Below, piece after piece: positions 1 to 64,000 of a stretch of 64,000 bases of DNA. Made by a program: the position numbers and the translations under genes. The notes beneath the pieces are model-generated. The model made no database searches. It was not told the origin of the DNA and worked only from the letters and a program-made list of their open reading frames with translations. This DNA is from Gaiellaceae bacterium. Its GTDB lineage: Bacteria; Actinomycetota; Thermoleophilia; Gaiellales; Gaiellaceae. Position 1 is the first letter of the stretch. Each line of letters begins with the position of its first letter. The stretch lies in contig BPGK01000001.1 in assembly GCA_026002995.1 (NCBI GenBank), forward strand, positions 1,984,001 through 2,048,000, in the 5' to 3' direction.

Positions 1-19
1 CGAGGTGCGACATCGCGTC

Positions 20-478
20 TCAGTCTAGACGAGCGAGGAGGTCCGCCACCCGCCCGAGGCCAGGAACCTCGAGGTCGGGAGCGAGCTCCGCGAGAGGCTC
101 GAGCGCGAACGCTCGCTCGTGCAGCCGCGGGTGCGGGACACGCAGTCCGGGCTCGGAGATCGTCTCCTGCCCGAAGACGAGGAGATCGAGGTCGATCGTC
201 CGCGGACCCCAGCGCAGACCCGTGCGCTCGCGGCCGAGCGCGCGCTCGATCTCGAGCAGGAGCGCGAGCAGATCGCGCGGGTCGAGCGTCGTCTCGAGCT
301 CCACGGCACCGTTGAGGAAGCGGGGCTGGTCGACGATGCCCACCGGGTCGGTCTCGCGGAGCGTCGACACGCGGCGGACCTCGACACCCTCCGCGGCCTG
401 GAGCAGCTCGACGGCGCGCTCGATCGTCGCCCGCCGATCGCCGAGGTTCGCCCCGAGGCCGACGTACGCCAACGCCAT
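20..478 (-). CDS. folK: 2-amino-4-hydroxy-6-hydroxymethyldihydropteridine pyrophosphokinase
   Basis: This 152-aa protein transfers pyrophosphate from ATP to 6-hydroxymethyl-7,8-dihydropterin, the step before FolP in cytoplasmic folate synthesis. The N-terminus has the family start YVGLGANLGDR, and the HPPK signature GPRTIDLDLL lies at residues 91-100, followed by PHPRLHER near 116-123. The length is normal for the family. The ATG overlaps the folB stop by one base (TGATG), so it is the third gene of a folP-folB-folK operon and is probably translationally coupled. Confidence 0.95.
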   Translation of the reverse strand: MALAYVGLGANLGDRRATIERAVELLQAAEGVEVRRVSTLRETDPVGIVDQPRFLNGAVELETTLDPRDLLALLLEIERALGRERTGLRWGPRTIDLDLLVFGQETISEPGLRVPHPRLHERAFALEPLAELAPDLEVPGLGRVADLLARLD

Positions 479-831
479 CAGCGTCGGCGCTCGATGACGA
501 CCGCCGCATGGTCGACCGGAGGGTCGAGGACGACGTCCGGCTTCCGGACCCGGACGCGGACGCGCTCGACCTCTTCGAAGCGCCCGAGCACCTCGCCGGC
601 GATCGCGCCCGCCAGCCCTTCGAGGAGCAAGCGCTCGGGCCCGGCGAAGACCTCGCGCACGAGCGCTGCCAGGCGACGGTAGTCGAGCGTGTCCTCGATC
701 CGATCACTCGCGGCCGCGTCGTCTCGAACCTCCACCTCGAGATCGACGAGGAAGCGCTGGCCCAGACGGCGCTCCTCCTCGAGGTACCCGTGGCGGCCGA
801 AGACCACCATCCCGGCGAGCTCGATCGTCAC
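478..831 (-). CDS. folB: Dihydroneopterin aldolase
   Basis: This 117-aa enzyme cleaves 7,8-dihydroneopterin to 6-hydroxymethyl-dihydropterin, the FolK substrate. Visible motifs are GRHGYLEEER near the N-terminus (the family normally has GxHGxxxxE, with a conserved Glu), TLDYRRL in the middle, and a C-terminal RVRKPDVVL holding the expected lysine. The GTG start at 831 overlaps the folP stop by 4 bases (GTGA). A longer open frame upstream is only antisense or alternate-frame coding and has no FolB homology. Confidence 0.93.
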   Translation of the reverse strand: MTIELAGMVVFGRHGYLEEERRLGQRFLVDLEVEVRDDAAASDRIEDTLDYRRLAALVREVFAGPERLLLEGLAGAIAGEVLGRFEEVERVRVRVRKPDVVLDPPVDHAAVVIERRR

Positions 832-1667
832 GCGGCAACCGTCCCTCGCTCGACGGCTGCGGCGACGGCGAGTGCCTCGACCGTCTCCCGCACGTCGTGC
901 GCGCGGATCATCCACGCGCCGCGGTCGAAGGCAGCGACCGCGGCGCCGACCGACGCCGGCATCGACCCCTGCGTGGCCGAGGGGTCGCCGAGCACCTTCC
1001 CGAGCGTGCTCTTGCGCGAGATGCCGACGAGGACCGGGAACCCGAGCGCGACGAGCTCGTCGAGTCGCCGGAGGAGCTCGAGGTTCTGGTCGGGCGTCTT
1101 CCCGAAGCCGATGCCCGGATCGATGCAGATCCGCTCCTCGGGGATCCCGCGGGCCACGGCCTCGGCCACGCGCTCCTCGAGGAACGCCGCCACCTCGGAC
1201 ACGACGTCGTCGTAGCGGGGCGCGACCTGCATGGTGCGCGGCTCGCCCTGCATATGCATGAGGCAGACGTACGCCTCACGCTCGGCGATGAGCGGGGCGA
1301 GCTCTGGGTCGCCGCGCAGGGCGGTCACGTCGTTCACGAGCTCGGCTCCGAGCGAAAGGGCGGCTCGAGCGACCGCCGCTTTCGAGGTGTCGATGGAGAG
1401 CGGGAGCCCCGCGAGGCCTTCGAGCACGGGCAGGACGCGCCTGAGCTCCTCGTCGACCGAGACAGGTGCGGCCCCCGGCCGCGTGGACTCGCCCCCGACG
1501 TCGACGAGCGCGGCGCCCTCCGCGAGGAGCCGCTTGCCGTGCGCGATCGCCGCCTCGGGCTCGCGGAAGCGACCGCCGTCCGAGAAACTGTCCGGCGTGA
1601 CGTTGAGAACGCCCATCACCGCCGGCCGAGGCCAGCGCGTCGCGATCGGCGGTCGCTCGCTGGGCAC
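828..1667 (-). CDS. folP: Dihydropteroate synthase
   Basis: The enzyme condenses hydroxymethyl-dihydropterin pyrophosphate with p-aminobenzoate and is the sulfonamide target. It has the TIM-barrel signatures MGVLNVTPDSFSDGG, GGESTRPGA, IDPGIGFGKT and GISRKSTLG. I chose the GTG at 1667 (279 aa, family-typical) because a TACGCT -10-like box ends 7 nt upstream. An ATG at 1709 would add 14 residues and leave only 5 bp to the divergent gene at 1715. It is the first gene of folP-folB-folK. folE is not in the window. Confidence 0.93.
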   Translation of the reverse strand: MPSERPPIATRWPRPAVMGVLNVTPDSFSDGGRFREPEAAIAHGKRLLAEGAALVDVGGESTRPGAAPVSVDEELRRVLPVLEGLAGLPLSIDTSKAAVARAALSLGAELVNDVTALRGDPELAPLIAEREAYVCLMHMQGEPRTMQVAPRYDDVVSEVAAFLEERVAEAVARGIPEERICIDPGIGFGKTPDQNLELLRRLDELVALGFPVLVGISRKSTLGKVLGDPSATQGSMPASVGAAVAAFDRGAWMIRAHDVRETVEALAVAAAVERGTVAA

Positions 1668-1674
1668 GCTGCGG

Positions 1675-1680
1675 AGCGTA
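1675..1680 (-). promoter_or_regulatory. Putative -10 box of folP
   Basis: On the minus strand this hexamer reads TACGCT and ends 7 nt before the GTG start of folP, the spacing expected for a leaderless transcript. No good -35 was found. The assignment is inferred from the same geometry at many other genes in the window. Confidence 0.4.
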
Positions 1681-1714
1681 CCGTCGTCCGAGCCACCGAG
1701 CAGACTCATGCTCC

Positions 1715-2134
1715 ATGAGCACCACAACCGGCTCCTCGGGCCCTCTCGGCCACCCGCGCGGCATCGGGTTCGCAATCTTCCTCTTCGTCATCACCTTCGG
1801 GTTCTACGGCTGGTACTGGGTCTACAAGACGCAGGAGGAGATGCGTCAGCACACGGGGGACGGCCTGGGCGGCGTCCTCGGCCTCGTGGTGTGGATCCTC
1901 ATCGGCGCCGTCAGCGCGTTCGTCATCCCCTCCGAGGTCGGGAAGCTCTACACGCGCGACGGCCGAGAGGCGCCCATCACCGGCTGGACGGGCCTGTGGC
2001 TCTTCCCCTTCGGCTTCCTGATCGTGCCCGCGATCGTCTGGTTCGTGAAGGTGCAGGGTGCGCTCAACCGCTACTGGGAGAGCAAGGCCTCGCAGGCCGC
2101 GACCGCGGCTCCGGCGCTCGCGTCGGGCACGTAA
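1715..2134 (+). CDS. DUF4234-type small membrane protein
   Basis: This 139-aa protein resembles DUF4234 family members, whose function is unknown. Hydrophobic segments lie near residues 16-36 (FAIFLFVITFGFYGWYWVYK), 52-70 and 92-112. The YWVYKTQEEM region after the first segment is typical of the family. It diverges from folP and probably begins the plus-strand membrane/MoxR block, with 12 bp to the next gene. No catalytic motif was seen. Confidence 0.75.
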   Translation: MSTTTGSSGPLGHPRGIGFAIFLFVITFGFYGWYWVYKTQEEMRQHTGDGLGGVLGLVVWILIGAVSAFVIPSEVGKLYTRDGREAPITGWTGLWLFPFGFLIVPAIVWFVKVQGALNRYWESKASQAATAAPALASGT

Positions 2135-2146
2135 CTCGGAGCGACC

Positions 2147-3043
2147 ATGCGCGCTAGCGCGGGTCGGGTCGTCCTGCCGGTGCTCGCGCTCCTCGGGCTG
2201 GCCGCGCTCGTCGCGATCGCGGCAGGCGGGCGGACGCCGTCCGGGACGGATGCCTCGCGGCCGGTGCCCGACGTCCTCTTCGACTCCATCATCAGCGTCG
2301 GGATCGTGCTGCTCCTCCCGGCGGCGGTGATCGTCGTCTACGGGCTCCTGCAGCGAAAGGCGATCCGCGCGGAGATCCAGCGGCGACGCTACCCGCGCTT
2401 CGGCCTCGCCGGCTGGGTGACCTTCGCCCTCCTCTTCGCCCTCCTCACCTGGTACCGCGGTCGCGACTGGCAGCGCCCGACGATCGACGACGAGCTCGGC
2501 GAGCAGGCGTTCCCCGGCGGAGGCGCGCCGACGACGGGCTCGCAGGACGCGGCGACGAGCTACGAGCCCGAGTTCGCGTGGATCCCGGTCGCGGCGATCG
2601 CGCTCTTGGCGGCGCTCGCGGTGGCGGCGTTCCTCCTCTCGACGCGACGCCGAGGAGCGGCCGTCGAGGAGCCGCTCGCCGCGACCGTCGCCGAGATCAT
2701 CGACGACACGCTCGACGACCTGCGGGCGGAGCGGAACGCGCGCAGAGCCGTGATCGCCGCGTTCGCGCGGCTCGAGCGCGCGCTCGCGGCCTCAGGCGTT
2801 CCCCGAGGGCGCGCGGAGACTGCGCACGAGTACGTGCGGCGCGCGCTCGCAACGCTCGAGGTGCGCGAGGCTCCCGCCGCGAGGCTCGCGGGCCTGTTCG
2901 AGGTGGCAAGGTTCTCCGACCATGTCGTCGGCGCAGAGATGAAGGAGGAGGCGATCGGCGCGCTCGAGGAGGTCCGCGACGACCTCCGCCGCTCTCGGCC
3001 CCACGACGAGACGGCGACTCCGGTCGAGGCGAGCGCGGCGTGA
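2147..3043 (+). CDS. DUF4129 domain membrane protein
   Basis: This 298-aa protein has membrane segments near residues 7-27, 48-68, 88-104 and 145-166. They are followed by a cytoplasmic C-terminal DUF4129-like region (about 175-285) with ARLERALAASGVPRGRAET and the typical TAHEYVRRAL and ARFSDH motifs. DUF4129 proteins usually accompany MoxR, DUF58 and transglutaminase proteins. Here MoxR and DUF58 follow directly, but no transglutaminase is seen. The function is unknown; a role in envelope assembly or protein maturation is inferred from context. The stop overlaps the next GTG. Confidence 0.8.
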   Translation: MRASAGRVVLPVLALLGLAALVAIAAGGRTPSGTDASRPVPDVLFDSIISVGIVLLLPAAVIVVYGLLQRKAIRAEIQRRRYPRFGLAGWVTFALLFALLTWYRGRDWQRPTIDDELGEQAFPGGGAPTTGSQDAATSYEPEFAWIPVAAIALLAALAVAAFLLSTRRRGAAVEEPLAATVAEIIDDTLDDLRAERNARRAVIAAFARLERALAASGVPRGRAETAHEYVRRALATLEVREAPAARLAGLFEVARFSDHVVGAEMKEEAIGALEEVRDDLRRSRPHDETATPVEASAA

Positions 3044-3561
3044 GCCGCCCCTCGAGAAGCCGCGTCCGCGGCGCTGTCCAGCTCCTCGCCGGCCCGACGC
3101 TCGCCCTCGTCGCCGTCCTCCTGTTCGTGCCGGGGCGCGCCGGGATCGCGCTCCGTCTGTACGCGCTCCTCGTCGCGGTCGTCGTCGTCGTCCTCGCGCT
3201 CGGCGCGCTGCGCCGCGCGCTGCCGCCGCCACGGCCGCTTCCCGCCGCTCGAGCGAAGGGCCCCGCAAGGGCGAGCCCGGCGAGCCTCGGACGCCTCGAG
3301 GACGAGATCGCGCTCGCCGTCGACAGCGCCTTCGACTACCACCATCGCCTGCGCGCACGCCTGCGCGCGCTCGCAGCGGGCCTGCTCGCATCCCGACGCG
3401 GGGTCTCGCTCGAGCGCGACCCGTGCGCGGCGAGACGTGCGCTCGGGGAGCCCGCCTGGACGCTCCTCCGGGAAGGCCGTCCCCCCGACGAAGCGCGCCA
3501 CGCGCGCGGCCCGACGCCGGCCACGCTCGCCGAGGTCGTCGCGAGACTGGAGAGGCTGTAG
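3040..3561 (+). CDS. Small membrane protein of the MoxR/DUF58 operon
   Basis: I do not recognise this 173-aa protein beyond its context. It starts at GTG 3040, overlapping the DUF4129 stop by 4 bases (GTGA). Two adjacent hydrophobic helices (about residues 14-32 and 37-56) are followed by a basic, Pro-rich linker and a C-terminal soluble region with several Arg and Leu residues. Such a gene commonly sits between DUF4129 and MoxR in actinobacterial clusters. Its stop at 3559-3561 directly abuts the MoxR GTG. Confidence 0.75.
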   Translation: MSRPSRSRVRGAVQLLAGPTLALVAVLLFVPGRAGIALRLYALLVAVVVVVLALGALRRALPPPRPLPAARAKGPARASPASLGRLEDEIALAVDSAFDYHHRLRARLRALAAGLLASRRGVSLERDPCAARRALGEPAWTLLREGRPPDEARHARGPTPATLAEVVARLERL

Positions 3562-4539
3562 GTGGACATCCGGCGCGTCCACGAGCTCTCGCACGCGATC
3601 CTCGACGAGGTCGAGCGCGCGATCGTCGGCAAGCGCGAAGCCCTCTCCCTCGTCCTCGGCGGCTTGCTCGCGGACGGACACGTGCTCCTCGAGGACTACC
3701 CGGGGCTCGCGAAGACGCTCGCCGCCCGCTCGTTCGCGCAGGTGCTCCAGATGCGGTTCGCGCGCATCCAGTTCACGCCGGACCTGCTGCCCGCCGACGT
3801 CACCGGCTCCTCGATCTGGAATCAACGGAGCGGCGACTTCGAGTTCCGGCCCGGCCCGGTCTTCACGAACCTCCTCCTCGCCGACGAGATCAACCGCGCG
3901 CCCCCCAAGACGCAGGCCGCGCTGCTCGAGGCGATGCAGGAGCGGCAAGCGACGATCGAGGGCGAGACGCGAGCGCTCGAGCCGCCGTTCCTCGTCATCG
4001 CGACCCAGAACCCGATCGAGTACGAGGGCACGTACCCGCTCCCGGAGGCGCAACTCGACCGCTTCCTCCTGCGCACGGCCCTCGGCTACCCGGAGCGCGA
4101 CGACGAGGTCGCGATCCTCGACCGCCGCCTCGAGCGACGCGTCGACGAGATCGAGCTCCGACCCGTCGTCGATCGCGAGATCTTCCTCGCGATGCAGCGC
4201 GCGGTCGAAGACGTACACGTGGACGCAAGCGTGCGCCGGTACTGCGTCGAGGTCGTCGCAGCGACCCGGGAGTCGCCGAACGTCGCAGTCGGCGCCAGCC
4301 CGCGCGGATCCCTGGCGCTGCTCAAGCTCGCGCGCTGCCGGGCCGTGCTCGCAGGCCGGGACTTCGTGCTCCCGGACGACGTCAAGGCGATCGCCGCGCC
4401 AGCTCTCGCACACCGGCTCGTGCTGCGCCCCGAGCTCTGGGTGCAGCGCATCACCGCGGAGGATGTCGTGCAGGACGTGCTCGCGCACGTGCCCACGCCG
4501 CCCGCCGAGGACGTCCACCCGACGGCGGCGTCCACATGA
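3562..4539 (+). CDS. MoxR-family AAA+ ATPase
   Basis: This 325-aa AAA+ ATPase probably acts as a chaperone with the DUF58 partner. The Walker A variant EDYPGLAKT lies at residues 44-52, Walker B LLLADEINRAPPKTQ near 104-117, and the MoxR hallmark ATQNPIEYEGTYPLPEAQLD follows. A helical lid domain fills the C-terminus. GTG 3562 is used directly after the previous stop, and the gene overlaps DUF58 by 4 bases (ATGA), which implies coupled translation. The substrate cannot be read from sequence. Confidence 0.93.
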   Translation: MDIRRVHELSHAILDEVERAIVGKREALSLVLGGLLADGHVLLEDYPGLAKTLAARSFAQVLQMRFARIQFTPDLLPADVTGSSIWNQRSGDFEFRPGPVFTNLLLADEINRAPPKTQAALLEAMQERQATIEGETRALEPPFLVIATQNPIEYEGTYPLPEAQLDRFLLRTALGYPERDDEVAILDRRLERRVDEIELRPVVDREIFLAMQRAVEDVHVDASVRRYCVEVVAATRESPNVAVGASPRGSLALLKLARCRAVLAGRDFVLPDDVKAIAAPALAHRLVLRPELWVQRITAEDVVQDVLAHVPTPPAEDVHPTAAST

Positions 4540-5810
4540 CTCGGGCGGGGAGCCCCCGCGTCGAGGGGTACGCGGCGATGGCCGCCGCCGGGCTCGTCGC
4601 GGCCCTCGCCCTGCGCCGACCGGAGCTCGCGGCGATCGCTCTCCCCTTCGGGCTCCTCCTCGTCCTCGGACTCCGCTGGACCCCGAGCCCGAACGTCGTC
4701 GTCGAGCTCGCCGTCGGCGCCGAGCGGACGCTCGAGCGCGTCCCGGTGGACGCGGAGCTCCTCCTGCGGGCGAACGCGCCGATCGACCGGCTCGAGATCG
4801 CGCTCGACCTCCCGGACGGGATCGAAGCAGAGGAGGGCGCGGCGACGCAGGCCGTGCGCCTATCGGGCGAGCTCGAGCGCGCGATCCCCCTGCGGCTCCG
4901 AGCCGACCGCTGGGGCGTCTACGAGCTCGGTCGGATCGAGGTCCGGGCCTGGGACCTGTTCCGGATGGTCGTCTGGCAGCGCCGCTCGTCGGCGGCGCAC
5001 GTCCTCCGCGCGTACCCGAGCTCGAAGGCGGTGAGCGCGATCGTCTCGGCCGTCGAGACCCAGGCGTTCACCGGCAGCGAGGTGTCGCGTGCGAAGGGAG
5101 ACGGGATCGAGTACGCGGACATCCGTGAGTACATGCCCGGCGACCGCGTGCGCTCGATCAACTGGCGAGCGACCGCTCGACGAGGGGCCCTCGTCGTGAA
5201 CGAGCGCCACCCGGAGCGCTCGACCGACGTCGTGCTCCTCCTCGACAGCTACGCAGACGTGAGGGGCGACGGGTTCAGCACGCTCGACGAGGCGGCCCGT
5301 GTCGCCTCGACGCTCGCGCAGCGCTTCCTCGAGCGTCGTGACCGCGTGGGGCTCGTCACGTTGGGGGGCGTCCTCCGCTGGCTCCAGCCCGGCCTGGGCG
5401 TGACGCAGCGCTACCGGCTCCTCGAGACGCTGATCGAGACCGGCATCGAGCCGACGTACACCTGGCGCGATCTCGGCGTCATCCCGTCCCGAGTCCTGCC
5501 GGCGAAGGCCCTCGTGCTGGCCCTGACACCGCTCGTCGACCAGCGGTTCGTCGCGGCGCTCGTCGACCTGCGTGCCAGGGGCTTCGATCTCGTGGTGGTC
5601 GAGCTCGACCCGATGGAGGCGGTGAAGCCGGGGTCGGGGGAGATCGGGATGCTCGCCCATCGCATCTGGCTGCTCGAGCGAGAGGCCAACCGCGCGCTCC
5701 TCGAGCGCCTGGGCGTCGGGGTCGCGCGCTGGGGCCCGGGGCTCTCGCTCGACGGAGCGTTGGAGGAGGTGGGGGCATACCGGCGACACGCCAAGCTGGC
5801 ACGCGGGTAG
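4536..5810 (+). CDS. DUF58 domain protein (MoxR partner, vWA-like)
   Basis: This 424-aa protein has one or two N-terminal hydrophobic segments within about residues 14-50. The DUF58 core contains GDGIEYADIREYMPGDRVR followed by INWRATARRG, then a vWA-like fold beginning STDVVLLLDSY. DUF58 proteins pair with MoxR ATPases, and their biochemical role is mostly unknown. The start is ATG 4536, overlapping the MoxR stop by 4 bases. The C-terminal part is ordinary soluble sequence. Confidence 0.9.
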   Translation: MTRAGSPRVEGYAAMAAAGLVAALALRRPELAAIALPFGLLLVLGLRWTPSPNVVVELAVGAERTLERVPVDAELLLRANAPIDRLEIALDLPDGIEAEEGAATQAVRLSGELERAIPLRLRADRWGVYELGRIEVRAWDLFRMVVWQRRSSAAHVLRAYPSSKAVSAIVSAVETQAFTGSEVSRAKGDGIEYADIREYMPGDRVRSINWRATARRGALVVNERHPERSTDVVLLLDSYADVRGDGFSTLDEAARVASTLAQRFLERRDRVGLVTLGGVLRWLQPGLGVTQRYRLLETLIETGIEPTYTWRDLGVIPSRVLPAKALVLALTPLVDQRFVAALVDLRARGFDLVVVELDPMEAVKPGSGEIGMLAHRIWLLEREANRALLERLGVGVARWGPGLSLDGALEEVGAYRRHAKLARG

Positions 5811-5857
5811 CGACTGCGGTCGCCGCGCTCCTGTGTGCGACGTCCGTTGCGGCGCTC

Positions 5858-6325
5858 GTGCTCGCGCGCGCGGAGGGCGTCGAGTCCCGCTTCCACGGGC
5901 GCGTGGCGATCGTCGCTCTCATCGCCCTCGCCGTCGTGCTCGTTCGCGGCTGGGCGCGCGCGGTGCCCGCCCCGGTCGTCGTCCTCGGCGGGATGTACGC
6001 GGCGCAGCTCGTCGTCGACGACGCTCCGCTCGACGCGGGAGCCGCGGTCGTGGCCGCAGGGCTCCTCGTCACGGCGGAGCTCTCCTACTGGTCGCTCGAG
6101 GAGCGGGAGCGCGTCGAGGCCGAGGCCGGAGAGGGCTGGCGCCGGCTCGCGTACGTCGCCGCGCTCGGGGCGGGCGCCGTGGTGACGAGCCTTGCCCTAC
6201 TCGCGCTGGCAGGCGCGGTCCGCGCGGCGGGCCTCGCCGTCGACCTCCTCGGCATCGTCGCCGCGGCCGCTGCCATCGTCGGCGTGTGGGCGCTCGCCCG
6301 GCGAGAGAGCGACGCGAGCCTCTGA
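5858..6325 (+). CDS. Hypothetical membrane protein downstream of DUF58
   Basis: I do not recognise this protein. From GTG 5858 it is 155 aa, with hydrophobic stretches near 15-32, 41-52, 66-75, 100-125 and 128-148. It is probably the last gene of the DUF58 operon. The true start is uncertain. No ATG, GTG or TTG lies upstream in this frame before the previous stop. However, an ATA codon at 5777, 6 nt after a strong GGAGGAGGT, would add a basic N-terminus and a hydrophobic helix. Confidence 0.65.
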   Translation: MLARAEGVESRFHGRVAIVALIALAVVLVRGWARAVPAPVVVLGGMYAAQLVVDDAPLDAGAAVVAAGLLVTAELSYWSLEERERVEAEAGEGWRRLAYVAALGAGAVVTSLALLALAGAVRAAGLAVDLLGIVAAAAAIVGVWALARRESDASL

Positions 6326-6350
6326 TCCGCGGCGCGGCGCGCTGCTCGCC

Positions 6351-8294
<1,944 letters not shown>

Positions 8295-8306
8295 GTCGGT
8301 GGTCGC

Positions 8307-8312
8307 AGGGTA
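8307..8312 (-). promoter_or_regulatory. Putative -10 box of ftsH
   Basis: The minus strand reads TACCCT, ending 12 nt before the ftsH GTG. If used, it would give a leader of only about 5 nt. It lies in the 81-bp gap between hpt and ftsH, so ftsH may be transcribed separately as well as from upstream. Confidence 0.35.
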
Positions 8313-8375
8313 GCACCGTGCTCTCTCGGCACCCGGCCGCCCGAGCTCGACCCCCGTTGCGTGCGAGTTGCGCCG

Positions 8376-8939
8376 CTACGCCGTGCTCGGGACGAGATCG
8401 GGGTGGAGAACCGCGACGTACGGGAGGTTCCGGTAGCGCTCCGCGAAGTCGAGCCCGTACCCGATCACGAACCGGTTCGGGATCTCGAAGCCGACATAGC
8501 GTACGGGCACGTCGATCTCCCGCCGCTCCGGCTTCGTGAGGAGCGCGGCGACCTCGAGGGAAGCAGGCTTGCGCGCACGCAGGCTGCGGATGAGGTAGGA
8601 GAGCGTGAGCCCGGAGTCGACGATGTCCTCGACGACGAGGACGTCCCGCCCGGCGACGTTGATGTCGAGGTCTTTCAGGATGCGGACGACGCCCGAGGAG
8701 TCGGTCGCGACGCCGTAGCTCGAGATGGCCATGAAGTCGATCTCGCACGGCATCGTGAGCTCGCGCATGAGGTCGGCCATGAAGAAGACAGCGCCCTTGA
8801 GAACGCCGACGAGCAGGAGGTCGCGCCCGGCGTAGTCGGCCGAGATCTCGGCCCCCAGCTCGACGACGCGGGCCCGGAGCGCGGTCTCGTCGATGAGGAT
8901 CTCCCCCACGCCGCGCTCGAGGTCGAGCCCGTGCGTCAC
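8376..8939 (-). CDS. hpt: Hypoxanthine phosphoribosyltransferase
   Basis: This 187-aa purine salvage enzyme converts hypoxanthine or guanine and PRPP to IMP or GMP. The PRPP-binding loop VLVVEDIVDSGLTL and the upstream GVLKGAVFFMADL are characteristic, and IPNRFVIGYGLDFAERYRNL is the usual C-terminal active-site segment. I chose GTG 8939, which overlaps the tilS stop by 4 bases (GTGA). A longer frame only adds Gly-rich residues. The order tilS-hpt-ftsH is conserved in many bacteria. Confidence 0.95.
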   Translation of the reverse strand: MTHGLDLERGVGEILIDETALRARVVELGAEISADYAGRDLLLVGVLKGAVFFMADLMRELTMPCEIDFMAISSYGVATDSSGVVRILKDLDINVAGRDVLVVEDIVDSGLTLSYLIRSLRARKPASLEVAALLTKPERREIDVPVRYVGFEIPNRFVIGYGLDFAERYRNLPYVAVLHPDLVPSTA

Positions 8940-9928
8940 GCGTCCTCCTTCCACGCGCGCACCGCCCCCTCCCAACCGGGCGCCTCTGCGATCCCCGGAA
9001 CCGCGACGACGTCTGCCCCGGCCACGACGATCGGCCAGCGGTCGCGCTCGAGCCTCGGCACCTTCGCGTCCACGAGCAGATCCTGCACTTTCTTGCGGCG
9101 CCCTGCGAGCCGATCCCCGGGACGCCGCGAGCGCACGACGAGCCCCTCCCGCACGCTCTCGAGCTTCCAGGGGCCGAAGGAGACCGTCCCCTCGAGACGC
9201 ACGGCGTCGTACTCGCGGACGGCGCGGATTCCGGAGCCGAGGTCGGCGGACTTCGTCCCCTCGCGCGAGGACAAGAGCTCGACGAGCGAGCGCTCGAGCG
9301 CGCGGGGCAGGCGGGGCCGCGCGTCCGCGAGCGCGAGCAGGTTCGCCTCCGCACCCGGGTGGAGCCGACGCAGGAGGGGGAGGATCTCGTCGCGGATGAG
9401 CCCCCGCTTCGTGGTCGGGTTGCTCGAGTCCCGCCGAAACGGGAGGCCGTGCTCGCGACAGTAGGCCTCGGTCTCCTCGCGCCAGAGCGGAAGCAGCGGA
9501 CGGACGACGCCGTCCTCGCGGCGCGCCTTGATCCCGCGCGTCGTCCCCGACGAGACGAGCCGGTAGAGCACGGTCTCCACCTGATCGGAGGCGGTGTGTC
9601 CGGTGGCGCGGAGCCCGCGCCCCTCCGTCACCCGGTAGCGGAGGTCACGGAGCGCAGCCTCGCTGGGAGCTCGTGACTCCGAGTCACGAACCCGTACGAC
9701 CTCCGCGCCCATGAGCTCGGCGCAGTGCCGGGCGTCCTCCTCCGACTCGGCGCCTCGCAAGCCGTGGTTCACGTGCACCGCGCTGACGCGGTACCCGAGG
9801 GCCCCGAGCACGTGCCAGAGGCAGGTGGAGTCGGCGCCCCCGGAGACGAGGCAGGTGACCGCGCCGCCCGCCGGGATGAGCTCGCGCTCGCGGACGAAGG
9901 CCTCGACGCGCTCCTCGACTCCAGTCAC
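8936..9928 (-). CDS. tilS: tRNA(Ile)-lysidine synthase
   Basis: This 330-aa N-type ATP pyrophosphatase modifies C34 of tRNA-Ile(CAU) to lysidine so that AUA is decoded as Ile. The PP-loop SGGADS lies at residues 29-34, followed by VNHGLRG and ATGHTASDQVETVLYRL. The C-terminal region is short, as in actinobacterial TilS. GTG start. It is the first gene of tilS-hpt-ftsH. Confidence 0.95.
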   Translation of the reverse strand: MTGVEERVEAFVRERELIPAGGAVTCLVSGGADSTCLWHVLGALGYRVSAVHVNHGLRGAESEEDARHCAELMGAEVVRVRDSESRAPSEAALRDLRYRVTEGRGLRATGHTASDQVETVLYRLVSSGTTRGIKARREDGVVRPLLPLWREETEAYCREHGLPFRRDSSNPTTKRGLIRDEILPLLRRLHPGAEANLLALADARPRLPRALERSLVELLSSREGTKSADLGSGIRAVREYDAVRLEGTVSFGPWKLESVREGLVVRSRRPGDRLAGRRKKVQDLLVDAKVPRLERDRWPIVVAGADVVAVPGIAEAPGWEGAVRAWKEDA

Positions 9929-9934
9929 GCGCTC

Positions 9935-9940
9935 ATTGTG
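9935..9940 (-). promoter_or_regulatory. Possible -10 box of tilS
   Basis: The minus strand reads CACAAT, 6 nt before the tilS GTG. The first base is not consensus, but the position matches the leaderless pattern seen at other genes in the window. Confidence 0.3.
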
Positions 9941-9961
9941 CCGCCGCGCGCGGCGGTCCCG

Positions 9962-10873
9962 TCAGCGCTCGAGTCGGGTGACGTCCACGACCTCGGATGA
10001 GGGCGGCAGCTCGATCGTGACCGGCTCGCCGAGGTCCCACAACTCGAAGCCGAGCAGGGCGCGAGACGGCGCCGAGCTACCCGGCTGCGTCGCCTCGACG
10101 TCGAGGACGACCTTGCGGAGGATGCCGTCGCCGTCGATCCAGACGTCGATCGGGACCTCGGAGAGCCCGGACTGGCCCACGAGTCGATCGGTGAGGTCCC
10201 CGAGATCGTCGCCGGTCTCCTTCGACGCCGACTTCGCGATGCTCTCCGCGTCCACGGTGGCGCGGTAGTGCGTCGTCTCCACGCCGCGGAGCGCCTCCCG
10301 TCCAACGACCTCGATCTCGCCGGAAAGCTCGCGGAGCACGTCGAGGAGCTGCTTCGGATCAGCGCCGGTGAAGCGGTCGAACTCCTGGAGCTTCAAGCCC
10401 GCGGCCTCGACGAGCTCCCCGTCCTCCACTCTGACCCAGACCTTGCCGTCCGGGAGCTTGGAGGCGATCGCGGGAAGCTTCATGAAGGTCTGCGAGCCGT
10501 CGCGCACGATCTCGATCGTCCACAGGGAGGGGTCGTCGAAGTCGGGCCCGTCGCCGCCCGAGACGCCGGCGAAGAGACCGCCGAGGAGCGCCATGAACGA
10601 GGAGAGGTCGGCCGAGAAGGACGAGCGCTCGGCGGTCGCGTCGAAGGCTCCCTCACCCGAGAAGCCGAGCTCCTGCTCGAGCTCGGGCGACGACACCTCG
10701 AGGGTGAAGGAGAAGCGCCCGCTCGTCGCCTCCGCGCTCGTGGAGGCCGCCTGCGAGAGTTGCTCGAAGCTGATCGGCTCGCCCGCAGTCGCTCCCGTAC
10801 CGCCGCTCCCGCCGCAAGCGGCGGAAAGCGCGGCGAGCGCGGCGATGGCGAGGAGCTGCGCGACGCGGGTCAC
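9962..10873 (-). CDS. LppX/LprAFG-like lipoprotein
   Basis: This 303-aa predicted lipoprotein has a GTG start at 10873, a hydrophobic signal (LLAIAALAALSA) and a lipobox-like LSAAC around residue 20, followed by a Gly/Ser linker. The remainder has the FTLEVSS, AERSSFSADL and DVWIDGDGILRKVVLDVEAT patterns of the LppX_LprAFG fold, which in mycobacteria carries lipids across the envelope. Lipid carriage here is inference. It lies 20 bp downstream of the histidine phosphatase and is probably co-transcribed with it. Confidence 0.8.
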   Translation of the reverse strand: MTRVAQLLAIAALAALSAACGGSGGTGATAGEPISFEQLSQAASTSAEATSGRFSFTLEVSSPELEQELGFSGEGAFDATAERSSFSADLSSFMALLGGLFAGVSGGDGPDFDDPSLWTIEIVRDGSQTFMKLPAIASKLPDGKVWVRVEDGELVEAAGLKLQEFDRFTGADPKQLLDVLRELSGEIEVVGREALRGVETTHYRATVDAESIAKSASKETGDDLGDLTDRLVGQSGLSEVPIDVWIDGDGILRKVVLDVEATQPGSSAPSRALLGFELWDLGEPVTIELPPSSEVVDVTRLER

Positions 10874-10893
10874 GCTTCCGATCGTCGGTCGGC

Positions 10894-11523
10894 TCAGCGC
10901 CGTGGCTCCCCCTCGTCCGAGGGATCCCGGAAGCGGGGAGCGCGGCTCCATCGCTCGAGCAGCTCGGCCGCGGCAGCAAGCGAACGCACGTCGACACGAT
11001 ACGGGACGGCGTGCTCGACCGGGGCCATACGGGCGGCCGGAACGAGCCCGCGAGCGGCGTCGAGGACGTAGCGGCAGAAGAGCGCGTGCCCGACGAGGAG
11101 GACGACCTCCGCGTCCAGCTCGAGGAGACGCCGGAGCCCGCGCGCGTAGCGGGCGGCGACAGCGGCCCGGCTCTCCCCGCCTCCCGGAGCCGAGGTGGTC
11201 GGAGACTCTGCGGCGGCCCAAGCCCGGTAAGCGGCGAGCGGTCCGCCGTCGAAGCTCCCGAAGCCGATCTCGTCGAGGTCGGGCAGCACGAGGGTCGGCA
11301 CCATTCGGCCCTCCAACGCGAGGCCGAGCGTCTCCTGCGTTCGGCGGAACGTGCTCGTCACTCCCAGGTCGATGCGCTCCGCGGCGAGGGCGGCGCCGAG
11401 GGCGCGCGCCTGCTCGACGCCGATGTCGACGAGACCCTCCCCCGGCGACGTGCCCGACGCAGTTGCCGCGAGGTTCGAGCCCGCGAGCGCATGGCGGGCG
11501 AGGACGATCGTCCGTGGGCTCAG
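10894..11523 (-). CDS. Histidine phosphatase superfamily protein
   Basis: This 209-aa protein is a phosphoglycerate-mutase-like phosphatase of unknown substrate. The catalytic motif reads IVLARHALAG (RHA rather than the common RHG or RHE). It is followed by STFRRTQET and LLVGHALFCRYVL, which supply the second Arg and His. No ATG, GTG or TTG lies close ahead of the RH motif in frame. The best start is CTG 11523, which overlaps the GNAT stop as CTGA and so suggests translational coupling. Confidence 0.85.
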   Translation of the reverse strand: MSPRTIVLARHALAGSNLAATASGTSPGEGLVDIGVEQARALGAALAAERIDLGVTSTFRRTQETLGLALEGRMVPTLVLPDLDEIGFGSFDGGPLAAYRAWAAAESPTTSAPGGGESRAAVAARYARGLRRLLELDAEVVLLVGHALFCRYVLDAARGLVPAARMAPVEHAVPYRVDVRSLAAAAELLERWSRAPRFRDPSDEGEPRR

Positions 11524-12302
11524 AGGAGCACCGACCGGTAGTCGAGAACGTGGTCCATCCCGATCTTCTCGTACAGACGGATCGCCGGGAGGTTCTCGGC
11601 GCGCACGAAGAGGCACACGGTCGGGACGCGCTCGAGCAACCTGCGGCAGAGATCGCGCAGGCCACGCTCGGCGTAGCCGCGCCGCCGGGCCTCGGGGTCG
11701 ACCCAGACCTGCTGGAGCTGCACCGCCGACGGCGTCCAGGCGGACGCCTCCGCCTTGAAGAGGATGACGTCGTCCTCGATCCAGAGCCACGAGCGGCCCT
11801 GCTCGATCTGCGCGCGCGTGCGCCAGCGGAAGCCCTCGGCGTCGCGGACGAGTGGATCGACGCCGAGCTCCTCGCGGTGCGCCGCCGCGCAGGCGGGGAC
11901 GAGCCGATCGAGGTCGTCGAGACGCGCGAGGCGCAGGCCGGTCGGAGGCCCCGCGGGCGGCCGCGAGATCGCGAACACGGGCTGCCCGGGACGATCCTCG
12001 CGCGGTCGCGGGAGCCGAGAGCGAGCCGCGCTCCACAACTCCGAGACGGCGTGCGACTCGCCGATGAGCATCTTCGGCGCGGCGCGCGCTACCTGCTTCG
12101 CAAAGGCGCCGCACCCGCGCCCGGAGGGAACGACGTTGACGCCGAGGTGACAGAGCGCCCGGAGATCCCCGTCCTCGGCGAGGCCGACGAAGCGGCCCAG
12201 ACCGCGTCTCGCCACGTCCTCCAGGAAGACACGCTCGACCGGATCCTCGGCGCAGAAGCGGAGGATCGCGTCGCGGCTCGGCTCCACCACCTTCGTGCGC
12301 AC
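11520..12302 (-). CDS. DUF4081/GNAT-family N-acetyltransferase
   Basis: This 260-aa protein has an N-terminal DUF4081-like half and a C-terminal GNAT acetyltransferase domain. The latter has VWVDPEARRRGYAERGLRDL (acetyl-CoA loop, R/Q-x-x-G-x-G/A variant) and FVRAENLPAIRLYEKIGM. The acceptor is unknown. The GTG start at 12302 is supported by a TAGAGT box ending 6 nt upstream. It is the first gene of a GNAT-phosphatase-lipoprotein minus-strand operon divergent from purine nucleoside phosphorylase. Confidence 0.88.
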   Translation of the reverse strand: MRTKVVEPSRDAILRFCAEDPVERVFLEDVARRGLGRFVGLAEDGDLRALCHLGVNVVPSGRGCGAFAKQVARAAPKMLIGESHAVSELWSAARSRLPRPREDRPGQPVFAISRPPAGPPTGLRLARLDDLDRLVPACAAAHREELGVDPLVRDAEGFRWRTRAQIEQGRSWLWIEDDVILFKAEASAWTPSAVQLQQVWVDPEARRRGYAERGLRDLCRRLLERVPTVCLFVRAENLPAIRLYEKIGMDHVLDYRSVLL

Positions 12303-12308
12303 GGCGAC

Positions 12309-12314
12309 ACTCTA
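12309..12314 (-). promoter_or_regulatory. Putative -10 box of the GNAT operon
   Basis: The minus strand reads TAGAGT, ending 6 nt before GTG 12302, which would give an essentially leaderless mRNA. No clear -35 was seen. Confidence 0.5.
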
Positions 12315-12352
12315 CGAGAGGGTTCCGAGCGCCACGCCGGAGCGCGAGGGCG

Positions 12353-12358
12353 TAGTCT
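12353..12358 (+). promoter_or_regulatory. Putative -10 box of purine nucleoside phosphorylase
   Basis: TAGTCT ends 8 nt before GTG 12367, again fitting a leaderless start. It supports GTG 12367 over the upstream in-frame codons. Confidence 0.5.
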
Positions 12359-12366
12359 TCCGCCTC

Positions 12367-13086
12367 GTGCCGATCCACCTGCGCGCAGAGCCCGGCGACT
12401 ACGCAGAGGCGTGCCTCCTCCCCGGCGACCCCCTCCGGGCGCGGTACATCGCCGAGACGTACCTCGACGACGTGCGGCAGGTCAACGAGGAACGCGGGCT
12501 CCTCGGCTTCAGCGGGACGTGGAAAGGGAAGCCCGTCTCCGTCCAGGGAACCGGCATGGGCTGCCCGGGCGCGACGATCGTCTTCGAGGAGCTGATCCAG
12601 CTCGGGGTGAAGCGCCTGCTCCGTGTGGGAACCTGCGGCGGGCTCCAGCCCGACCAGGCGCTCGGCGACCTCATCGTCGCGATCTCGGCCGTCCCGGCCG
12701 ACTCGACGGCGACCCACCTCGTCGGCGGCGAGCCACACTGTCCGACCGCGAGCTGGGAGCTCGTGCACGAGGCGGTGCACGTCGCCAAGCACAGCGGCGA
12801 GCCGTTCCGCGTCGGCCCGATCGTCTCGAGCGACCTCTTCTACAACCCCGACGAGGGGCAGTACGAGCGCTGGTCGCGGCGGGGCATCCTCGCCGTGGAG
12901 ATGGAGGCCGCCGCACTCTTCACGGTCGGCGCGCTCCGCGGCGTGCTCTCGGGCTGCCTCCTCACGGTCAGCGACATCGTGGTCGCAGGCGAGTTCGTGC
13001 GGATCTCCGACGACGACCTCCGCCAGGCCGTCGATCGGATGACGCGGATCGCGCTCGACACGGCCACGGCCGGGCTCGACCATTAG
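12367..13086 (+). CDS. deoD: Purine nucleoside phosphorylase, DeoD type
   Basis: This 239-aa enzyme phosphorolyses purine nucleosides to base and (deoxy)ribose-1-phosphate. DeoD features are LLPGDPLRARYIAETYL near the start, VQGTGMGCPGATIVFEEL, RVGTCGG, the nucleoside-binding VEMEAAALF and SDIVVAGE. The start GTG 12367 gives the usual family N-terminus (VPIHLRAEPGDY) and follows a -10-like box. The end overlaps the lipid-kinase start. Confidence 0.93.
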   Translation: MPIHLRAEPGDYAEACLLPGDPLRARYIAETYLDDVRQVNEERGLLGFSGTWKGKPVSVQGTGMGCPGATIVFEELIQLGVKRLLRVGTCGGLQPDQALGDLIVAISAVPADSTATHLVGGEPHCPTASWELVHEAVHVAKHSGEPFRVGPIVSSDLFYNPDEGQYERWSRRGILAVEMEAAALFTVGALRGVLSGCLLTVSDIVVAGEFVRISDDDLRQAVDRMTRIALDTATAGLDH

Positions 13087-14017
13087 CGGCGAGACGGTCT
13101 TCCTCGTCAACCCGGCCTCCGCCGCTGGCACGACGGGGCGCCGCTGGCCGGAGATCGCGCACCGGGCCGCGTCGGCGGGACTCGTCGGCGACGCGCTCAT
13201 CTCCGAGGAGCAGGGCCATCTCACCGAGCTCGCACGCGCTGCGGTGCGGTCTGGCGCGACGCGGCTCGTCGTCGTGGGCGGCGACGGGTCGGTGCACGAA
13301 GCCGTCAACGGCATCGGTGACGCGGAGGGCGTCGAGCTCGCGGTCATCCCGCGCGGCACGGGCTGGGACTTCGTCCGCACGTTCGGCATCCCGCGTGACC
13401 TCGACGGAGCAATCGAGGTCGCCCGCGACGGAGACCTCCGCCTGATCGACCTCGGCCTCGCGACCTTCCGAACGTGGGCGGGCGAGGAGGCGCAGTCGCG
13501 GTTCGCGAACGTGGCGAGCGCCGGGATCTCCGGCGCGATCGCGAGGCGCGCGAACGACTCCTCGAAGGCGCTCGGAGGGAGGTTGTCCTACTACTGGGCG
13601 ACGCTCGTGGTCTTCCTCGCCTGGACGATCGGGGAGCTGCGCGTCGCGGTCGACGAGGAGGTTCGCCAGGGCAGGATGATCGACGTGATGGCCTGCAACG
13701 GCCGCTACCTCGGCGGCGGGATGCTCATGTGCCCCGAGGCGGAGCCGGACGACGGCCTGTTCGACGTCATGACGATCGGCGAGGTGACGAAGCGCGACCT
13801 CGCCTTCGTCCTGCCGAAGGTCTACCGGGGAAAGCACCTCCCGCACCCCCGCCTCGAGGTGCTCCGCGGGGCGACGGTGACGGTCGACGCGGACGAGCCG
13901 CTGCCGATCGAGCTCGACGGCGAGCAGCCGGGAACGACGCCCGCCAGGTTCGAGATCCTCCCGCGCTCGCTCCGCCTGCGCGTTCCGCGTGGCTCGTCGG
14001 AACGACGTCCCCGCTGA
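13082..14017 (+). CDS. Diacylglycerol/lipid kinase (DagK/LCB5-YegS family), apparent ATT start
   Basis: This protein of about 311 aa phosphorylates a lipid such as diacylglycerol. Family motifs are TVFLVNPASAAG at the N-terminus, VVVGGDGSVHEAVNG (nucleotide loop), IPRGTGWDFVRTF, and the C-terminal MLMCPEAEPDDGLFDV. Between an in-frame stop at 13040-13042 and the essential first beta strand there is no ATG, GTG, TTG or CTG codon. The only plausible initiator is ATT 13082, which overlaps the deoD stop (ATTAG). GTG 13244 would delete the first conserved strand and much of the nucleotide domain. Confidence 0.85.
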   Translation: MSGETVFLVNPASAAGTTGRRWPEIAHRAASAGLVGDALISEEQGHLTELARAAVRSGATRLVVVGGDGSVHEAVNGIGDAEGVELAVIPRGTGWDFVRTFGIPRDLDGAIEVARDGDLRLIDLGLATFRTWAGEEAQSRFANVASAGISGAIARRANDSSKALGGRLSYYWATLVVFLAWTIGELRVAVDEEVRQGRMIDVMACNGRYLGGGMLMCPEAEPDDGLFDVMTIGEVTKRDLAFVLPKVYRGKHLPHPRLEVLRGATVTVDADEPLPIELDGEQPGTTPARFEILPRSLRLRVPRGSSERRPR

Positions 14018-14060
14018 GAGAGCAGACGACCGGCCCCGCGCGAGCCGCGGAAGCCGCTCC

Positions 14061-14339
14061 CTACGAGGGCCCCGAGGAGCGCGAGGACGCCTTCCGCTTG
14101 AGCGCCGCGACCTCCTTCTCGAGCGAGGCGACCCGCTCCTCGAGCGCGTCGAGCCCGCGGACCTTCTTCGCCAGCTCGTCCACCCGCGCGCGGAGGTCGT
14201 TGACGGCGTTCAGCGCACGCTGGCCTCCGGGCAGCTCGGCCAGACGATGCAGCGCCTCCTCGCCGACGTCGGCGAGCCGCGCGACGAAGTCCTTCTCTGC
14301 GCTCGACGATGCCTTCGCCTTCGTCTTCGTCTCGGTCAT
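14061..14339 (-). CDS. Small charged coiled-coil protein
   Basis: I do not recognise a family for this 92-aa protein. It has a Lys/Thr/Ser-rich N-terminus (about 1-16), a helical middle with several Leu/Ala heptads, and a clear coiled coil at about 46-82 (VDELAKKVRGLDALEERVAS). It ends in a basic Ser-rich tail. The composition resembles phasin-like or structural helper proteins, but no function can be assigned. It is alone between the convergent lipid kinase and cobB. Confidence 0.65.
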   Translation of the reverse strand: MTETKTKAKASSSAEKDFVARLADVGEEALHRLAELPGGQRALNAVNDLRARVDELAKKVRGLDALEERVASLEKEVAALKRKASSRSSGPS

Positions 14340-14380
14340 GACCTACTCATACCACGTCGGGCGCGGACGTGGAACGCGGC

Positions 14381-15106
14381 TCACGAGAGCGCGGCGACGA
14401 GCGCGCTGAGCGTCTCCCCGGCCCCGGCATCGACCGACAGGATCGCCTGCTCGTCGAGCGCCGTCGGCCCGCGGTTCACGATCGCGAACGCCGGAGCCTC
14501 GAGCGGCAGCCCGGCGACGGGCCAGACCTCGAGCGACGAGCCGACGACGAGCACGAGCGCGGACGAGCGCGCCAGCTCGACCGCGCGCTCCATCGCGGCG
14601 GCCGGGAGCAGCTCGCCGAAGAGCACGACCCCCGGCTTCAGAACAGCGTGACAGTGCGGGCAGAGGGGCGCCGGCCGCTCCTCGAGCTGCGCGAGCACCT
14701 TCTCGGCTGGCTCCGACCACAGGCACTCCAGGCACTGCGCCGAGCGGATCGAGCCGTGTACCTCGACGACCTCTTTACTCCCGGCTCGAGAGTGGAGGGT
14801 GTCGATGTTCTGCGTGACGACCGCGCGGACGAAGCCGCGCGCCTCGAGCTCCGCGAGCGCGAGGTGGCCCGCGTTCGGCTCCGCCTGCCGCAGGAGGTCG
14901 ATCCGCTGCCGGTAGAAGCGCCAGACCCGCTCCGGATCGCGACGAAACGCCTGGATCGACGCGACCTCGAAGGGATCGACCTCCGCCCAGATCCCGGTCG
15001 CAGAGCGGAAGTCGGGGATCCCGCTCTCGGTCGAGATGCCGGCTCCGGTCAAGACGACGCACGGCTGTCGCTCGCGGATCAGCGCGGCAAGCTCGGCGAC
15101 GGCCAC
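14381..15106 (-). CDS. cobB: NAD-dependent protein deacylase, sirtuin (Sir2/CobB)
   Basis: This 241-aa enzyme removes acyl groups from lysines using NAD, often reactivating acyl-CoA synthetases. It shows GAGIS at 21-25, TQNIDTLH at 98-105, the catalytic His in VEVHGS (His117), and four zinc-ligand cysteines at about 125, 128, 149 and 152. The class-III-like Tyr/Arg pair was not checked, so deacetylase versus desuccinylase activity is open. The GTG start is backed by a TAGAAT box 6 nt upstream. Confidence 0.93.
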   Translation of the reverse strand: MAVAELAALIRERQPCVVLTGAGISTESGIPDFRSATGIWAEVDPFEVASIQAFRRDPERVWRFYRQRIDLLRQAEPNAGHLALAELEARGFVRAVVTQNIDTLHSRAGSKEVVEVHGSIRSAQCLECLWSEPAEKVLAQLEERPAPLCPHCHAVLKPGVVLFGELLPAAAMERAVELARSSALVLVVGSSLEVWPVAGLPLEAPAFAIVNRGPTALDEQAILSVDAGAGETLSALVAALS

Positions 15107-15112
15107 AGCGCG

Positions 15113-15122
15113 ATTCTAGGGT
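15113..15122. promoter_or_regulatory. Overlapping divergent -10 boxes of cobB and thioesterase
   Basis: TAGAAT on the minus strand (15113-15118) ends 6 nt before the cobB GTG. TAGGGT on the plus strand (15117-15122) ends 7 nt before the thioesterase GTG. The two boxes share two bases, so polymerase could not occupy both promoters at once. The calls are inferred from spacing. Confidence 0.5.
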
Positions 15123-15129
15123 TCCCTCC

Positions 15130-15546
15130 GTGGACGGGTTCTCGTTCTCCACCGACGTCCGTGTGCGCTTCGCGGAGACGGACGCCCAAGGCATCGCGCA
15201 CCACGCGTCGTTCGTCGTCTGGCTCGAGGTCGCGCGGATCGCGTACCTGGAGACGTTCGCGGGCGGGTACGAGGCTATTCGGGAGCGCGGCATCGAGGCG
15301 CTCACGACCGAGGTACACCTCCGATACCTCCGTGCAGCGGGCTTCGACGACGTGCTCACGATCTGGACGCGGTGCACGGATCTGCGGGGAGCCCGGTTCC
15401 GCTACGAGTACGCGATCGAGCGCGGCGGCGAGCTCGTCGCGGACGGGTACACGGCACATGCTGCGGTCGATCGGGAGACGTATCGGCCGACCCGCGTGCC
15501 GGCGTGGCTCGCCGACGCGATCGCTAGGGCCGAGGGGCGGGCGTAG
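15130..15546 (+). CDS. YbgC-like acyl-CoA thioesterase (4HBT hot-dog fold)
   Basis: This 138-aa hot-dog thioesterase probably hydrolyses short acyl-CoAs. The sequence VRFAETDAQGIAHHASFVVW carries the family Asp (about residue 17) and the His-rich loop. VARIAYLETF follows on the long helix. The length is normal. The GTG start follows TAGGGT by 7 nt. The last 23 bases overlap the convergent VanW gene. The substrate is unknown. Confidence 0.88.
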   Translation: MDGFSFSTDVRVRFAETDAQGIAHHASFVVWLEVARIAYLETFAGGYEAIRERGIEALTTEVHLRYLRAAGFDDVLTIWTRCTDLRGARFRYEYAIERGGELVADGYTAHAAVDRETYRPTRVPAWLADAIARAEGRA

Positions 15547-17380
15547 GCGAGCGCGTCGGGGCGGCGGGCGACGTCGAGGAGCTCGTGCCCGCCTTGCGAG
15601 TCCTCTCCTGGCCGGCCGCGACCTTCGTACCGACGCGGAGAATGCGCGGCTCCCCCTTGTAGCTCGTCGTCCAGGTCTCGTCGTGGATGAGCCTGCCGTC
15701 GGAGCCGTACACCTTCCTCGTGACGACGGTTCGGCTCGGAGCCGTCCCGCTCTCCTCGACGACGACCTTGCCCTTCGGGAGCGTCGGATCCTTGATCCGG
15801 CGAACGGGAGGCGGGCCGGTCGTCTCGATCGTCCCCGGCGAGCTCACCACGCGCCGCTTCTCACCTCCGTAGATCCCGACCGCGATCCCGTCTGCCTCGA
15901 CGAAGCCCTTCACGAGAACCCAGGTCTTCGTGTCGTTCCGAAAGCGGAGGTCGAGCGTCGGCCAGTAGACAGTCGCGTCCCGGCCGAGCTGGTAGCGGCT
16001 GATGTAGAGGGAGTGCGGGTTGCGCTCGGTGATCTCCAGGCCCGCCTCCCACGCGGCGTTGAAGACCGTCGTCGCGACCTGCGAGGTGCCGCCGCCAACC
16101 TCCTCCGCGTACTCGGTGCCGATGATGACCGGAGCGGGCTTGAACCCCCGCTCGGCGGTCCGCTCGCCGATCGTGCCGTTCAGCGAGAACGTGCCCCCCG
16201 GAGGGACGAGGGTGCCGTCGAGGAGCGACACTCCGAGGCGCAAGTTCGTGATGCGGTCTGCCGTTCCGGAGTTGTACGTCTTGTAGATCGACAACCGCCT
16301 GGTGATGCCCATCGCGCGGGCGTCGGCGGTCGTGATCTCCGGCGACGCCTTCACGACCGACACCGACGCGATGCGACTCGTCGGCGAGAGCGCCGCGCGA
16401 AGCAGCGCGCGGGCGGTTCGCGGCACGTCGAGCTCGACCCCGTCGCGCGACGGCACGATCGAGACCTTCTCGCCGGCCACGGCGAAGCTCGCATCGACCG
16501 GAGGCCTCGTCACTCGCCTCGCCAACGAGGCGAAGAACTCGTCTGCATCCGGCCCGGCGATGGCGAGCTTCGTGGCGCCGTCACGCGGCAGCGCGAGCAG
16601 GCGGGCGATCCTCCGGCGCGGGATCCGCCAGCTCCGGCTCTCGCCGCGGAGGATGACGGGAGCGGAGAGAGCGATGCGCGCTCGGCGGGCGACGGGGCGG
16701 AGCTGATCCGCGGTCACGAGCGGAGGCAAGGCGACAACCGGGAGAGCGACCGGCGCAGCGCTGCGCTCGAGCGACCCGACGCTCCGAGCGATAACGGCAG
16801 CGGCTGCGTCGCGGTCGAGCCGACGTCCTGCCTGCTCGGGCACGAGGGAGATCGTGAGGCCCCGGCGCACGAGAGCAGCGCTCGACGACGGGCGATCGAC
16901 CGTCTTCGCGATCTCGTCGAGGGCGTACTCGAGGGCGCCGCTCGAGACGGCGACCGCCGGCACGATCTCGGCGCCGAAGAAGCGCGTGTGGAGCCGACGG
17001 AAACCACGGATCGGCGCGAAGCCGTCGCTGGAGCGCAGGGCCGCCGCGACCGCTCCACGCCAGTCCGGCCGGACGCCGAGCTGCTCTGCGGTGAGCGGAA
17101 AGGACCTCCCGTCCACGGTGAACCGGACGGACGTGGACGCGATTGCGTCGAACCTGGCTTCGAGCGCCGCGATCGCCTCCCTCTGCGACAGGCCCCCGAC
17201 GTCGACGCCCGCGATCCGCGTCCCGTCGGCGAGCGTTCGTGGAGAGCCCGCGAAGGCGAGGCCGACGAGGAGTCCGAGCGCGACGACGGCGCCGAGCGTC
17301 AGGGCCAGGGTGCGCGACATCGACCGGCTTCGCCTGCGTCGATGCACGCTGGTCGAGAAGAGCGGAGAGTCGGCGCGCAC
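15524..17380 (-). CDS. VanW-family protein with N-terminal peptidoglycan-binding-like repeats
   Basis: This envelope protein of about 618 aa begins with an Arg-rich cytoplasmic tail and one membrane helix (TLALTLGAVVALGLLVGLAF). Two PF12229-like regions come next (IAGVDVGGLSQREAI onward), then the VanW domain (YNSGTADRITNLRLGVSLLD, PGGTFSLNGTIGERT, EVGGGTSQVATTVFNAAW). A G5-like tail closes the protein. VanW is linked to glycopeptide-resistance clusters, but most homologues have no known role. I chose GTG 17380 because TACAAT lies 10 nt upstream. ATG 17404 or ATG 17320 remain possible. Confidence 0.85.
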   Translation of the reverse strand: MRADSPLFSTSVHRRRRSRSMSRTLALTLGAVVALGLLVGLAFAGSPRTLADGTRIAGVDVGGLSQREAIAALEARFDAIASTSVRFTVDGRSFPLTAEQLGVRPDWRGAVAAALRSSDGFAPIRGFRRLHTRFFGAEIVPAVAVSSGALEYALDEIAKTVDRPSSSAALVRRGLTISLVPEQAGRRLDRDAAAAVIARSVGSLERSAAPVALPVVALPPLVTADQLRPVARRARIALSAPVILRGESRSWRIPRRRIARLLALPRDGATKLAIAGPDADEFFASLARRVTRPPVDASFAVAGEKVSIVPSRDGVELDVPRTARALLRAALSPTSRIASVSVVKASPEITTADARAMGITRRLSIYKTYNSGTADRITNLRLGVSLLDGTLVPPGGTFSLNGTIGERTAERGFKPAPVIIGTEYAEEVGGGTSQVATTVFNAAWEAGLEITERNPHSLYISRYQLGRDATVYWPTLDLRFRNDTKTWVLVKGFVEADGIAVGIYGGEKRRVVSSPGTIETTGPPPVRRIKDPTLPKGKVVVEESGTAPSRTVVTRKVYGSDGRLIHDETWTTSYKGEPRILRVGTKVAAGQERTRKAGTSSSTSPAAPTRSPTPAPRP

Positions 17381-17390
17381 CGAGCGCGAG

Positions 17391-17396
17391 ATTGTA
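17391..17396 (-). promoter_or_regulatory. Putative -10 box of the VanW gene
   Basis: The minus strand reads TACAAT, a near-ideal -10, 10 nt before GTG 17380. It would place the upstream ATG 17404 outside the transcript. Confidence 0.5.
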
Positions 17397-17535
17397 GCGG
17401 CCATGGGTGGTGAGCAAGCCGGGACGCCCTGCGCGGTCGTTGATCTCTCGACACGCTTCCGTTTCCCACCTGCGCGTAGTTCGCCGATAGGATCGAAGGC
17501 GGGTGGTGGGCTGGGGTGCCCCGTGGGGCCGGGCC

Positions 17536-18369
17536 TTAGAAGACGAAGAGCTCGATGCCGCCGGAGACGTAGAGCTCGACCCCTGTGATGTAGCCGGCGA
17601 GGTCGGAGCAGAGGAACGCGACCGCATTCGCGATGTCTTGTGGCTCGCCCGGGCGCTTGAACACGGTCCGGGCCGCGATGCGCTCGTTCATGACCGGGTT
17701 CGCGAGATGGAAGGCCTCCGTCCCGATGATCCCCGGAACGATCGCGTTGCACGTGATCCCGTGACGGCCTCCCTCCATCGCGAGGGTCTTCGTCAGACCG
17801 AGGATGCCGGCCTTGGTCGTCGAGTAGCTCGCTTGCCCGAACCCTCCGAGCGTGCCTGCGACCGACGACATGTTGACGATCCGCCCCCACCCTCGTTCCT
17901 TCATGTGGGGCCAGACGGCCTGCGCGCAGTTGAACGACCCGGTCAGGTTCACACGCAGATCGCGCTCCCAGAGGTCCGGACGCTGGTCGTGGAACTGTCC
18001 GACGTGATCGAGGGTGGCAGCGTTGTTCACGAGGATGTCGACGGAGCCGAGCTCGGCAACCGTTCGTTCGACCGCGGCCGCGACCTGCTCGCGATCGGTC
18101 ACATCGCATCGAACCGCGAGCGCGCGCCGACCCATCTCGCGAATCTCGGCGACCGTCTCCTCCGTGTGCACCATCCCCTGAGCTCGCGCCGCGGTCGCGA
18201 GGGCGCCGTACCGATCGGTCTCCTCTGAGAGCTCGGACTCGACGAGGATGTCCGCGATCGCCACGTCGGCTCCCGCACGCGCGAGCGTGAGCGCATCCGC
18301 ACGGCCGAGGCCCCGCGAGCCGCCGGTCACGAGAGCTACCCGACCCGAGAGATCGATCTCCAGCGCCAC
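17536..18369 (-). CDS. Short-chain dehydrogenase/reductase (SDR)
   Basis: This 277-aa classical SDR probably oxidises or reduces a hydroxyl/keto group with NAD(P). It has the TGGSRGLG nucleotide motif at 15-22, NNAA near 115-118, and the catalytic Ser in NMSSV (168/169), Tyr182 and Lys186 in the YSTTK motif. A spacer of about 25 residues after beta 2 is longer than in minimal SDRs and resembles the mycofactocin-type or carveol-type group. Its place next to acyl-CoA dehydrogenases suggests a lipid or terpenoid substrate, which is inference. Confidence 0.88.
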   Translation of the reverse strand: MALEIDLSGRVALVTGGSRGLGRADALTLARAGADVAIADILVESELSEETDRYGALATAARAQGMVHTEETVAEIREMGRRALAVRCDVTDREQVAAAVERTVAELGSVDILVNNAATLDHVGQFHDQRPDLWERDLRVNLTGSFNCAQAVWPHMKERGWGRIVNMSSVAGTLGGFGQASYSTTKAGILGLTKTLAMEGGRHGITCNAIVPGIIGTEAFHLANPVMNERIAARTVFKRPGEPQDIANAVAFLCSDLAGYITGVELYVSGGIELFVF

Positions 18370-18375
18370 GACCCG

Positions 18376-18381
18376 ACTCTA
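18376..18381 (-). promoter_or_regulatory. Putative -10 box of the SDR gene
   Basis: The minus strand reads TAGAGT, ending 6 nt before GTG 18369. A weak TTGAGG lies 15 bp further upstream at 18397-18402. Confidence 0.45.
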
Positions 18382-18398
18382 CTATCCGCTGAACGACC

Positions 18399-19580
<1,182 letters not shown>

Positions 19581-19597
19581 GTTCCTCGCTCCGTCGA

Positions 19598-19613
19598 TTG
19601 ACTAGTCAGTCAA
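19598..19613. promoter_or_regulatory. Probable TetR operator between the two acyl-CoA dehydrogenases
   Basis: TTGACTAGTCAGTCAA has perfect 6-bp arms (TTGACT/AGTCAA) with a 4-bp centre. Fourteen of its 16 bases recur at 21641-21656, at the start of the tetR gene, with the centre differing at AG/GG and one arm base changed. It sits at the predicted transcription start of the minus-strand dehydrogenase, where binding would block that promoter. Confidence 0.65.
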
Positions 19614-19618
19614 CGCCC

Positions 19619-19648
19619 AGTCTAGAGGCTCGCCGGTACCGGGGTCAA
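19619..19648 (-). promoter_or_regulatory. Putative promoter of the MCAD-like dehydrogenase
   Basis: On the minus strand TTGACC (19643-19648) and TAGACT (19619-19624) are separated by 18 bp. The start site would be near 19612, inside the palindrome at 19598-19613, leaving a leader of about 32 nt. Confidence 0.5.
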
Positions 19649-19666
19649 GGCCTATGCCTCGTCTCG

Positions 19667-19672
19667 TAGGAT
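19667..19672 (+). promoter_or_regulatory. Putative -10 box of the glutaryl-CoA-dehydrogenase-like gene
   Basis: TAGGAT ends 6 nt before ATG 19679, suggesting a leaderless message. The operator-like palindrome lies 53 bp upstream. Confidence 0.45.
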
Positions 19673-19678
19673 GTCCGC

Positions 19679-20866
19679 ATGGCAACGACGACGCAGGCTC
19701 CCGCGCTCGACCCCCTCGACTACCTGGCGATCGACTCGCTCCTCGACGACGAGGAGCGCGCGATTCGCGACACCGTGCGGCAGTTCGTTCGCGAGTACGT
19801 CCTCCCAGAGGTCGCGGACTGGTTCGAGCGAGGTGTCTTCCCACGCGAGATCTTCGCCGAGCTGGCGAAGCTCGGACTGCTCGGGATGCACCTCGACGGC
19901 TACGGTCTCCCCGGGGCAAGCGCCGTCGCCTACGGCCTCACCTGCATGGAGCTCGAGGCCGGTGACGCGGGAGTGCGCAGCGCGGTGTCCGTCCAGGGGT
20001 CGCTCGCGATGTTCCCGATCTGGAAGTTCGGATCCGAGGAGCAGAAGGAGCGCTGGCTCCCGCCGATGCACGCCGGTGAGATCATCGGCTGCTTCGGGCT
20101 GACCGAGCCCGACGCGGGCTCCGATCCTGCATCGATGCGGACGCACGCCCGGCGGGACGGCTCGGACTGGATCCTGAACGGCGCCAAGATGTGGATCACG
20201 AACGGGACGATCGCCGACATGGCCATCGTCTGGGCGCGCACCGACGAGGGTCGGATCCATGGCTTCATCGTCGAGAAGGACATGCCGGGCTTCTCGGCGC
20301 CCGAGATCCACAAGAAGCTCTCTCTGCGCGCGTCGGTCACCTCTGAGCTCGTGCTCCAGGACGTCCGGGTTCCAGAGGAGAACCGGCTCCCCGAGGTCTC
20401 CACTCTGCGAGGCCCGCTCTCGTGCCTGAACGAGGCCCGCTTCGGGATCGTCTTCGGCGCGGTCGGCTCGGGCCGGGCGTGCTTCGAGGCCGCGCTCGAG
20501 TACGCGAAGGAACGGATCGTCTTCGGGAAGCCGATCGCCGCCTACCAGCTCACCCAACAGAAGCTCGCCGAGATGGCGCTCGAGCTCAACCGCGGCTTCC
20601 TCGTCGCTCTCCACCTCGGACGCATGAAGGATGCGGGGACGCTCCGGCCCGAGCACGTCTCGCTCGGGAAGATGGGCAACGTCCGCGGAGCGATCGAGGT
20701 GGCACGGACGGCGCGCACCATCCTCGGAGCGAACGGCGTCACGCTCGAGTACCCGGTCATCCGGCACGTGAACAACCTCGAGTCGGTGCTCACCTACGAG
20801 GGCACGCACGAAGTGCACACGCTCGTCGTGGGTCAAGCGCTGACCGGGCAGAACGCGTTTCGCTAG
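19679..20866 (+). CDS. Acyl-CoA dehydrogenase, glutaryl-CoA dehydrogenase-like
   Basis: This 395-aa flavoprotein resembles glutaryl-CoA dehydrogenase, which oxidatively decarboxylates glutaryl-CoA to crotonyl-CoA. Visible features are LDPLDYLAIDSLLDDEER at the N-terminus, CFGLTEPDAGSDPASM, RASVTSELVLQDVRVP, and the C-terminal TYEGTHEVHTL with catalytic Glu about 374. The YEGTH motif matches the GCDH group rather than MCAD. A CaiB-type CoA-transferase in the same probable regulon fits glutarate or branched acid use, but the substrate is inferred. Confidence 0.9.
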   Translation: MATTTQAPALDPLDYLAIDSLLDDEERAIRDTVRQFVREYVLPEVADWFERGVFPREIFAELAKLGLLGMHLDGYGLPGASAVAYGLTCMELEAGDAGVRSAVSVQGSLAMFPIWKFGSEEQKERWLPPMHAGEIIGCFGLTEPDAGSDPASMRTHARRDGSDWILNGAKMWITNGTIADMAIVWARTDEGRIHGFIVEKDMPGFSAPEIHKKLSLRASVTSELVLQDVRVPEENRLPEVSTLRGPLSCLNEARFGIVFGAVGSGRACFEAALEYAKERIVFGKPIAAYQLTQQKLAEMALELNRGFLVALHLGRMKDAGTLRPEHVSLGKMGNVRGAIEVARTARTILGANGVTLEYPVIRHVNNLESVLTYEGTHEVHTLVVGQALTGQNAFR

Positions 20867-21059
20867 GGCTCCTCGCCGTCCCGGTAGCCGAGGATCGGGC
20901 GCAGGCGCCCGGGAACAGGCGAGCTCGTCCCTGGTCGCCGCGTCGAGCTCGCCGCCGACGCTCCGCCCGACCGACACGGCCCGGCTCCGCCGCCCGAGCG
21001 CTCCTCGGCGCGATCCCGGTCGATGCCTCGGGTCAGGTCGACGAGCCCGAGGCTTCGGC

Positions 21060-21656
21060 CTATGCGGCGAGACCGCGGAGGGCGAGGTCGATCGCGGTGC
21101 GCTCGGCGCGCTCGACGTCCGTCGCGCTGTCGCTGAGACCGCCGAGCACCCAGCCGGTGAGCACCTCCTCGAGCCCCCCGTACAGGATCCAGCTCGCGAG
21201 ACGCGCGTCGATGTCGGCACGGAACTCGCCTCGCCGTTGCCCTTCGAGGATCACGCGCTCGAGGATGGAGAACACCTCGCGCACCTCCTCGACCTGGCTC
21301 TGGAGCTTCGGGCTGCGGGCGACCTCGCGGACCATCACGGTGACGAGCGCGGGATCGTTGCGCCACGTCCGGAGCAGGATCTTCGCGATACCGGCGAGCT
21401 TGTCGGCGGCAGACTCGTCGGCGCGCTCCACCGCGCGGAACCGCTCGAGCAGCGCGCCCCAGTTCTCGCGAAAGATCGTCTGCAGCACGTCCTCCTTCGA
21501 GGCGAAGTAGTGGTAGAGGAGCCCGTGTGCGACACCCGCGTGCTCGGCGATGTCGCTCACGCGCGCCCCGTGGAAGCCGAGGTCGGCGAACGTCCGCACG
21601 GCCGCATCGAGGATCTGCCGGCGCTTGTCCGGGGTAGCGATTGAACGGTCAGTCAA
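21060..21656 (-). CDS. TetR/AcrR-family transcriptional regulator
   Basis: This 198-aa repressor has an N-terminal helix-turn-helix at about residues 10-60 (RRQILDAAVRTFADLGF, VSDIAEHAGVAHGLLYHYFA) and a helical ligand domain. FadR-like TetR proteins often bind acyl-CoA and control fatty-acid degradation. The TTG start at 21656 is inside its own operator-like palindrome, and a TTGCAC-18-TATCCT promoter puts the transcript start 1-2 nt upstream. Self-repression and control of the nearby dehydrogenases are therefore likely. Confidence 0.9.
   Translation of the reverse strand: MTDRSIATPDKRRQILDAAVRTFADLGFHGARVSDIAEHAGVAHGLLYHYFASKEDVLQTIFRENWGALLERFRAVERADESAADKLAGIAKILLRTWRNDPALVTVMVREVARSPKLQSQVEEVREVFSILERVILEGQRRGEFRADIDARLASWILYGGLEEVLTGWVLGGLSDSATDVERAERTAIDLALRGLAA
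21641..21656. promoter_or_regulatory. Probable TetR operator overlapping the tetR start
   Basis: TTGAACGGTCAGTCAA resembles the element at 19598-19613 (TTGACTAGTCAGTCAA), sharing the TTGA and GTCAGTCAA ends. It covers codons 1-5 of tetR and is 33 bp upstream of the divergent CaiB gene, so one repressor dimer could control both. Confidence 0.65.
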
Positions 21657-21664
21657 CGACGTCG

Positions 21665-21694
21665 AGGATAGAGGTACGCTCCGCGTCGGTGCAA
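21665..21694 (-). promoter_or_regulatory. Putative tetR promoter
   Basis: On the minus strand TTGCAC (21689-21694) and TATCCT (21665-21670) are spaced by 18 bp. The -10 ends 8 nt before TTG 21656. The -35 overlaps the start codon of the divergent CaiB gene. Confidence 0.55.
21675..21680 (+). promoter_or_regulatory. Possible -10 box of the CaiB-like gene
   Basis: TACGCT ends 8 nt before GTG 21689. No good -35 is visible. Its position between the operator and the start codon fits the leaderless pattern. Confidence 0.35.
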
Positions 21695-22654
21695 CCGCTC
21701 GCGGGCACGCTCGTCGTCGACTTCACCCGCTACCTCCCGGGCGCGTACGCAGCCCGCGAGCTCCAGCGGCTCGGCGCCCGCGTCGTCCGCGTCGAGCCGC
21801 CCGACGGCGACCCCATGCGCGTGGCCGCCCCGGCCTGGGATGCCGCTCTCCGCGCGGGAGCGGAGTCCGTCGTCTGCGACCTGCCCCGCGACGCGGCGTT
21901 CGCGCAGGCGCTCTGCGCGCGCGCCGACGTGGTGCTGGAGGGCTATCGCCCGGGGGTCGCCACGAGGCTCGGGGTCGGCCCCGAACACGTGCCCGAGCGC
22001 GTCGTCTACTGCTCGATCACCGGCTTCGGCGACCGCGGGCCGCACCGCGACCGAGCCGGCCACGACCTCAACTACCTCGGCTGGGCTGGCGTGCTCGAGG
22101 ACACGGCGCCCGCCCCGCCGCCCGTCCAGGTAGCCGATCTCGCCGCTGGGGCGCTCGGCGCCGTCATCGAGATCCTCGCCGCGCTCCTCGAGCGCGGCCG
22201 CACGGGGCGCGGCGCGCGCGTCGTCGTGTCCATGACCCACCGCTCGCACGACCTCGTCGCCCACCGACTCGGCGGCGAGCCGGTACCGCGCCTCCTCACC
22301 GGGGGGCTCGCCTGCTACCGGACCTACGAGACAGCCGACAGACGCCACCTCACGGTCGCAGCCCTCGAGCCGAAGTTCTATCGGCGGCTCTGCGAGATCA
22401 TCGAGCGCCCCGACCTCGCCGACCGACAGTACGACGAGGATCAGGAGGCCCTCGCGGCGGAGCTCGCGACGGTCTTCCGCGCCCAGACGCTCGAGGCCTG
22501 GCTCGCACGCTGCGACCGCGAAGACGTCTGCGTCGGCCCCGTCTGGACGCGCGCAGAGGCGGCTGCAGCATTCGGCGAGACGCCGCCCGCCGCAGAGGCC
22601 GCCCCTCTCGGCTCACACACCAGCGCCTGGCGCCGTGAGCTCGGGCTCGACTGA
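21689..22654 (+). CDS. CaiB/BaiF (AMACR-like) CoA-transferase or racemase
   Basis: This 321-aa family III CoA-transferase is shorter than typical 390-400-aa members. The start VVDFTRYLPGAYAARELQ, VRVEPPDGDPMR and the AMACR-like GHDLNYLGWAGVL, whose Asp is the expected catalytic residue, identify it. CoA-transferase and alpha-methylacyl-CoA racemase activities cannot be separated by sight. The GTG 21689 start gives the family N-terminus. Proximity to TetR and a GCDH-like enzyme suggests activation of a dicarboxylic or branched acid. Confidence 0.85.
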   Translation: MQPLAGTLVVDFTRYLPGAYAARELQRLGARVVRVEPPDGDPMRVAAPAWDAALRAGAESVVCDLPRDAAFAQALCARADVVLEGYRPGVATRLGVGPEHVPERVVYCSITGFGDRGPHRDRAGHDLNYLGWAGVLEDTAPAPPPVQVADLAAGALGAVIEILAALLERGRTGRGARVVVSMTHRSHDLVAHRLGGEPVPRLLTGGLACYRTYETADRRHLTVAALEPKFYRRLCEIIERPDLADRQYDEDQEALAAELATVFRAQTLEAWLARCDREDVCVGPVWTRAEAAAAFGETPPAAEAAPLGSHTSAWRRELGLD

Positions 22655-22950
22655 GGCGGCTCGAGACCGACCCGTTCGAGACCGATGCGAGCCACGACTT
22701 CGTGGCTCAGAGCCACGAGGTCTGCACGCGCTGCGATCGGACGCGTCCAGGGGCAGAGGCGGCTGGCTCGCCACGACCGTGGCCAGCGCGTTGCACGCGC
22801 CGCGATCAAGCGCGACCAGGCGGCAGACGGCCCGACCGGGCGCCCCAGGTCGGAGGCCCCGGCGCGCTGCGGGCGCTCCCCCGAATCGCAATCCGAGCGC
22901 CGCCGGTCCACGGACGGGAGGACCGGCTCTGCCCGCGTACTCCCTACGCG
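22655..22950. other. Gene-free, stem-loop-rich stretch between convergent genes
   Basis: These 296 bp hold no convincing gene. They contain a perfect 9-bp hairpin (22689-22708), a second CCACG/CGTGG hairpin inside a GCTGG/CCAGC pair near 22758-22785, a 10-bp direct repeat TCGAGACCGA (22661-22670 and 22676-22685), and two similar copies of GCACGCGCYGCGATC. Whether it is a remnant, a terminator region or a structured RNA is unknown. Confidence 0.5.
22689..22708. terminator. Possible hairpin terminator after the CaiB gene
   Basis: GAGCCACGA and TCGTGGCTC are perfect 9-bp arms around a 2-nt loop, 34 bp after the CaiB stop. There is no T-tract, so intrinsic termination is uncertain. Confidence 0.35.
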
Positions 22951-23631
22951 CTATCCGATGCCCACACCGAGCGCAGCCGGAAGAGCGAGGAGCGTGTCGA
23001 TCCGGTCGGGGACGTCGGGGTAGCGCCCGTCGCGGTCGAGGAGGATCGCGCGCATGCCGAGAGCCCGCGCACCCTCGATGTCGTCCTCGTAGGAGTCGCC
23101 GACCATGGCCGCCTCAGCAGGGCCGACCCCGAGCGCCTCGAGGGCGGCGACGAAGATGGACGGGTGCGGCTTGACGCGCCCGTGAGAGCGCGAGCCGACG
23201 GTCGCGTCCACCGCGAGGCCGTGGTGGGCGACGAACTCCTCGAGGTCGCGCTGCCCGTTCGAGACGAGCCCGATCAGGAGCCCGTGACGGCGGAGCTCCT
23301 CGAGCACCGGGGGCGCGTCCTCGTACAGGAGGAAGTTCTCGTGCCGCTCCCACTCGCGCACCATGTCGATGGCGCAGGCGCGAGCGCGCGCGGGATCCCC
23401 ACCCATCCCGAGGACGATCCGCTCCGTGAAGGCGAACCACACCTCCTCGTCGTGGACGAGCTCGTGGTGGCGCTGGAGCGCGTCGAGCGCCGCCTCACGG
23501 GCGTGCTCGTACAGGCTCGGGTCGAGCGCGAAACCGTGGCGCTCGCCGACGCGTCGATACCCCTCGGGGCCGAGCTCGGGCCCGGGTCGGAAGAGCGTGA
23601 AGTCGACGTCGAAGAGCACAGCGCGCAGCAT
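22951..23631 (-). CDS. HAD-superfamily hydrolase (phosphatase-like)
   Basis: This 226-aa HAD enzyme has motif I FDVDFTLFRPG at the N-terminus, motif II LVSNGQ, the motif III Lys in GRVKPHPSIF, and motif IV GDSYEDDIEGARALGM. It is probably a small-molecule phosphatase of unknown substrate. The ATG at 23631 is supported by a TATCGT box 7 nt upstream. It diverges from the ECF sigma gene. Confidence 0.9.
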   Translation of the reverse strand: MLRAVLFDVDFTLFRPGPELGPEGYRRVGERHGFALDPSLYEHAREAALDALQRHHELVHDEEVWFAFTERIVLGMGGDPARARACAIDMVREWERHENFLLYEDAPPVLEELRRHGLLIGLVSNGQRDLEEFVAHHGLAVDATVGSRSHGRVKPHPSIFVAALEALGVGPAEAAMVGDSYEDDIEGARALGMRAILLDRDGRYPDVPDRIDTLLALPAALGVGIG

Positions 23632-23638
23632 CGAGCCG

Positions 23639-23644
23639 ACGATA
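23639..23644 (-). promoter_or_regulatory. Putative -10 box of the HAD gene
   Basis: The minus strand reads TATCGT, 7 nt before ATG 23631, fitting a leaderless start. Confidence 0.45.
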
Positions 23645-23691
23645 GCCGGGAGCGTGCAGCGGGACGTCGGGGGCGCTGGCACACTCGGCCC

Positions 23692-24318
23692 GTGCAACGC
23701 GTCAGGTCGCCTGGGACGCTCGTGCGCCACGAGGACACCGAGCTCGTCTCCGCCCTCTCCCGGGGCGACGAGCGGACCTTCGCGGCGCTCGTGGAGGCAT
23801 GGGGCGGAACGATGCTGCGGCTGGCCTGTGTGTACGTCGCAAGCCGTGCCGTCGCGGAGGAGGTCGTCCAGGAGGCGTGGCTCGTCGTCCTCCGCAGCCT
23901 CGATCGCTTCGAGCGTCGCTCGAGCCTCCGCACCTGGGTGCTCGGGATCGTCGTCAACCTCGCGCGCGCGCATGCACGCGCCGAGCGACGATCCGCGCCG
24001 CTTCCTCCGGACGAGGAGCCGGCCGTCGATCCGGCACGCTTCCGGCCGCCGAGCGACCGCTGGGCCGGGCACTGGGCCACACCTCCGGCTCCTTGGCCCC
24101 TCCCGGAGGACGAGATCCTCGCCTCCGAGCTGCGCGACGTGCTCCTGCGAGCGATCGAGTCGCTCCCTCCGGCCCAGCGTGCCGTGCTCGTCCTGCGCGA
24201 CCTGGAGGGCTTCGGGGCCGCGGAGACGTGTGACGTCCTCGGCCTGAGCGAGACGAACCAGCGCGTGCTCCTCCACCGCGCGCGCTCGAAGGTGCAGACC
24301 GCGATCGAGCGCTACTAA
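23692..24318 (+). CDS. ECF RNA polymerase sigma factor
   Basis: This 208-aa sigma-70-family factor has region 2 (LRLACVYVASRAVAEEVVQE, then TWVLGIVVNLARAHAR) and region 4 (IESLPPAQRAVLVLRDLEGF, LSETNQRVLLHRARSKV). The linker is long and Pro/Trp-rich (GHWATPPAPWPLPEDE), as in some ECF groups. The next gene, 14 bp away, encodes a zinc-finger anti-sigma, so the pair probably forms an autoregulated envelope or redox-stress switch. Start GTG 23692. Confidence 0.92.
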   Translation: MQRVRSPGTLVRHEDTELVSALSRGDERTFAALVEAWGGTMLRLACVYVASRAVAEEVVQEAWLVVLRSLDRFERRSSLRTWVLGIVVNLARAHARAERRSAPLPPDEEPAVDPARFRPPSDRWAGHWATPPAPWPLPEDEILASELRDVLLRAIESLPPAQRAVLVLRDLEGFGAAETCDVLGLSETNQRVLLHRARSKVQTAIERY

Positions 24319-24332
24319 GAGAAGGAGAGATT

Positions 24333-24596
24333 GTGAACGAGCGACGGGACCGCGAGCTGGAGTGCCGCGAGCTCGTCGAGCTCGTAACCGACTACATCGA
24401 AGGCCGCCTCTCGGTGGAGGATCGCATCCGCTTCGAGGCGCACCTCGACGAGTGCCCGTACTGCCGGACGTACCTCGAGCAGATGGAGCAGACGATCGCG
24501 GTTCTCGGCTACGTGCCGGAGGAGTCGCTCTCGGACGACGCCCGCGAGGCGCTCCTGGCCGCGTTCAGAGGCTGGTCGCAGTCGGAGCTCGCGTAA
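24333..24596 (+). CDS. Zinc-finger anti-sigma factor
   Basis: This 87-aa protein has the ZAS-type motif FEAHLDECPYCRTYLEQM, a HxxxCxxC arrangement that binds zinc and can sense redox state. It sits directly after its sigma partner with a GAAGGAGA ribosome-binding site ahead of GTG 24333. No membrane helix is present, so it would be a soluble regulator. Redox sensing is family knowledge, not shown here. Confidence 0.9.
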   Translation: MNERRDRELECRELVELVTDYIEGRLSVEDRIRFEAHLDECPYCRTYLEQMEQTIAVLGYVPEESLSDDAREALLAAFRGWSQSELA

Positions 24597-24656
24597 CGGA
24601 GAGCGCGCGTCGCGACACTCACCTCCGGGCTCGTAGTCACGACGAGGAGGTTCGAG

Positions 24657-25469
24657 ATGAGTGTCCAGCTCGACGAGTACGACGAGTACAAGGCGAGACA
24701 GCGCGATCTCTGGAGCGCAGGGGACTACGCATTGCTCTCCGAGCGCATCGCGGACGTGGGAGAGCTCACGGCCATGCGGGCGGAGCTCGAGCCGGGGCTC
24801 GAGGTGCTCGACGTCGCCTGCGGCGCGGGGAACGCGTCGCTTCCGGCGGCGCGGATCGGGGCGCGGGTGACCGGAGTCGACCTCGCTCCCGCGCTGCTCG
24901 AGCGCGGGCGGACGAAGGCGGAACGCGAAGGCGTCGAGATCACCTGGGTCGAGGGCGACGCCGAGGAGCTGCCCTTTCCCGACGACTCCTTCGATCGCGT
25001 CCTCTCGACGTTCGGGCACATGTTCGCGCCTCGGCACCGGCGGGCCGCCGACGAGATGCTGCGCGTCTGTCGCCCCGGGGGGATGATCGTGACGGCAACC
25101 TGGACGGCCGATGGAACGGTGGGAAAGACGTTTGCGGCCGGCGCGCCGTTCCTGCCGCCGCCTCCCGAGTACGCCTCGCCGCCCGTCCTCTGGGGTCGCG
25201 AGGAGTACATCCACGAGATGTTCGGCGACGCCGCCCGCTCCATCGAGGTGGACCGGCACGTGAACTGGATCGTCGACGATTCGGTCGAGAGCTTCGCCGA
25301 CTTCTTCCTGAGCACGTTCCCACCGCTCGTCACGGCCCAAGCGATGCTTGGTGAGCGGTTTGGAGAGCTGCGCGAGGCGATCGTCGCGGTCTGGCGGGAC
25401 GCGAACGTCGCGCAGGACGGCGCGTTCAGGCTCCCGCAGGAGTACCTGCTCTCGGTCGTGCGCGTGTAA
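24657..25469 (+). CDS. Class I SAM-dependent methyltransferase
   Basis: This 270-aa Rossmann-fold methyltransferase has motif I VLDVACGAGNASLPAAR, the acidic strand end VTGVDLAP, GDAEELPFPDDSFDRVLSTF, and a typical LRVCRPGGMIV. Its substrate is unknown. The ATG follows AGGAGG by 6 nt. It lies 60 bp after the anti-sigma and may be part of the same transcript or regulon. A large palindrome follows the stop. Confidence 0.88.
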   Translation: MSVQLDEYDEYKARQRDLWSAGDYALLSERIADVGELTAMRAELEPGLEVLDVACGAGNASLPAARIGARVTGVDLAPALLERGRTKAEREGVEITWVEGDAEELPFPDDSFDRVLSTFGHMFAPRHRRAADEMLRVCRPGGMIVTATWTADGTVGKTFAAGAPFLPPPPEYASPPVLWGREEYIHEMFGDAARSIEVDRHVNWIVDDSVESFADFFLSTFPPLVTAQAMLGERFGELREAIVAVWRDANVAQDGAFRLPQEYLLSVVRV

Positions 25470-25486
25470 GCAGCACGCGTGCTCGA

Positions 25487-25522
25487 GCGCATGGAGGAAC
25501 CGCGCGCGGTTCCTCCATGCGC
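25487..25522. terminator. Perfect 36-bp palindrome, probable bidirectional terminator
   Basis: The arms GCGCATGGAGGAACCGCG and their exact complement meet with no spacer, 17 bp after the methyltransferase stop and 2 bp before the 3' end of tRNA-Pro. It could end transcription from both sides. There is no T-tract. Confidence 0.6.
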
Positions 25523-25524
25523 GA

Positions 25525-25598
25525 TCGGGGTGCCCAGATTTGAACTGGGGACCTCTCCGACCCGAACGGAGCGCGCTACCAGGCTGCGCCACACCCCG
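25525..25598 (-). tRNA. tRNA-Pro (CGG anticodon)
   Basis: The minus strand folds as a full cloverleaf. The acceptor arm is CGGGGTG/CACCCCG, the D arm reads GGCGCAGCCTGGTAGCGC, and the anticodon stem CTCCG/CGGAG surrounds loop TTCGGGT, anticodon CGG. The T arm has GTTCAAAT. The discriminator is A at 25525, and the CCA end is not encoded. Proline identity also fits the general resemblance to bacterial tRNA-Pro. Confidence 0.95.
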
Positions 25599-25645
25599 AG
25601 CGTGCGAAAGCGTAGCGCGTCCGCTCGAGGCGCGTCCCGCAGGCG

Positions 25646-25675
25646 TTGCGCGGCGAGGCCGGAGCCGAGTATCCT
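25646..25675 (+). promoter_or_regulatory. Putative promoter of the leader peptide and 57-aa gene
   Basis: TTGCGC (25646-25651) and TATCCT (25670-25675) are spaced by 18 bp. The -10 ends 7 nt before ATG 25683 of a tiny leader frame. The layout matches the tetR promoter in this window. Confidence 0.5.
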
Positions 25676-25682
25676 GAGCTCG

Positions 25683-25715
25683 ATGACGACGACGTTCGAG
25701 AGGCGAGCCGCGTGA
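25683..25715 (+). CDS. Putative 10-aa leader peptide
   Basis: A short frame reads MTTTFERRAA and would be leaderless from the promoter just upstream. Its stop lies in a 7-bp stem (GGCGAGC 25702-25708 with GCTCGCC 25717-25723). A hairpin with a T-tract follows. The arrangement resembles a ribosome-controlled attenuator. Translation is not proven. Confidence 0.4.
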   Translation: MTTTFERRAA

Positions 25716-25739
25716 CGCTCGCCGCTCGCGTCCCCGACG

Positions 25740-25775
25740 AGCCCGACCGTGCGGTCTGCGCCGGCGGGCTTTTTT
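25740..25775 (+). terminator. T-tract hairpin upstream of the 57-aa gene (possible attenuator)
   Basis: AGCCCG (25740-25745) pairs with CGGGCT (25765-25770). Six T residues follow immediately, at 25770-25775. The loop can form its own small ACCG/CGGT hairpin. The stop of the leader frame is 25 bp upstream, and the next gene starts 20 bp after the T-run. It could terminate the leader transcript. Confidence 0.55.
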
Positions 25776-25795
25776 GATGCCCGGAGGAGGCTCGC

Positions 25796-25969
25796 ATGGC
25801 TAACCACCTGACGCCCGACGAGATCGCGAAGGAGACGGGGATGGACCGCGAGGAGGTCATCCGCATCTGCATCGAGGAGGGCGTGCCGATCTACCAGGGG
25901 AAGATCGACAAGACGCTCTTCCAGGCAACGCTCGACGCGCTCGGCGCGGCGGCCGCCCCCCACCGCTGA
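25796..25969 (+). CDS. 57-aa conserved-looking small protein, HTH-like
   Basis: I cannot name a family for this small protein. It is preceded by a strong GGAGGAGG ribosome-binding site 5 nt upstream. The middle, LTPDEIAKETGMDREEVIRI, looks like a helix-turn-helix. It is followed by IEEGVPIYQGKIDKTLFQ and an Ala-rich end. A DNA- or RNA-binding role is inference. The codon use and start signal make it a real gene. Confidence 0.75.
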   Translation: MANHLTPDEIAKETGMDREEVIRICIEEGVPIYQGKIDKTLFQATLDALGAAAAPHR

Positions 25970-25980
25970 CGCGACGCGGC

Positions 25981-26013
25981 GCACGAGGCCCGGCCGGCCG
26001 CCGGGCCTCGTGC
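25981..26013. terminator. GC-rich hairpin, bidirectional terminator
   Basis: A 14-bp stem (GCACGAGGCCCGGC and its complement) surrounds a 5-nt loop. It lies between the convergent 57-aa gene and the fasciclin gene. There is no T-tract. Confidence 0.6.
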
Positions 26014-26031
26014 GGGTCGTGGCAGCAGCGC

Positions 26032-26556
26032 TTACGGGAGGAGCACCCCGCCGACGACGTGGATGATCCCGTTCGTCGCCTTCACGTCGGTGACGAGGAT
26101 CTCGGCGCCGTCGATGAAGGCCGAGCCGCCGCTCGACGTCACCTCCGCGAACTGGCCGTTCAGCATGCGGATCCGAGTCGAGCCCACGACGCTTGCGGCG
26201 TCCCGTCGGCCGACGGTGACGTGGTAGGCGAGGATGTTCTTCACCGTCTCGGCGTTCGCCGCCTGGAACTCCGCGCAGTTCGCCTCGGTGAGCCCGATCC
26301 GGGCGAAGGCGGCGTCCGTCGGAGCGAACACCGTGAGCTGCCCGCGCTGGCTCAGCGTCGCGACGAGGTCAGGGTACTTGGTCACGAGGCAGAGCAGGAC
26401 ATCGAAGTCCCCGGCGGCGTTGGCGGCGATCGCGGTGTCGACGAGGTTTGGCGAGGGTGCAGTCGGGCGCCCCTGGCCGGTGGCGGGGGCAGCGAGCGCG
26501 ATAGCGCCGAGGGCCGTCGTCGCGAGCACCGCGACGAGCGCGACGAGCTTCTTCAT
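26032..26556 (-). CDS. Secreted fasciclin (FAS1) domain protein
   Basis: This 174-aa protein has a Sec signal peptide (MKKLVALVAVLATTALGA) ending near APATG and one FAS1 domain. Family motifs are LTVFAPTDAAFARIG, NILAYHVTVG and the C-terminal NGIIHVVGGVLLP. FAS1 domains act in adhesion or surface contacts; which partner is unknown. It is preceded by AGGAGGGGAG. Monocistronic. Confidence 0.92.
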   Translation of the reverse strand: MKKLVALVAVLATTALGAIALAAPATGQGRPTAPSPNLVDTAIAANAAGDFDVLLCLVTKYPDLVATLSQRGQLTVFAPTDAAFARIGLTEANCAEFQAANAETVKNILAYHVTVGRRDAASVVGSTRIRMLNGQFAEVTSSGGSAFIDGAEILVTDVKATNGIIHVVGGVLLP

Positions 26557-26645
26557 CTCTCCCCTCCTGAGGGTCGAAACGACATCTGTCGAAGGTCTGT
26601 ACGACCTTCGGGCGACGGCGGATCAGCGCAGAGAGCGAGACCCGC

Positions 26646-27503
26646 CTACGAGGCGCGGGCGCGCGGGCGCGAGGCGGCCTTGCTCTTCGGCGGCGCCGCC
26701 CGCGTTGCGCTCCGCTTCTTGGCCGCCTGGACGCTCGCCTTGAGCGCCTCCATGAGGTCGACCACGGGCGCCTCGGCGACCGGCTCGGGCTCGGCGATCT
26801 CCTCCCCGCGCAGCCTCGCGTCGAGGAGCGCTCGCAGATCGCGGCGGTACTCGCTGACGAGCTCGGCGGGGTCGAAGTCGCCGGCCATGCTCTCGATCAC
26901 CTGTCGGGCGAGCTCGAGCTCGGGCTCCCTGACCTCGGTCGCCGCGACGGCTTCCGCGATCTCGGCCTGCGAGTACACGTCCTCGGCCACGAAGAGCGTC
27001 TCGAGAACCAAGGCGTCTCCCCTCGCCCGCACGAGGCAGAGGCTCTCCCGCCCCGCGCGTACGAAGCGACCCAGCGCGGCGGTCTCGGTCTGACGCATCG
27101 CCTCGAGCAGGAGGACGTACGGCCGCCGCTGGGCCTGCGTCGTGGCCGGCACGAGGTAGTAGTGGCGGTCGAAGAAGATGGGATCGACCGACGCGACGGG
27201 CACGAACGTGCGAATCTCGATCGCCCGCGAGTCGTCCCGGCGCTCGAGCGCCTCCAGATCGGCGTCCTCGACGATCACGAACCGCCCCTTCGCAACCTCG
27301 TACCCGCGGACGATCTCGTCCTGGGAGACCTCCCGATCGTGGGTGGGGCACCAGCGCTTCTGCTTGATCGGCGTCGCGCACTCGCGATGGAGGAGCCGGA
27401 AGGAGACGTCCGACTGCCGCGCCGCCGGCTTGGTCGCAGGGGCGAGCCCGACGGGGATCGAGACGAGGCCGAAGCTGAGGGAGCCGTTCCAGGTTGTGCG
27501 CAT
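26646..27503 (-). CDS. ku: Non-homologous end-joining protein Ku
   Basis: This 285-aa homodimeric Ku ring binds DNA ends for NHEJ. It starts MRTTWNGSLSFGLVSIPVGL, typical of bacterial Ku, and has SFRLLHRECATPIKQKRWCP (metal-like Cys/His pair) and VVDLMEALKASVQAAKKRSA at the C-terminus with a basic tail. ATG 27503 is chosen, with TACAGT 9 nt upstream. LigD is not in this window. Confidence 0.95.
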   Translation of the reverse strand: MRTTWNGSLSFGLVSIPVGLAPATKPAARQSDVSFRLLHRECATPIKQKRWCPTHDREVSQDEIVRGYEVAKGRFVIVEDADLEALERRDDSRAIEIRTFVPVASVDPIFFDRHYYLVPATTQAQRRPYVLLLEAMRQTETAALGRFVRAGRESLCLVRARGDALVLETLFVAEDVYSQAEIAEAVAATEVREPELELARQVIESMAGDFDPAELVSEYRRDLRALLDARLRGEEIAEPEPVAEAPVVDLMEALKASVQAAKKRSATRAAPPKSKAASRPRARAS

Positions 27504-27512
27504 GGAGAGCGA

Positions 27513-27518
27513 ACTGTA
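27513..27518 (-). promoter_or_regulatory. Putative -10 box of ku
   Basis: The minus strand reads TACAGT, 9 nt before ATG 27503. Confidence 0.45.
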
Positions 27519-27563
27519 GAGGGGACCAGCCGACTTCGCCGTCCACGGGCGCACCCCTCCGAG

Positions 27564-27569
27564 TAAGCT
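27564..27569 (+). promoter_or_regulatory. Putative -10 box of acyl-CoA synthetase
   Basis: TAAGCT ends 7 nt before GTG 27577, giving a leaderless start. Confidence 0.45.
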
Positions 27570-27576
27570 CCCAGGC

Positions 27577-29367
27577 GTGGGCGCGACGGGATCCGGAGAG
27601 ATCCGGCCGATCCGACGCACGATCGCTCGGCTCTGGCGCGACGCAGTGGCCGCGGGCCGAACGCATCCGGCCTACCTGGTCGAGGGTCGGGAGGGTTGGT
27701 CACCCGTTACGTGGTCGGAGGCCGACGAGCTCGTCCGCGCGTACGCGAACGGTCTGCTCTGGCGCGGGGTGCGCAAGGGCGACGCCTTCGGCCTGCTCGC
27801 ACGGAACAGCCTCGAGTGGGCGCTCTTCGACTACGCGCTCGGCCTGATCGGAGCTGTTGGCGTCCCGATCTACGCCAACAGCTCGTCGAAAGACGTCGGC
27901 TACCTGCTCGGGCACTCCGAGGCCGTCGGCGTCCTCTGTGAAGACGCAGACCAGCGCGCCAAGGTCGACGAGGTCGCGGCCGCGCTCGAGCGGCTCCAGC
28001 ACGTGCTCACCTTCGACGACCTCGGAGCGCTCGCCGCCGAGGGGCGGGCGTTCGCCGACGAGAACCCGACCGCGCTCGACGAGGCCTCGGCTGCCATCGC
28101 CGAGGACGACCTCTTCACGATCATCTACACCTCGGGCACGACCGGGCCGCCGAAGGGCTGCATGATCAGCCACCGCAACTACTACGCGATGGCGGCCGTC
28201 TCGGACCAGATGGAGAGCCACTACCGGTCCGACGACGTGATGCTCCTCTACCTGCCGCTCGCACACAACTTCGGGCGCTTGATGCACCTGAGCGGGGCGT
28301 ATGTCGGCTTCACGATCGCCTTCCTCGCCGACCCGCTCCGCGTCGGAGAGGCGCTGCTCGCGGTGCGGCCGACGGTGCTGCCCAGCGTGCCGCGGGTGTT
28401 CGAGAAGGTGCACGCAGCCATCCAGGGGCGCTTCGACGAGGCGACGGGCCTGAAGCGGCGCCTGATCGACTGGTCACTGCCGATCGGACGCGAGGTCAGC
28501 CGCCTCCAGTCGGAAGGCAAGCCCATCCCGAGGCTCCTCGCGCTCCAGCACCGCGTCGCGGACCGACTCGTGTTCTCGAAGGTGCGCGAGCGGGTCGGCG
28601 GTCGTCTCCGGCTCCCGATCTCCGGCGGTGCGCCGCTCGCCGCCGAGATCGCAGAGTTCTTCGACGCGATCGGCATCCGCATCCTCGAGGGCTACGGCCT
28701 CAGCGAGTGCACCACCGCCGCGACCACGAATCGGCCCGAGCGGTACCGGTTCGGATCGGTCGGGCCTCCGCTCCCCGGCGTCGAGATCCGGATCGACGAC
28801 GACGGAGAGATCCTCATCCGGAGCGAGACCGTCTTCCAGGGGTACTTCAAGGACCCCGAAGCGACCGCGGAGGTGCTCACACCCGACGGCTGGCTGCGCA
28901 CGGGCGACATCGGGAGCCTGGACGAGGACGGCTTCCTCCACATCACCGATCGCAAGAAGGACATCATCGTCACCGCCGGAGGCAAGAACGTCGCCCCGCA
29001 GAACCTCGAGAACGACCTCAAGACGTCGAGGTACATCTCCCAGGCGCTCGTCGTCGGGGATCGCAGGCCGTACGTCGCCGCACTCGTCACCCTCGACCCG
29101 GAGGAGATCGGGCGCTGGGCCGCAGCTCGGGGCATTCCGGGCGATGTGGAGACCCTCGCCCGCGACGAGCGCGTCCGGGAGCTCATCCAGGGAGTCGTCG
29201 ACGAGGTGAACCGGGAGCGATCGCGCTACGAGCAGATCAAGCGCTTCGCGATCGTCCCCCGCGACTTCACGATGGAGGCCGGCGAGGTCACACCGACGCT
29301 CAAGCTGCGAAGAAGCGCAGTCATCGAGCACTTCCGCGCCGAGATCGACGCGCTCTACGCCGCCTGA
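27577..29367 (+). CDS. Long-chain fatty acid-CoA ligase (AMP-forming)
   Basis: This 596-aa ANL-superfamily enzyme activates a fatty acid to acyl-CoA through an acyl-adenylate. The P-loop-like IIYTSGTTGPPKGCMISHRN, the A5 motif ILEGYGLSECTTAATTN, DGWLRTGDIG and DRKKDIIVTAGGKNVAP are all present. The length matches FadD15-type long-chain synthetases. GTG start after TAAGCT. It is divergent from ku and convergent with nlpC/p60. Confidence 0.92.
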   Translation: MGATGSGEIRPIRRTIARLWRDAVAAGRTHPAYLVEGREGWSPVTWSEADELVRAYANGLLWRGVRKGDAFGLLARNSLEWALFDYALGLIGAVGVPIYANSSSKDVGYLLGHSEAVGVLCEDADQRAKVDEVAAALERLQHVLTFDDLGALAAEGRAFADENPTALDEASAAIAEDDLFTIIYTSGTTGPPKGCMISHRNYYAMAAVSDQMESHYRSDDVMLLYLPLAHNFGRLMHLSGAYVGFTIAFLADPLRVGEALLAVRPTVLPSVPRVFEKVHAAIQGRFDEATGLKRRLIDWSLPIGREVSRLQSEGKPIPRLLALQHRVADRLVFSKVRERVGGRLRLPISGGAPLAAEIAEFFDAIGIRILEGYGLSECTTAATTNRPERYRFGSVGPPLPGVEIRIDDDGEILIRSETVFQGYFKDPEATAEVLTPDGWLRTGDIGSLDEDGFLHITDRKKDIIVTAGGKNVAPQNLENDLKTSRYISQALVVGDRRPYVAALVTLDPEEIGRWAAARGIPGDVETLARDERVRELIQGVVDEVNRERSRYEQIKRFAIVPRDFTMEAGEVTPTLKLRRSAVIEHFRAEIDALYAA

Positions 29368-29379
29368 GGCTCGCGCGCC

Positions 29380-30558
29380 TCAGAGGATTCGGCGCGCACC
29401 GACATACGAGCCCCAGCGCTCGTCCATCGAGGAGATCTTGACGACGTCGCCGGTGTGCGGCGCGTGGATGAACTGTCCACCGCCGATGTAGATCCCCGCG
29501 TGGCCGAGCCCGCTGAAGAACACGAGGTCTCCAGGCGCGAGCTGATCCCGCGAGACCGGCACGCCGTAGGCGTACTGGGAGGCCGCATGGTGCGGGAGCG
29601 AGATCCCGATCTGCGCGTAGACGTACATGATGAAGCCGGAGCAGTCGAAGCCCTCGGACGGGCTCGCACCGCCCCACTTGTACGGGACGCCGAGGTACTG
29701 CATCGCGATGGCGACGACCTGCGCCGCGCGATCACCGTCCGGCGGCGCCGCGATCGGCACGGCGGCCTCCTGAGGCGCGGCGACCCCGGCGTCCGCGGCG
29801 CTCGCGATCGCCTCCTGGGCGGCCGCCTGCTGGGCTGCGAGCCGGGCTCGAGCCTGGGCTGCGAGCGCAGCCTGCCGACGGCGCTCTTCGGCCTGCATCC
29901 TCGCGATCTCGTCCCGGACGGACGAGAGCAGTCGCTGCCGGTCGGCGAGCCGCGCCTCGATCTCCCGGCGCTGCGCGGCGCGCTCGGCGACGATCCGCTC
30001 CTGCGCGGCTCTCGCCTCCTTCAGCCGGGCCCTGCGGGCCTCGACCTCCTTGCGGTACCGCTTGACGTCGCGGAGGATCTCGGCGTCCTGACTCGTCACC
30101 CGGTTGATGGCGTCGAGCCGATCGATGACGTCGTCCAGGCTCTTCGCGCCGAGGATGACCTCGAGCGTCGAGTCCCCGTCTCCGTTCACGTACAGATCGC
30201 GCAGCCGCTGCGCGATCCGTTGCTGGGCGACCCGGAGGCTCTTTCGCGCCGCGACGAGGTGGCGGCCGTTCGAGGCGAGGTCGGCCTCGATCCTGTCCAG
30301 CTCGATGTTCGCGAGGTTCCATGCTTCCGCGGCCTGCGCGACCTCGAGGTCGAGTTGCTCGATCTGGGCCATGATCGCCTGTGCCTGCTCGCGCTTCGAC
30401 TGGATCGACTGCGCGGAGGCGGAACCGACGGCAAGCAGGAGCCCCACGGCCAGCGCCGCGACGAGACTCGCTATCGGCGCCCACCCGGCGATCGGGCCCC
30501 TACCGAGGAGTCGACCCCGATGCCGGGCGGCCCCGCCGGTGGCGGTCCTGCCCGTCAC
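29380..30558 (-). CDS. Coiled-coil NlpC/P60 peptidoglycan endopeptidase
   Basis: This 392-aa secreted wall hydrolase resembles RipA-type enzymes. A signal peptide (ASLVAALAVGLLLAVGSASA, about 30-50) precedes a long coiled coil at about 50-260. The C-terminal NlpC/P60 domain carries catalytic Cys306 in FDCSGF, His353 in GHAGIYIG and His365 in FIHAPHTG. It cleaves peptidoglycan stem-peptide bonds. The GTG start lies 5 bp from a palindrome that overlaps its probable -10. Confidence 0.93.
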   Translation of the reverse strand: MTGRTATGGAARHRGRLLGRGPIAGWAPIASLVAALAVGLLLAVGSASAQSIQSKREQAQAIMAQIEQLDLEVAQAAEAWNLANIELDRIEADLASNGRHLVAARKSLRVAQQRIAQRLRDLYVNGDGDSTLEVILGAKSLDDVIDRLDAINRVTSQDAEILRDVKRYRKEVEARRARLKEARAAQERIVAERAAQRREIEARLADRQRLLSSVRDEIARMQAEERRRQAALAAQARARLAAQQAAAQEAIASAADAGVAAPQEAAVPIAAPPDGDRAAQVVAIAMQYLGVPYKWGGASPSEGFDCSGFIMYVYAQIGISLPHHAASQYAYGVPVSRDQLAPGDLVFFSGLGHAGIYIGGGQFIHAPHTGDVVKISSMDERWGSYVGARRIL

Positions 30559-30563
30559 AGGTG

Positions 30564-30584
30564 TCGGAGGCTAGCAGCCTCCGA
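30564..30584. promoter_or_regulatory. 21-bp palindrome over the nlpC/p60 -10 box
   Basis: TCGGAGGCT and AGCCTCCGA are perfect 9-bp arms with a 3-bp centre. The minus-strand TAGCCT (30568-30573) inside it ends 9 nt before the GTG of the NlpC/P60 gene. This could be a repressor operator or a 5' hairpin that controls the hydrolase. Confidence 0.5.
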
Positions 30585-30660
30585 AGACGCTTGCAACCCG
30601 GAGCCGCGCCAAAATCCCTGCTTCAGGGGGTGTTGCGAGGACGGGCGGCCCGACGTCTGG

Positions 30661-30666
30661 TAGGGT
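30661..30666 (+). promoter_or_regulatory. Putative -10 box of the 3D-domain gene
   Basis: TAGGGT ends 9 nt before GTG 30676. The divergent 117-bp region also holds a CCCTG/CAGGG hairpin (30616-30628) inside a looser GCAACCC/GGG-TTGC pairing. Confidence 0.45.
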
Positions 30667-30675
30667 CCTGCCCTC

Positions 30676-31059
30676 GTGCTCGGGAGAGGATCGCGACGGC
30701 GGACGGTCGCGCTCGCAGCCGCCGCGGGCGCCGCGCTCGCGCTCGGAGCCGGTCACGCCGGCAGCGCGCCGGTCGACCACGTCCAACGGGTGCCGAGCTA
30801 CAAGCTCCGCGTCGATGCGGTCGCGTACCATCTCCCGGGACGCACGGCGCTCGGGATCAAGACGCGCAAGGGCGTCGTCGCCGTCGACCCGAAGCTCATC
30901 CCGCTCGGCACGAAGCTGCACGTGCCCGGCTACGGGCATGCGATCGCGGCGGACGTCGGAACGGCCATCAAGGGGCGCATCATCGACCTCTGGATGCCGA
31001 GCCACGCCGCCGCCCGCCAGTGGGGACGTCGGACGGTGACGATCACCGTCTACCGCTGA
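30676..31059 (+). CDS. 3D-domain wall protein (RpfB/MltA-like fold)
   Basis: This 127-aa secreted protein has a short signal (TVALAAAAGAALALGAGHAG) and a 3D domain. That domain shows KGVVAVDPKLIPLGTKLHV, AIAADVGTAIKGRIIDLW with three Asp residues (AVD, AAD, IID), typical of the 3D family that sits on resuscitation-promoting or lytic factors. No glycosidase catalytic domain is attached. A role in peptidoglycan turnover is inferred from the family and from its divergence from an NlpC/P60 gene. Confidence 0.88.
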   Translation: MLGRGSRRRTVALAAAAGAALALGAGHAGSAPVDHVQRVPSYKLRVDAVAYHLPGRTALGIKTRKGVVAVDPKLIPLGTKLHVPGYGHAIAADVGTAIKGRIIDLWMPSHAAARQWGRRTVTITVYR

Positions 31060-31098
31060 GCGAAGCGGCTGCCTCGCCGAGACATCGAGACGCGGCTC

Positions 31099-31104
31099 TA
31101 CCCT
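31099..31104 (+). promoter_or_regulatory. Putative -10 box of dacB
   Basis: TACCCT ends 7 nt before GTG 31112, fitting a leaderless start. Confidence 0.45.
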
Positions 31105-31111
31105 GAGCCTC

Positions 31112-32323
31112 GTGCACCGTCTCCGACTCGTCGCGACCGTGACCCTGCTCGCGTGTCTCACCGGAGCAGCGAGCGCGAGCGAGCCCCGGTCTCCGGCCCG
31201 CAGCATCGCCGCCGACCTGCGCGCGGCTCTCGCGCAGCCGGGCGGCGACCGCTCGAGAACGGCCGCGCTCGCGGTCGATCTGCGCTCGGGGGAGACCGTG
31301 CTCGCCTGGAACGCCCGCATGCCGCTCCGCCCTGCATCGACCGAGAAGCTGGCGGTGGCCTTCGCGGCGCTCGAGGAGCTCGGCCCGCGGTACCGCTTCC
31401 GCACGACGGTCGAGGGCGACGGCTCCCGGCACGGGCACGTGTGGCACGGGAACCTCTACCTCGTGGGTGGGGGCGACCCGACGCTCTCGATCCGCGACCT
31501 CGAGCGGCTCGCGGCGCGAATCGCGGCGCTCGGCATCCGCCGGATCGACGGCCGCGTGCTCGGAGACGAGTCGCTCTTCGACACGCAGCGCGCGGCGCCG
31601 GGGTGGAAGCCGTCGTTCCTCGGCGACGAGTCCCCTCCCGTCTCCGCTCTCTCCGCCGCGGGCCGCCGCGGCCCGAGCGCGAACGGCTCGGCTGCCGCTG
31701 CAGCGCACGCCTTCGCCGAGGCGCTCCGGCGTCGCGGGATCCTCGTCTCCGGATCACCGGGAACGGGGGTAGCCCCGCTCGCCGCTGTGCCGCTCGCAGA
31801 GGATGCGTCTCCTCCGTTGCGGCTCGTCGTCCGCCTCCTGAATCGCGACAGCGACAACTTCGCCGCCGAGGTGCTCCTCAAGTCGCTCGGTGCGACGCGC
31901 GGGAGCCGCGGCTCGTTCGCCGGCGGCGCAGCCGTCGTCCGTCGCACGCTCGTCGAGGCCGGCGTCCCCATGTCCGGAGTCCGCATCGTCGACGGCTCCG
32001 GCCTCTCGGCGCACGACCGCACGACAGCCCGAACGCTCGTCGCGATCCTCCGAGCCGCGCTCGCGGATTCGGAGCTTCGTGAGCCGTTCGTGAGCTCCCT
32101 CGCCGTGGCAGGGGTCTCCGGAACGTTGGAGCATCGACTCGAGCGACCTCCCGTTCGCGGCCGCGTCCGCGCGAAGACCGGCACGACGAGTCGCGCGTCC
32201 GCGCTCGCAGGGCTCGTCGGGACGCGCTACGCCTTCGCGGTCGTGCAGAACGGGTCGCCCGTGGATGCCTGGTCGGCCCGGGCCGCGCAGGACCGGTTCG
32301 TCACGCTGCTCGCGGGCTCCTGA
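31112..32323 (+). CDS. dacB: D-alanyl-D-alanine carboxypeptidase, PBP4/S13 family
   Basis: This 403-aa secreted serine peptidase trims pentapeptides or cross-links in peptidoglycan. It has a signal peptide (VATVTLLACLTGAASAS), the active-site SxxK at Ser76-Lys79 in PASTEKL, a SDN-type motif in NRDSDNF, and KTG in RAKTGTTS. It is shorter than E. coli PBP4 (about 477 aa), with a reduced inserted domain. Its stop is 3 bp from the convergent ligA stop. Confidence 0.92.
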   Translation: MHRLRLVATVTLLACLTGAASASEPRSPARSIAADLRAALAQPGGDRSRTAALAVDLRSGETVLAWNARMPLRPASTEKLAVAFAALEELGPRYRFRTTVEGDGSRHGHVWHGNLYLVGGGDPTLSIRDLERLAARIAALGIRRIDGRVLGDESLFDTQRAAPGWKPSFLGDESPPVSALSAAGRRGPSANGSAAAAAHAFAEALRRRGILVSGSPGTGVAPLAAVPLAEDASPPLRLVVRLLNRDSDNFAAEVLLKSLGATRGSRGSFAGGAAVVRRTLVEAGVPMSGVRIVDGSGLSAHDRTTARTLVAILRAALADSELREPFVSSLAVAGVSGTLEHRLERPPVRGRVRAKTGTTSRASALAGLVGTRYAFAVVQNGSPVDAWSARAAQDRFVTLLAGS

Positions 32324-32326
32324 CGC

Positions 32327-34979
<2,653 letters not shown>

Positions 34980-34985
34980 ACAGCG

Positions 34986-34991
34986 ATCGTA
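34986..34991 (-). promoter_or_regulatory. Putative -10 box of the HAD-ligA operon
   Basis: The minus strand reads TACGAT, ending 6 nt before GTG 34979. Confidence 0.45.
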
Positions 34992-35001
34992 TCCGCGCGC
35001 G

Positions 35002-35140
35002 GTGGGGGCGAGGATCGTCCCGCCAGGGCGACCCGAGGGTCGCCCCCACGGGCGCAACACCGGGGTCAGGTCTCCCGTGTTGCAGCGAGAGAAGGCATCG
35101 CGCACGCGCGCAACGAACGGGACCTGACCCCGGTGTTGCG
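35002..35140. repeat. REP-like palindromic element with GGGGTCAGGTC core
   Basis: A perfect 20-bp inverted pair (CGCAACACCGGGGTCAGGTC at 35053-35072 and its complement at 35121-35140) forms an 88-bp element. A second nested inverted repeat precedes it (GTGGGGGCGA 35002-35011 with 35040-35049; GGGCGACCC 35026-35034 with 35037-35045). The core is shared with the array near 39.7 kb. Such cores are known from RAYT-associated REP sequences. No transposase is in the window. Confidence 0.75.
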
Positions 35141-35212
35141 CGGTACGCCTCGGCCGTCTAGCGCCCGTAGAGGCGAGGCTTGCCTCCCTCGCCCTCGCCT
35201 GCGTCTTCGACC

Positions 35213-35938
35213 TCAGTACTCGACCCGCTCGAGGTAGAGCCCCCACGGCGGAGCGGTGCGCCCGGCCTCGGAGCGGCGCCCACCTTCGAGCAGGGCCGCG
35301 ACCCGCTCGGGAGCGGCAGGACCCGCGTCCAGCATGGTTCCCACGAGCGTCCGCACCATGTGCCGGAGGAAGCTATCGGCGGTGATGGTGAAGTCGAGAC
35401 GCTCCCCGTCATGCTCCCAGTCGGCGGCGAGGACGGTTCGCACGAAGACCTCGTGCTGGCTCTGCGTCGGCGTGAAGGCTCGGAAGTCGTGCTCCCCCCG
35501 GAGGAGCGCAGCCGCTCCTCGAAGCGCCTCGTCATCGACCGGGCGGGGCCACCACAGCGCCCTCCGAGCAGCGAGCGGCGAGCGCACGCGCCGAACGAGC
35601 ACGCGGTAGCGGTACGAACGCGAGAGAGCGGAGAAGCGGGCGTGGAACCCGGGTGGCGCCTCCCTCGCGGCGAGCACGGCGACGTCCTCCGGCAGCACGG
35701 CGTTCAGCGCCTCCGCGACCCGCTGCGCGGGTGGCCCGCCCGCGACCTCGACGCTCGCGACCTGCCCGGTCGCGTGCACGCCGGCGTCGGTCCTCCCGGC
35801 GACCGCAAGCCCGTCCCAGCGCGGAAAGACCGCATCGAGCGCCTCGCGGAGCGCACCTTCCACCGTGCGCAGCCCCGGCTGCCGCGCCCACCCGCGGAAC
35901 TCCGTCCCGTCGTACTCGAGCGTGAGCGCGAGGATCAC
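35213..35938 (-). CDS. truA: tRNA pseudouridine(38-40) synthase
   Basis: This 241-aa enzyme isomerises U38-U40 in tRNA anticodon stems. Signatures are LTLEYDGTEFRGWARQPG at the start, the catalytic Asp in AGRTDAGVHATGQV, and SFLRHMVRTLVGTML. The GTG start overlaps the NfeD-like stop by 4 bases. It follows rplQ in many actinobacteria, and that order is kept apart from the small gene between. Confidence 0.95.
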   Translation of the reverse strand: MILALTLEYDGTEFRGWARQPGLRTVEGALREALDAVFPRWDGLAVAGRTDAGVHATGQVASVEVAGGPPAQRVAEALNAVLPEDVAVLAAREAPPGFHARFSALSRSYRYRVLVRRVRSPLAARRALWWPRPVDDEALRGAAALLRGEHDFRAFTPTQSQHEVFVRTVLAADWEHDGERLDFTITADSFLRHMVRTLVGTMLDAGPAAPERVAALLEGGRRSEAGRTAPPWGLYLERVEY

Positions 35939-36261
35939 CCGTCCACCGGCTCAACGACGAGCGTCAGTCCATCGACCTCGCGGACGACGACCCGCACGCC
36001 TCGATCGATGCCGCCCTCGCAGCGCGCCCTCCAGATCTCGCCCCGTACCTTCACTTGCCCTTCAGGCCGGACGTCGCTCACCGCCACCCCCTGTGTCCCC
36101 TCGAGGGACTCGATCCCGACCGATGCGCGCCGGCGCTGCGACCACCACAGGAAGAGCCCTGTCTCCGCGATCTCGATCGTCGCGCCGACGATGACCGCCA
36201 CGAGCCCCCACGGCGGCGGGAGCACGAAGATCGCGAGCGCGATCGAGACGAGGAGGATCAC
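35935..36261 (-). CDS. NfeD-like membrane protein
   Basis: This 108-aa protein has an N-terminal hydrophobic region (about 2-40, with two helices) and a C-terminal OB-fold-like NfeD domain beginning GIESLEGTQGVAVSDVRPEG, then VKVRGEIWRARCEGG. NfeD proteins work with stomatin-like or SPFH partners in membrane quality control, but no partner gene is adjacent. It lies between rplQ and truA, overlapping the latter by 4 bases. Confidence 0.82.
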   Translation of the reverse strand: MILLVSIALAIFVLPPPWGLVAVIVGATIEIAETGLFLWWSQRRRASVGIESLEGTQGVAVSDVRPEGQVKVRGEIWRARCEGGIDRGVRVVVREVDGLTLVVEPVDG

Positions 36262-36321
36262 CCGCCAAGCGTAGAGCCGCGCGCGGCCCGGACGACCAGG
36301 TGCGACGCCGTACCGGGGCCG

Positions 36322-36747
36322 CTAGGCGTCCGCTGCGGCGGGTTCCTGCTCGCGCCTCGCGCGCGCCAGAGCGTACGCGCTCGGCGCCGGCTCGTAGTCC
36401 ACGAGCTCGAGGTAGACCATCTCGGCGGCGTCGCCCTGACGCGGGCCGATCTTCACGATCCGCGTGTAGCCGCCCGGCCGATCTGCGAAGCGCGGCGCGA
36501 CGGTCGCGAAGAGCGTGTGCACGACGTCGTTCGAGCGGAGCGCGGCGAGCGCCTGCCGACGAGCGTGGAGGTCGCCGCGCTTGCCCAGGGTGATCATCTT
36601 CTCGACGAACGGCTTGACGGCCTTCGCCTTCGCCTCGGTCGTCTCGATGCGGCCGTGCTCGATCAGAGCGCCTGCGAGGTTGCAGTAGAGCGCCTTGCGA
36701 TGGGCGGAGTCCCGCCCGAGCTTCTTGCCGGCTCGCTGATGGCGCAT
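36322..36747 (-). CDS. rplQ: 50S ribosomal protein L17
   Basis: This 141-aa protein lies near the polypeptide exit region of the large subunit. [20 protein letters not shown] is the diagnostic N-terminus. A short Ala/Glu-rich tail extends past the core. It follows rpoA with a 4-bp gap as the last ribosomal gene of the alpha operon. Confidence 0.97.
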
Positions 36748-36751
36748 GGCG

Positions 36752-37723
36752 TCAGGCGAGCTCCTCGCCCTTGAGCGTGAGACCGTGCTGCGCGAGCGCC
36801 TCGCGGACCTCCTCGATCGACTTGCGGCCGAAGTTCGGAATGGCCACGAGCTCGCTCTCGGACTTCGACGTCAGGTCGCCGATCGTCTCGATGCCGACGC
36901 GCTTCAGGCAGTTGTACGAGCGGACGCCGAGCTCGAGCTCTTCGATCGGGAAGTTCTCCATCCCGTGGGTCACCGGAGACTCCGCAGCCGCCTCCGCAGC
37001 CGCCTCCGCGAAGCCCTCGATCCGATCGAGGTCGGTGAAGATGGCGAGCTGGCGGATGAGGATCTCGGCCGACTTCGCGATCGCCTCGCGCGGGTCGATG
37101 GAGCCGTCGGTCGTGACGTCGAGGACGAGCTTGTCGTAGTCGGTGCGCTGTCCGACACGCGCCGCCTCCACCTCGTACGCGACGCGGCGGACGGGGGAGA
37201 AGATCGAGTCGATCGGGATGACGCCGATCGTCGTCTCAGGCCCGCGGTTGAGCTCCGCGGGCACGTACCCGCGGCCGCGACCGATGGTGAGCGCCATCTC
37301 GAGCTTGCCCTTCGCGTCGAGGTTCGCGATCTCGAGCTCCGGATTCAGGATCTCGAGGTCGGCCGGCGCCTCGATGTCCGCGGCGGTCACGACCCCCGGG
37401 CCCTTCTTCGCGATGTAGACCTCGATCTCCGGCGACACGCCGTGCAACCGCACGATCAGGTTCTTGAGGTTCAGGATGATGTCGGTGACGTCCTCGCGGA
37501 CGCCCGGGAGCGTCGTGAACTCATGGGCGACGCCCTCGATCTTGACGGCGGTCACCGCAGCGCCCTCGAGCGAGGAGAGCAGCACGCGGCGCAACGAGTT
37601 CCCGAAGGTGTGGCCGAAGCCGCGGTCGAGCGGCTCGATCACGAACACGCCGCGGCGCTCGTCCATCTCCTCGTGGACGATTCGCGGGATCTGGAACTCC
37701 ATCAGGCTGGTGGATGTGGCCAA
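36752..37723 (-). CDS. rpoA: RNA polymerase subunit alpha
   Basis: This 323-aa subunit nucleates polymerase assembly. The N-terminal dimerisation domain (to about 230) includes [20 protein letters not shown]. The C-terminal DNA/activator domain begins about 250, with [21 protein letters not shown] kept the TTG start at 37723 because AAAGGA lies 7 nt upstream. An ATG at 37702 has no ribosome-binding site. Confidence 0.97.
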
Positions 37724-37748
37724 CGTGATCCTTTCTCTGCGTCAATCA

Positions 37749-37768
37749 GGGCAAGGCACGCCTCGCCC
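37749..37768. repeat. Palindrome abutting the rpsD stop (GGGCGAGGC family)
   Basis: GGGCAAGGC (37749-37757) and GCCTCGCCC (37760-37768) pair with one mismatch around AC. In the coding sense it begins right after AAGTAG, the end of rpsD. A near-identical element follows tuf at 52266-52285, and a degenerate copy lies near 35168-35193. Confidence 0.6.
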
Positions 37769-38389
37769 CTACTTCGAGTAGAGCTCGACGATGAGCGATT
37801 CCTGGACGGGCGTGTCGATCTCGGCGCGCTCCGGCCACTTGAGCACCGTCCCGGTGAGGTTCTCGTGGTCGGCTTGGAGCCACGGCGCCACCGCCGCCGT
37901 GAGGTCGGTCGCGTCGCGGACGAGCTGCTCGACCGGGCTCGACGGCTTGAGCGCGACGACGTCTCCGGGCCGCACGCCGTAGCTCGGGATGTTCACCCGC
38001 CGGCCGTTGACGAGGAAGTGCCCGTGGCGGACGAGCTGGCGCGCCTGCGCGCGCGAGCCGGCGAACCCGAGGCGATAGACGACGTTGTCGAGCCTCGTCT
38101 CGAGCAGCCGGAGCAGGTTCTCGCCCGGCGCCCCCTGCGCGCGGCTCGCCTTCTCGTACGTCGTGCGGAACTGCTTCTCGAGCAGGCCGTAGTACCGGCG
38201 CGCCTTCTGCTTCTCACGCAACTGGATGAGGTACTCGCTCTGCTTGATGCGCCCGCGGCCGTGCTCGCCGGGCGGATAGCTCCGGCGCTCGACCGCGCAC
38301 TTCTCGGTAAGACAGCGCTCGCCCTTGAGGAAGAGCTTCACGCCCTCCCGCCGGCACAACTTGCACTTCGGCCCGAGGTCTCTCGCCAT
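37769..38389 (-). CDS. rpsD: 30S ribosomal protein S4 (zinc-binding type)
   Basis: This 206-aa primary 16S-binding protein has four Cys ligands in CKLC and CLTEKC near residues 9-31, so it is the zinc form. The S4 RNA-binding domain includes [20 protein letters not shown] and [19 protein letters not shown]. The start overlaps the rpsK stop by one base. A palindrome directly follows the stop. Confidence 0.97.
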
Positions 38390-38793
38390 CAGCCACGCCT
38401 CCGCTTGCGAGGCCGGACGCCGTTGTGCGCCTGCGGAGTCACGTCCTTGACGCCGAGAATCTCGAGGCCGGCGGCCTGGAGCGAGCGGATGGCCGTCTCT
38501 CGGCCGGACCCAGGCCCCTTGACGAAGACCTCGACCTTCTGCAGGCCGTGCTCCATCCCCTTCCGCGCCGCGTTGTCCGCGGTCACCTGCGCCGCGAACG
38601 GCGTCGACTTGCGCGAGCCCTTGAAGCCCGCCGAGCCAGCCGACTCCCACACGATGACGTTGCCCTCGCCATCCGTGAGGGTGACGATCGTGTTGTTGAA
38701 GGTCGCCTTGATGTGCGCCTGGCCGACGGCGATGTTCTTCCGGACGCGCCGCCGCGTGCGCCCGCGGGAGGCGGACTTGCGAGGAGGTGCCAT
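38389..38793 (-). CDS. rpsK: 30S ribosomal protein S11
   Basis: This 134-aa platform protein has [39 protein letters not shown] and a C-terminal [20 protein letters not shown]. The N-terminus is a basic tail. It is 3 bp after rpsM in the alpha operon. Confidence 0.97.
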
Positions 38794-38796
38794 CGG

Positions 38797-39171
38797 CTAC
38801 TTCGCCTTCTTCCCGCGCCCGACGGTCTTCTTCACGCCCTTACGTGTGCGCGCGTTCGTCTTCGTGCGCTGGCCGCGCACGGGGAGGCCGCGGCGGTGGC
38901 GAATCCCGCGGTAGCTCCCGATCTCCTGGAGCCGCTTGATCGCTTGCGCGCGCTCGCGCCGCAGGTCGCCCTCCACCTCGAGCTCCGAGTCGATGTACGC
39001 GCGGAGCTTCGTGACCTCCTCGTCGGTGAGATCGCGAACCTTCTCGTTCGGATCGAGGCCGAGCTCGCGGCAGATCTTCTGGGCGGTCGAGCGCCCGATC
39101 CCGTAGATGTACGTCAACCCGATCTCGAGCCGCTTCTGAGTCGGGAGGTTGACGCCGGCGATGCGTGCCAT
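38797..39171 (-). CDS. rpsM: 30S ribosomal protein S13
   Basis: This 124-aa head protein contacts the P-site tRNA and the large subunit. It has [32 protein letters not shown] and [18 protein letters not shown], with a long basic C-terminal tail. It follows rpmJ by 8 bp. Confidence 0.97.
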
Positions 39172-39179
39172 GACGAGCG

Positions 39180-39293
39180 CTACCCCTGCCTCTGCTTGTG
39201 CCGAGGGTTCGAGCAGATGACCATCGTGCGCCCGTGGCGCTTGATCACGCGGCAGCGATCACACATCGGCTTGACGGAAGGGCGAACTTTCAT
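39180..39293 (-). CDS. rpmJ: 50S ribosomal protein L36
   Basis: This 37-aa protein starts [20 protein letters not shown] and ends [12 protein letters not shown]. The Cys-Cys-Cys-His set (CDRC, ICSNPRH) binds zinc. It lies between infA and rpsM, 7 bp after infA. Confidence 0.97.
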
Positions 39294-39300
39294 CTCGGGT

Positions 39301-39522
39301 CTACTTGAGGCGGAACGTGATGCGGCCGCGGGTGAGGTCGTAGGGAGAGAGCTCGACTTTGACGCGATCGCCCGGGAGGATGCGGATGTAGTGCTTGCGC
39401 ATCTTCCCGGAGATGCGGGCGAGGACGGTGTGGCCGTTGTCGAGCTGCACCCTGAACATCGTGCTCGGGAGCGCTTCGATCACCTCGCCTTCGACCTCGA
39501 TCTTCTCCTCTTTTACGGCCAC
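39301..39522 (-). CDS. infA: Translation initiation factor IF-1
   Basis: This 73-aa OB-fold factor occupies the 30S A site in initiation. It has [40 protein letters not shown] and the C-terminal [16 protein letters not shown] 39522 gives the family length (72-73 aa). A longer frame reaching toward 39615 is not conserved. A REP-like array separates it from map, unlike the tight spacing elsewhere in the operon. Confidence 0.95.
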
Positions 39523-39621
39523 GTTCGTGCCCAGCCTCACCTCGTATCGGTACGTCTCGCTTGGACTCTCAGGACATGGCGGCGCAACCGCGCCTGCCGC
39601 ACCGCGGCGCATCATCGTAGC

Positions 39622-39846
39622 AGATGGAGGGGGTCAGGTCTTCCACGTTCCATTTCCGTTCCCGGCCCCCGCTATCCCGAGGTCGCTCAAGAGATGGAAC
39701 GAGATGGAGGGGGTCAGGTCTTCCACGTTCCATTTCCGTTCCCGGCCCCCGCTATCCCGAGATCGCTCAAGAGATGGAACGTGGAAGACCTGACCCCCTT
39801 GCGACACCGGGTGCGGCTCAGGGACGGAACGTGGAAGACCTGACCC
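39622..39846. repeat. REP-like array: two 80-bp tandem copies plus inverted copies
   Basis: Two 80-bp units (39622-39701 and 39702-39781) differ at a single base (39682 versus 39762). A 21-bp core, beginning GGGTCAGGTCTTCCACGTT, occurs forward at 39631-39651 and 39711-39731, and inverted at 39776-39796 and 39826-39846. The forward and inverted ends can form large hairpins. The last copy covers the end of map. The core is of the GGGGTCAGGTC type linked to RAYT mobilisation, but no transposase is present. Confidence 0.8.
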
Positions 39847-40606
39847 TGTTCGGGACACCGACACGCGGGGTGAGGATGCGCGGGCCGTCGGCGGTGATCG
39901 CGACCGTGTGCTCGAAGTGGGCCGCCATGGAGCCGTCGGCGGTGGAGATCGTCCAGCCGTCGTCGGCGACGACGACCTCGGACGAGCCCGCCGTGATCAT
40001 GGGCTCGATCGCGATGGTCATACCCTCCGAGAGCCGCGGCCCGCGCCCTGGCTCGCCGTAGTTCGGGATGTGGGGGTCCTCGTGGTAGTACCGGCCGACG
40101 CCGTGGCCGACGAGGCTCCGCACGACGGAGAAGCCGGCGCCCTCGACGACCTCCTGCACCGCGTGCGAGATGTCGCCGACGCGGTTTCCGACGACGGCCT
40201 GCTCGATCCCGGCCGCGAGCGCCTCCTGCGCGACGTCGAGGAGCCGCTGCGCCTCCGGATCGATCTCTCCCACTCCGAACGTGTACGCGCTGTCGGCGAT
40301 GGCGCCGTCGAGCGTGACTCCGACGTCAATCGTGACGAGGTCTCCCTCGCGGACGACGTGCGCCCCGGGGATGCCGTGCACGACGACCTCGTTCGGCGAG
40401 ATGCAGATCGCTTTCGGGTAGCCGCGGTAGCCCTCGGACGTGGGGATACCGCCGCGCGCGCGGATGAAAGCGCCCGCAGCCGCGTCGAGCTCCTCGGTCG
40501 TGATCCCGGGGCGGAGAAGCGCGCCCACGTGCGCGATCGTCTCGGCGACGAGTCGCCCCGCGGCGGCGATCTTCTCGATCTCGCGTGGGCTCTTGCGGAT
40601 GATCAT
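39818..40606 (-). CDS. map: Methionine aminopeptidase, type I
   Basis: This 262-aa enzyme removes the initiator Met. The metal-binding set is visible: Asp in VTIDVGVTLDGAIADSAYTF (both Asp ligands), His in GHGVGRYYHEDPHIPNYG, Glu in TIAIEPMI and Glu in FEHTVAIT. The last 10 or so residues, NRVRSSTFRP, are encoded by the REP-like repeat, so the natural end was probably replaced. It overlaps adk by 4 bases. Confidence 0.95.
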   Translation of the reverse strand: MIIRKSPREIEKIAAAGRLVAETIAHVGALLRPGITTEELDAAAGAFIRARGGIPTSEGYRGYPKAICISPNEVVVHGIPGAHVVREGDLVTIDVGVTLDGAIADSAYTFGVGEIDPEAQRLLDVAQEALAAGIEQAVVGNRVGDISHAVQEVVEGAGFSVVRSLVGHGVGRYYHEDPHIPNYGEPGRGPRLSEGMTIAIEPMITAGSSEVVVADDGWTISTADGSMAAHFEHTVAITADGPRILTPRVGVPNRVRSSTFRP

Positions 40607-41169
40607 CGCTCCCGTGTGCCCGCGAGCGCGCGCTCGATCTCGGCCTCCACCTCGTCGATCGAGCGCTCGCCGTCGATCTCGATCAGGGCCCCCGCCTCCC
40701 GGTAGCGCGCGATCACCGGCTGGGTGAGCTCGTGGTACAGCCGGAGCCGGTTGGCGATCACCTCCGGCGTGTCGTCGGAGCGGCCCTCCTCGAGGGCGCG
40801 GCCGAGGAGTCGCTCGCTCGAGACCTCGTCGCTCACCTGGAGCAGGAGCACGACGTCGAGCGGCTTGCCGATGCTCGCGAGCATCGAGTCGAGCGCCTCC
40901 GCCTGGGCGAGCGTCCGCGGGAAGCCGTCGAGCACGAAGCCGTCCTCGTGCTCGAGCCGCTCGCGAATGAGGTCGATCATGAGCTCGTCCGGGACGAGGT
41001 CACCGCGCTCGAGGATCGGCGCCACGCGGCGGCCGAGCTCCGTCCCCTCCGCAACCGCCGCACGGAGGATGTCACCGGTCGAGACGTGCGCGATGCCGTG
41101 CGACGCGGCCAGGCGCTTCGCCTGCGTCCCCTTGCCCGACCCCTGCGGGCCCAGAATCAGAATGCGCAT
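40603..41169 (-). CDS. adk: Adenylate kinase (short-LID form)
   Basis: This 188-aa enzyme equilibrates ATP and AMP with two ADP. P-loop GPQGSGKGTQAKRLA lies near 7-21, followed by GFVLDGFPRTLAQAEAL and the C-terminal R-rich segment. The LID is short and lacks the zinc Cys set, as in actinobacteria. It sits between secY and map in the usual spc order. Confidence 0.96.
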   Translation of the reverse strand: MRILILGPQGSGKGTQAKRLAASHGIAHVSTGDILRAAVAEGTELGRRVAPILERGDLVPDELMIDLIRERLEHEDGFVLDGFPRTLAQAEALDSMLASIGKPLDVVLLLQVSDEVSSERLLGRALEEGRSDDTPEVIANRLRLYHELTQPVIARYREAGALIEIDGERSIDEVEAEIERALAGTRER

Positions 41170-41184
41170 CGCCGTGCGCCTCCG

Positions 41185-42438
41185 TCAGCGGAGGAAGCCC
41201 TCGTAGGAGCGCATCATCATCTGCGACTCCATCTGCCGCATCGTGTCCAACGCGACGCCGACGGCGATGAGTACGGACGTGCCCCCGAGCGCCCCCGCGC
41301 TCGCCTGCGAGAAGCCGCCGTAGGAGATGAAGAGGCTCGGGAGCACCGCGACGACGGCGAGGTAGAGCGAGCCCGGCAGCGTCAGCCGGGAGAGGACGCG
41401 GTCGAGGTACTGCGCGGTCGGCGGGCCGGGGCGGATGCCGGGGATGTAGCCGCCGTGACGGCGCAGGTTGTCGGCCTGGTCGACCGGGTTGAACTGCACC
41501 GCCGTGTAGAAGTAGGTGAAGACGACGATCAACAGGCCCTCGATGAAGAGGTAGATCCAGTCGCCGGGCTGGAAGTACTCGTTCACGAAGTCGCGTGTCG
41601 CCGGGAAGTACTGCGCCATCGTCGGGGGGAAGGCGAGGATGGCGGCGGCGAAGATGATCGGGATGACTCCCGCCATGTTCACGCGCAAGGGCAAGTAGGT
41701 CGAGCCGCCGGTCGTCATGCGGCGACCGACCATGCGCTTGGCGTACTGGATCGGAATCCGGCGCTGGCCTTCCTGCACGAACACCACTGCGGCGCAGATC
41801 CCGAGCGCGATGAGCGGGAAGAAGAGCTTCTCCATTGGGCCGCCATTCCACCAGGCGGCGATGCCGATCGGCGCCCCGACGAGGATGGAGGCGAAGATGA
41901 GGATCGAGATGCCGTTGCCGACCCCACGCTTCGTGATGAGCTCGCCCAGCCACATGAGGAGCGTCGTGCCGGCCGTGAGCGTGACGACGATGAGCACCAT
42001 CTCCCCGGAGCCGGCCTCGAGCGCCCCCTGGCTCCGGAAGAGGAACGCGTAGCCGGTCGCCTGCGCAGCCGCGAGGCAGACCGTGAGGTAGCGCGTGTAC
42101 TGCGTGATCTTCGCGTAGCCGGCCTCGCCCTCCTTCTGGAGTTGGCCGAGCTTGGGGATCACGACCGTCATGAGCTGGAGGATGATCGAGGCCGTGATGT
42201 AGGGCATGATCCCGAGCGCGAAGAACGAGAACTGCGAGAGCGCTCCGCCCGAGAAGAGGTCGAGGAAGCCGAGAATCGTGTCGCCGCGGCCGGAGAAGTA
42301 GTTCTGGATCGCGTCCGGGTCCACGCCGGGAGCCGGGATCCACGACCCGAGCCGGTAGATGGCGAGGACGAACGCGGTGAAGAGGACGCGCCGCCGGAGC
42401 TCCGGCACCCGCCAGGCGTTGGCGAGCCACGAGAACAC
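41185..42438 (-). CDS. secY: Protein translocase subunit SecY
   Basis: This 417-aa inner-membrane channel has about ten transmembrane helices. Landmarks are VLFTAFVLAIYRLGSWIPAP (TM1), SQFSFFALGIMPYITASIIL, QEGQRRIPIQYAKR (cytoplasmic loop) and TYFYTAVQFNPVDQADNLRR. GTG start, 3 bp after rplO. SecE and SecG are not in the window. Confidence 0.97.
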   Translation of the reverse strand: MFSWLANAWRVPELRRRVLFTAFVLAIYRLGSWIPAPGVDPDAIQNYFSGRGDTILGFLDLFSGGALSQFSFFALGIMPYITASIILQLMTVVIPKLGQLQKEGEAGYAKITQYTRYLTVCLAAAQATGYAFLFRSQGALEAGSGEMVLIVVTLTAGTTLLMWLGELITKRGVGNGISILIFASILVGAPIGIAAWWNGGPMEKLFFPLIALGICAAVVFVQEGQRRIPIQYAKRMVGRRMTTGGSTYLPLRVNMAGVIPIIFAAAILAFPPTMAQYFPATRDFVNEYFQPGDWIYLFIEGLLIVVFTYFYTAVQFNPVDQADNLRRHGGYIPGIRPGPPTAQYLDRVLSRLTLPGSLYLAVVAVLPSLFISYGGFSQASAGALGGTSVLIAVGVALDTMRQMESQMMMRSYEGFLR

Positions 42439-42441
42439 GCG

Positions 42442-43050
42442 CTAGCTCGCTTCCTCCTCGACCGGCTCCTCCGCAGGCGCCTCGGGAGCCTCGCCCGACG
42501 GCTCCTCGACCGGCGCCTCGTCCCTCGGCGCGGAGCCCTTGTGAGGCTTCTGGCGCTTGGCGACAGGCTCGCGCAGCCAGACGACGGAGCCCCCTGCGGC
42601 TTCGATCTTCTCGACGGCGGAGCGCGAGAAGGCGTGCGCCGAGACGGTCAGAGCCTTCGTCAGCTCGCCCTCGCCGAGAACCTTGACGTCCACAGAGAGC
42701 TTGCGGATGAGCCCGGCCGCCTCGAGCGCCTCCGGGGTCACCTCGGCACCCGCCTCGAAGCGCGCCTCCAGGTCGCGCACGTTCACGGGCTGGGTATGCG
42801 TGCGGAAGGGCCCGATCGGCATCGCGTCCGCGGACGTGTTTCCGCGGAGCTTGCCGAGGCGCATGTCGATCGGCGTCTGCCCACCCTCGAAGCCGGCGCG
42901 CATCGTGTGCGAGCCCGAACGCGCCTTCTGCCCCTTGATACCGCGACCGGAGTAGCGGCCCTTGCCGGAGCCGAGGCCGCGTCCCACCCGCTTGCGGGCC
43001 TTGCGGGGCTGCGCGGGCCGGAGGTTGGACAAGCTCAGCTCGTCTGCCAT
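42442..43050 (-). CDS. rplO: 50S ribosomal protein L15 with acidic C-terminal tail
   Basis: The L15 core (about residues 1-150) has LSNLRPAQPRKARKRVGRGL, GKGRYSGRGIKGQKARSG and IDMRLGKLRGN. Residues after about 165 form a Glu/Pro/Ala tail (VEEPSGEAPEAPAEEPVEE), making 202 aa against about 145-150 normally. The tail is unlikely to enter the rRNA core. It follows rpmD by 1 bp. Confidence 0.95.
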   Translation of the reverse strand: MADELSLSNLRPAQPRKARKRVGRGLGSGKGRYSGRGIKGQKARSGSHTMRAGFEGGQTPIDMRLGKLRGNTSADAMPIGPFRTHTQPVNVRDLEARFEAGAEVTPEALEAAGLIRKLSVDVKVLGEGELTKALTVSAHAFSRSAVEKIEAAGGSVVWLREPVAKRQKPHKGSAPRDEAPVEEPSGEAPEAPAEEPVEEEAS

Positions 43051-43051
43051 C

Positions 43052-43237
43052 TCAGGACTCCTTCGCGTCGACGCGGACGAGGTGCCGGACCTTGCGCAGC
43101 ATGCCCTGGAGCTCGGGCGAGTCGCGGTGCTCCGCGCTGCGCCCGATCTTCCCGAGCCCGAGCGCGCGGAGGGTGCCGAGGTGGCGGTCGGACTGGCCGA
43201 TGGCGCTCCGCACCTGGGTGATCTTGAGCGTCGTCAC
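43052..43237 (-). CDS. rpmD: 50S ribosomal protein L30
   Basis: This 61-aa protein reads [40 protein letters not shown], with [15 protein letters not shown] at the end, all typical of bacterial L30. The GTG start at 43237 overlaps the rpsE stop as GTGA. Confidence 0.96.
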
Positions 43238-43836
43238 GCGCTCGCCTCCCCGGGCTCCTCGGCTGCCGACTCCGTGCTCTCCGCGGGCTCGTCCTCGGTC
43301 GGCTCGTCCGCCGCGGGCCCGCCGTCGCGCGCGACAGGCAGGACCTCCGAGATCCGCTTCCCACGGAGCGCGGCGACCTCCTCGGGACGCACGAGGCGCT
43401 GGAGCCCGTCGATCGTCGCTCGGGTCATGTTGATCGGCGTCGTCGTCCCCAGGCTCTTCGCGAGCACATCTCGGATCCCTGCGAGCTCGAGGACGGCGCG
43501 GACGCCGCCTCCGGCGATGACGCCGGTTCCCTCGCTCGCCGGCCGCAGGACGACGCGCGCCGCGTCGAAGCGGCCGACGATCTCGTGCGTGATCGTCTGA
43601 CCGTGCTTGGGGACCGTGAAGAGGTTCTTCTTCGCGTCGTCGACCGCCTTGGAGATGGCGAGCGGCACCTCGCGCGCCTTCCCGTAGCCGAGGCCGACGC
43701 GGTCGACCTCGTCGCCGATGACGACGAGCGCCGTGAACGAGAACCGGCGACCGCCCTTCACGACCTTCGCGACGCGGTTGATCTCGATCACGCGCTCTTT
43801 GAGCTCGCGGGCGTCCGCGACTTCTCTCGTGCTCAA
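43234..43836 (-). CDS. rpsE: 30S ribosomal protein S5 with acidic tail
   Basis: S5 contributes to decoding accuracy. The N-terminal double-stranded-RNA-binding part has [19 protein letters not shown], and [19 protein letters not shown] follows. The C-terminus ends in an acidic stretch ([19 protein letters not shown]), giving 200 aa against about 166 in E. coli. It overlaps rplR and rpmD by 4 bases each. Confidence 0.96.
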
Positions 43837-44183
43837 AACTGGAGCCCTCCCTCGCGCGCGCCCTCAGCGAGCGCCTTGACACGTCCGTGGTACAGGTAGC
43901 CGCCGCGGTCGAACACGCAGCGCTCGATCCCGCGCTCCCTCGCCGCTGCCGCGAGCGCCCTGCCGACCTCGCGGGCCTGGTCGGTCTTCGAGCCGGACGT
44001 CGTGACCGTCTTCCAGCTCGCGGCCGCGAGCGTCGTCGCCGTCTCGTCGTCGACGAGCTGCGCGAAGATCCCGCGGTTCGAGCGGAAGACGACGAGGCGT
44101 GGACGCTCCGCGGTTCCCGCGATCTTGGCCCGGACGCGGCGGTGCCGGCGCTCTCGGGCCTGTCGCTTCGTCAGCGTCGTCAT
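43833..44183 (-). CDS. rplR: 50S ribosomal protein L18
   Basis: This 116-aa 5S-rRNA-binding protein has [35 protein letters not shown], and the C-terminal [20 protein letters not shown]. It overlaps rplF and rpsE by 4 bases each. Confidence 0.97.
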
Positions 44184-44713
44184 GCGCGTTTCCCAACCTT
44201 CCGCCGGACGTGCTCCCCGCGGTAGCGGATCCCCTTGCCCTTGTACGGCTCGGGCGGTCGCACCTTGCGGATCTCCGCAGCAGTCTGCCCGACCGCCTGC
44301 TTGTCGATGCCCTTCACCACGACCTCGGTCGGCGTCGGAACCTCGAACGTAATCCCGGGCCGAGGCTTGATCACGACCGGGTGCGAGTAGCCGACGGCGA
44401 GCTCGAGGTCGGTGCCCTTGAGCTGCGCGCGGTACCCCACGCCTTGGATCTCGAGGCGCTTCTCGAACCCCTTCGTGACGCCCTCGACCATGTTCGCGAT
44501 GAGCGTGCGAGTCAGCCCGTGGAGCGCACGGTCCTCCCCGCGCTCGGTCGGCCGGGAGACGACGATCTCGCCGTCGGTCTGCTCGATCCGCATCCGGGCC
44601 GGAACGTCCTGGGCCAGCTCGCCGAGCGGGCCGGTCACCTGCACGCGCCCCGGCGAGAGCGCGACCTGTACGCCCGCGGGAAGCTCGATGGGTCTGCGTC
44701 CGATTCTCGACAT
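44180..44713 (-). CDS. rplF: 50S ribosomal protein L6
   Basis: This 177-aa protein has the duplicated L6 fold. It starts [20 protein letters not shown] and carries [20 protein letters not shown] and the C-terminal [19 protein letters not shown]. It lies near the sarcin-ricin loop. Position between rpsH and rplR is canonical. Confidence 0.97.
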
Positions 44714-44715
44714 CG

Positions 44716-45111
44716 CTACCAGACGAAGGCGATCACCTCGCCGCCGACGCCGCGCTCCGCGGCCTGGCGGTTCGTGATGACGCCGCTCGAGGTCGACATG
44801 ATCGCCGTGCCCAGGCCCCCGAGGACGCGCGGGAGGCGATCCTTCCGCGCGTAGACCCGTCGGCCGGGCTTGGAGACGCGCTTGAGGTCGGTGATGACGC
44901 GCCGCCGGTCCTTCGCGAACTTGAGCTCGATGACGAGCGTCCCGACCGGCTCGCCCGGGACGACCTTGTAGCCCTTGATGTAGCCCTCCTCGGCGAGGAT
45001 GCGCGCGATCTCCTCCTTCATGCGGGAGGTGGGCATCGAGGTCGTATCGTGCAGCGCCCGGTTCGCATTTCGGATCCGCGTGAGCATGTCGGCGATGGGG
45101 TCCGTCAGCAC
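44716..45111 (-). CDS. rpsH: 30S ribosomal protein S8
   Basis: This 131-aa primary binding protein has [38 protein letters not shown], and the C-terminal [20 protein letters not shown]. It follows rpsN by 10 bp. In E. coli S8 represses the spc operon, but no such target was modelled here. Confidence 0.97.
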
Positions 45112-45121
45112 CGTCGTCCTC

Positions 45122-45307
45122 CTACCAACTCGACTTCGTCATGCCCGGGATGACACCCTCGTGCGCGAGCTCGCGCAGGCAGATGCGGCAGAGCCCGAAC
45201 TTCCGGTAGACGGCGCGCGGGCGCCCGCAGCGGTTGCAGCGTGTGTACGCGCGAACGGGGTACTTCGGCTCGCGCTGCTGCTTCGCGATCATCGACTTCT
45301 TGGCCAC
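45122..45307 (-). CDS. rpsN: 30S ribosomal protein S14 type Z (zinc form)
   Basis: This 61-aa short S14 has two CxxC pairs, CNRCGR and CRIC, that bind zinc, in a core ending [15 protein letters not shown]. The long zinc-free paralogue is not in the window. The GTG start overlaps the rplE stop by one base. Confidence 0.97.
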
Positions 45308-45900
45308 TAGCTCCGCTCCCTTCTCTCCGCGGCGAAGGGGAGCCCGAGCGCGCCGAGGAGCGCTCGGCCGTGCTCGTCCGTCTCCGCCGTCGTCGTGATC
45401 GCGACGTCGAGGCCCCGGATCGCCGGCACCTTGTCGTAGTCCACCTCCGGGAAGATGATCTGCTCCCGGATCCCGATCGAGTAGTTGCCGCGGCCGTCGA
45501 ACGAGCCGGGGTCGAGCCCGCGGAAGTCACGGATGCGAGGCAGCGCGATCGAGACGAGGCGGTCGAGGAACTCGTACATGCGCGCTCCCCGCAAGGTCAC
45601 ACGGGCGCCGACCGGCATCCCCTCGCGCAGCTTGAAGCTCGCGATCGACTTCTTCGCGCGGCGAACCTGCGCCCGCTGGCCGGAGATCACCGTAAGCTCC
45701 TCGATGGCTGCGTCGAGCGCCTTCGGGTCGGTCTTCGCCTCCCCCACGCCCATGTTCAGCGTGATCTTCTCGACACGCGGAACCTGCATGATCGAGCGGA
45801 GCCCGAGCTCCTCCTTGAGGCGTGGCCGGATCTCCTCCTCGTAGCGCTGCTTGAGGCGCGGCACGTACGTCTCCGGAGTAGGGGCGGTCGTCGCGCTCAT
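45307..45900 (-). CDS. rplE: 50S ribosomal protein L5
   Basis: This 197-aa 5S-rRNA-binding protein has [40 protein letters not shown] and [20 protein letters not shown] short N-terminal extension ([11 protein letters not shown]) precedes the core. It overlaps the rplX stop as ATGA. Confidence 0.97.
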
Positions 45901-46268
45901 CGGTCGAGCTCCTCTCCGCAGCCCTTGCGCTTGCAGACGCGCACCCGGACGGTGCCGTCCTTGGCCTGCTTCTCGGCGATCCCGACACGCGTCGGGGTGT
46001 CGCAGACGGGGCAGACGACCATGACGTTCGAGACGGAGATGGGAGCCGGCTTGTCGAGGATGCCGCCGGGGACGATCTGCGTTCCACCCATTCGCGAGGC
46101 GTCGCGTATCGGACGGGGCTTCGTGTGCCGCTTGGCGATGTTCAGGTTCTCGACGATCACGCGCCGCTCGGAGGGACGCGCCTCGATGACGCGGCCGCGC
46201 TTGCCGCGATCCTTGCCGGCGATGATCTGCACGAGGTCGCCCTTGCGCACCTTCATCTTCACTGCCAT
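45897..46268 (-). CDS. rplX: 50S ribosomal protein L24 with Cys4 motif
   Basis: L24 starts assembly of the large subunit. The KOW motif [20 protein letters not shown] is at residues 6-25. Beyond the core, four Cys (86, 89, 112, 117 in VCPVCDT and VCKRKGC) could bind zinc. The protein is 123 aa, a little longer than the 103-105 usual in E. coli or Bacillus. Confidence 0.96.
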
Positions 46269-46271
46269 CTC

Positions 46272-46640
46272 TCAGAGCACCTCGGGGGCCAAGCTGACGA
46301 TCTTCATGAAGTTCTTCTCGCGGAGCTCCCGCGCGACCGGGCCGAAGATGCGCGTCCCGCGCGGGTTGGACTGGGAGTCGATGAGGACGGCGGCGTTCTC
46401 GTCGAAGCCGATGAGCGTGCCGTCGTCCCGGGTGTAGGGCTTCTTCGTGCGAACGACGACCGCTCGCACGACCTCGCCCTTCTTCACCGCGCCCTGAGGC
46501 GCGGCGGACTTCACGGTAGCAATGATCACGTCGCCGACCCGCGCGTAGCGCCGGTGCGAGCCGCCGAGCACGCGGATGCACAGGAGCTCGCGCGCGCCCG
46601 TGTTGTCCGCGACCCGGAGACGAGACTCCTGCTGGATCAT
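46272..46640 (-). CDS. rplN: 50S ribosomal protein L14
   Basis: This 122-aa protein reads [40 protein letters not shown] and [20 protein letters not shown], all diagnostic. It contacts L19 and helix 14 of the 16S rRNA at the bridge. It is 3 bp from rpsQ. Confidence 0.97.
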
Positions 46641-46643
46641 CGG

Positions 46644-47177
46644 CTACTTCGCCTCCTCGACGATCTCGCGCAGACGCCACCGCTTCAGCTTGGAGAGGGG
46701 GCGCGTCTCGACGATGCGGACGACGTCGCCCACCTTCGCCTCGTTCCGCTCGTCGTGCGCGTGCAGCTTCGTGCTGCGACGGATGACCTTCTTGTACACC
46801 GGGTGCAGCTTCACCACGTCGACGCGAACGACGATCGTCTTGTCGGCGGCCGCCGAGACGACCGTGCCCTGCCGCTCCTGACGACGACCGCGCGGGCGCT
46901 CCGGGTTGGGAAGCCGGACGATCGGCTTGCGCTCGGCGGGCTTCTCCCGTTTCGGCTTGGAGCGCTGCCGACGCTCGGAGCGCGGTAGGCGCTTGCGCTT
47001 TTTCTTCGGCTCCGAGACGACCGCGTGCTCGGTCTCGGCGCTGGGAGCAGCGGTCTCCGCCTCGGCCGCCGGCGGCTCGTCCGTCGCGGGCTCCGCCGCG
47101 GCCGCCTCCGCCTCCGCGGTCGGCTCGGTCGCCTCGACCGGCGTCTCGTCCTCGGTTTCCGTCGTCTCGTCGGTCAT
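46644..47177 (-). CDS. rpsQ: 30S ribosomal protein S17 with long charged N-terminus
   Basis: The conserved S17 OB-fold occupies about residues 100-175 ([40 protein letters not shown]). The first 55 residues are acidic and Ala/Glu/Thr-rich, and about 56-98 are strongly basic ([19 protein letters not shown]). S17 is normally about 85 aa, so this is about double. A real internal start cannot be excluded, but the frame is continuous from the ATG at 47177, which overlaps rpmC. Confidence 0.93.
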
Positions 47178-47374
47178 CTCTCGATCCCTCGCGCGCGCTC
47201 GTTCTTCACCGTGAGGATCCGCGCGATCTCACGCTTCGCGTGACGGAGCCTCGCGCTGTTCTCGAGCACGCCGGTCGCTGTTTGGAAGTGGAGGTTGAAG
47301 AGCTCCTGCCGCGTCTCGGCCATCTTGCGATCGAGCTCGTCGTCGGTCAGCGCGCGCAAGTCCCTAGCCTTCAA
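47174..47374 (-). CDS. rpmC: 50S ribosomal protein L29
   Basis: This 66-aa two-helix protein reads [55 protein letters not shown], typical of L29 near the exit tunnel. It overlaps rplP by 11 bases and rpsQ by 4. Confidence 0.96.
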
Positions 47375-47789
47375 AGAGATCCGCCTCCCTCTTCACGAAC
47401 TTCGTCTTGACCGGCAGCTTCTGGCCGGCGAGTCGGAGAGCCTCTTTCGCGAGGGGCTCGGGGACGCCCGCGAGCTCGAACATCACGCGTCCGGGCTTCA
47501 CGACCGCGACCCAACCCTCGGGTGAGCCCTTGCCCGACCCCATCCGGGTCTCAGCGGGCTTCTTCGTGTAGGGCTTGTCCGGGAACAGGTTGATCCACAC
47601 CTTCCCGCTCCGGCGGATCTTCCTCGTGGCAGCGACGCGTGCGGCCTCGATCTGGCGGTTCGTGATCCACCCGGCCTCGAGGGCCTTGAGGCCGTAGTCG
47701 CCGAACTGCACCGTCGTCTGGCCCTTCGCGATCCCGGTGCGGCGCCCGCGATGGTGCCGCCGGAACTTCGTCTTGCGCGGCATCAACAT
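47364..47789 (-). CDS. rplP: 50S ribosomal protein L16
   Basis: This 141-aa protein sits at the A-site/central protuberance. It has [40 protein letters not shown], the [19 protein letters not shown] region and [20 protein letters not shown]. Its ATG overlaps the rpsC stop by one base. Confidence 0.97.
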
Positions 47790-48760
47790 CAGCTCTCACC
47801 CTCGCTCGCGCCGGTCTCGGCCGAAGACTCCGTCTCCACGACCGCCTCGGGCGCCTCCTGCTCGGACGTAAGCGGCAGCTCCGCCTCGGCGGCCTCCGGC
47901 GCCTGTGCCTCCGACTCCTCGGGGTGCAGCTCGGGACGAGGTCGCTGGCCGGTGCGGGCACCAGGCCGCTGCCCGCGACGGCGCCGCTGGACGATCCCGA
48001 GCCCCTCGCGGTCGACCCCGCGTCCGCGGCCCTCGCGGGAAGCGCCGAGCCCCTCGGCCGGACCGCCCCGTCGACGAGCCTGATCCTGGTCGCCGAGGCG
48101 GGCGTCACGGCCGGCTCCGCCTTCGTACCCCTCCGGCATGATCTCGCCCTTGTTGATCCAGACCTTCACGCCGATCTGGCCGAAGGTCGTCTTCGCCTCC
48201 GCCTGTCCGTAGTCGATGTCGGCGCGGATCGTGTGCAGCGGGACCCGTCCCTCCGAGTACGTCTCGCGGCGGCTCATCTCGCCTCCGCCGAGGCGACCGG
48301 CGGCAGTGATCTTGATCCCCTGCGCTCCCGAGCGCATCGCCGACGCCAGCGAGCGCTTCATCGCCCGGCGGAAGCTCACTCGGTTCTGGAGCTGCTCGGC
48401 GATCGACTGCGCAACGAGCTTCGCATCGAGCTCCGGGCGCTTGATCTCGTTGATGTTGATGTGGACGTTCTTCTTCGTAATCGCGTGCAGCTCACGACGG
48501 AGCGCGTCGACCTCGACCCCCGACTTCCCGATCACGATCCCGGGACGGGCCGTGTAGATGTCCACGGTGACCCGCTGCTTGTCCTTGCGGATGAGGATGT
48601 CCGAGAGGCCCGCGTGCGACAGCTTGCGGAGGATGTGCTCGCGGATCCTGACGTCCTCGAGCAGGTAGTCGGCGAACTCGCTCTTCCCGGTCCACCAGTT
48701 CGACTTCCAGTCGTGGATGACGCCGACGCGGAGCCCCCCGGGATGCACCTTCTGACCCAT
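47789..48760 (-). CDS. rpsC: 30S ribosomal protein S3 with long C-terminal tail
   Basis: S3 forms part of the mRNA entry tunnel. The KH-type domain has [20 protein letters not shown], and the C-terminal core ends near [17 protein letters not shown] (about 220). The remaining 100 residues are Arg/Gly-rich then acidic ([20 protein letters not shown]), making 323 aa against about 218-275 in relatives. It overlaps rplV by one base. Confidence 0.95.
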
Positions 48761-49224
48761 CAGGCAGTCGCTCCTTCCTTCTCTCGCGCCGGCGCGGTCT
48801 GCTTCTCACGGGCGGCGGCACCGGTCCGCGCCGCCTTCCGCGCTCTGCGCGTCGTCTCCGCCCGGGGAGCCGCCGGCTCCGCGAGCACGAGCGTCACGTG
48901 GCAGGTGCGCTTGCGGATCCTGTTGACGCGGCCGCGGGCGCGGGGCTTCCACCGCTTCAGGGTCGGCCCCTCGTCGGCGTAGGCCTGGGCGACGACGAGC
49001 TCGTCGCCGTCGAGACCGAGGTTCGCCTCGGCGTTCGCGACCGCGGAGCGGAGCACCTTCTCGATGTCCGTCGCCACAGCGCGCGGCGTGAACGCGAGCA
49101 CCGTTCGCGCCTCCGGCACCGGAAGCCCTCGGATGTGGTCGAGCACGACCCGCGCCTTGCGCGCAGACGTGCGCACCCACTTCGCCTGCGCGCGCACGGT
49201 CGGAGTGTCGGTCGCAACGCCCAT
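48760..49224 (-). CDS. rplV: 50S ribosomal protein L22
   Basis: This 154-aa exit-tunnel protein has [20 protein letters not shown], the tunnel beta-hairpin region [20 protein letters not shown] and a basic Ala-rich C-terminal tail. Macrolide-resistance insertions occur in such hairpins, but no oddity is seen. It is joined to rpsS by a one-base overlap. Confidence 0.96.
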
Positions 49225-49508
49225 CAGCGCCTCTTCACCTGCGCCTGGCGATCGCCCGCATGCCCGCGGAACGTGCGTGTGGGCGCGAACTCGCCGAGCT
49301 TGTGGCCGACCATCTGCTCGGTCACGAACACGGGGACGTGCTTGCGCCCGTCGTGGACCGCGATCGTGTGCCCGACCATCTCGGGGAAGATGGTCGAAGC
49401 GCGCGACCAGGTCCGGATCATCCGCTTCTCGCCGGTCGCGTTCATCGCCTCGATCCGGCGCAGCAGCCGCTCCTCCACGAACGGCCCCTTCCTCGACGAT
49501 CTGCTCAC
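49224..49508 (-). CDS. rpsS: 30S ribosomal protein S19
   Basis: This 94-aa protein reads [40 protein letters not shown] and [20 protein letters not shown]. It binds the 16S head with S13. It overlaps rplB by one base. Confidence 0.97.
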
Positions 49509-50353
49509 TAGCGCCTCTTCTCCTTGCCGCGGCGGCGACCGCGGACGATCAGCTTGTCGGACTCCTTGTGCTTGCGACGCGTGCGCTTGCCGAGCGTCGG
49601 AACGCCCCAGGGGGTGACCGGGTGCCGGCCGCCCTTCGACTTGCCTTCGCCGCCTCCGTGCGGGTGGTCGACCGGGTTCATCGCCGAGCCGCGCACGGCC
49701 GGGCGCTTCCCGAGCCAGCGGCTCCGGCCCGCCTTGCCGCTCGACTGGTTAGCGTGGTCGGCGTTGCCGACCTGCCCGACGGTCGCCCGGCAGGTGAGTA
49801 GGACGCGCCGCAGCTCGCCCGAGGGGAGACGCAGTACCCCGTGCGCGCCGTCCTTCGCCACGAGCTGCACGGACGAGCCCGCGGACCGCGCCATGCGCCC
49901 CCCTTGGCCGGGCTTGAGCTCGACGTTGTGGACGAGCGTGCCCGTCGGGATGTTTGCGAGCGGCAGCGCGTTGCCCGGCTTGATGTCCGCGCCCGGGCCC
50001 GACTCCACGACGGCGCCGACGCGGAGCCGCGCGGGAGCGAGGATGTACGCCTTCGCGCCGTCCGCGTAGTGCAGGAGCGCGATGCGGGCCGAGCGGTTCG
50101 GGTCGTACTCGATCGCCGCCACCTTCGCGGGGACGCCGTCCTTCGTGCGCTTGAAGTCGATCTTCCGGTAGCGACGCTTGTGTCCGCCGCCCTGGTGGCG
50201 CGTCGTGATCCGCCCCCGATTGTTGCGGCCGCCCTTCTTCGTCAGCGGCTCGAGGAGGGACTTCTCCGGCTCGCTCTTCGTCACCTCCTCGAAGCTCGAG
50301 GTGGTCATGAAGCGACGGCCGGGGCTCGTCGGCTTGTACGAGCGGAGCGCCAT
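49508..50353 (-). CDS. rplB: 50S ribosomal protein L2
   Basis: This 281-aa protein is close to the peptidyl-transferase centre. It has [40 protein letters not shown], the [11 protein letters not shown] signature containing the functional His, and a basic C-terminal tail. It shares one base with rplW. Confidence 0.97.
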
Positions 50354-50649
50354 CAGACGGAGGCCCCCTCGAAGATCTCGATCTCGTGTCCTTCCTTCAA
50401 CTGCACGATCGCCTTCTTCCACCCCGGTCGGCGACCGGCGGTGTACCCACGCCGCTTCGGCTTCGGGCGCACCTTGACGATGTTCACGCTCGCGACCTCG
50501 ACGTCGAACGCCTCCTCCACCGCCTGGCGGATCTGCGTCTTGTGCGCGTCGGGATGGACGCGGAACGTGTACTTGCGGTCGGTGATGAGCGAGTAGCTCT
50601 TCTCCGACACGACAGGGGCGATGAGGATCTGGTTCGGGTGCAGGCTCAC
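50353..50649 (-). CDS. rplW: 50S ribosomal protein L23
   Basis: This 98-aa protein is the docking site for trigger factor and SRP at the tunnel exit. It reads [40 protein letters not shown] and [20 protein letters not shown]. The GTG at 50649 overlaps the rplD stop as GTGA. Confidence 0.96.
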
Positions 50650-51305
50650 GGTGCAGCCTCCTCCGCCGCTGCCGCACCTGCCCGCGCGAGCACGAGCGGG
50701 AGCGCAGCCTGCGTCACGAGCAGCGAGCGTGCCCAGACGACCGCCGCCACCTCGAGCTCGGCGGGGACGGTGACGAGCACCTTCTCCAGGTTGCGGAACG
50801 ACTTCACGAGCGCCTCCTCGTCCTCCGTCGCCACGACGAGCGTCGGGCGCGGCGCCCCCCACTCCTCGAGCAGCGCGACCGCGGACTTCGTCGAAGGTCG
50901 CTCGAAGCGGGCGCCGTCGACGAGCGCCACGGTACCGCCTGCGGCGTGGCTCGAGAGCGCGCCGCGGAGCGCGGCTCGGCGCGCCTTGCGATTGACCTTC
51001 ACCTCGAAGCTGCGCATTCCCGGCGGGAACGCAACGCCGCCGCCGGTCCAGTGCGGCGCCCGCGTCGTTCCGGCGCGCGCGCGGCCCGTCCCCTTCTGGC
51101 GCCACGGCTTCGAGCGTCCGCCGGAGACGAGCCCGCGGCTCTTCGCTCCGCGCGTCCCCGCGCGGGCCGCGTTGAGCTCCGCCCGCACCGTCTCGTGGAC
51201 GAGGTGCGGCTTGATCTCGGCCGCGAACACGTCCGGGGCGAGTGCGACCTCGGAGGCGCCCGCAGCGCCGAGCACCGGCGCGGTGGGAGCGGTCGTCGTG
51301 CTCAT
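50646..51305 (-). CDS. rplD: 50S ribosomal protein L4
   Basis: This 219-aa protein lines the exit tunnel. The tunnel loop [20 protein letters not shown] and [20 protein letters not shown] is the L4 hallmark. A short Ala/Thr-rich N-terminal extension and an Ala-rich C-terminus are present. In E. coli L4 autoregulates the S10 operon; a target leader was not identified here. It overlaps rplC by 4 bases. Confidence 0.96.
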
Positions 51306-51922
51306 CGCGACACCTCGCGGATCTCCACGATCCCGCTCTTCGGCCCCGGAACGGAGCCCTTGACGAGCAGGAGGTTGCGCTCCGGGTCGACCTCGTACAC
51401 GACGAGCCCTCGCTGGCTGACCCGGGTGCCACCCATCCGTCCGGCCATCCGCATGCCCTTGACCACGCGGGAGGGGAACGCCGACGCGCCGATCGACCCG
51501 GGCTTGCGAATGTTGTGCGAGCCGTGCGAGACGGGGCCGCGGGTGAATCCGTGGCGCTTGATCGTGCCCTGGTAGCCCTTGCCGATGGAGATCCCGGACA
51601 CCGTCACGCGATCCCCGGGCTGGAAGGACTCGACGGTGACCGTGTCGCCCACAGCGAGCTCGCTCGGGCCGCGCATCTCCACGAGATGGCGGTGCGGGGC
51701 GACCCCGGCCTTGCGCAGGTGTCCCAGCTCGGGCTTCGTGAGCTTGCGCTCGGGCACCGGCTCGAAGGCGAGCTGGACCGCGTCGTAGCCGTCGGTCTCC
51801 ACGGACTTCACCTGCACGACCGGACAGGGGCCGGCCTCGATCACCGTCACCGCGGTGACCTCCCCCGACTCCGGGTCGAAGACCTGGGTCATGCCCACCT
51901 TCCTGCCGACGATGCCCTTCAC
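51302..51922 (-). CDS. rplC: 50S ribosomal protein L3
   Basis: This 206-aa protein has GIVGRKVGMTQVFDPESGEV, GKGYQGTIKRHGFTRGPVSH, and the loop GSIGASAFPSRVVKGMRMAG that reaches the peptidyl-transferase centre. GTG 51922, 7 bp from rpsJ. Confidence 0.96.
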   Translation of the reverse strand: MKGIVGRKVGMTQVFDPESGEVTAVTVIEAGPCPVVQVKSVETDGYDAVQLAFEPVPERKLTKPELGHLRKAGVAPHRHLVEMRGPSELAVGDTVTVESFQPGDRVTVSGISIGKGYQGTIKRHGFTRGPVSHGSHNIRKPGSIGASAFPSRVVKGMRMAGRMGGTRVSQRGLVVYEVDPERNLLLVKGSVPGPKSGIVEIREVSR

Positions 51923-51929
51923 GTCTGCC

Positions 51930-52238
51930 CTAGAGCTTGATCTCGATGTCGACCCCGGCCGGAAGGTCGAGCCGCATGAGCGAGTCGACCGTCTTCGGCG
52001 TCGGGCTGTGGATGTCGATCAGGCGCTTGTGCGTCCGCACCTCGAAGTGCTCGCGGGAGTCCTTGTCCTTGAAGGGACTGCGGATCACGCAGTAGACGTT
52101 CTTCTCCGTCGGGAGCGGAACCGGCCCGGTGATGGTCGCGCCGGTACGCTGCGCCGTCTCCACGATCTGAGACGCGGAGCGGTCCACCTGCTGGTGGTCG
52201 TAGCCCTTCAGGCGGATGCGGATCTTCTGCTGCGCCAT
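51930..52238 (-). CDS. rpsJ: 30S ribosomal protein S10
   Basis: This 102-aa protein also works as NusE in antitermination. It reads [40 protein letters not shown] and [18 protein letters not shown]. It starts the S10 operon proper, 46 bp after tuf across a palindromic repeat. Confidence 0.97.
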
Positions 52239-52265
52239 GTGATCTTCGTCTACCTCGTGCTCGAG

Positions 52266-52284
52266 GGGCGAGGCGAGCCTCGCC

Positions 52285-52285
<1 letters not shown>
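52266..52285. repeat. Palindrome abutting the tuf stop (GGGCGAGGC family)
   Basis: GGGCGAGGC (52266-52274) and GCCTCGCCC (52277-52285) are perfect arms around GA. In coding sense it starts with the tuf stop (AAGTAGGGCGAGGC), just as the related element starts with the rpsD stop. It could weaken read-through from tuf into rpsJ. Confidence 0.6.
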
Positions 52286-53475
<1,190 letters not shown>

Positions 53476-53503
53476 CTGCTCCTACCCTCCGAGGATCGGA
53501 CTC

Positions 53504-55594
<2,091 letters not shown>

Positions 55595-55608
55595 GGCGAC
55601 GCTCCGGG

Positions 55609-56079
55609 TTACCAGCGGAAGTGCGCGAAGGCCTTGTTCGCCTGCGCCATCCGGTAGATGTCGTCCTTGCGCTTGTACGCTCCGCCCTGCTGGACGATCG
55701 CGTCGAGCAGCTCACCTGCGAGCTTCGCGGGCATCCCTTTCTCGCGGCGCTCACGCGCCGCCTGCACGAGCCAGCGGATGGCGAGCGTGCGGGCACGGCG
55801 CTGCGGCACCTCGACGGGCACCTGGTAGTTCGAGCCGCCGACGCGGCGCGAGCGGACCTCGAGAACCGGCGTGACACTCTTCACTGCCTGCTCGAGCACC
55901 TCGAGCTCGCCCTTGCCGGACCGCTCGGACGCGAGCGCGAGCGCGTCGTACACGATCCGCTCGGCGATCGACTTCTTGCCGTCCAGCATGAGCCGGTTGA
56001 CGAGTTGCGTGACGAGGACCGAGCCGTAGACGGGGTCCGGCTCGAGCTCGCGGGGCTGGATCTCTGCGCGGCGGGGCAT
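55609..56079 (-). CDS. rpsG: 30S ribosomal protein S7
   Basis: This 156-aa head-assembly protein reads [40 protein letters not shown] and [20 protein letters not shown]. In E. coli S7 represses the str operon; no target was modelled here. It is 1 bp from rpsL. Confidence 0.97.
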
Positions 56080-56080
56080 G

Positions 56081-56449
56081 TCAGGCCTTCTTCGCTCCGT
56101 ACTTCGAGCGCGCCTGGCGACGCTCGGAGACGCCGGCCGCGTCGAGGCCGCCGCGGATGACCTTGTAACGGAAGCCCGGGAGATCCTTGACGCGCCCCCC
56201 GCGCACGAGAACCACCGAGTGCTCCTGCAGGTTGTGGCCCTCGCCGGGGATGTACGCGCCGACCTCCATCTGGTTCGTCAGCCGGACGCGAGCCACCTTC
56301 CGAAGCGCCGAGTTCGGCTTCTTCGGCGTCGTCGTGTAGACACGCGTGCACACGCCGCGCTTCTGCGGCGCCCCGCGCAGGGCGGGAGTCTTCACCTTCG
56401 CCTTGGGCGCCGTGCGCCCCTTGCGAACGAGTTGGTTGACGGTCGGCAC
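56081..56449 (-). CDS. rpsL: 30S ribosomal protein S12
   Basis: This 122-aa decoding-centre protein reads [20 protein letters not shown], then [19 protein letters not shown] and [20 protein letters not shown]. The Lys residues (Lys43 and Lys88 counting the start) whose substitution gives streptomycin resistance in other bacteria are present, so it looks like the sensitive form. The GTG start at 56449 fits. It begins the str operon after the GGDEF insertion. Confidence 0.97.
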
Positions 56450-56528
56450 GCGTTGCTCTCCTACGACTGGTCGATTGTCTTCACACAGAAAGGCCGGCAG
56501 GCTCGACGCCCGCCGTCCGGGCCGGCGG

Positions 56529-56534
56529 ATAGTA
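56529..56534 (-). promoter_or_regulatory. Putative -10 box of the str operon
   Basis: The minus strand reads TACTAT, which would give a leader of about 73 nt before rpsL. That leader holds a CCGCCG/CGGCGG hairpin. The operon promoter therefore lies between rpsL and the divergent GGDEF gene. Confidence 0.5.
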
Positions 56535-56585
56535 GCAGAACGGCGTTCGTTCGCACGCGCCGGTGGCACTCGTCGCCGAACCCAA

Positions 56586-56591
56586 TAGAGT
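56586..56591 (+). promoter_or_regulatory. Putative -10 box of the GGDEF gene
   Basis: TAGAGT precedes ATG 56610 by 18 nt, with AGGGGAG-type ribosome-binding sequence between. No clear -35 was found. Confidence 0.4.
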
Positions 56592-56609
56592 GAGGGGACA
56601 GGGGAGTGG

Positions 56610-57734
56610 ATGGATGAGATCGTGACTGCGGCGCTCGCTGCGGCACTCGCCGCGGTGCTCGTCGCCGGGATCGTCCTGATCGCCTGGCGGCGTGCGACCG
56701 CGCGGACCGAGCGCTGGTTCGAGCTCGCGCTCGGCGAGCTCGACGCGCACATGGGAGCGATCTCGCGACACCTGGAGCGGGCGCTCGAGCGCGCCGAGGG
56801 CGTTCGCGGACGGAAGGAGCTCGACCTCGCGCTGACACTCGACCTCGAGGAGCTGCTGCGCCGACTCGCGGCCGAGGCGAGAGCCCGGATCGGCGCCGAT
56901 GCGGCTGCGGTCCGCGTCCGGGGGGCAGGCGACGACATCGCCTCTGCGTCGGTCGGCGCCGACGGCGGCGAGCGGCTGCTCGAGGCGGCCCTCGCCGCGC
57001 CCCAGTCTCCCCCGTTCCGCGCACTGAGCCTGGCGTGGAGCTACGCCCCCGGGGAGGGAGCGGAGGGCGCGTTCCGCTCGGGGCTCGTCGTCCCGCTCGT
57101 CGAAGACGGCATCGAGACCGGAGCGCTCGTCGCCTATGGGCGCCAAGCGGGCGCCTTCCACCAGGACCACGCACAGGCGCTCGAGACACTCGCGGCCGAC
57201 GTCGCCCCGGGGCTCGCGAACGCACGGCGCTTCGCGGAGGCCGAGCGACGAGCCGTGACCGACGCCCTCACCGGCGTCCGTAACCGGCGCGGATACGACG
57301 AGGAACTCGCTCGCGAGGTCGCGCGCGCGCGACGAACAGACCGCCCGCTCGCGCTGCTCCTCCTCGACCTCGACGACTTCTCGGAGATCAACAAGCGCTT
57401 CGACTACCCCGGAGGCGACCAGGTGCTCCGGGAGTTCGCTGAGCAGCTCCGGCAGGCGGCGCGAGCGACGGACATCGTCTGCCGCCGCGGGGGCGAGGAG
57501 TTCGCGATCATCCTCCCCGAGACCGCGGGCGACGAGGCGCAGGTGGTGGACGCTCGCCTCCGGCGGATGGTCGCCCTCACCGACTTCTCGCACGTCGGGA
57601 GGCTCGAGTTCTCGTCGGGGCTCGTCCAGTGGCGCCCCGACGAGAGCCCGGAGTCGCTCGACGCCCGCGCCGCGGCCTGCGTCAGCGAGGCGAAGCGCGG
57701 AGGCAAGCAGCGACTCGTGCTCGACCTCCCATAG
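56610..57734 (+). CDS. Membrane GAF-GGDEF diguanylate cyclase
   Basis: This 374-aa protein has one N-terminal membrane helix (about 8-26), a coiled segment, a GAF-like sensor domain (about 80-205) and a GGDEF domain (about 215-374). The active-site GGEEF lies at 294-298, with RATD (285-288) as a feedback I-site. The metal Asp region is [18 protein letters not shown], where the usual GH is PG. It would make cyclic di-GMP. It is the only plus-strand gene inside the ribosomal block, between rpoC and rpsL. Confidence 0.92.
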
Positions 57735-57749
57735 AGGCGCGGTCGAGGC

Positions 57750-57783
57750 GCGCGAGGCCGGGCCGCGATGCCCGGCCTCGCGC
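57750..57783. terminator. Hairpin between convergent GGDEF gene and rpoC
   Basis: A 14-bp stem (GCGCGAGGCCGGGC with its complement) surrounds a 6-nt loop. It would serve both the GGDEF gene and rpoC as a bidirectional terminator. No T-tract. Confidence 0.6.
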
Positions 57784-57791
57784 TGCATCCG

Positions 57792-62360
<4,569 letters not shown>

Positions 62361-62404
62361 CAGGCTCTCTCGTTCCTCTCTCTCAGTGCGTCAGTGCGGT
62401 TCGG

Positions 62405-64000
<1,596 letters not shown>

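Follow-up and report, generated by a model that had tools for sequence, protein, structure and literature searches.

Organisation of the locus

The window, i.e., the whole 64,000-nt stretch of DNA analysed here, comes from a 2.6-Mb genome; among named genomes, Gaiellaceae/Thermoleophilia MAGs and Gaiella sp. are closely related to it. On the plus strand of the window, a leader precedes a 57-aa ORF (25796-25969), which is the putative regulated gene and is predicted to encode a winged-helix protein specific to Thermoleophilia. The leader begins with a promoter (25646-25675) composed of the -35 element TTGCGC (25646-25651), an 18-nt spacer, and the -10 element TATCCT (25670-25675). After a further 7 nt, the ATG at 25683 opens a 10-codon upstream ORF (uORF; 25683-25715) that encodes MTTTFERRAA and ends in TGA (25713-25715). 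This stop codon lies in the loop of a 7-bp stem, referred to here as stem 1 (25702-25723), in which GGCGAGC (25702-25708) pairs with GCTCGCC (25717-25723). An intrinsic terminator follows (25739-25775), formed by a GC-rich hairpin (25739-25771) that overlaps a T6 run (25770-25775), and a Shine-Dalgarno (SD) motif read from the sequence, GGAGGAGG, is located at 25783-25790. All of these elements had been listed in an initial annotation of the window and were recovered base for base. The uORF had also been described as leaderless; given the 7 nt between the -10 element and the ATG, its start is probably leaderless or nearly so.

In the single window sequence, the leader fold is unremarkable (z -1.31), and a strict promoter scan at the leader returned no sigma-70 match. 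With the single-sequence fold being unremarkable, it is the comparison across loci that makes the observed arrangement compelling. A transcript start downstream of the hairpin had been named beforehand as an observation that would speak against attenuation. A promoter between terminator and gene was rejected, as the T6 run ends 20 nt before the start codon of the 57-aa ORF (median across loci 25 nt; 10-90% range 20-37), leaving no room for a promoter, and the promoter scan found no match there.

Upstream of the leader, the interval 23300-25469 holds, one after another, a frame for an ECF-like sigma factor, a putative anti-sigma factor of the zf-HC2 type (24333-24596) and the gene of a SAM-dependent methyltransferase (24657-25469). 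They are followed by a GC-rich palindrome (25493-25515), possibly a bidirectional terminator, and by tRNA-Pro(CGG) on the minus strand (25523-25599); this tRNA is near the winged-helix gene in several relatives too. Downstream, a Fasciclin-domain protein (26032-27620, minus strand) sits between the 57-aa gene and Ku, which in several relatives is the direct neighbour. As convergent Ku genes follow the winged-helix gene in several relatives, the latter appears to be monocistronic.

Conservation of the leader across Gaiellales

At the level of the order, 100 Gaiellales loci were oriented and their upstream DNA was examined, and 99 of these were aligned for element statistics. The initial annotation had noted that the order of elements mimics ribosome-controlled attenuation. 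That order, i.e., promoter, uORF, stop-spanning stem, terminator, SD motif and gene, is kept in about 95 of the 100 loci, whereas the mutually exclusive antiterminator of a classical system was not found (see below). The promoter pattern TTGC-N17/18-TATNNT is conserved across the aligned loci, with an exact -35 TTG in 81/99 and a spacer of 17-18 nt in 95/99. In 96 of the 100 loci, a TATNNT-like -10 element is followed after 6-10 nt by an ATG or GTG that opens a frame of 8-10 codons. Since each frame is defined by its own stop, a count of codon lengths in multiples of three is to some extent circular, and the fair test is the comparison with dinucleotide shuffles, in which 0.5 loci with a promoter-spaced uORF of 7-13 codons were expected against 96/100 observed; with the start codon held in place, 5.5% of such shuffles terminate the frame after 8-10 codons. 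A terminator with a T-run is present in 95/99 loci at a median of 64 nt past the uORF stop (10-90%: 59-70), with a mean energy of -21 kcal/mol and a T-run of at least 5 in 83 of the 95, and an SD-like motif is found in 96/99. The leader anatomy, which is that of an attenuator, is far above chance and well supported by these sequence comparisons.

A covariance-model search returned one strong leader copy per genome, at the winged-helix gene, and found no leader ahead of other genes. In one genome without a protein hit (G089), the leader copy leads into the same gene, which is cut by the contig end. Weak matches of the class-level model in three genomes (G178, G196 and G160) adjoin unrelated sequence and were hence not accepted as leader copies. 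No Rfam 15 family exceeded its gathering threshold for the leader when the surroundings of the window leader and 14 related loci were searched locally, where only the tRNA passed; RF02930 (aspS) stayed below threshold (18.4 vs 42.5 bits required). This negative result rests on the local searches and not on the fast whole-window search, which came back empty even though the tRNA (25525-25598) scores 59.9 bits locally, i.e., the fast filter can miss real matches.

Length and frame of the uORF are kept, the peptide is not

A length of 9 codons predominates among the uORFs (64 loci), with 8 codons in 15 loci and 10 codons in 17. The start codon is ATG in 90 loci, GTG accounting for the other 9 and no further start being used. 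The stop is TGA in 98/99 loci and TAG in one, and across loci it keeps its place in the stem 1 loop. The encoded peptides vary freely, with 89 different sequences among 96 uORFs (e.g., MLQALERRAG, VTEALERRDA, MDRSGRQDP and MNVLARRSA). Thus, of the features whose conservation in relatives had been proposed as a check, the start, length and stop of the uORF and the hairpins are kept, whereas the leader peptide is not. The length class has changed at least 9 times on the CDS tree, and in one locus (L015, genome G027) a 60-nt insertion within the uORF leaves the frame intact, giving 29 codons. No codon bias toward one amino acid was detected, nor is there a conserved Thr; sensing of threonine, which had been suggested from the Thr-rich start of the window peptide, is rejected because the peptide is not conserved. 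Since length and stop are conserved without a conserved peptide, codon identity would appear irrelevant, and the sequence pattern fits a uORF that is translated for something other than its product. Stop-codon read-through into the terminator was also considered and set aside as uninformative: the frame past the TGA is open to the T-run in 73/93 loci, but another frame is open in 66.

Covariation and energy of the two hairpins

Covariation was tested on an alignment of 54 sequences (A2). Taken jointly, the two hairpins, stem 1 and the terminator, gave 49 cells with both sides changed vs 11.9 in shuffles (10 of 14 pairs), stem 1 contributing 5 of its 6 counted pairs, and sliding the partners by 1-3 columns abolished the pairing. 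When duplexes were formed between each arm and either its own or a swapped partner, the terminator arms (t -12.4) and the stem 1 arms (t -7.2) proved to co-evolve, and these served as positive controls for the tests described below. The energy of the stop-spanning hairpin is only modestly better than that of shuffles (mean z -0.5), a point against the reading favoured below. RNAalifold alone predicts the terminator without stem 1, which we attribute to a shifted register of stem 1 in some genera.

A class-specific, predicted winged-helix protein

A single orthologue of the 57-aa protein was found in 111 of the 129 genomes of the order, a count that includes 11 weak matches in one genus (g36; E about 1e-4) lying in open frames of mostly about 780 aa. 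These are probably IF-2 N-terminal domains rather than orthologues, since the match in one of the genomes (G011) adjoins a NusA-like gene. Class-wide, 217 of 299 genomes match. In a sample of the phylum, 22 of the 27 class genomes are among the matches listed and only two weak partial matches fall outside the class, so that, as judged from sequence, the protein is confined to Thermoleophilia in this sample.

The initial annotation of a small HTH-like protein agrees with structure prediction. The AlphaFold2 model (pLDDT 86) is most similar to BldC, Xis, RacA, terminase small subunits and IF2 N1; BldC is the top Foldseek match (probability 0.98, E 0.08), and the VIA Z scores, all below 8, are 7.0 at best, 6.2 for BldC and 5.2-5.5 for IF2 N1. 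At the sequence level, the window protein scores 13.0 bits against IF2_N (PF04760; gathering score 25.3), with weak matches in 55 of 101 relatives (best E 8e-6), and the HTH_17 profile gives a weak match below cut-off. The BldC model (NF033787, NCBIfam cut-off 77 bits) does not match the window protein and reaches E <= 0.1 in 3 of 101 relatives, and a sequence search of solved structures with the 57-aa protein gave nothing significant. The protein is predicted, on the basis of the model, to be a MerR/BldC/IF2-N1-like winged helix, and it would be expected to bind DNA. H4, T6, P7, E9, C25, P31, G35, D38 and L41 are invariant in 101 relatives; the single cysteine (C25) and histidine (H4) among them might serve metal binding or redox chemistry in a dimer.

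The leader in other Thermoleophilia lineages

Beyond Gaiellales, upstream DNA was examined in other families of the class, designated by the working codes f5, f7, f8, f10 and f11. In f5, 22 of 30 loci carry, ahead of the orthologue, a leaderless 9-12-codon uORF together with a GC-rich hairpin whose T-tract is poor; this count uses a GATAA -10 variant added after inspection of this family. Second, diverged copies of the winged-helix gene, of about 37-41% identity, occur in four f5 genomes (G134, G154, G189 and G227). In f7, a T-tract terminator precedes the gene and the leaderless frames are long. Among the f7 loci L324-L341, the uORF spans 24-28 codons in some species and 38-47 codons, running through the terminator hairpin, in others, which is perhaps a different mode of coupling. 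Neither the 16 f10 loci nor the small number of f8 and f11 loci showed such a leader upstream of the gene. As far as the upstream sequences indicate, the putative attenuator goes along with the gene in several deeply separated lineages, although its details differ among them.

Proposed mechanism and alternative explanations

The reading that we favour, at a probability of roughly 55%, is that the leader attenuates transcription of a small regulator in a uORF-dependent manner and reports on translation in general, not on one amino acid. A sigma-70-type promoter would give rise to a nearly leaderless RNA that begins with the 8-10-codon uORF, the uORF being shown by conservation and the start site suggested by promoter spacing. 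By default, polymerase would halt at the terminator before the gene, yielding an RNA of about 95 nt as judged from the anatomy, and read-through alone would yield the winged-helix regulator. A ribosome on the uORF would have to open the stop-spanning hairpin, and its progress there would report whether translation works at all.

The most serious competitor, although an unlikely one, is that the terminator merely fixes a low dose of the regulator, with the uORF protecting the 5' end or preventing stray translation and nothing being sensed. In keeping with such a constitutive brake, the uORF peptide is unconserved and the terminator stays strong and insulated throughout the modelled states: in equilibrium folding, its stem keeps a mean pairing of 0.85-0.92 both in the unoccupied leader and with a ribosome at the four reported stall positions. 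However, neither the conserved length, start and stop codon of the uORF together with the stop-spanning stem, nor the f5 leaderless uORFs with T-poor terminator-like hairpins, are easily explained by it.

A classical attenuator, in which a stalled ribosome frees a stem 1 arm to pair with a terminator arm as antiterminator, is still less probable. The stem 1 arms (GGCGGG/CCCGCC) do resemble the terminator arms, pairing is possible in 79-81% of cells, and in a minority of loci (e.g., L064, L068, L069, L077 and L082) the modelled terminator is lost once a ribosome occupies codons 3-6. Yet the covariation tests found no association between the sides of antiterminator helices formed from either stem 1 arm. 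For the 3' arm of stem 1 and the terminator, 0 cells had both sides changed, and 492 of 500 shuffles paired at least as well. Likewise, the pairs that upstream RNA forms with either terminator arm of its own locus were not stronger, and partly weaker, than pairs swapped with other species (t +0.1 to +3.3). Antiterminators from the stem 1 arms or the middle region were accordingly rejected for lack of covariation or co-evolution, and the terminator looks insulated from upstream RNA by both equilibrium folding and co-evolution. Being equilibrium calculations, the foldings may miss a transient structure.

A reading in which the locus mainly produces a small RNA of about 95 nt, alone or together with its micropeptide, and the downstream gene is read by leakage is improbable: promoter and terminator do bracket a compact, conserved and structured RNA, but it occurs only beside the winged-helix gene, once per genome, and its sequence is variable outside the hairpins and frame signals. 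Least probable of all is control of read-through by a protein, possibly the winged-helix product itself, bound to stem 1 or to the promoter, with the uORF being secondary; stem 1 is kept by covariation without a fixed sequence and the product resembles nucleic-acid-binding winged helices, but a stem whose sequence changes freely would be unusual as the site of a sequence-specific binder; a binder indifferent to sequence would still be compatible with it.

For the favoured uORF-dependent attenuator, the lack of an antiterminator means that ribosomal control, if any, must act via polymerase coupling or another factor; the terminator hairpin would lie beyond the reach of a ribosome at the uORF stop. 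Slow or failed translation would probably alter how frequently polymerase gets past the terminator, either because ribosome and polymerase are coupled or through a trans factor, and not through an RNA antiterminator. A more specific and tentative proposal is that a ribosome passing along the leaderless, fixed-length mini-ORF and through its stop hairpin changes termination at an insulated terminator about 60 nt downstream, and that general translation capacity thereby sets the level of a class-specific regulator. The signal may be general translation stress, which would turn the gene on; this direction is guessed from the analogy with whiB7/wblC.

Relation to known attenuators and significance

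Precedents built from the same parts are known in actinobacteria (PMC11550727, PMC10272879, PMC13236596). In whiB7/wblC of Actinomycetota, a proposed translation-stress sensor, the regulator gene lies, as here, behind a uORF and a Rho-independent terminator (PMC11550727, PMC13236596). However, the target at the present locus is a predicted 57-aa winged helix and not a WhiB protein, the uORF is leaderless with 8-10 codons, and no antiterminator was found. The ilvB-II motif of Corynebacterium ilvBNC has a leader peptide rich in branched-chain residues and a proposed antiterminator (PMC10272879), whereas codon bias toward a single amino acid and an antiterminator were both not detected here. Mycobacterial poly-cysteine uORFs are also leaderless actinobacterial short ORFs that act as attenuators, in their case through cysteine-responsive translation attenuation (Canestrari 2020, as cited in PMC13236596); going by that citing account, they differ in their specific codon, which has no counterpart here. 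Outside the phylum, the attenuator of a Sinorhizobium meliloti DUF1127 gene relies on uORF translation, on Rho-dependent termination and on C-rich codons (PMC12218461). It likewise places a small gene of unknown role under a uORF, which there senses translation efficiency in general, but the terminator in Gaiellales is intrinsic. Trp-type attenuators share the short leader ORF, which from its start, length and stop in 96/100 loci seems positioned for translation, and the intrinsic terminator between leader ORF and gene; unlike them, the present leader shows no run of codons for a regulated amino acid and, by equilibrium folding and co-evolution, no mutually exclusive antiterminator. Some of the actinobacterial attenuators predicted earlier also lack parts of the classical scheme (PMC1262725). 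As for the product, its predicted fold resembles BldC/MerR-type winged helices and IF2 N1, but it falls below the Pfam and NCBIfam cut-offs and forms a class-specific family with invariant H4, C25, P31, G35 and D38. No paper on this leader was found in the literature searched.

The leader would make it possible to test if control of an intrinsic terminator by a uORF can do without competing RNA structures, and part of that experiment has already been run by nature in the form of uORF length variation and the 60-nt in-frame insertion. The Gaiellales hosts are soil and water bacteria in which the gene is apparently made only when polymerase passes a built-in brake. If the favoured reading is true, a little-studied soil lineage harbours a conserved attenuator class that is absent from Rfam, which would give a lead to the signal acting on a class-specific regulator whose function is unknown.
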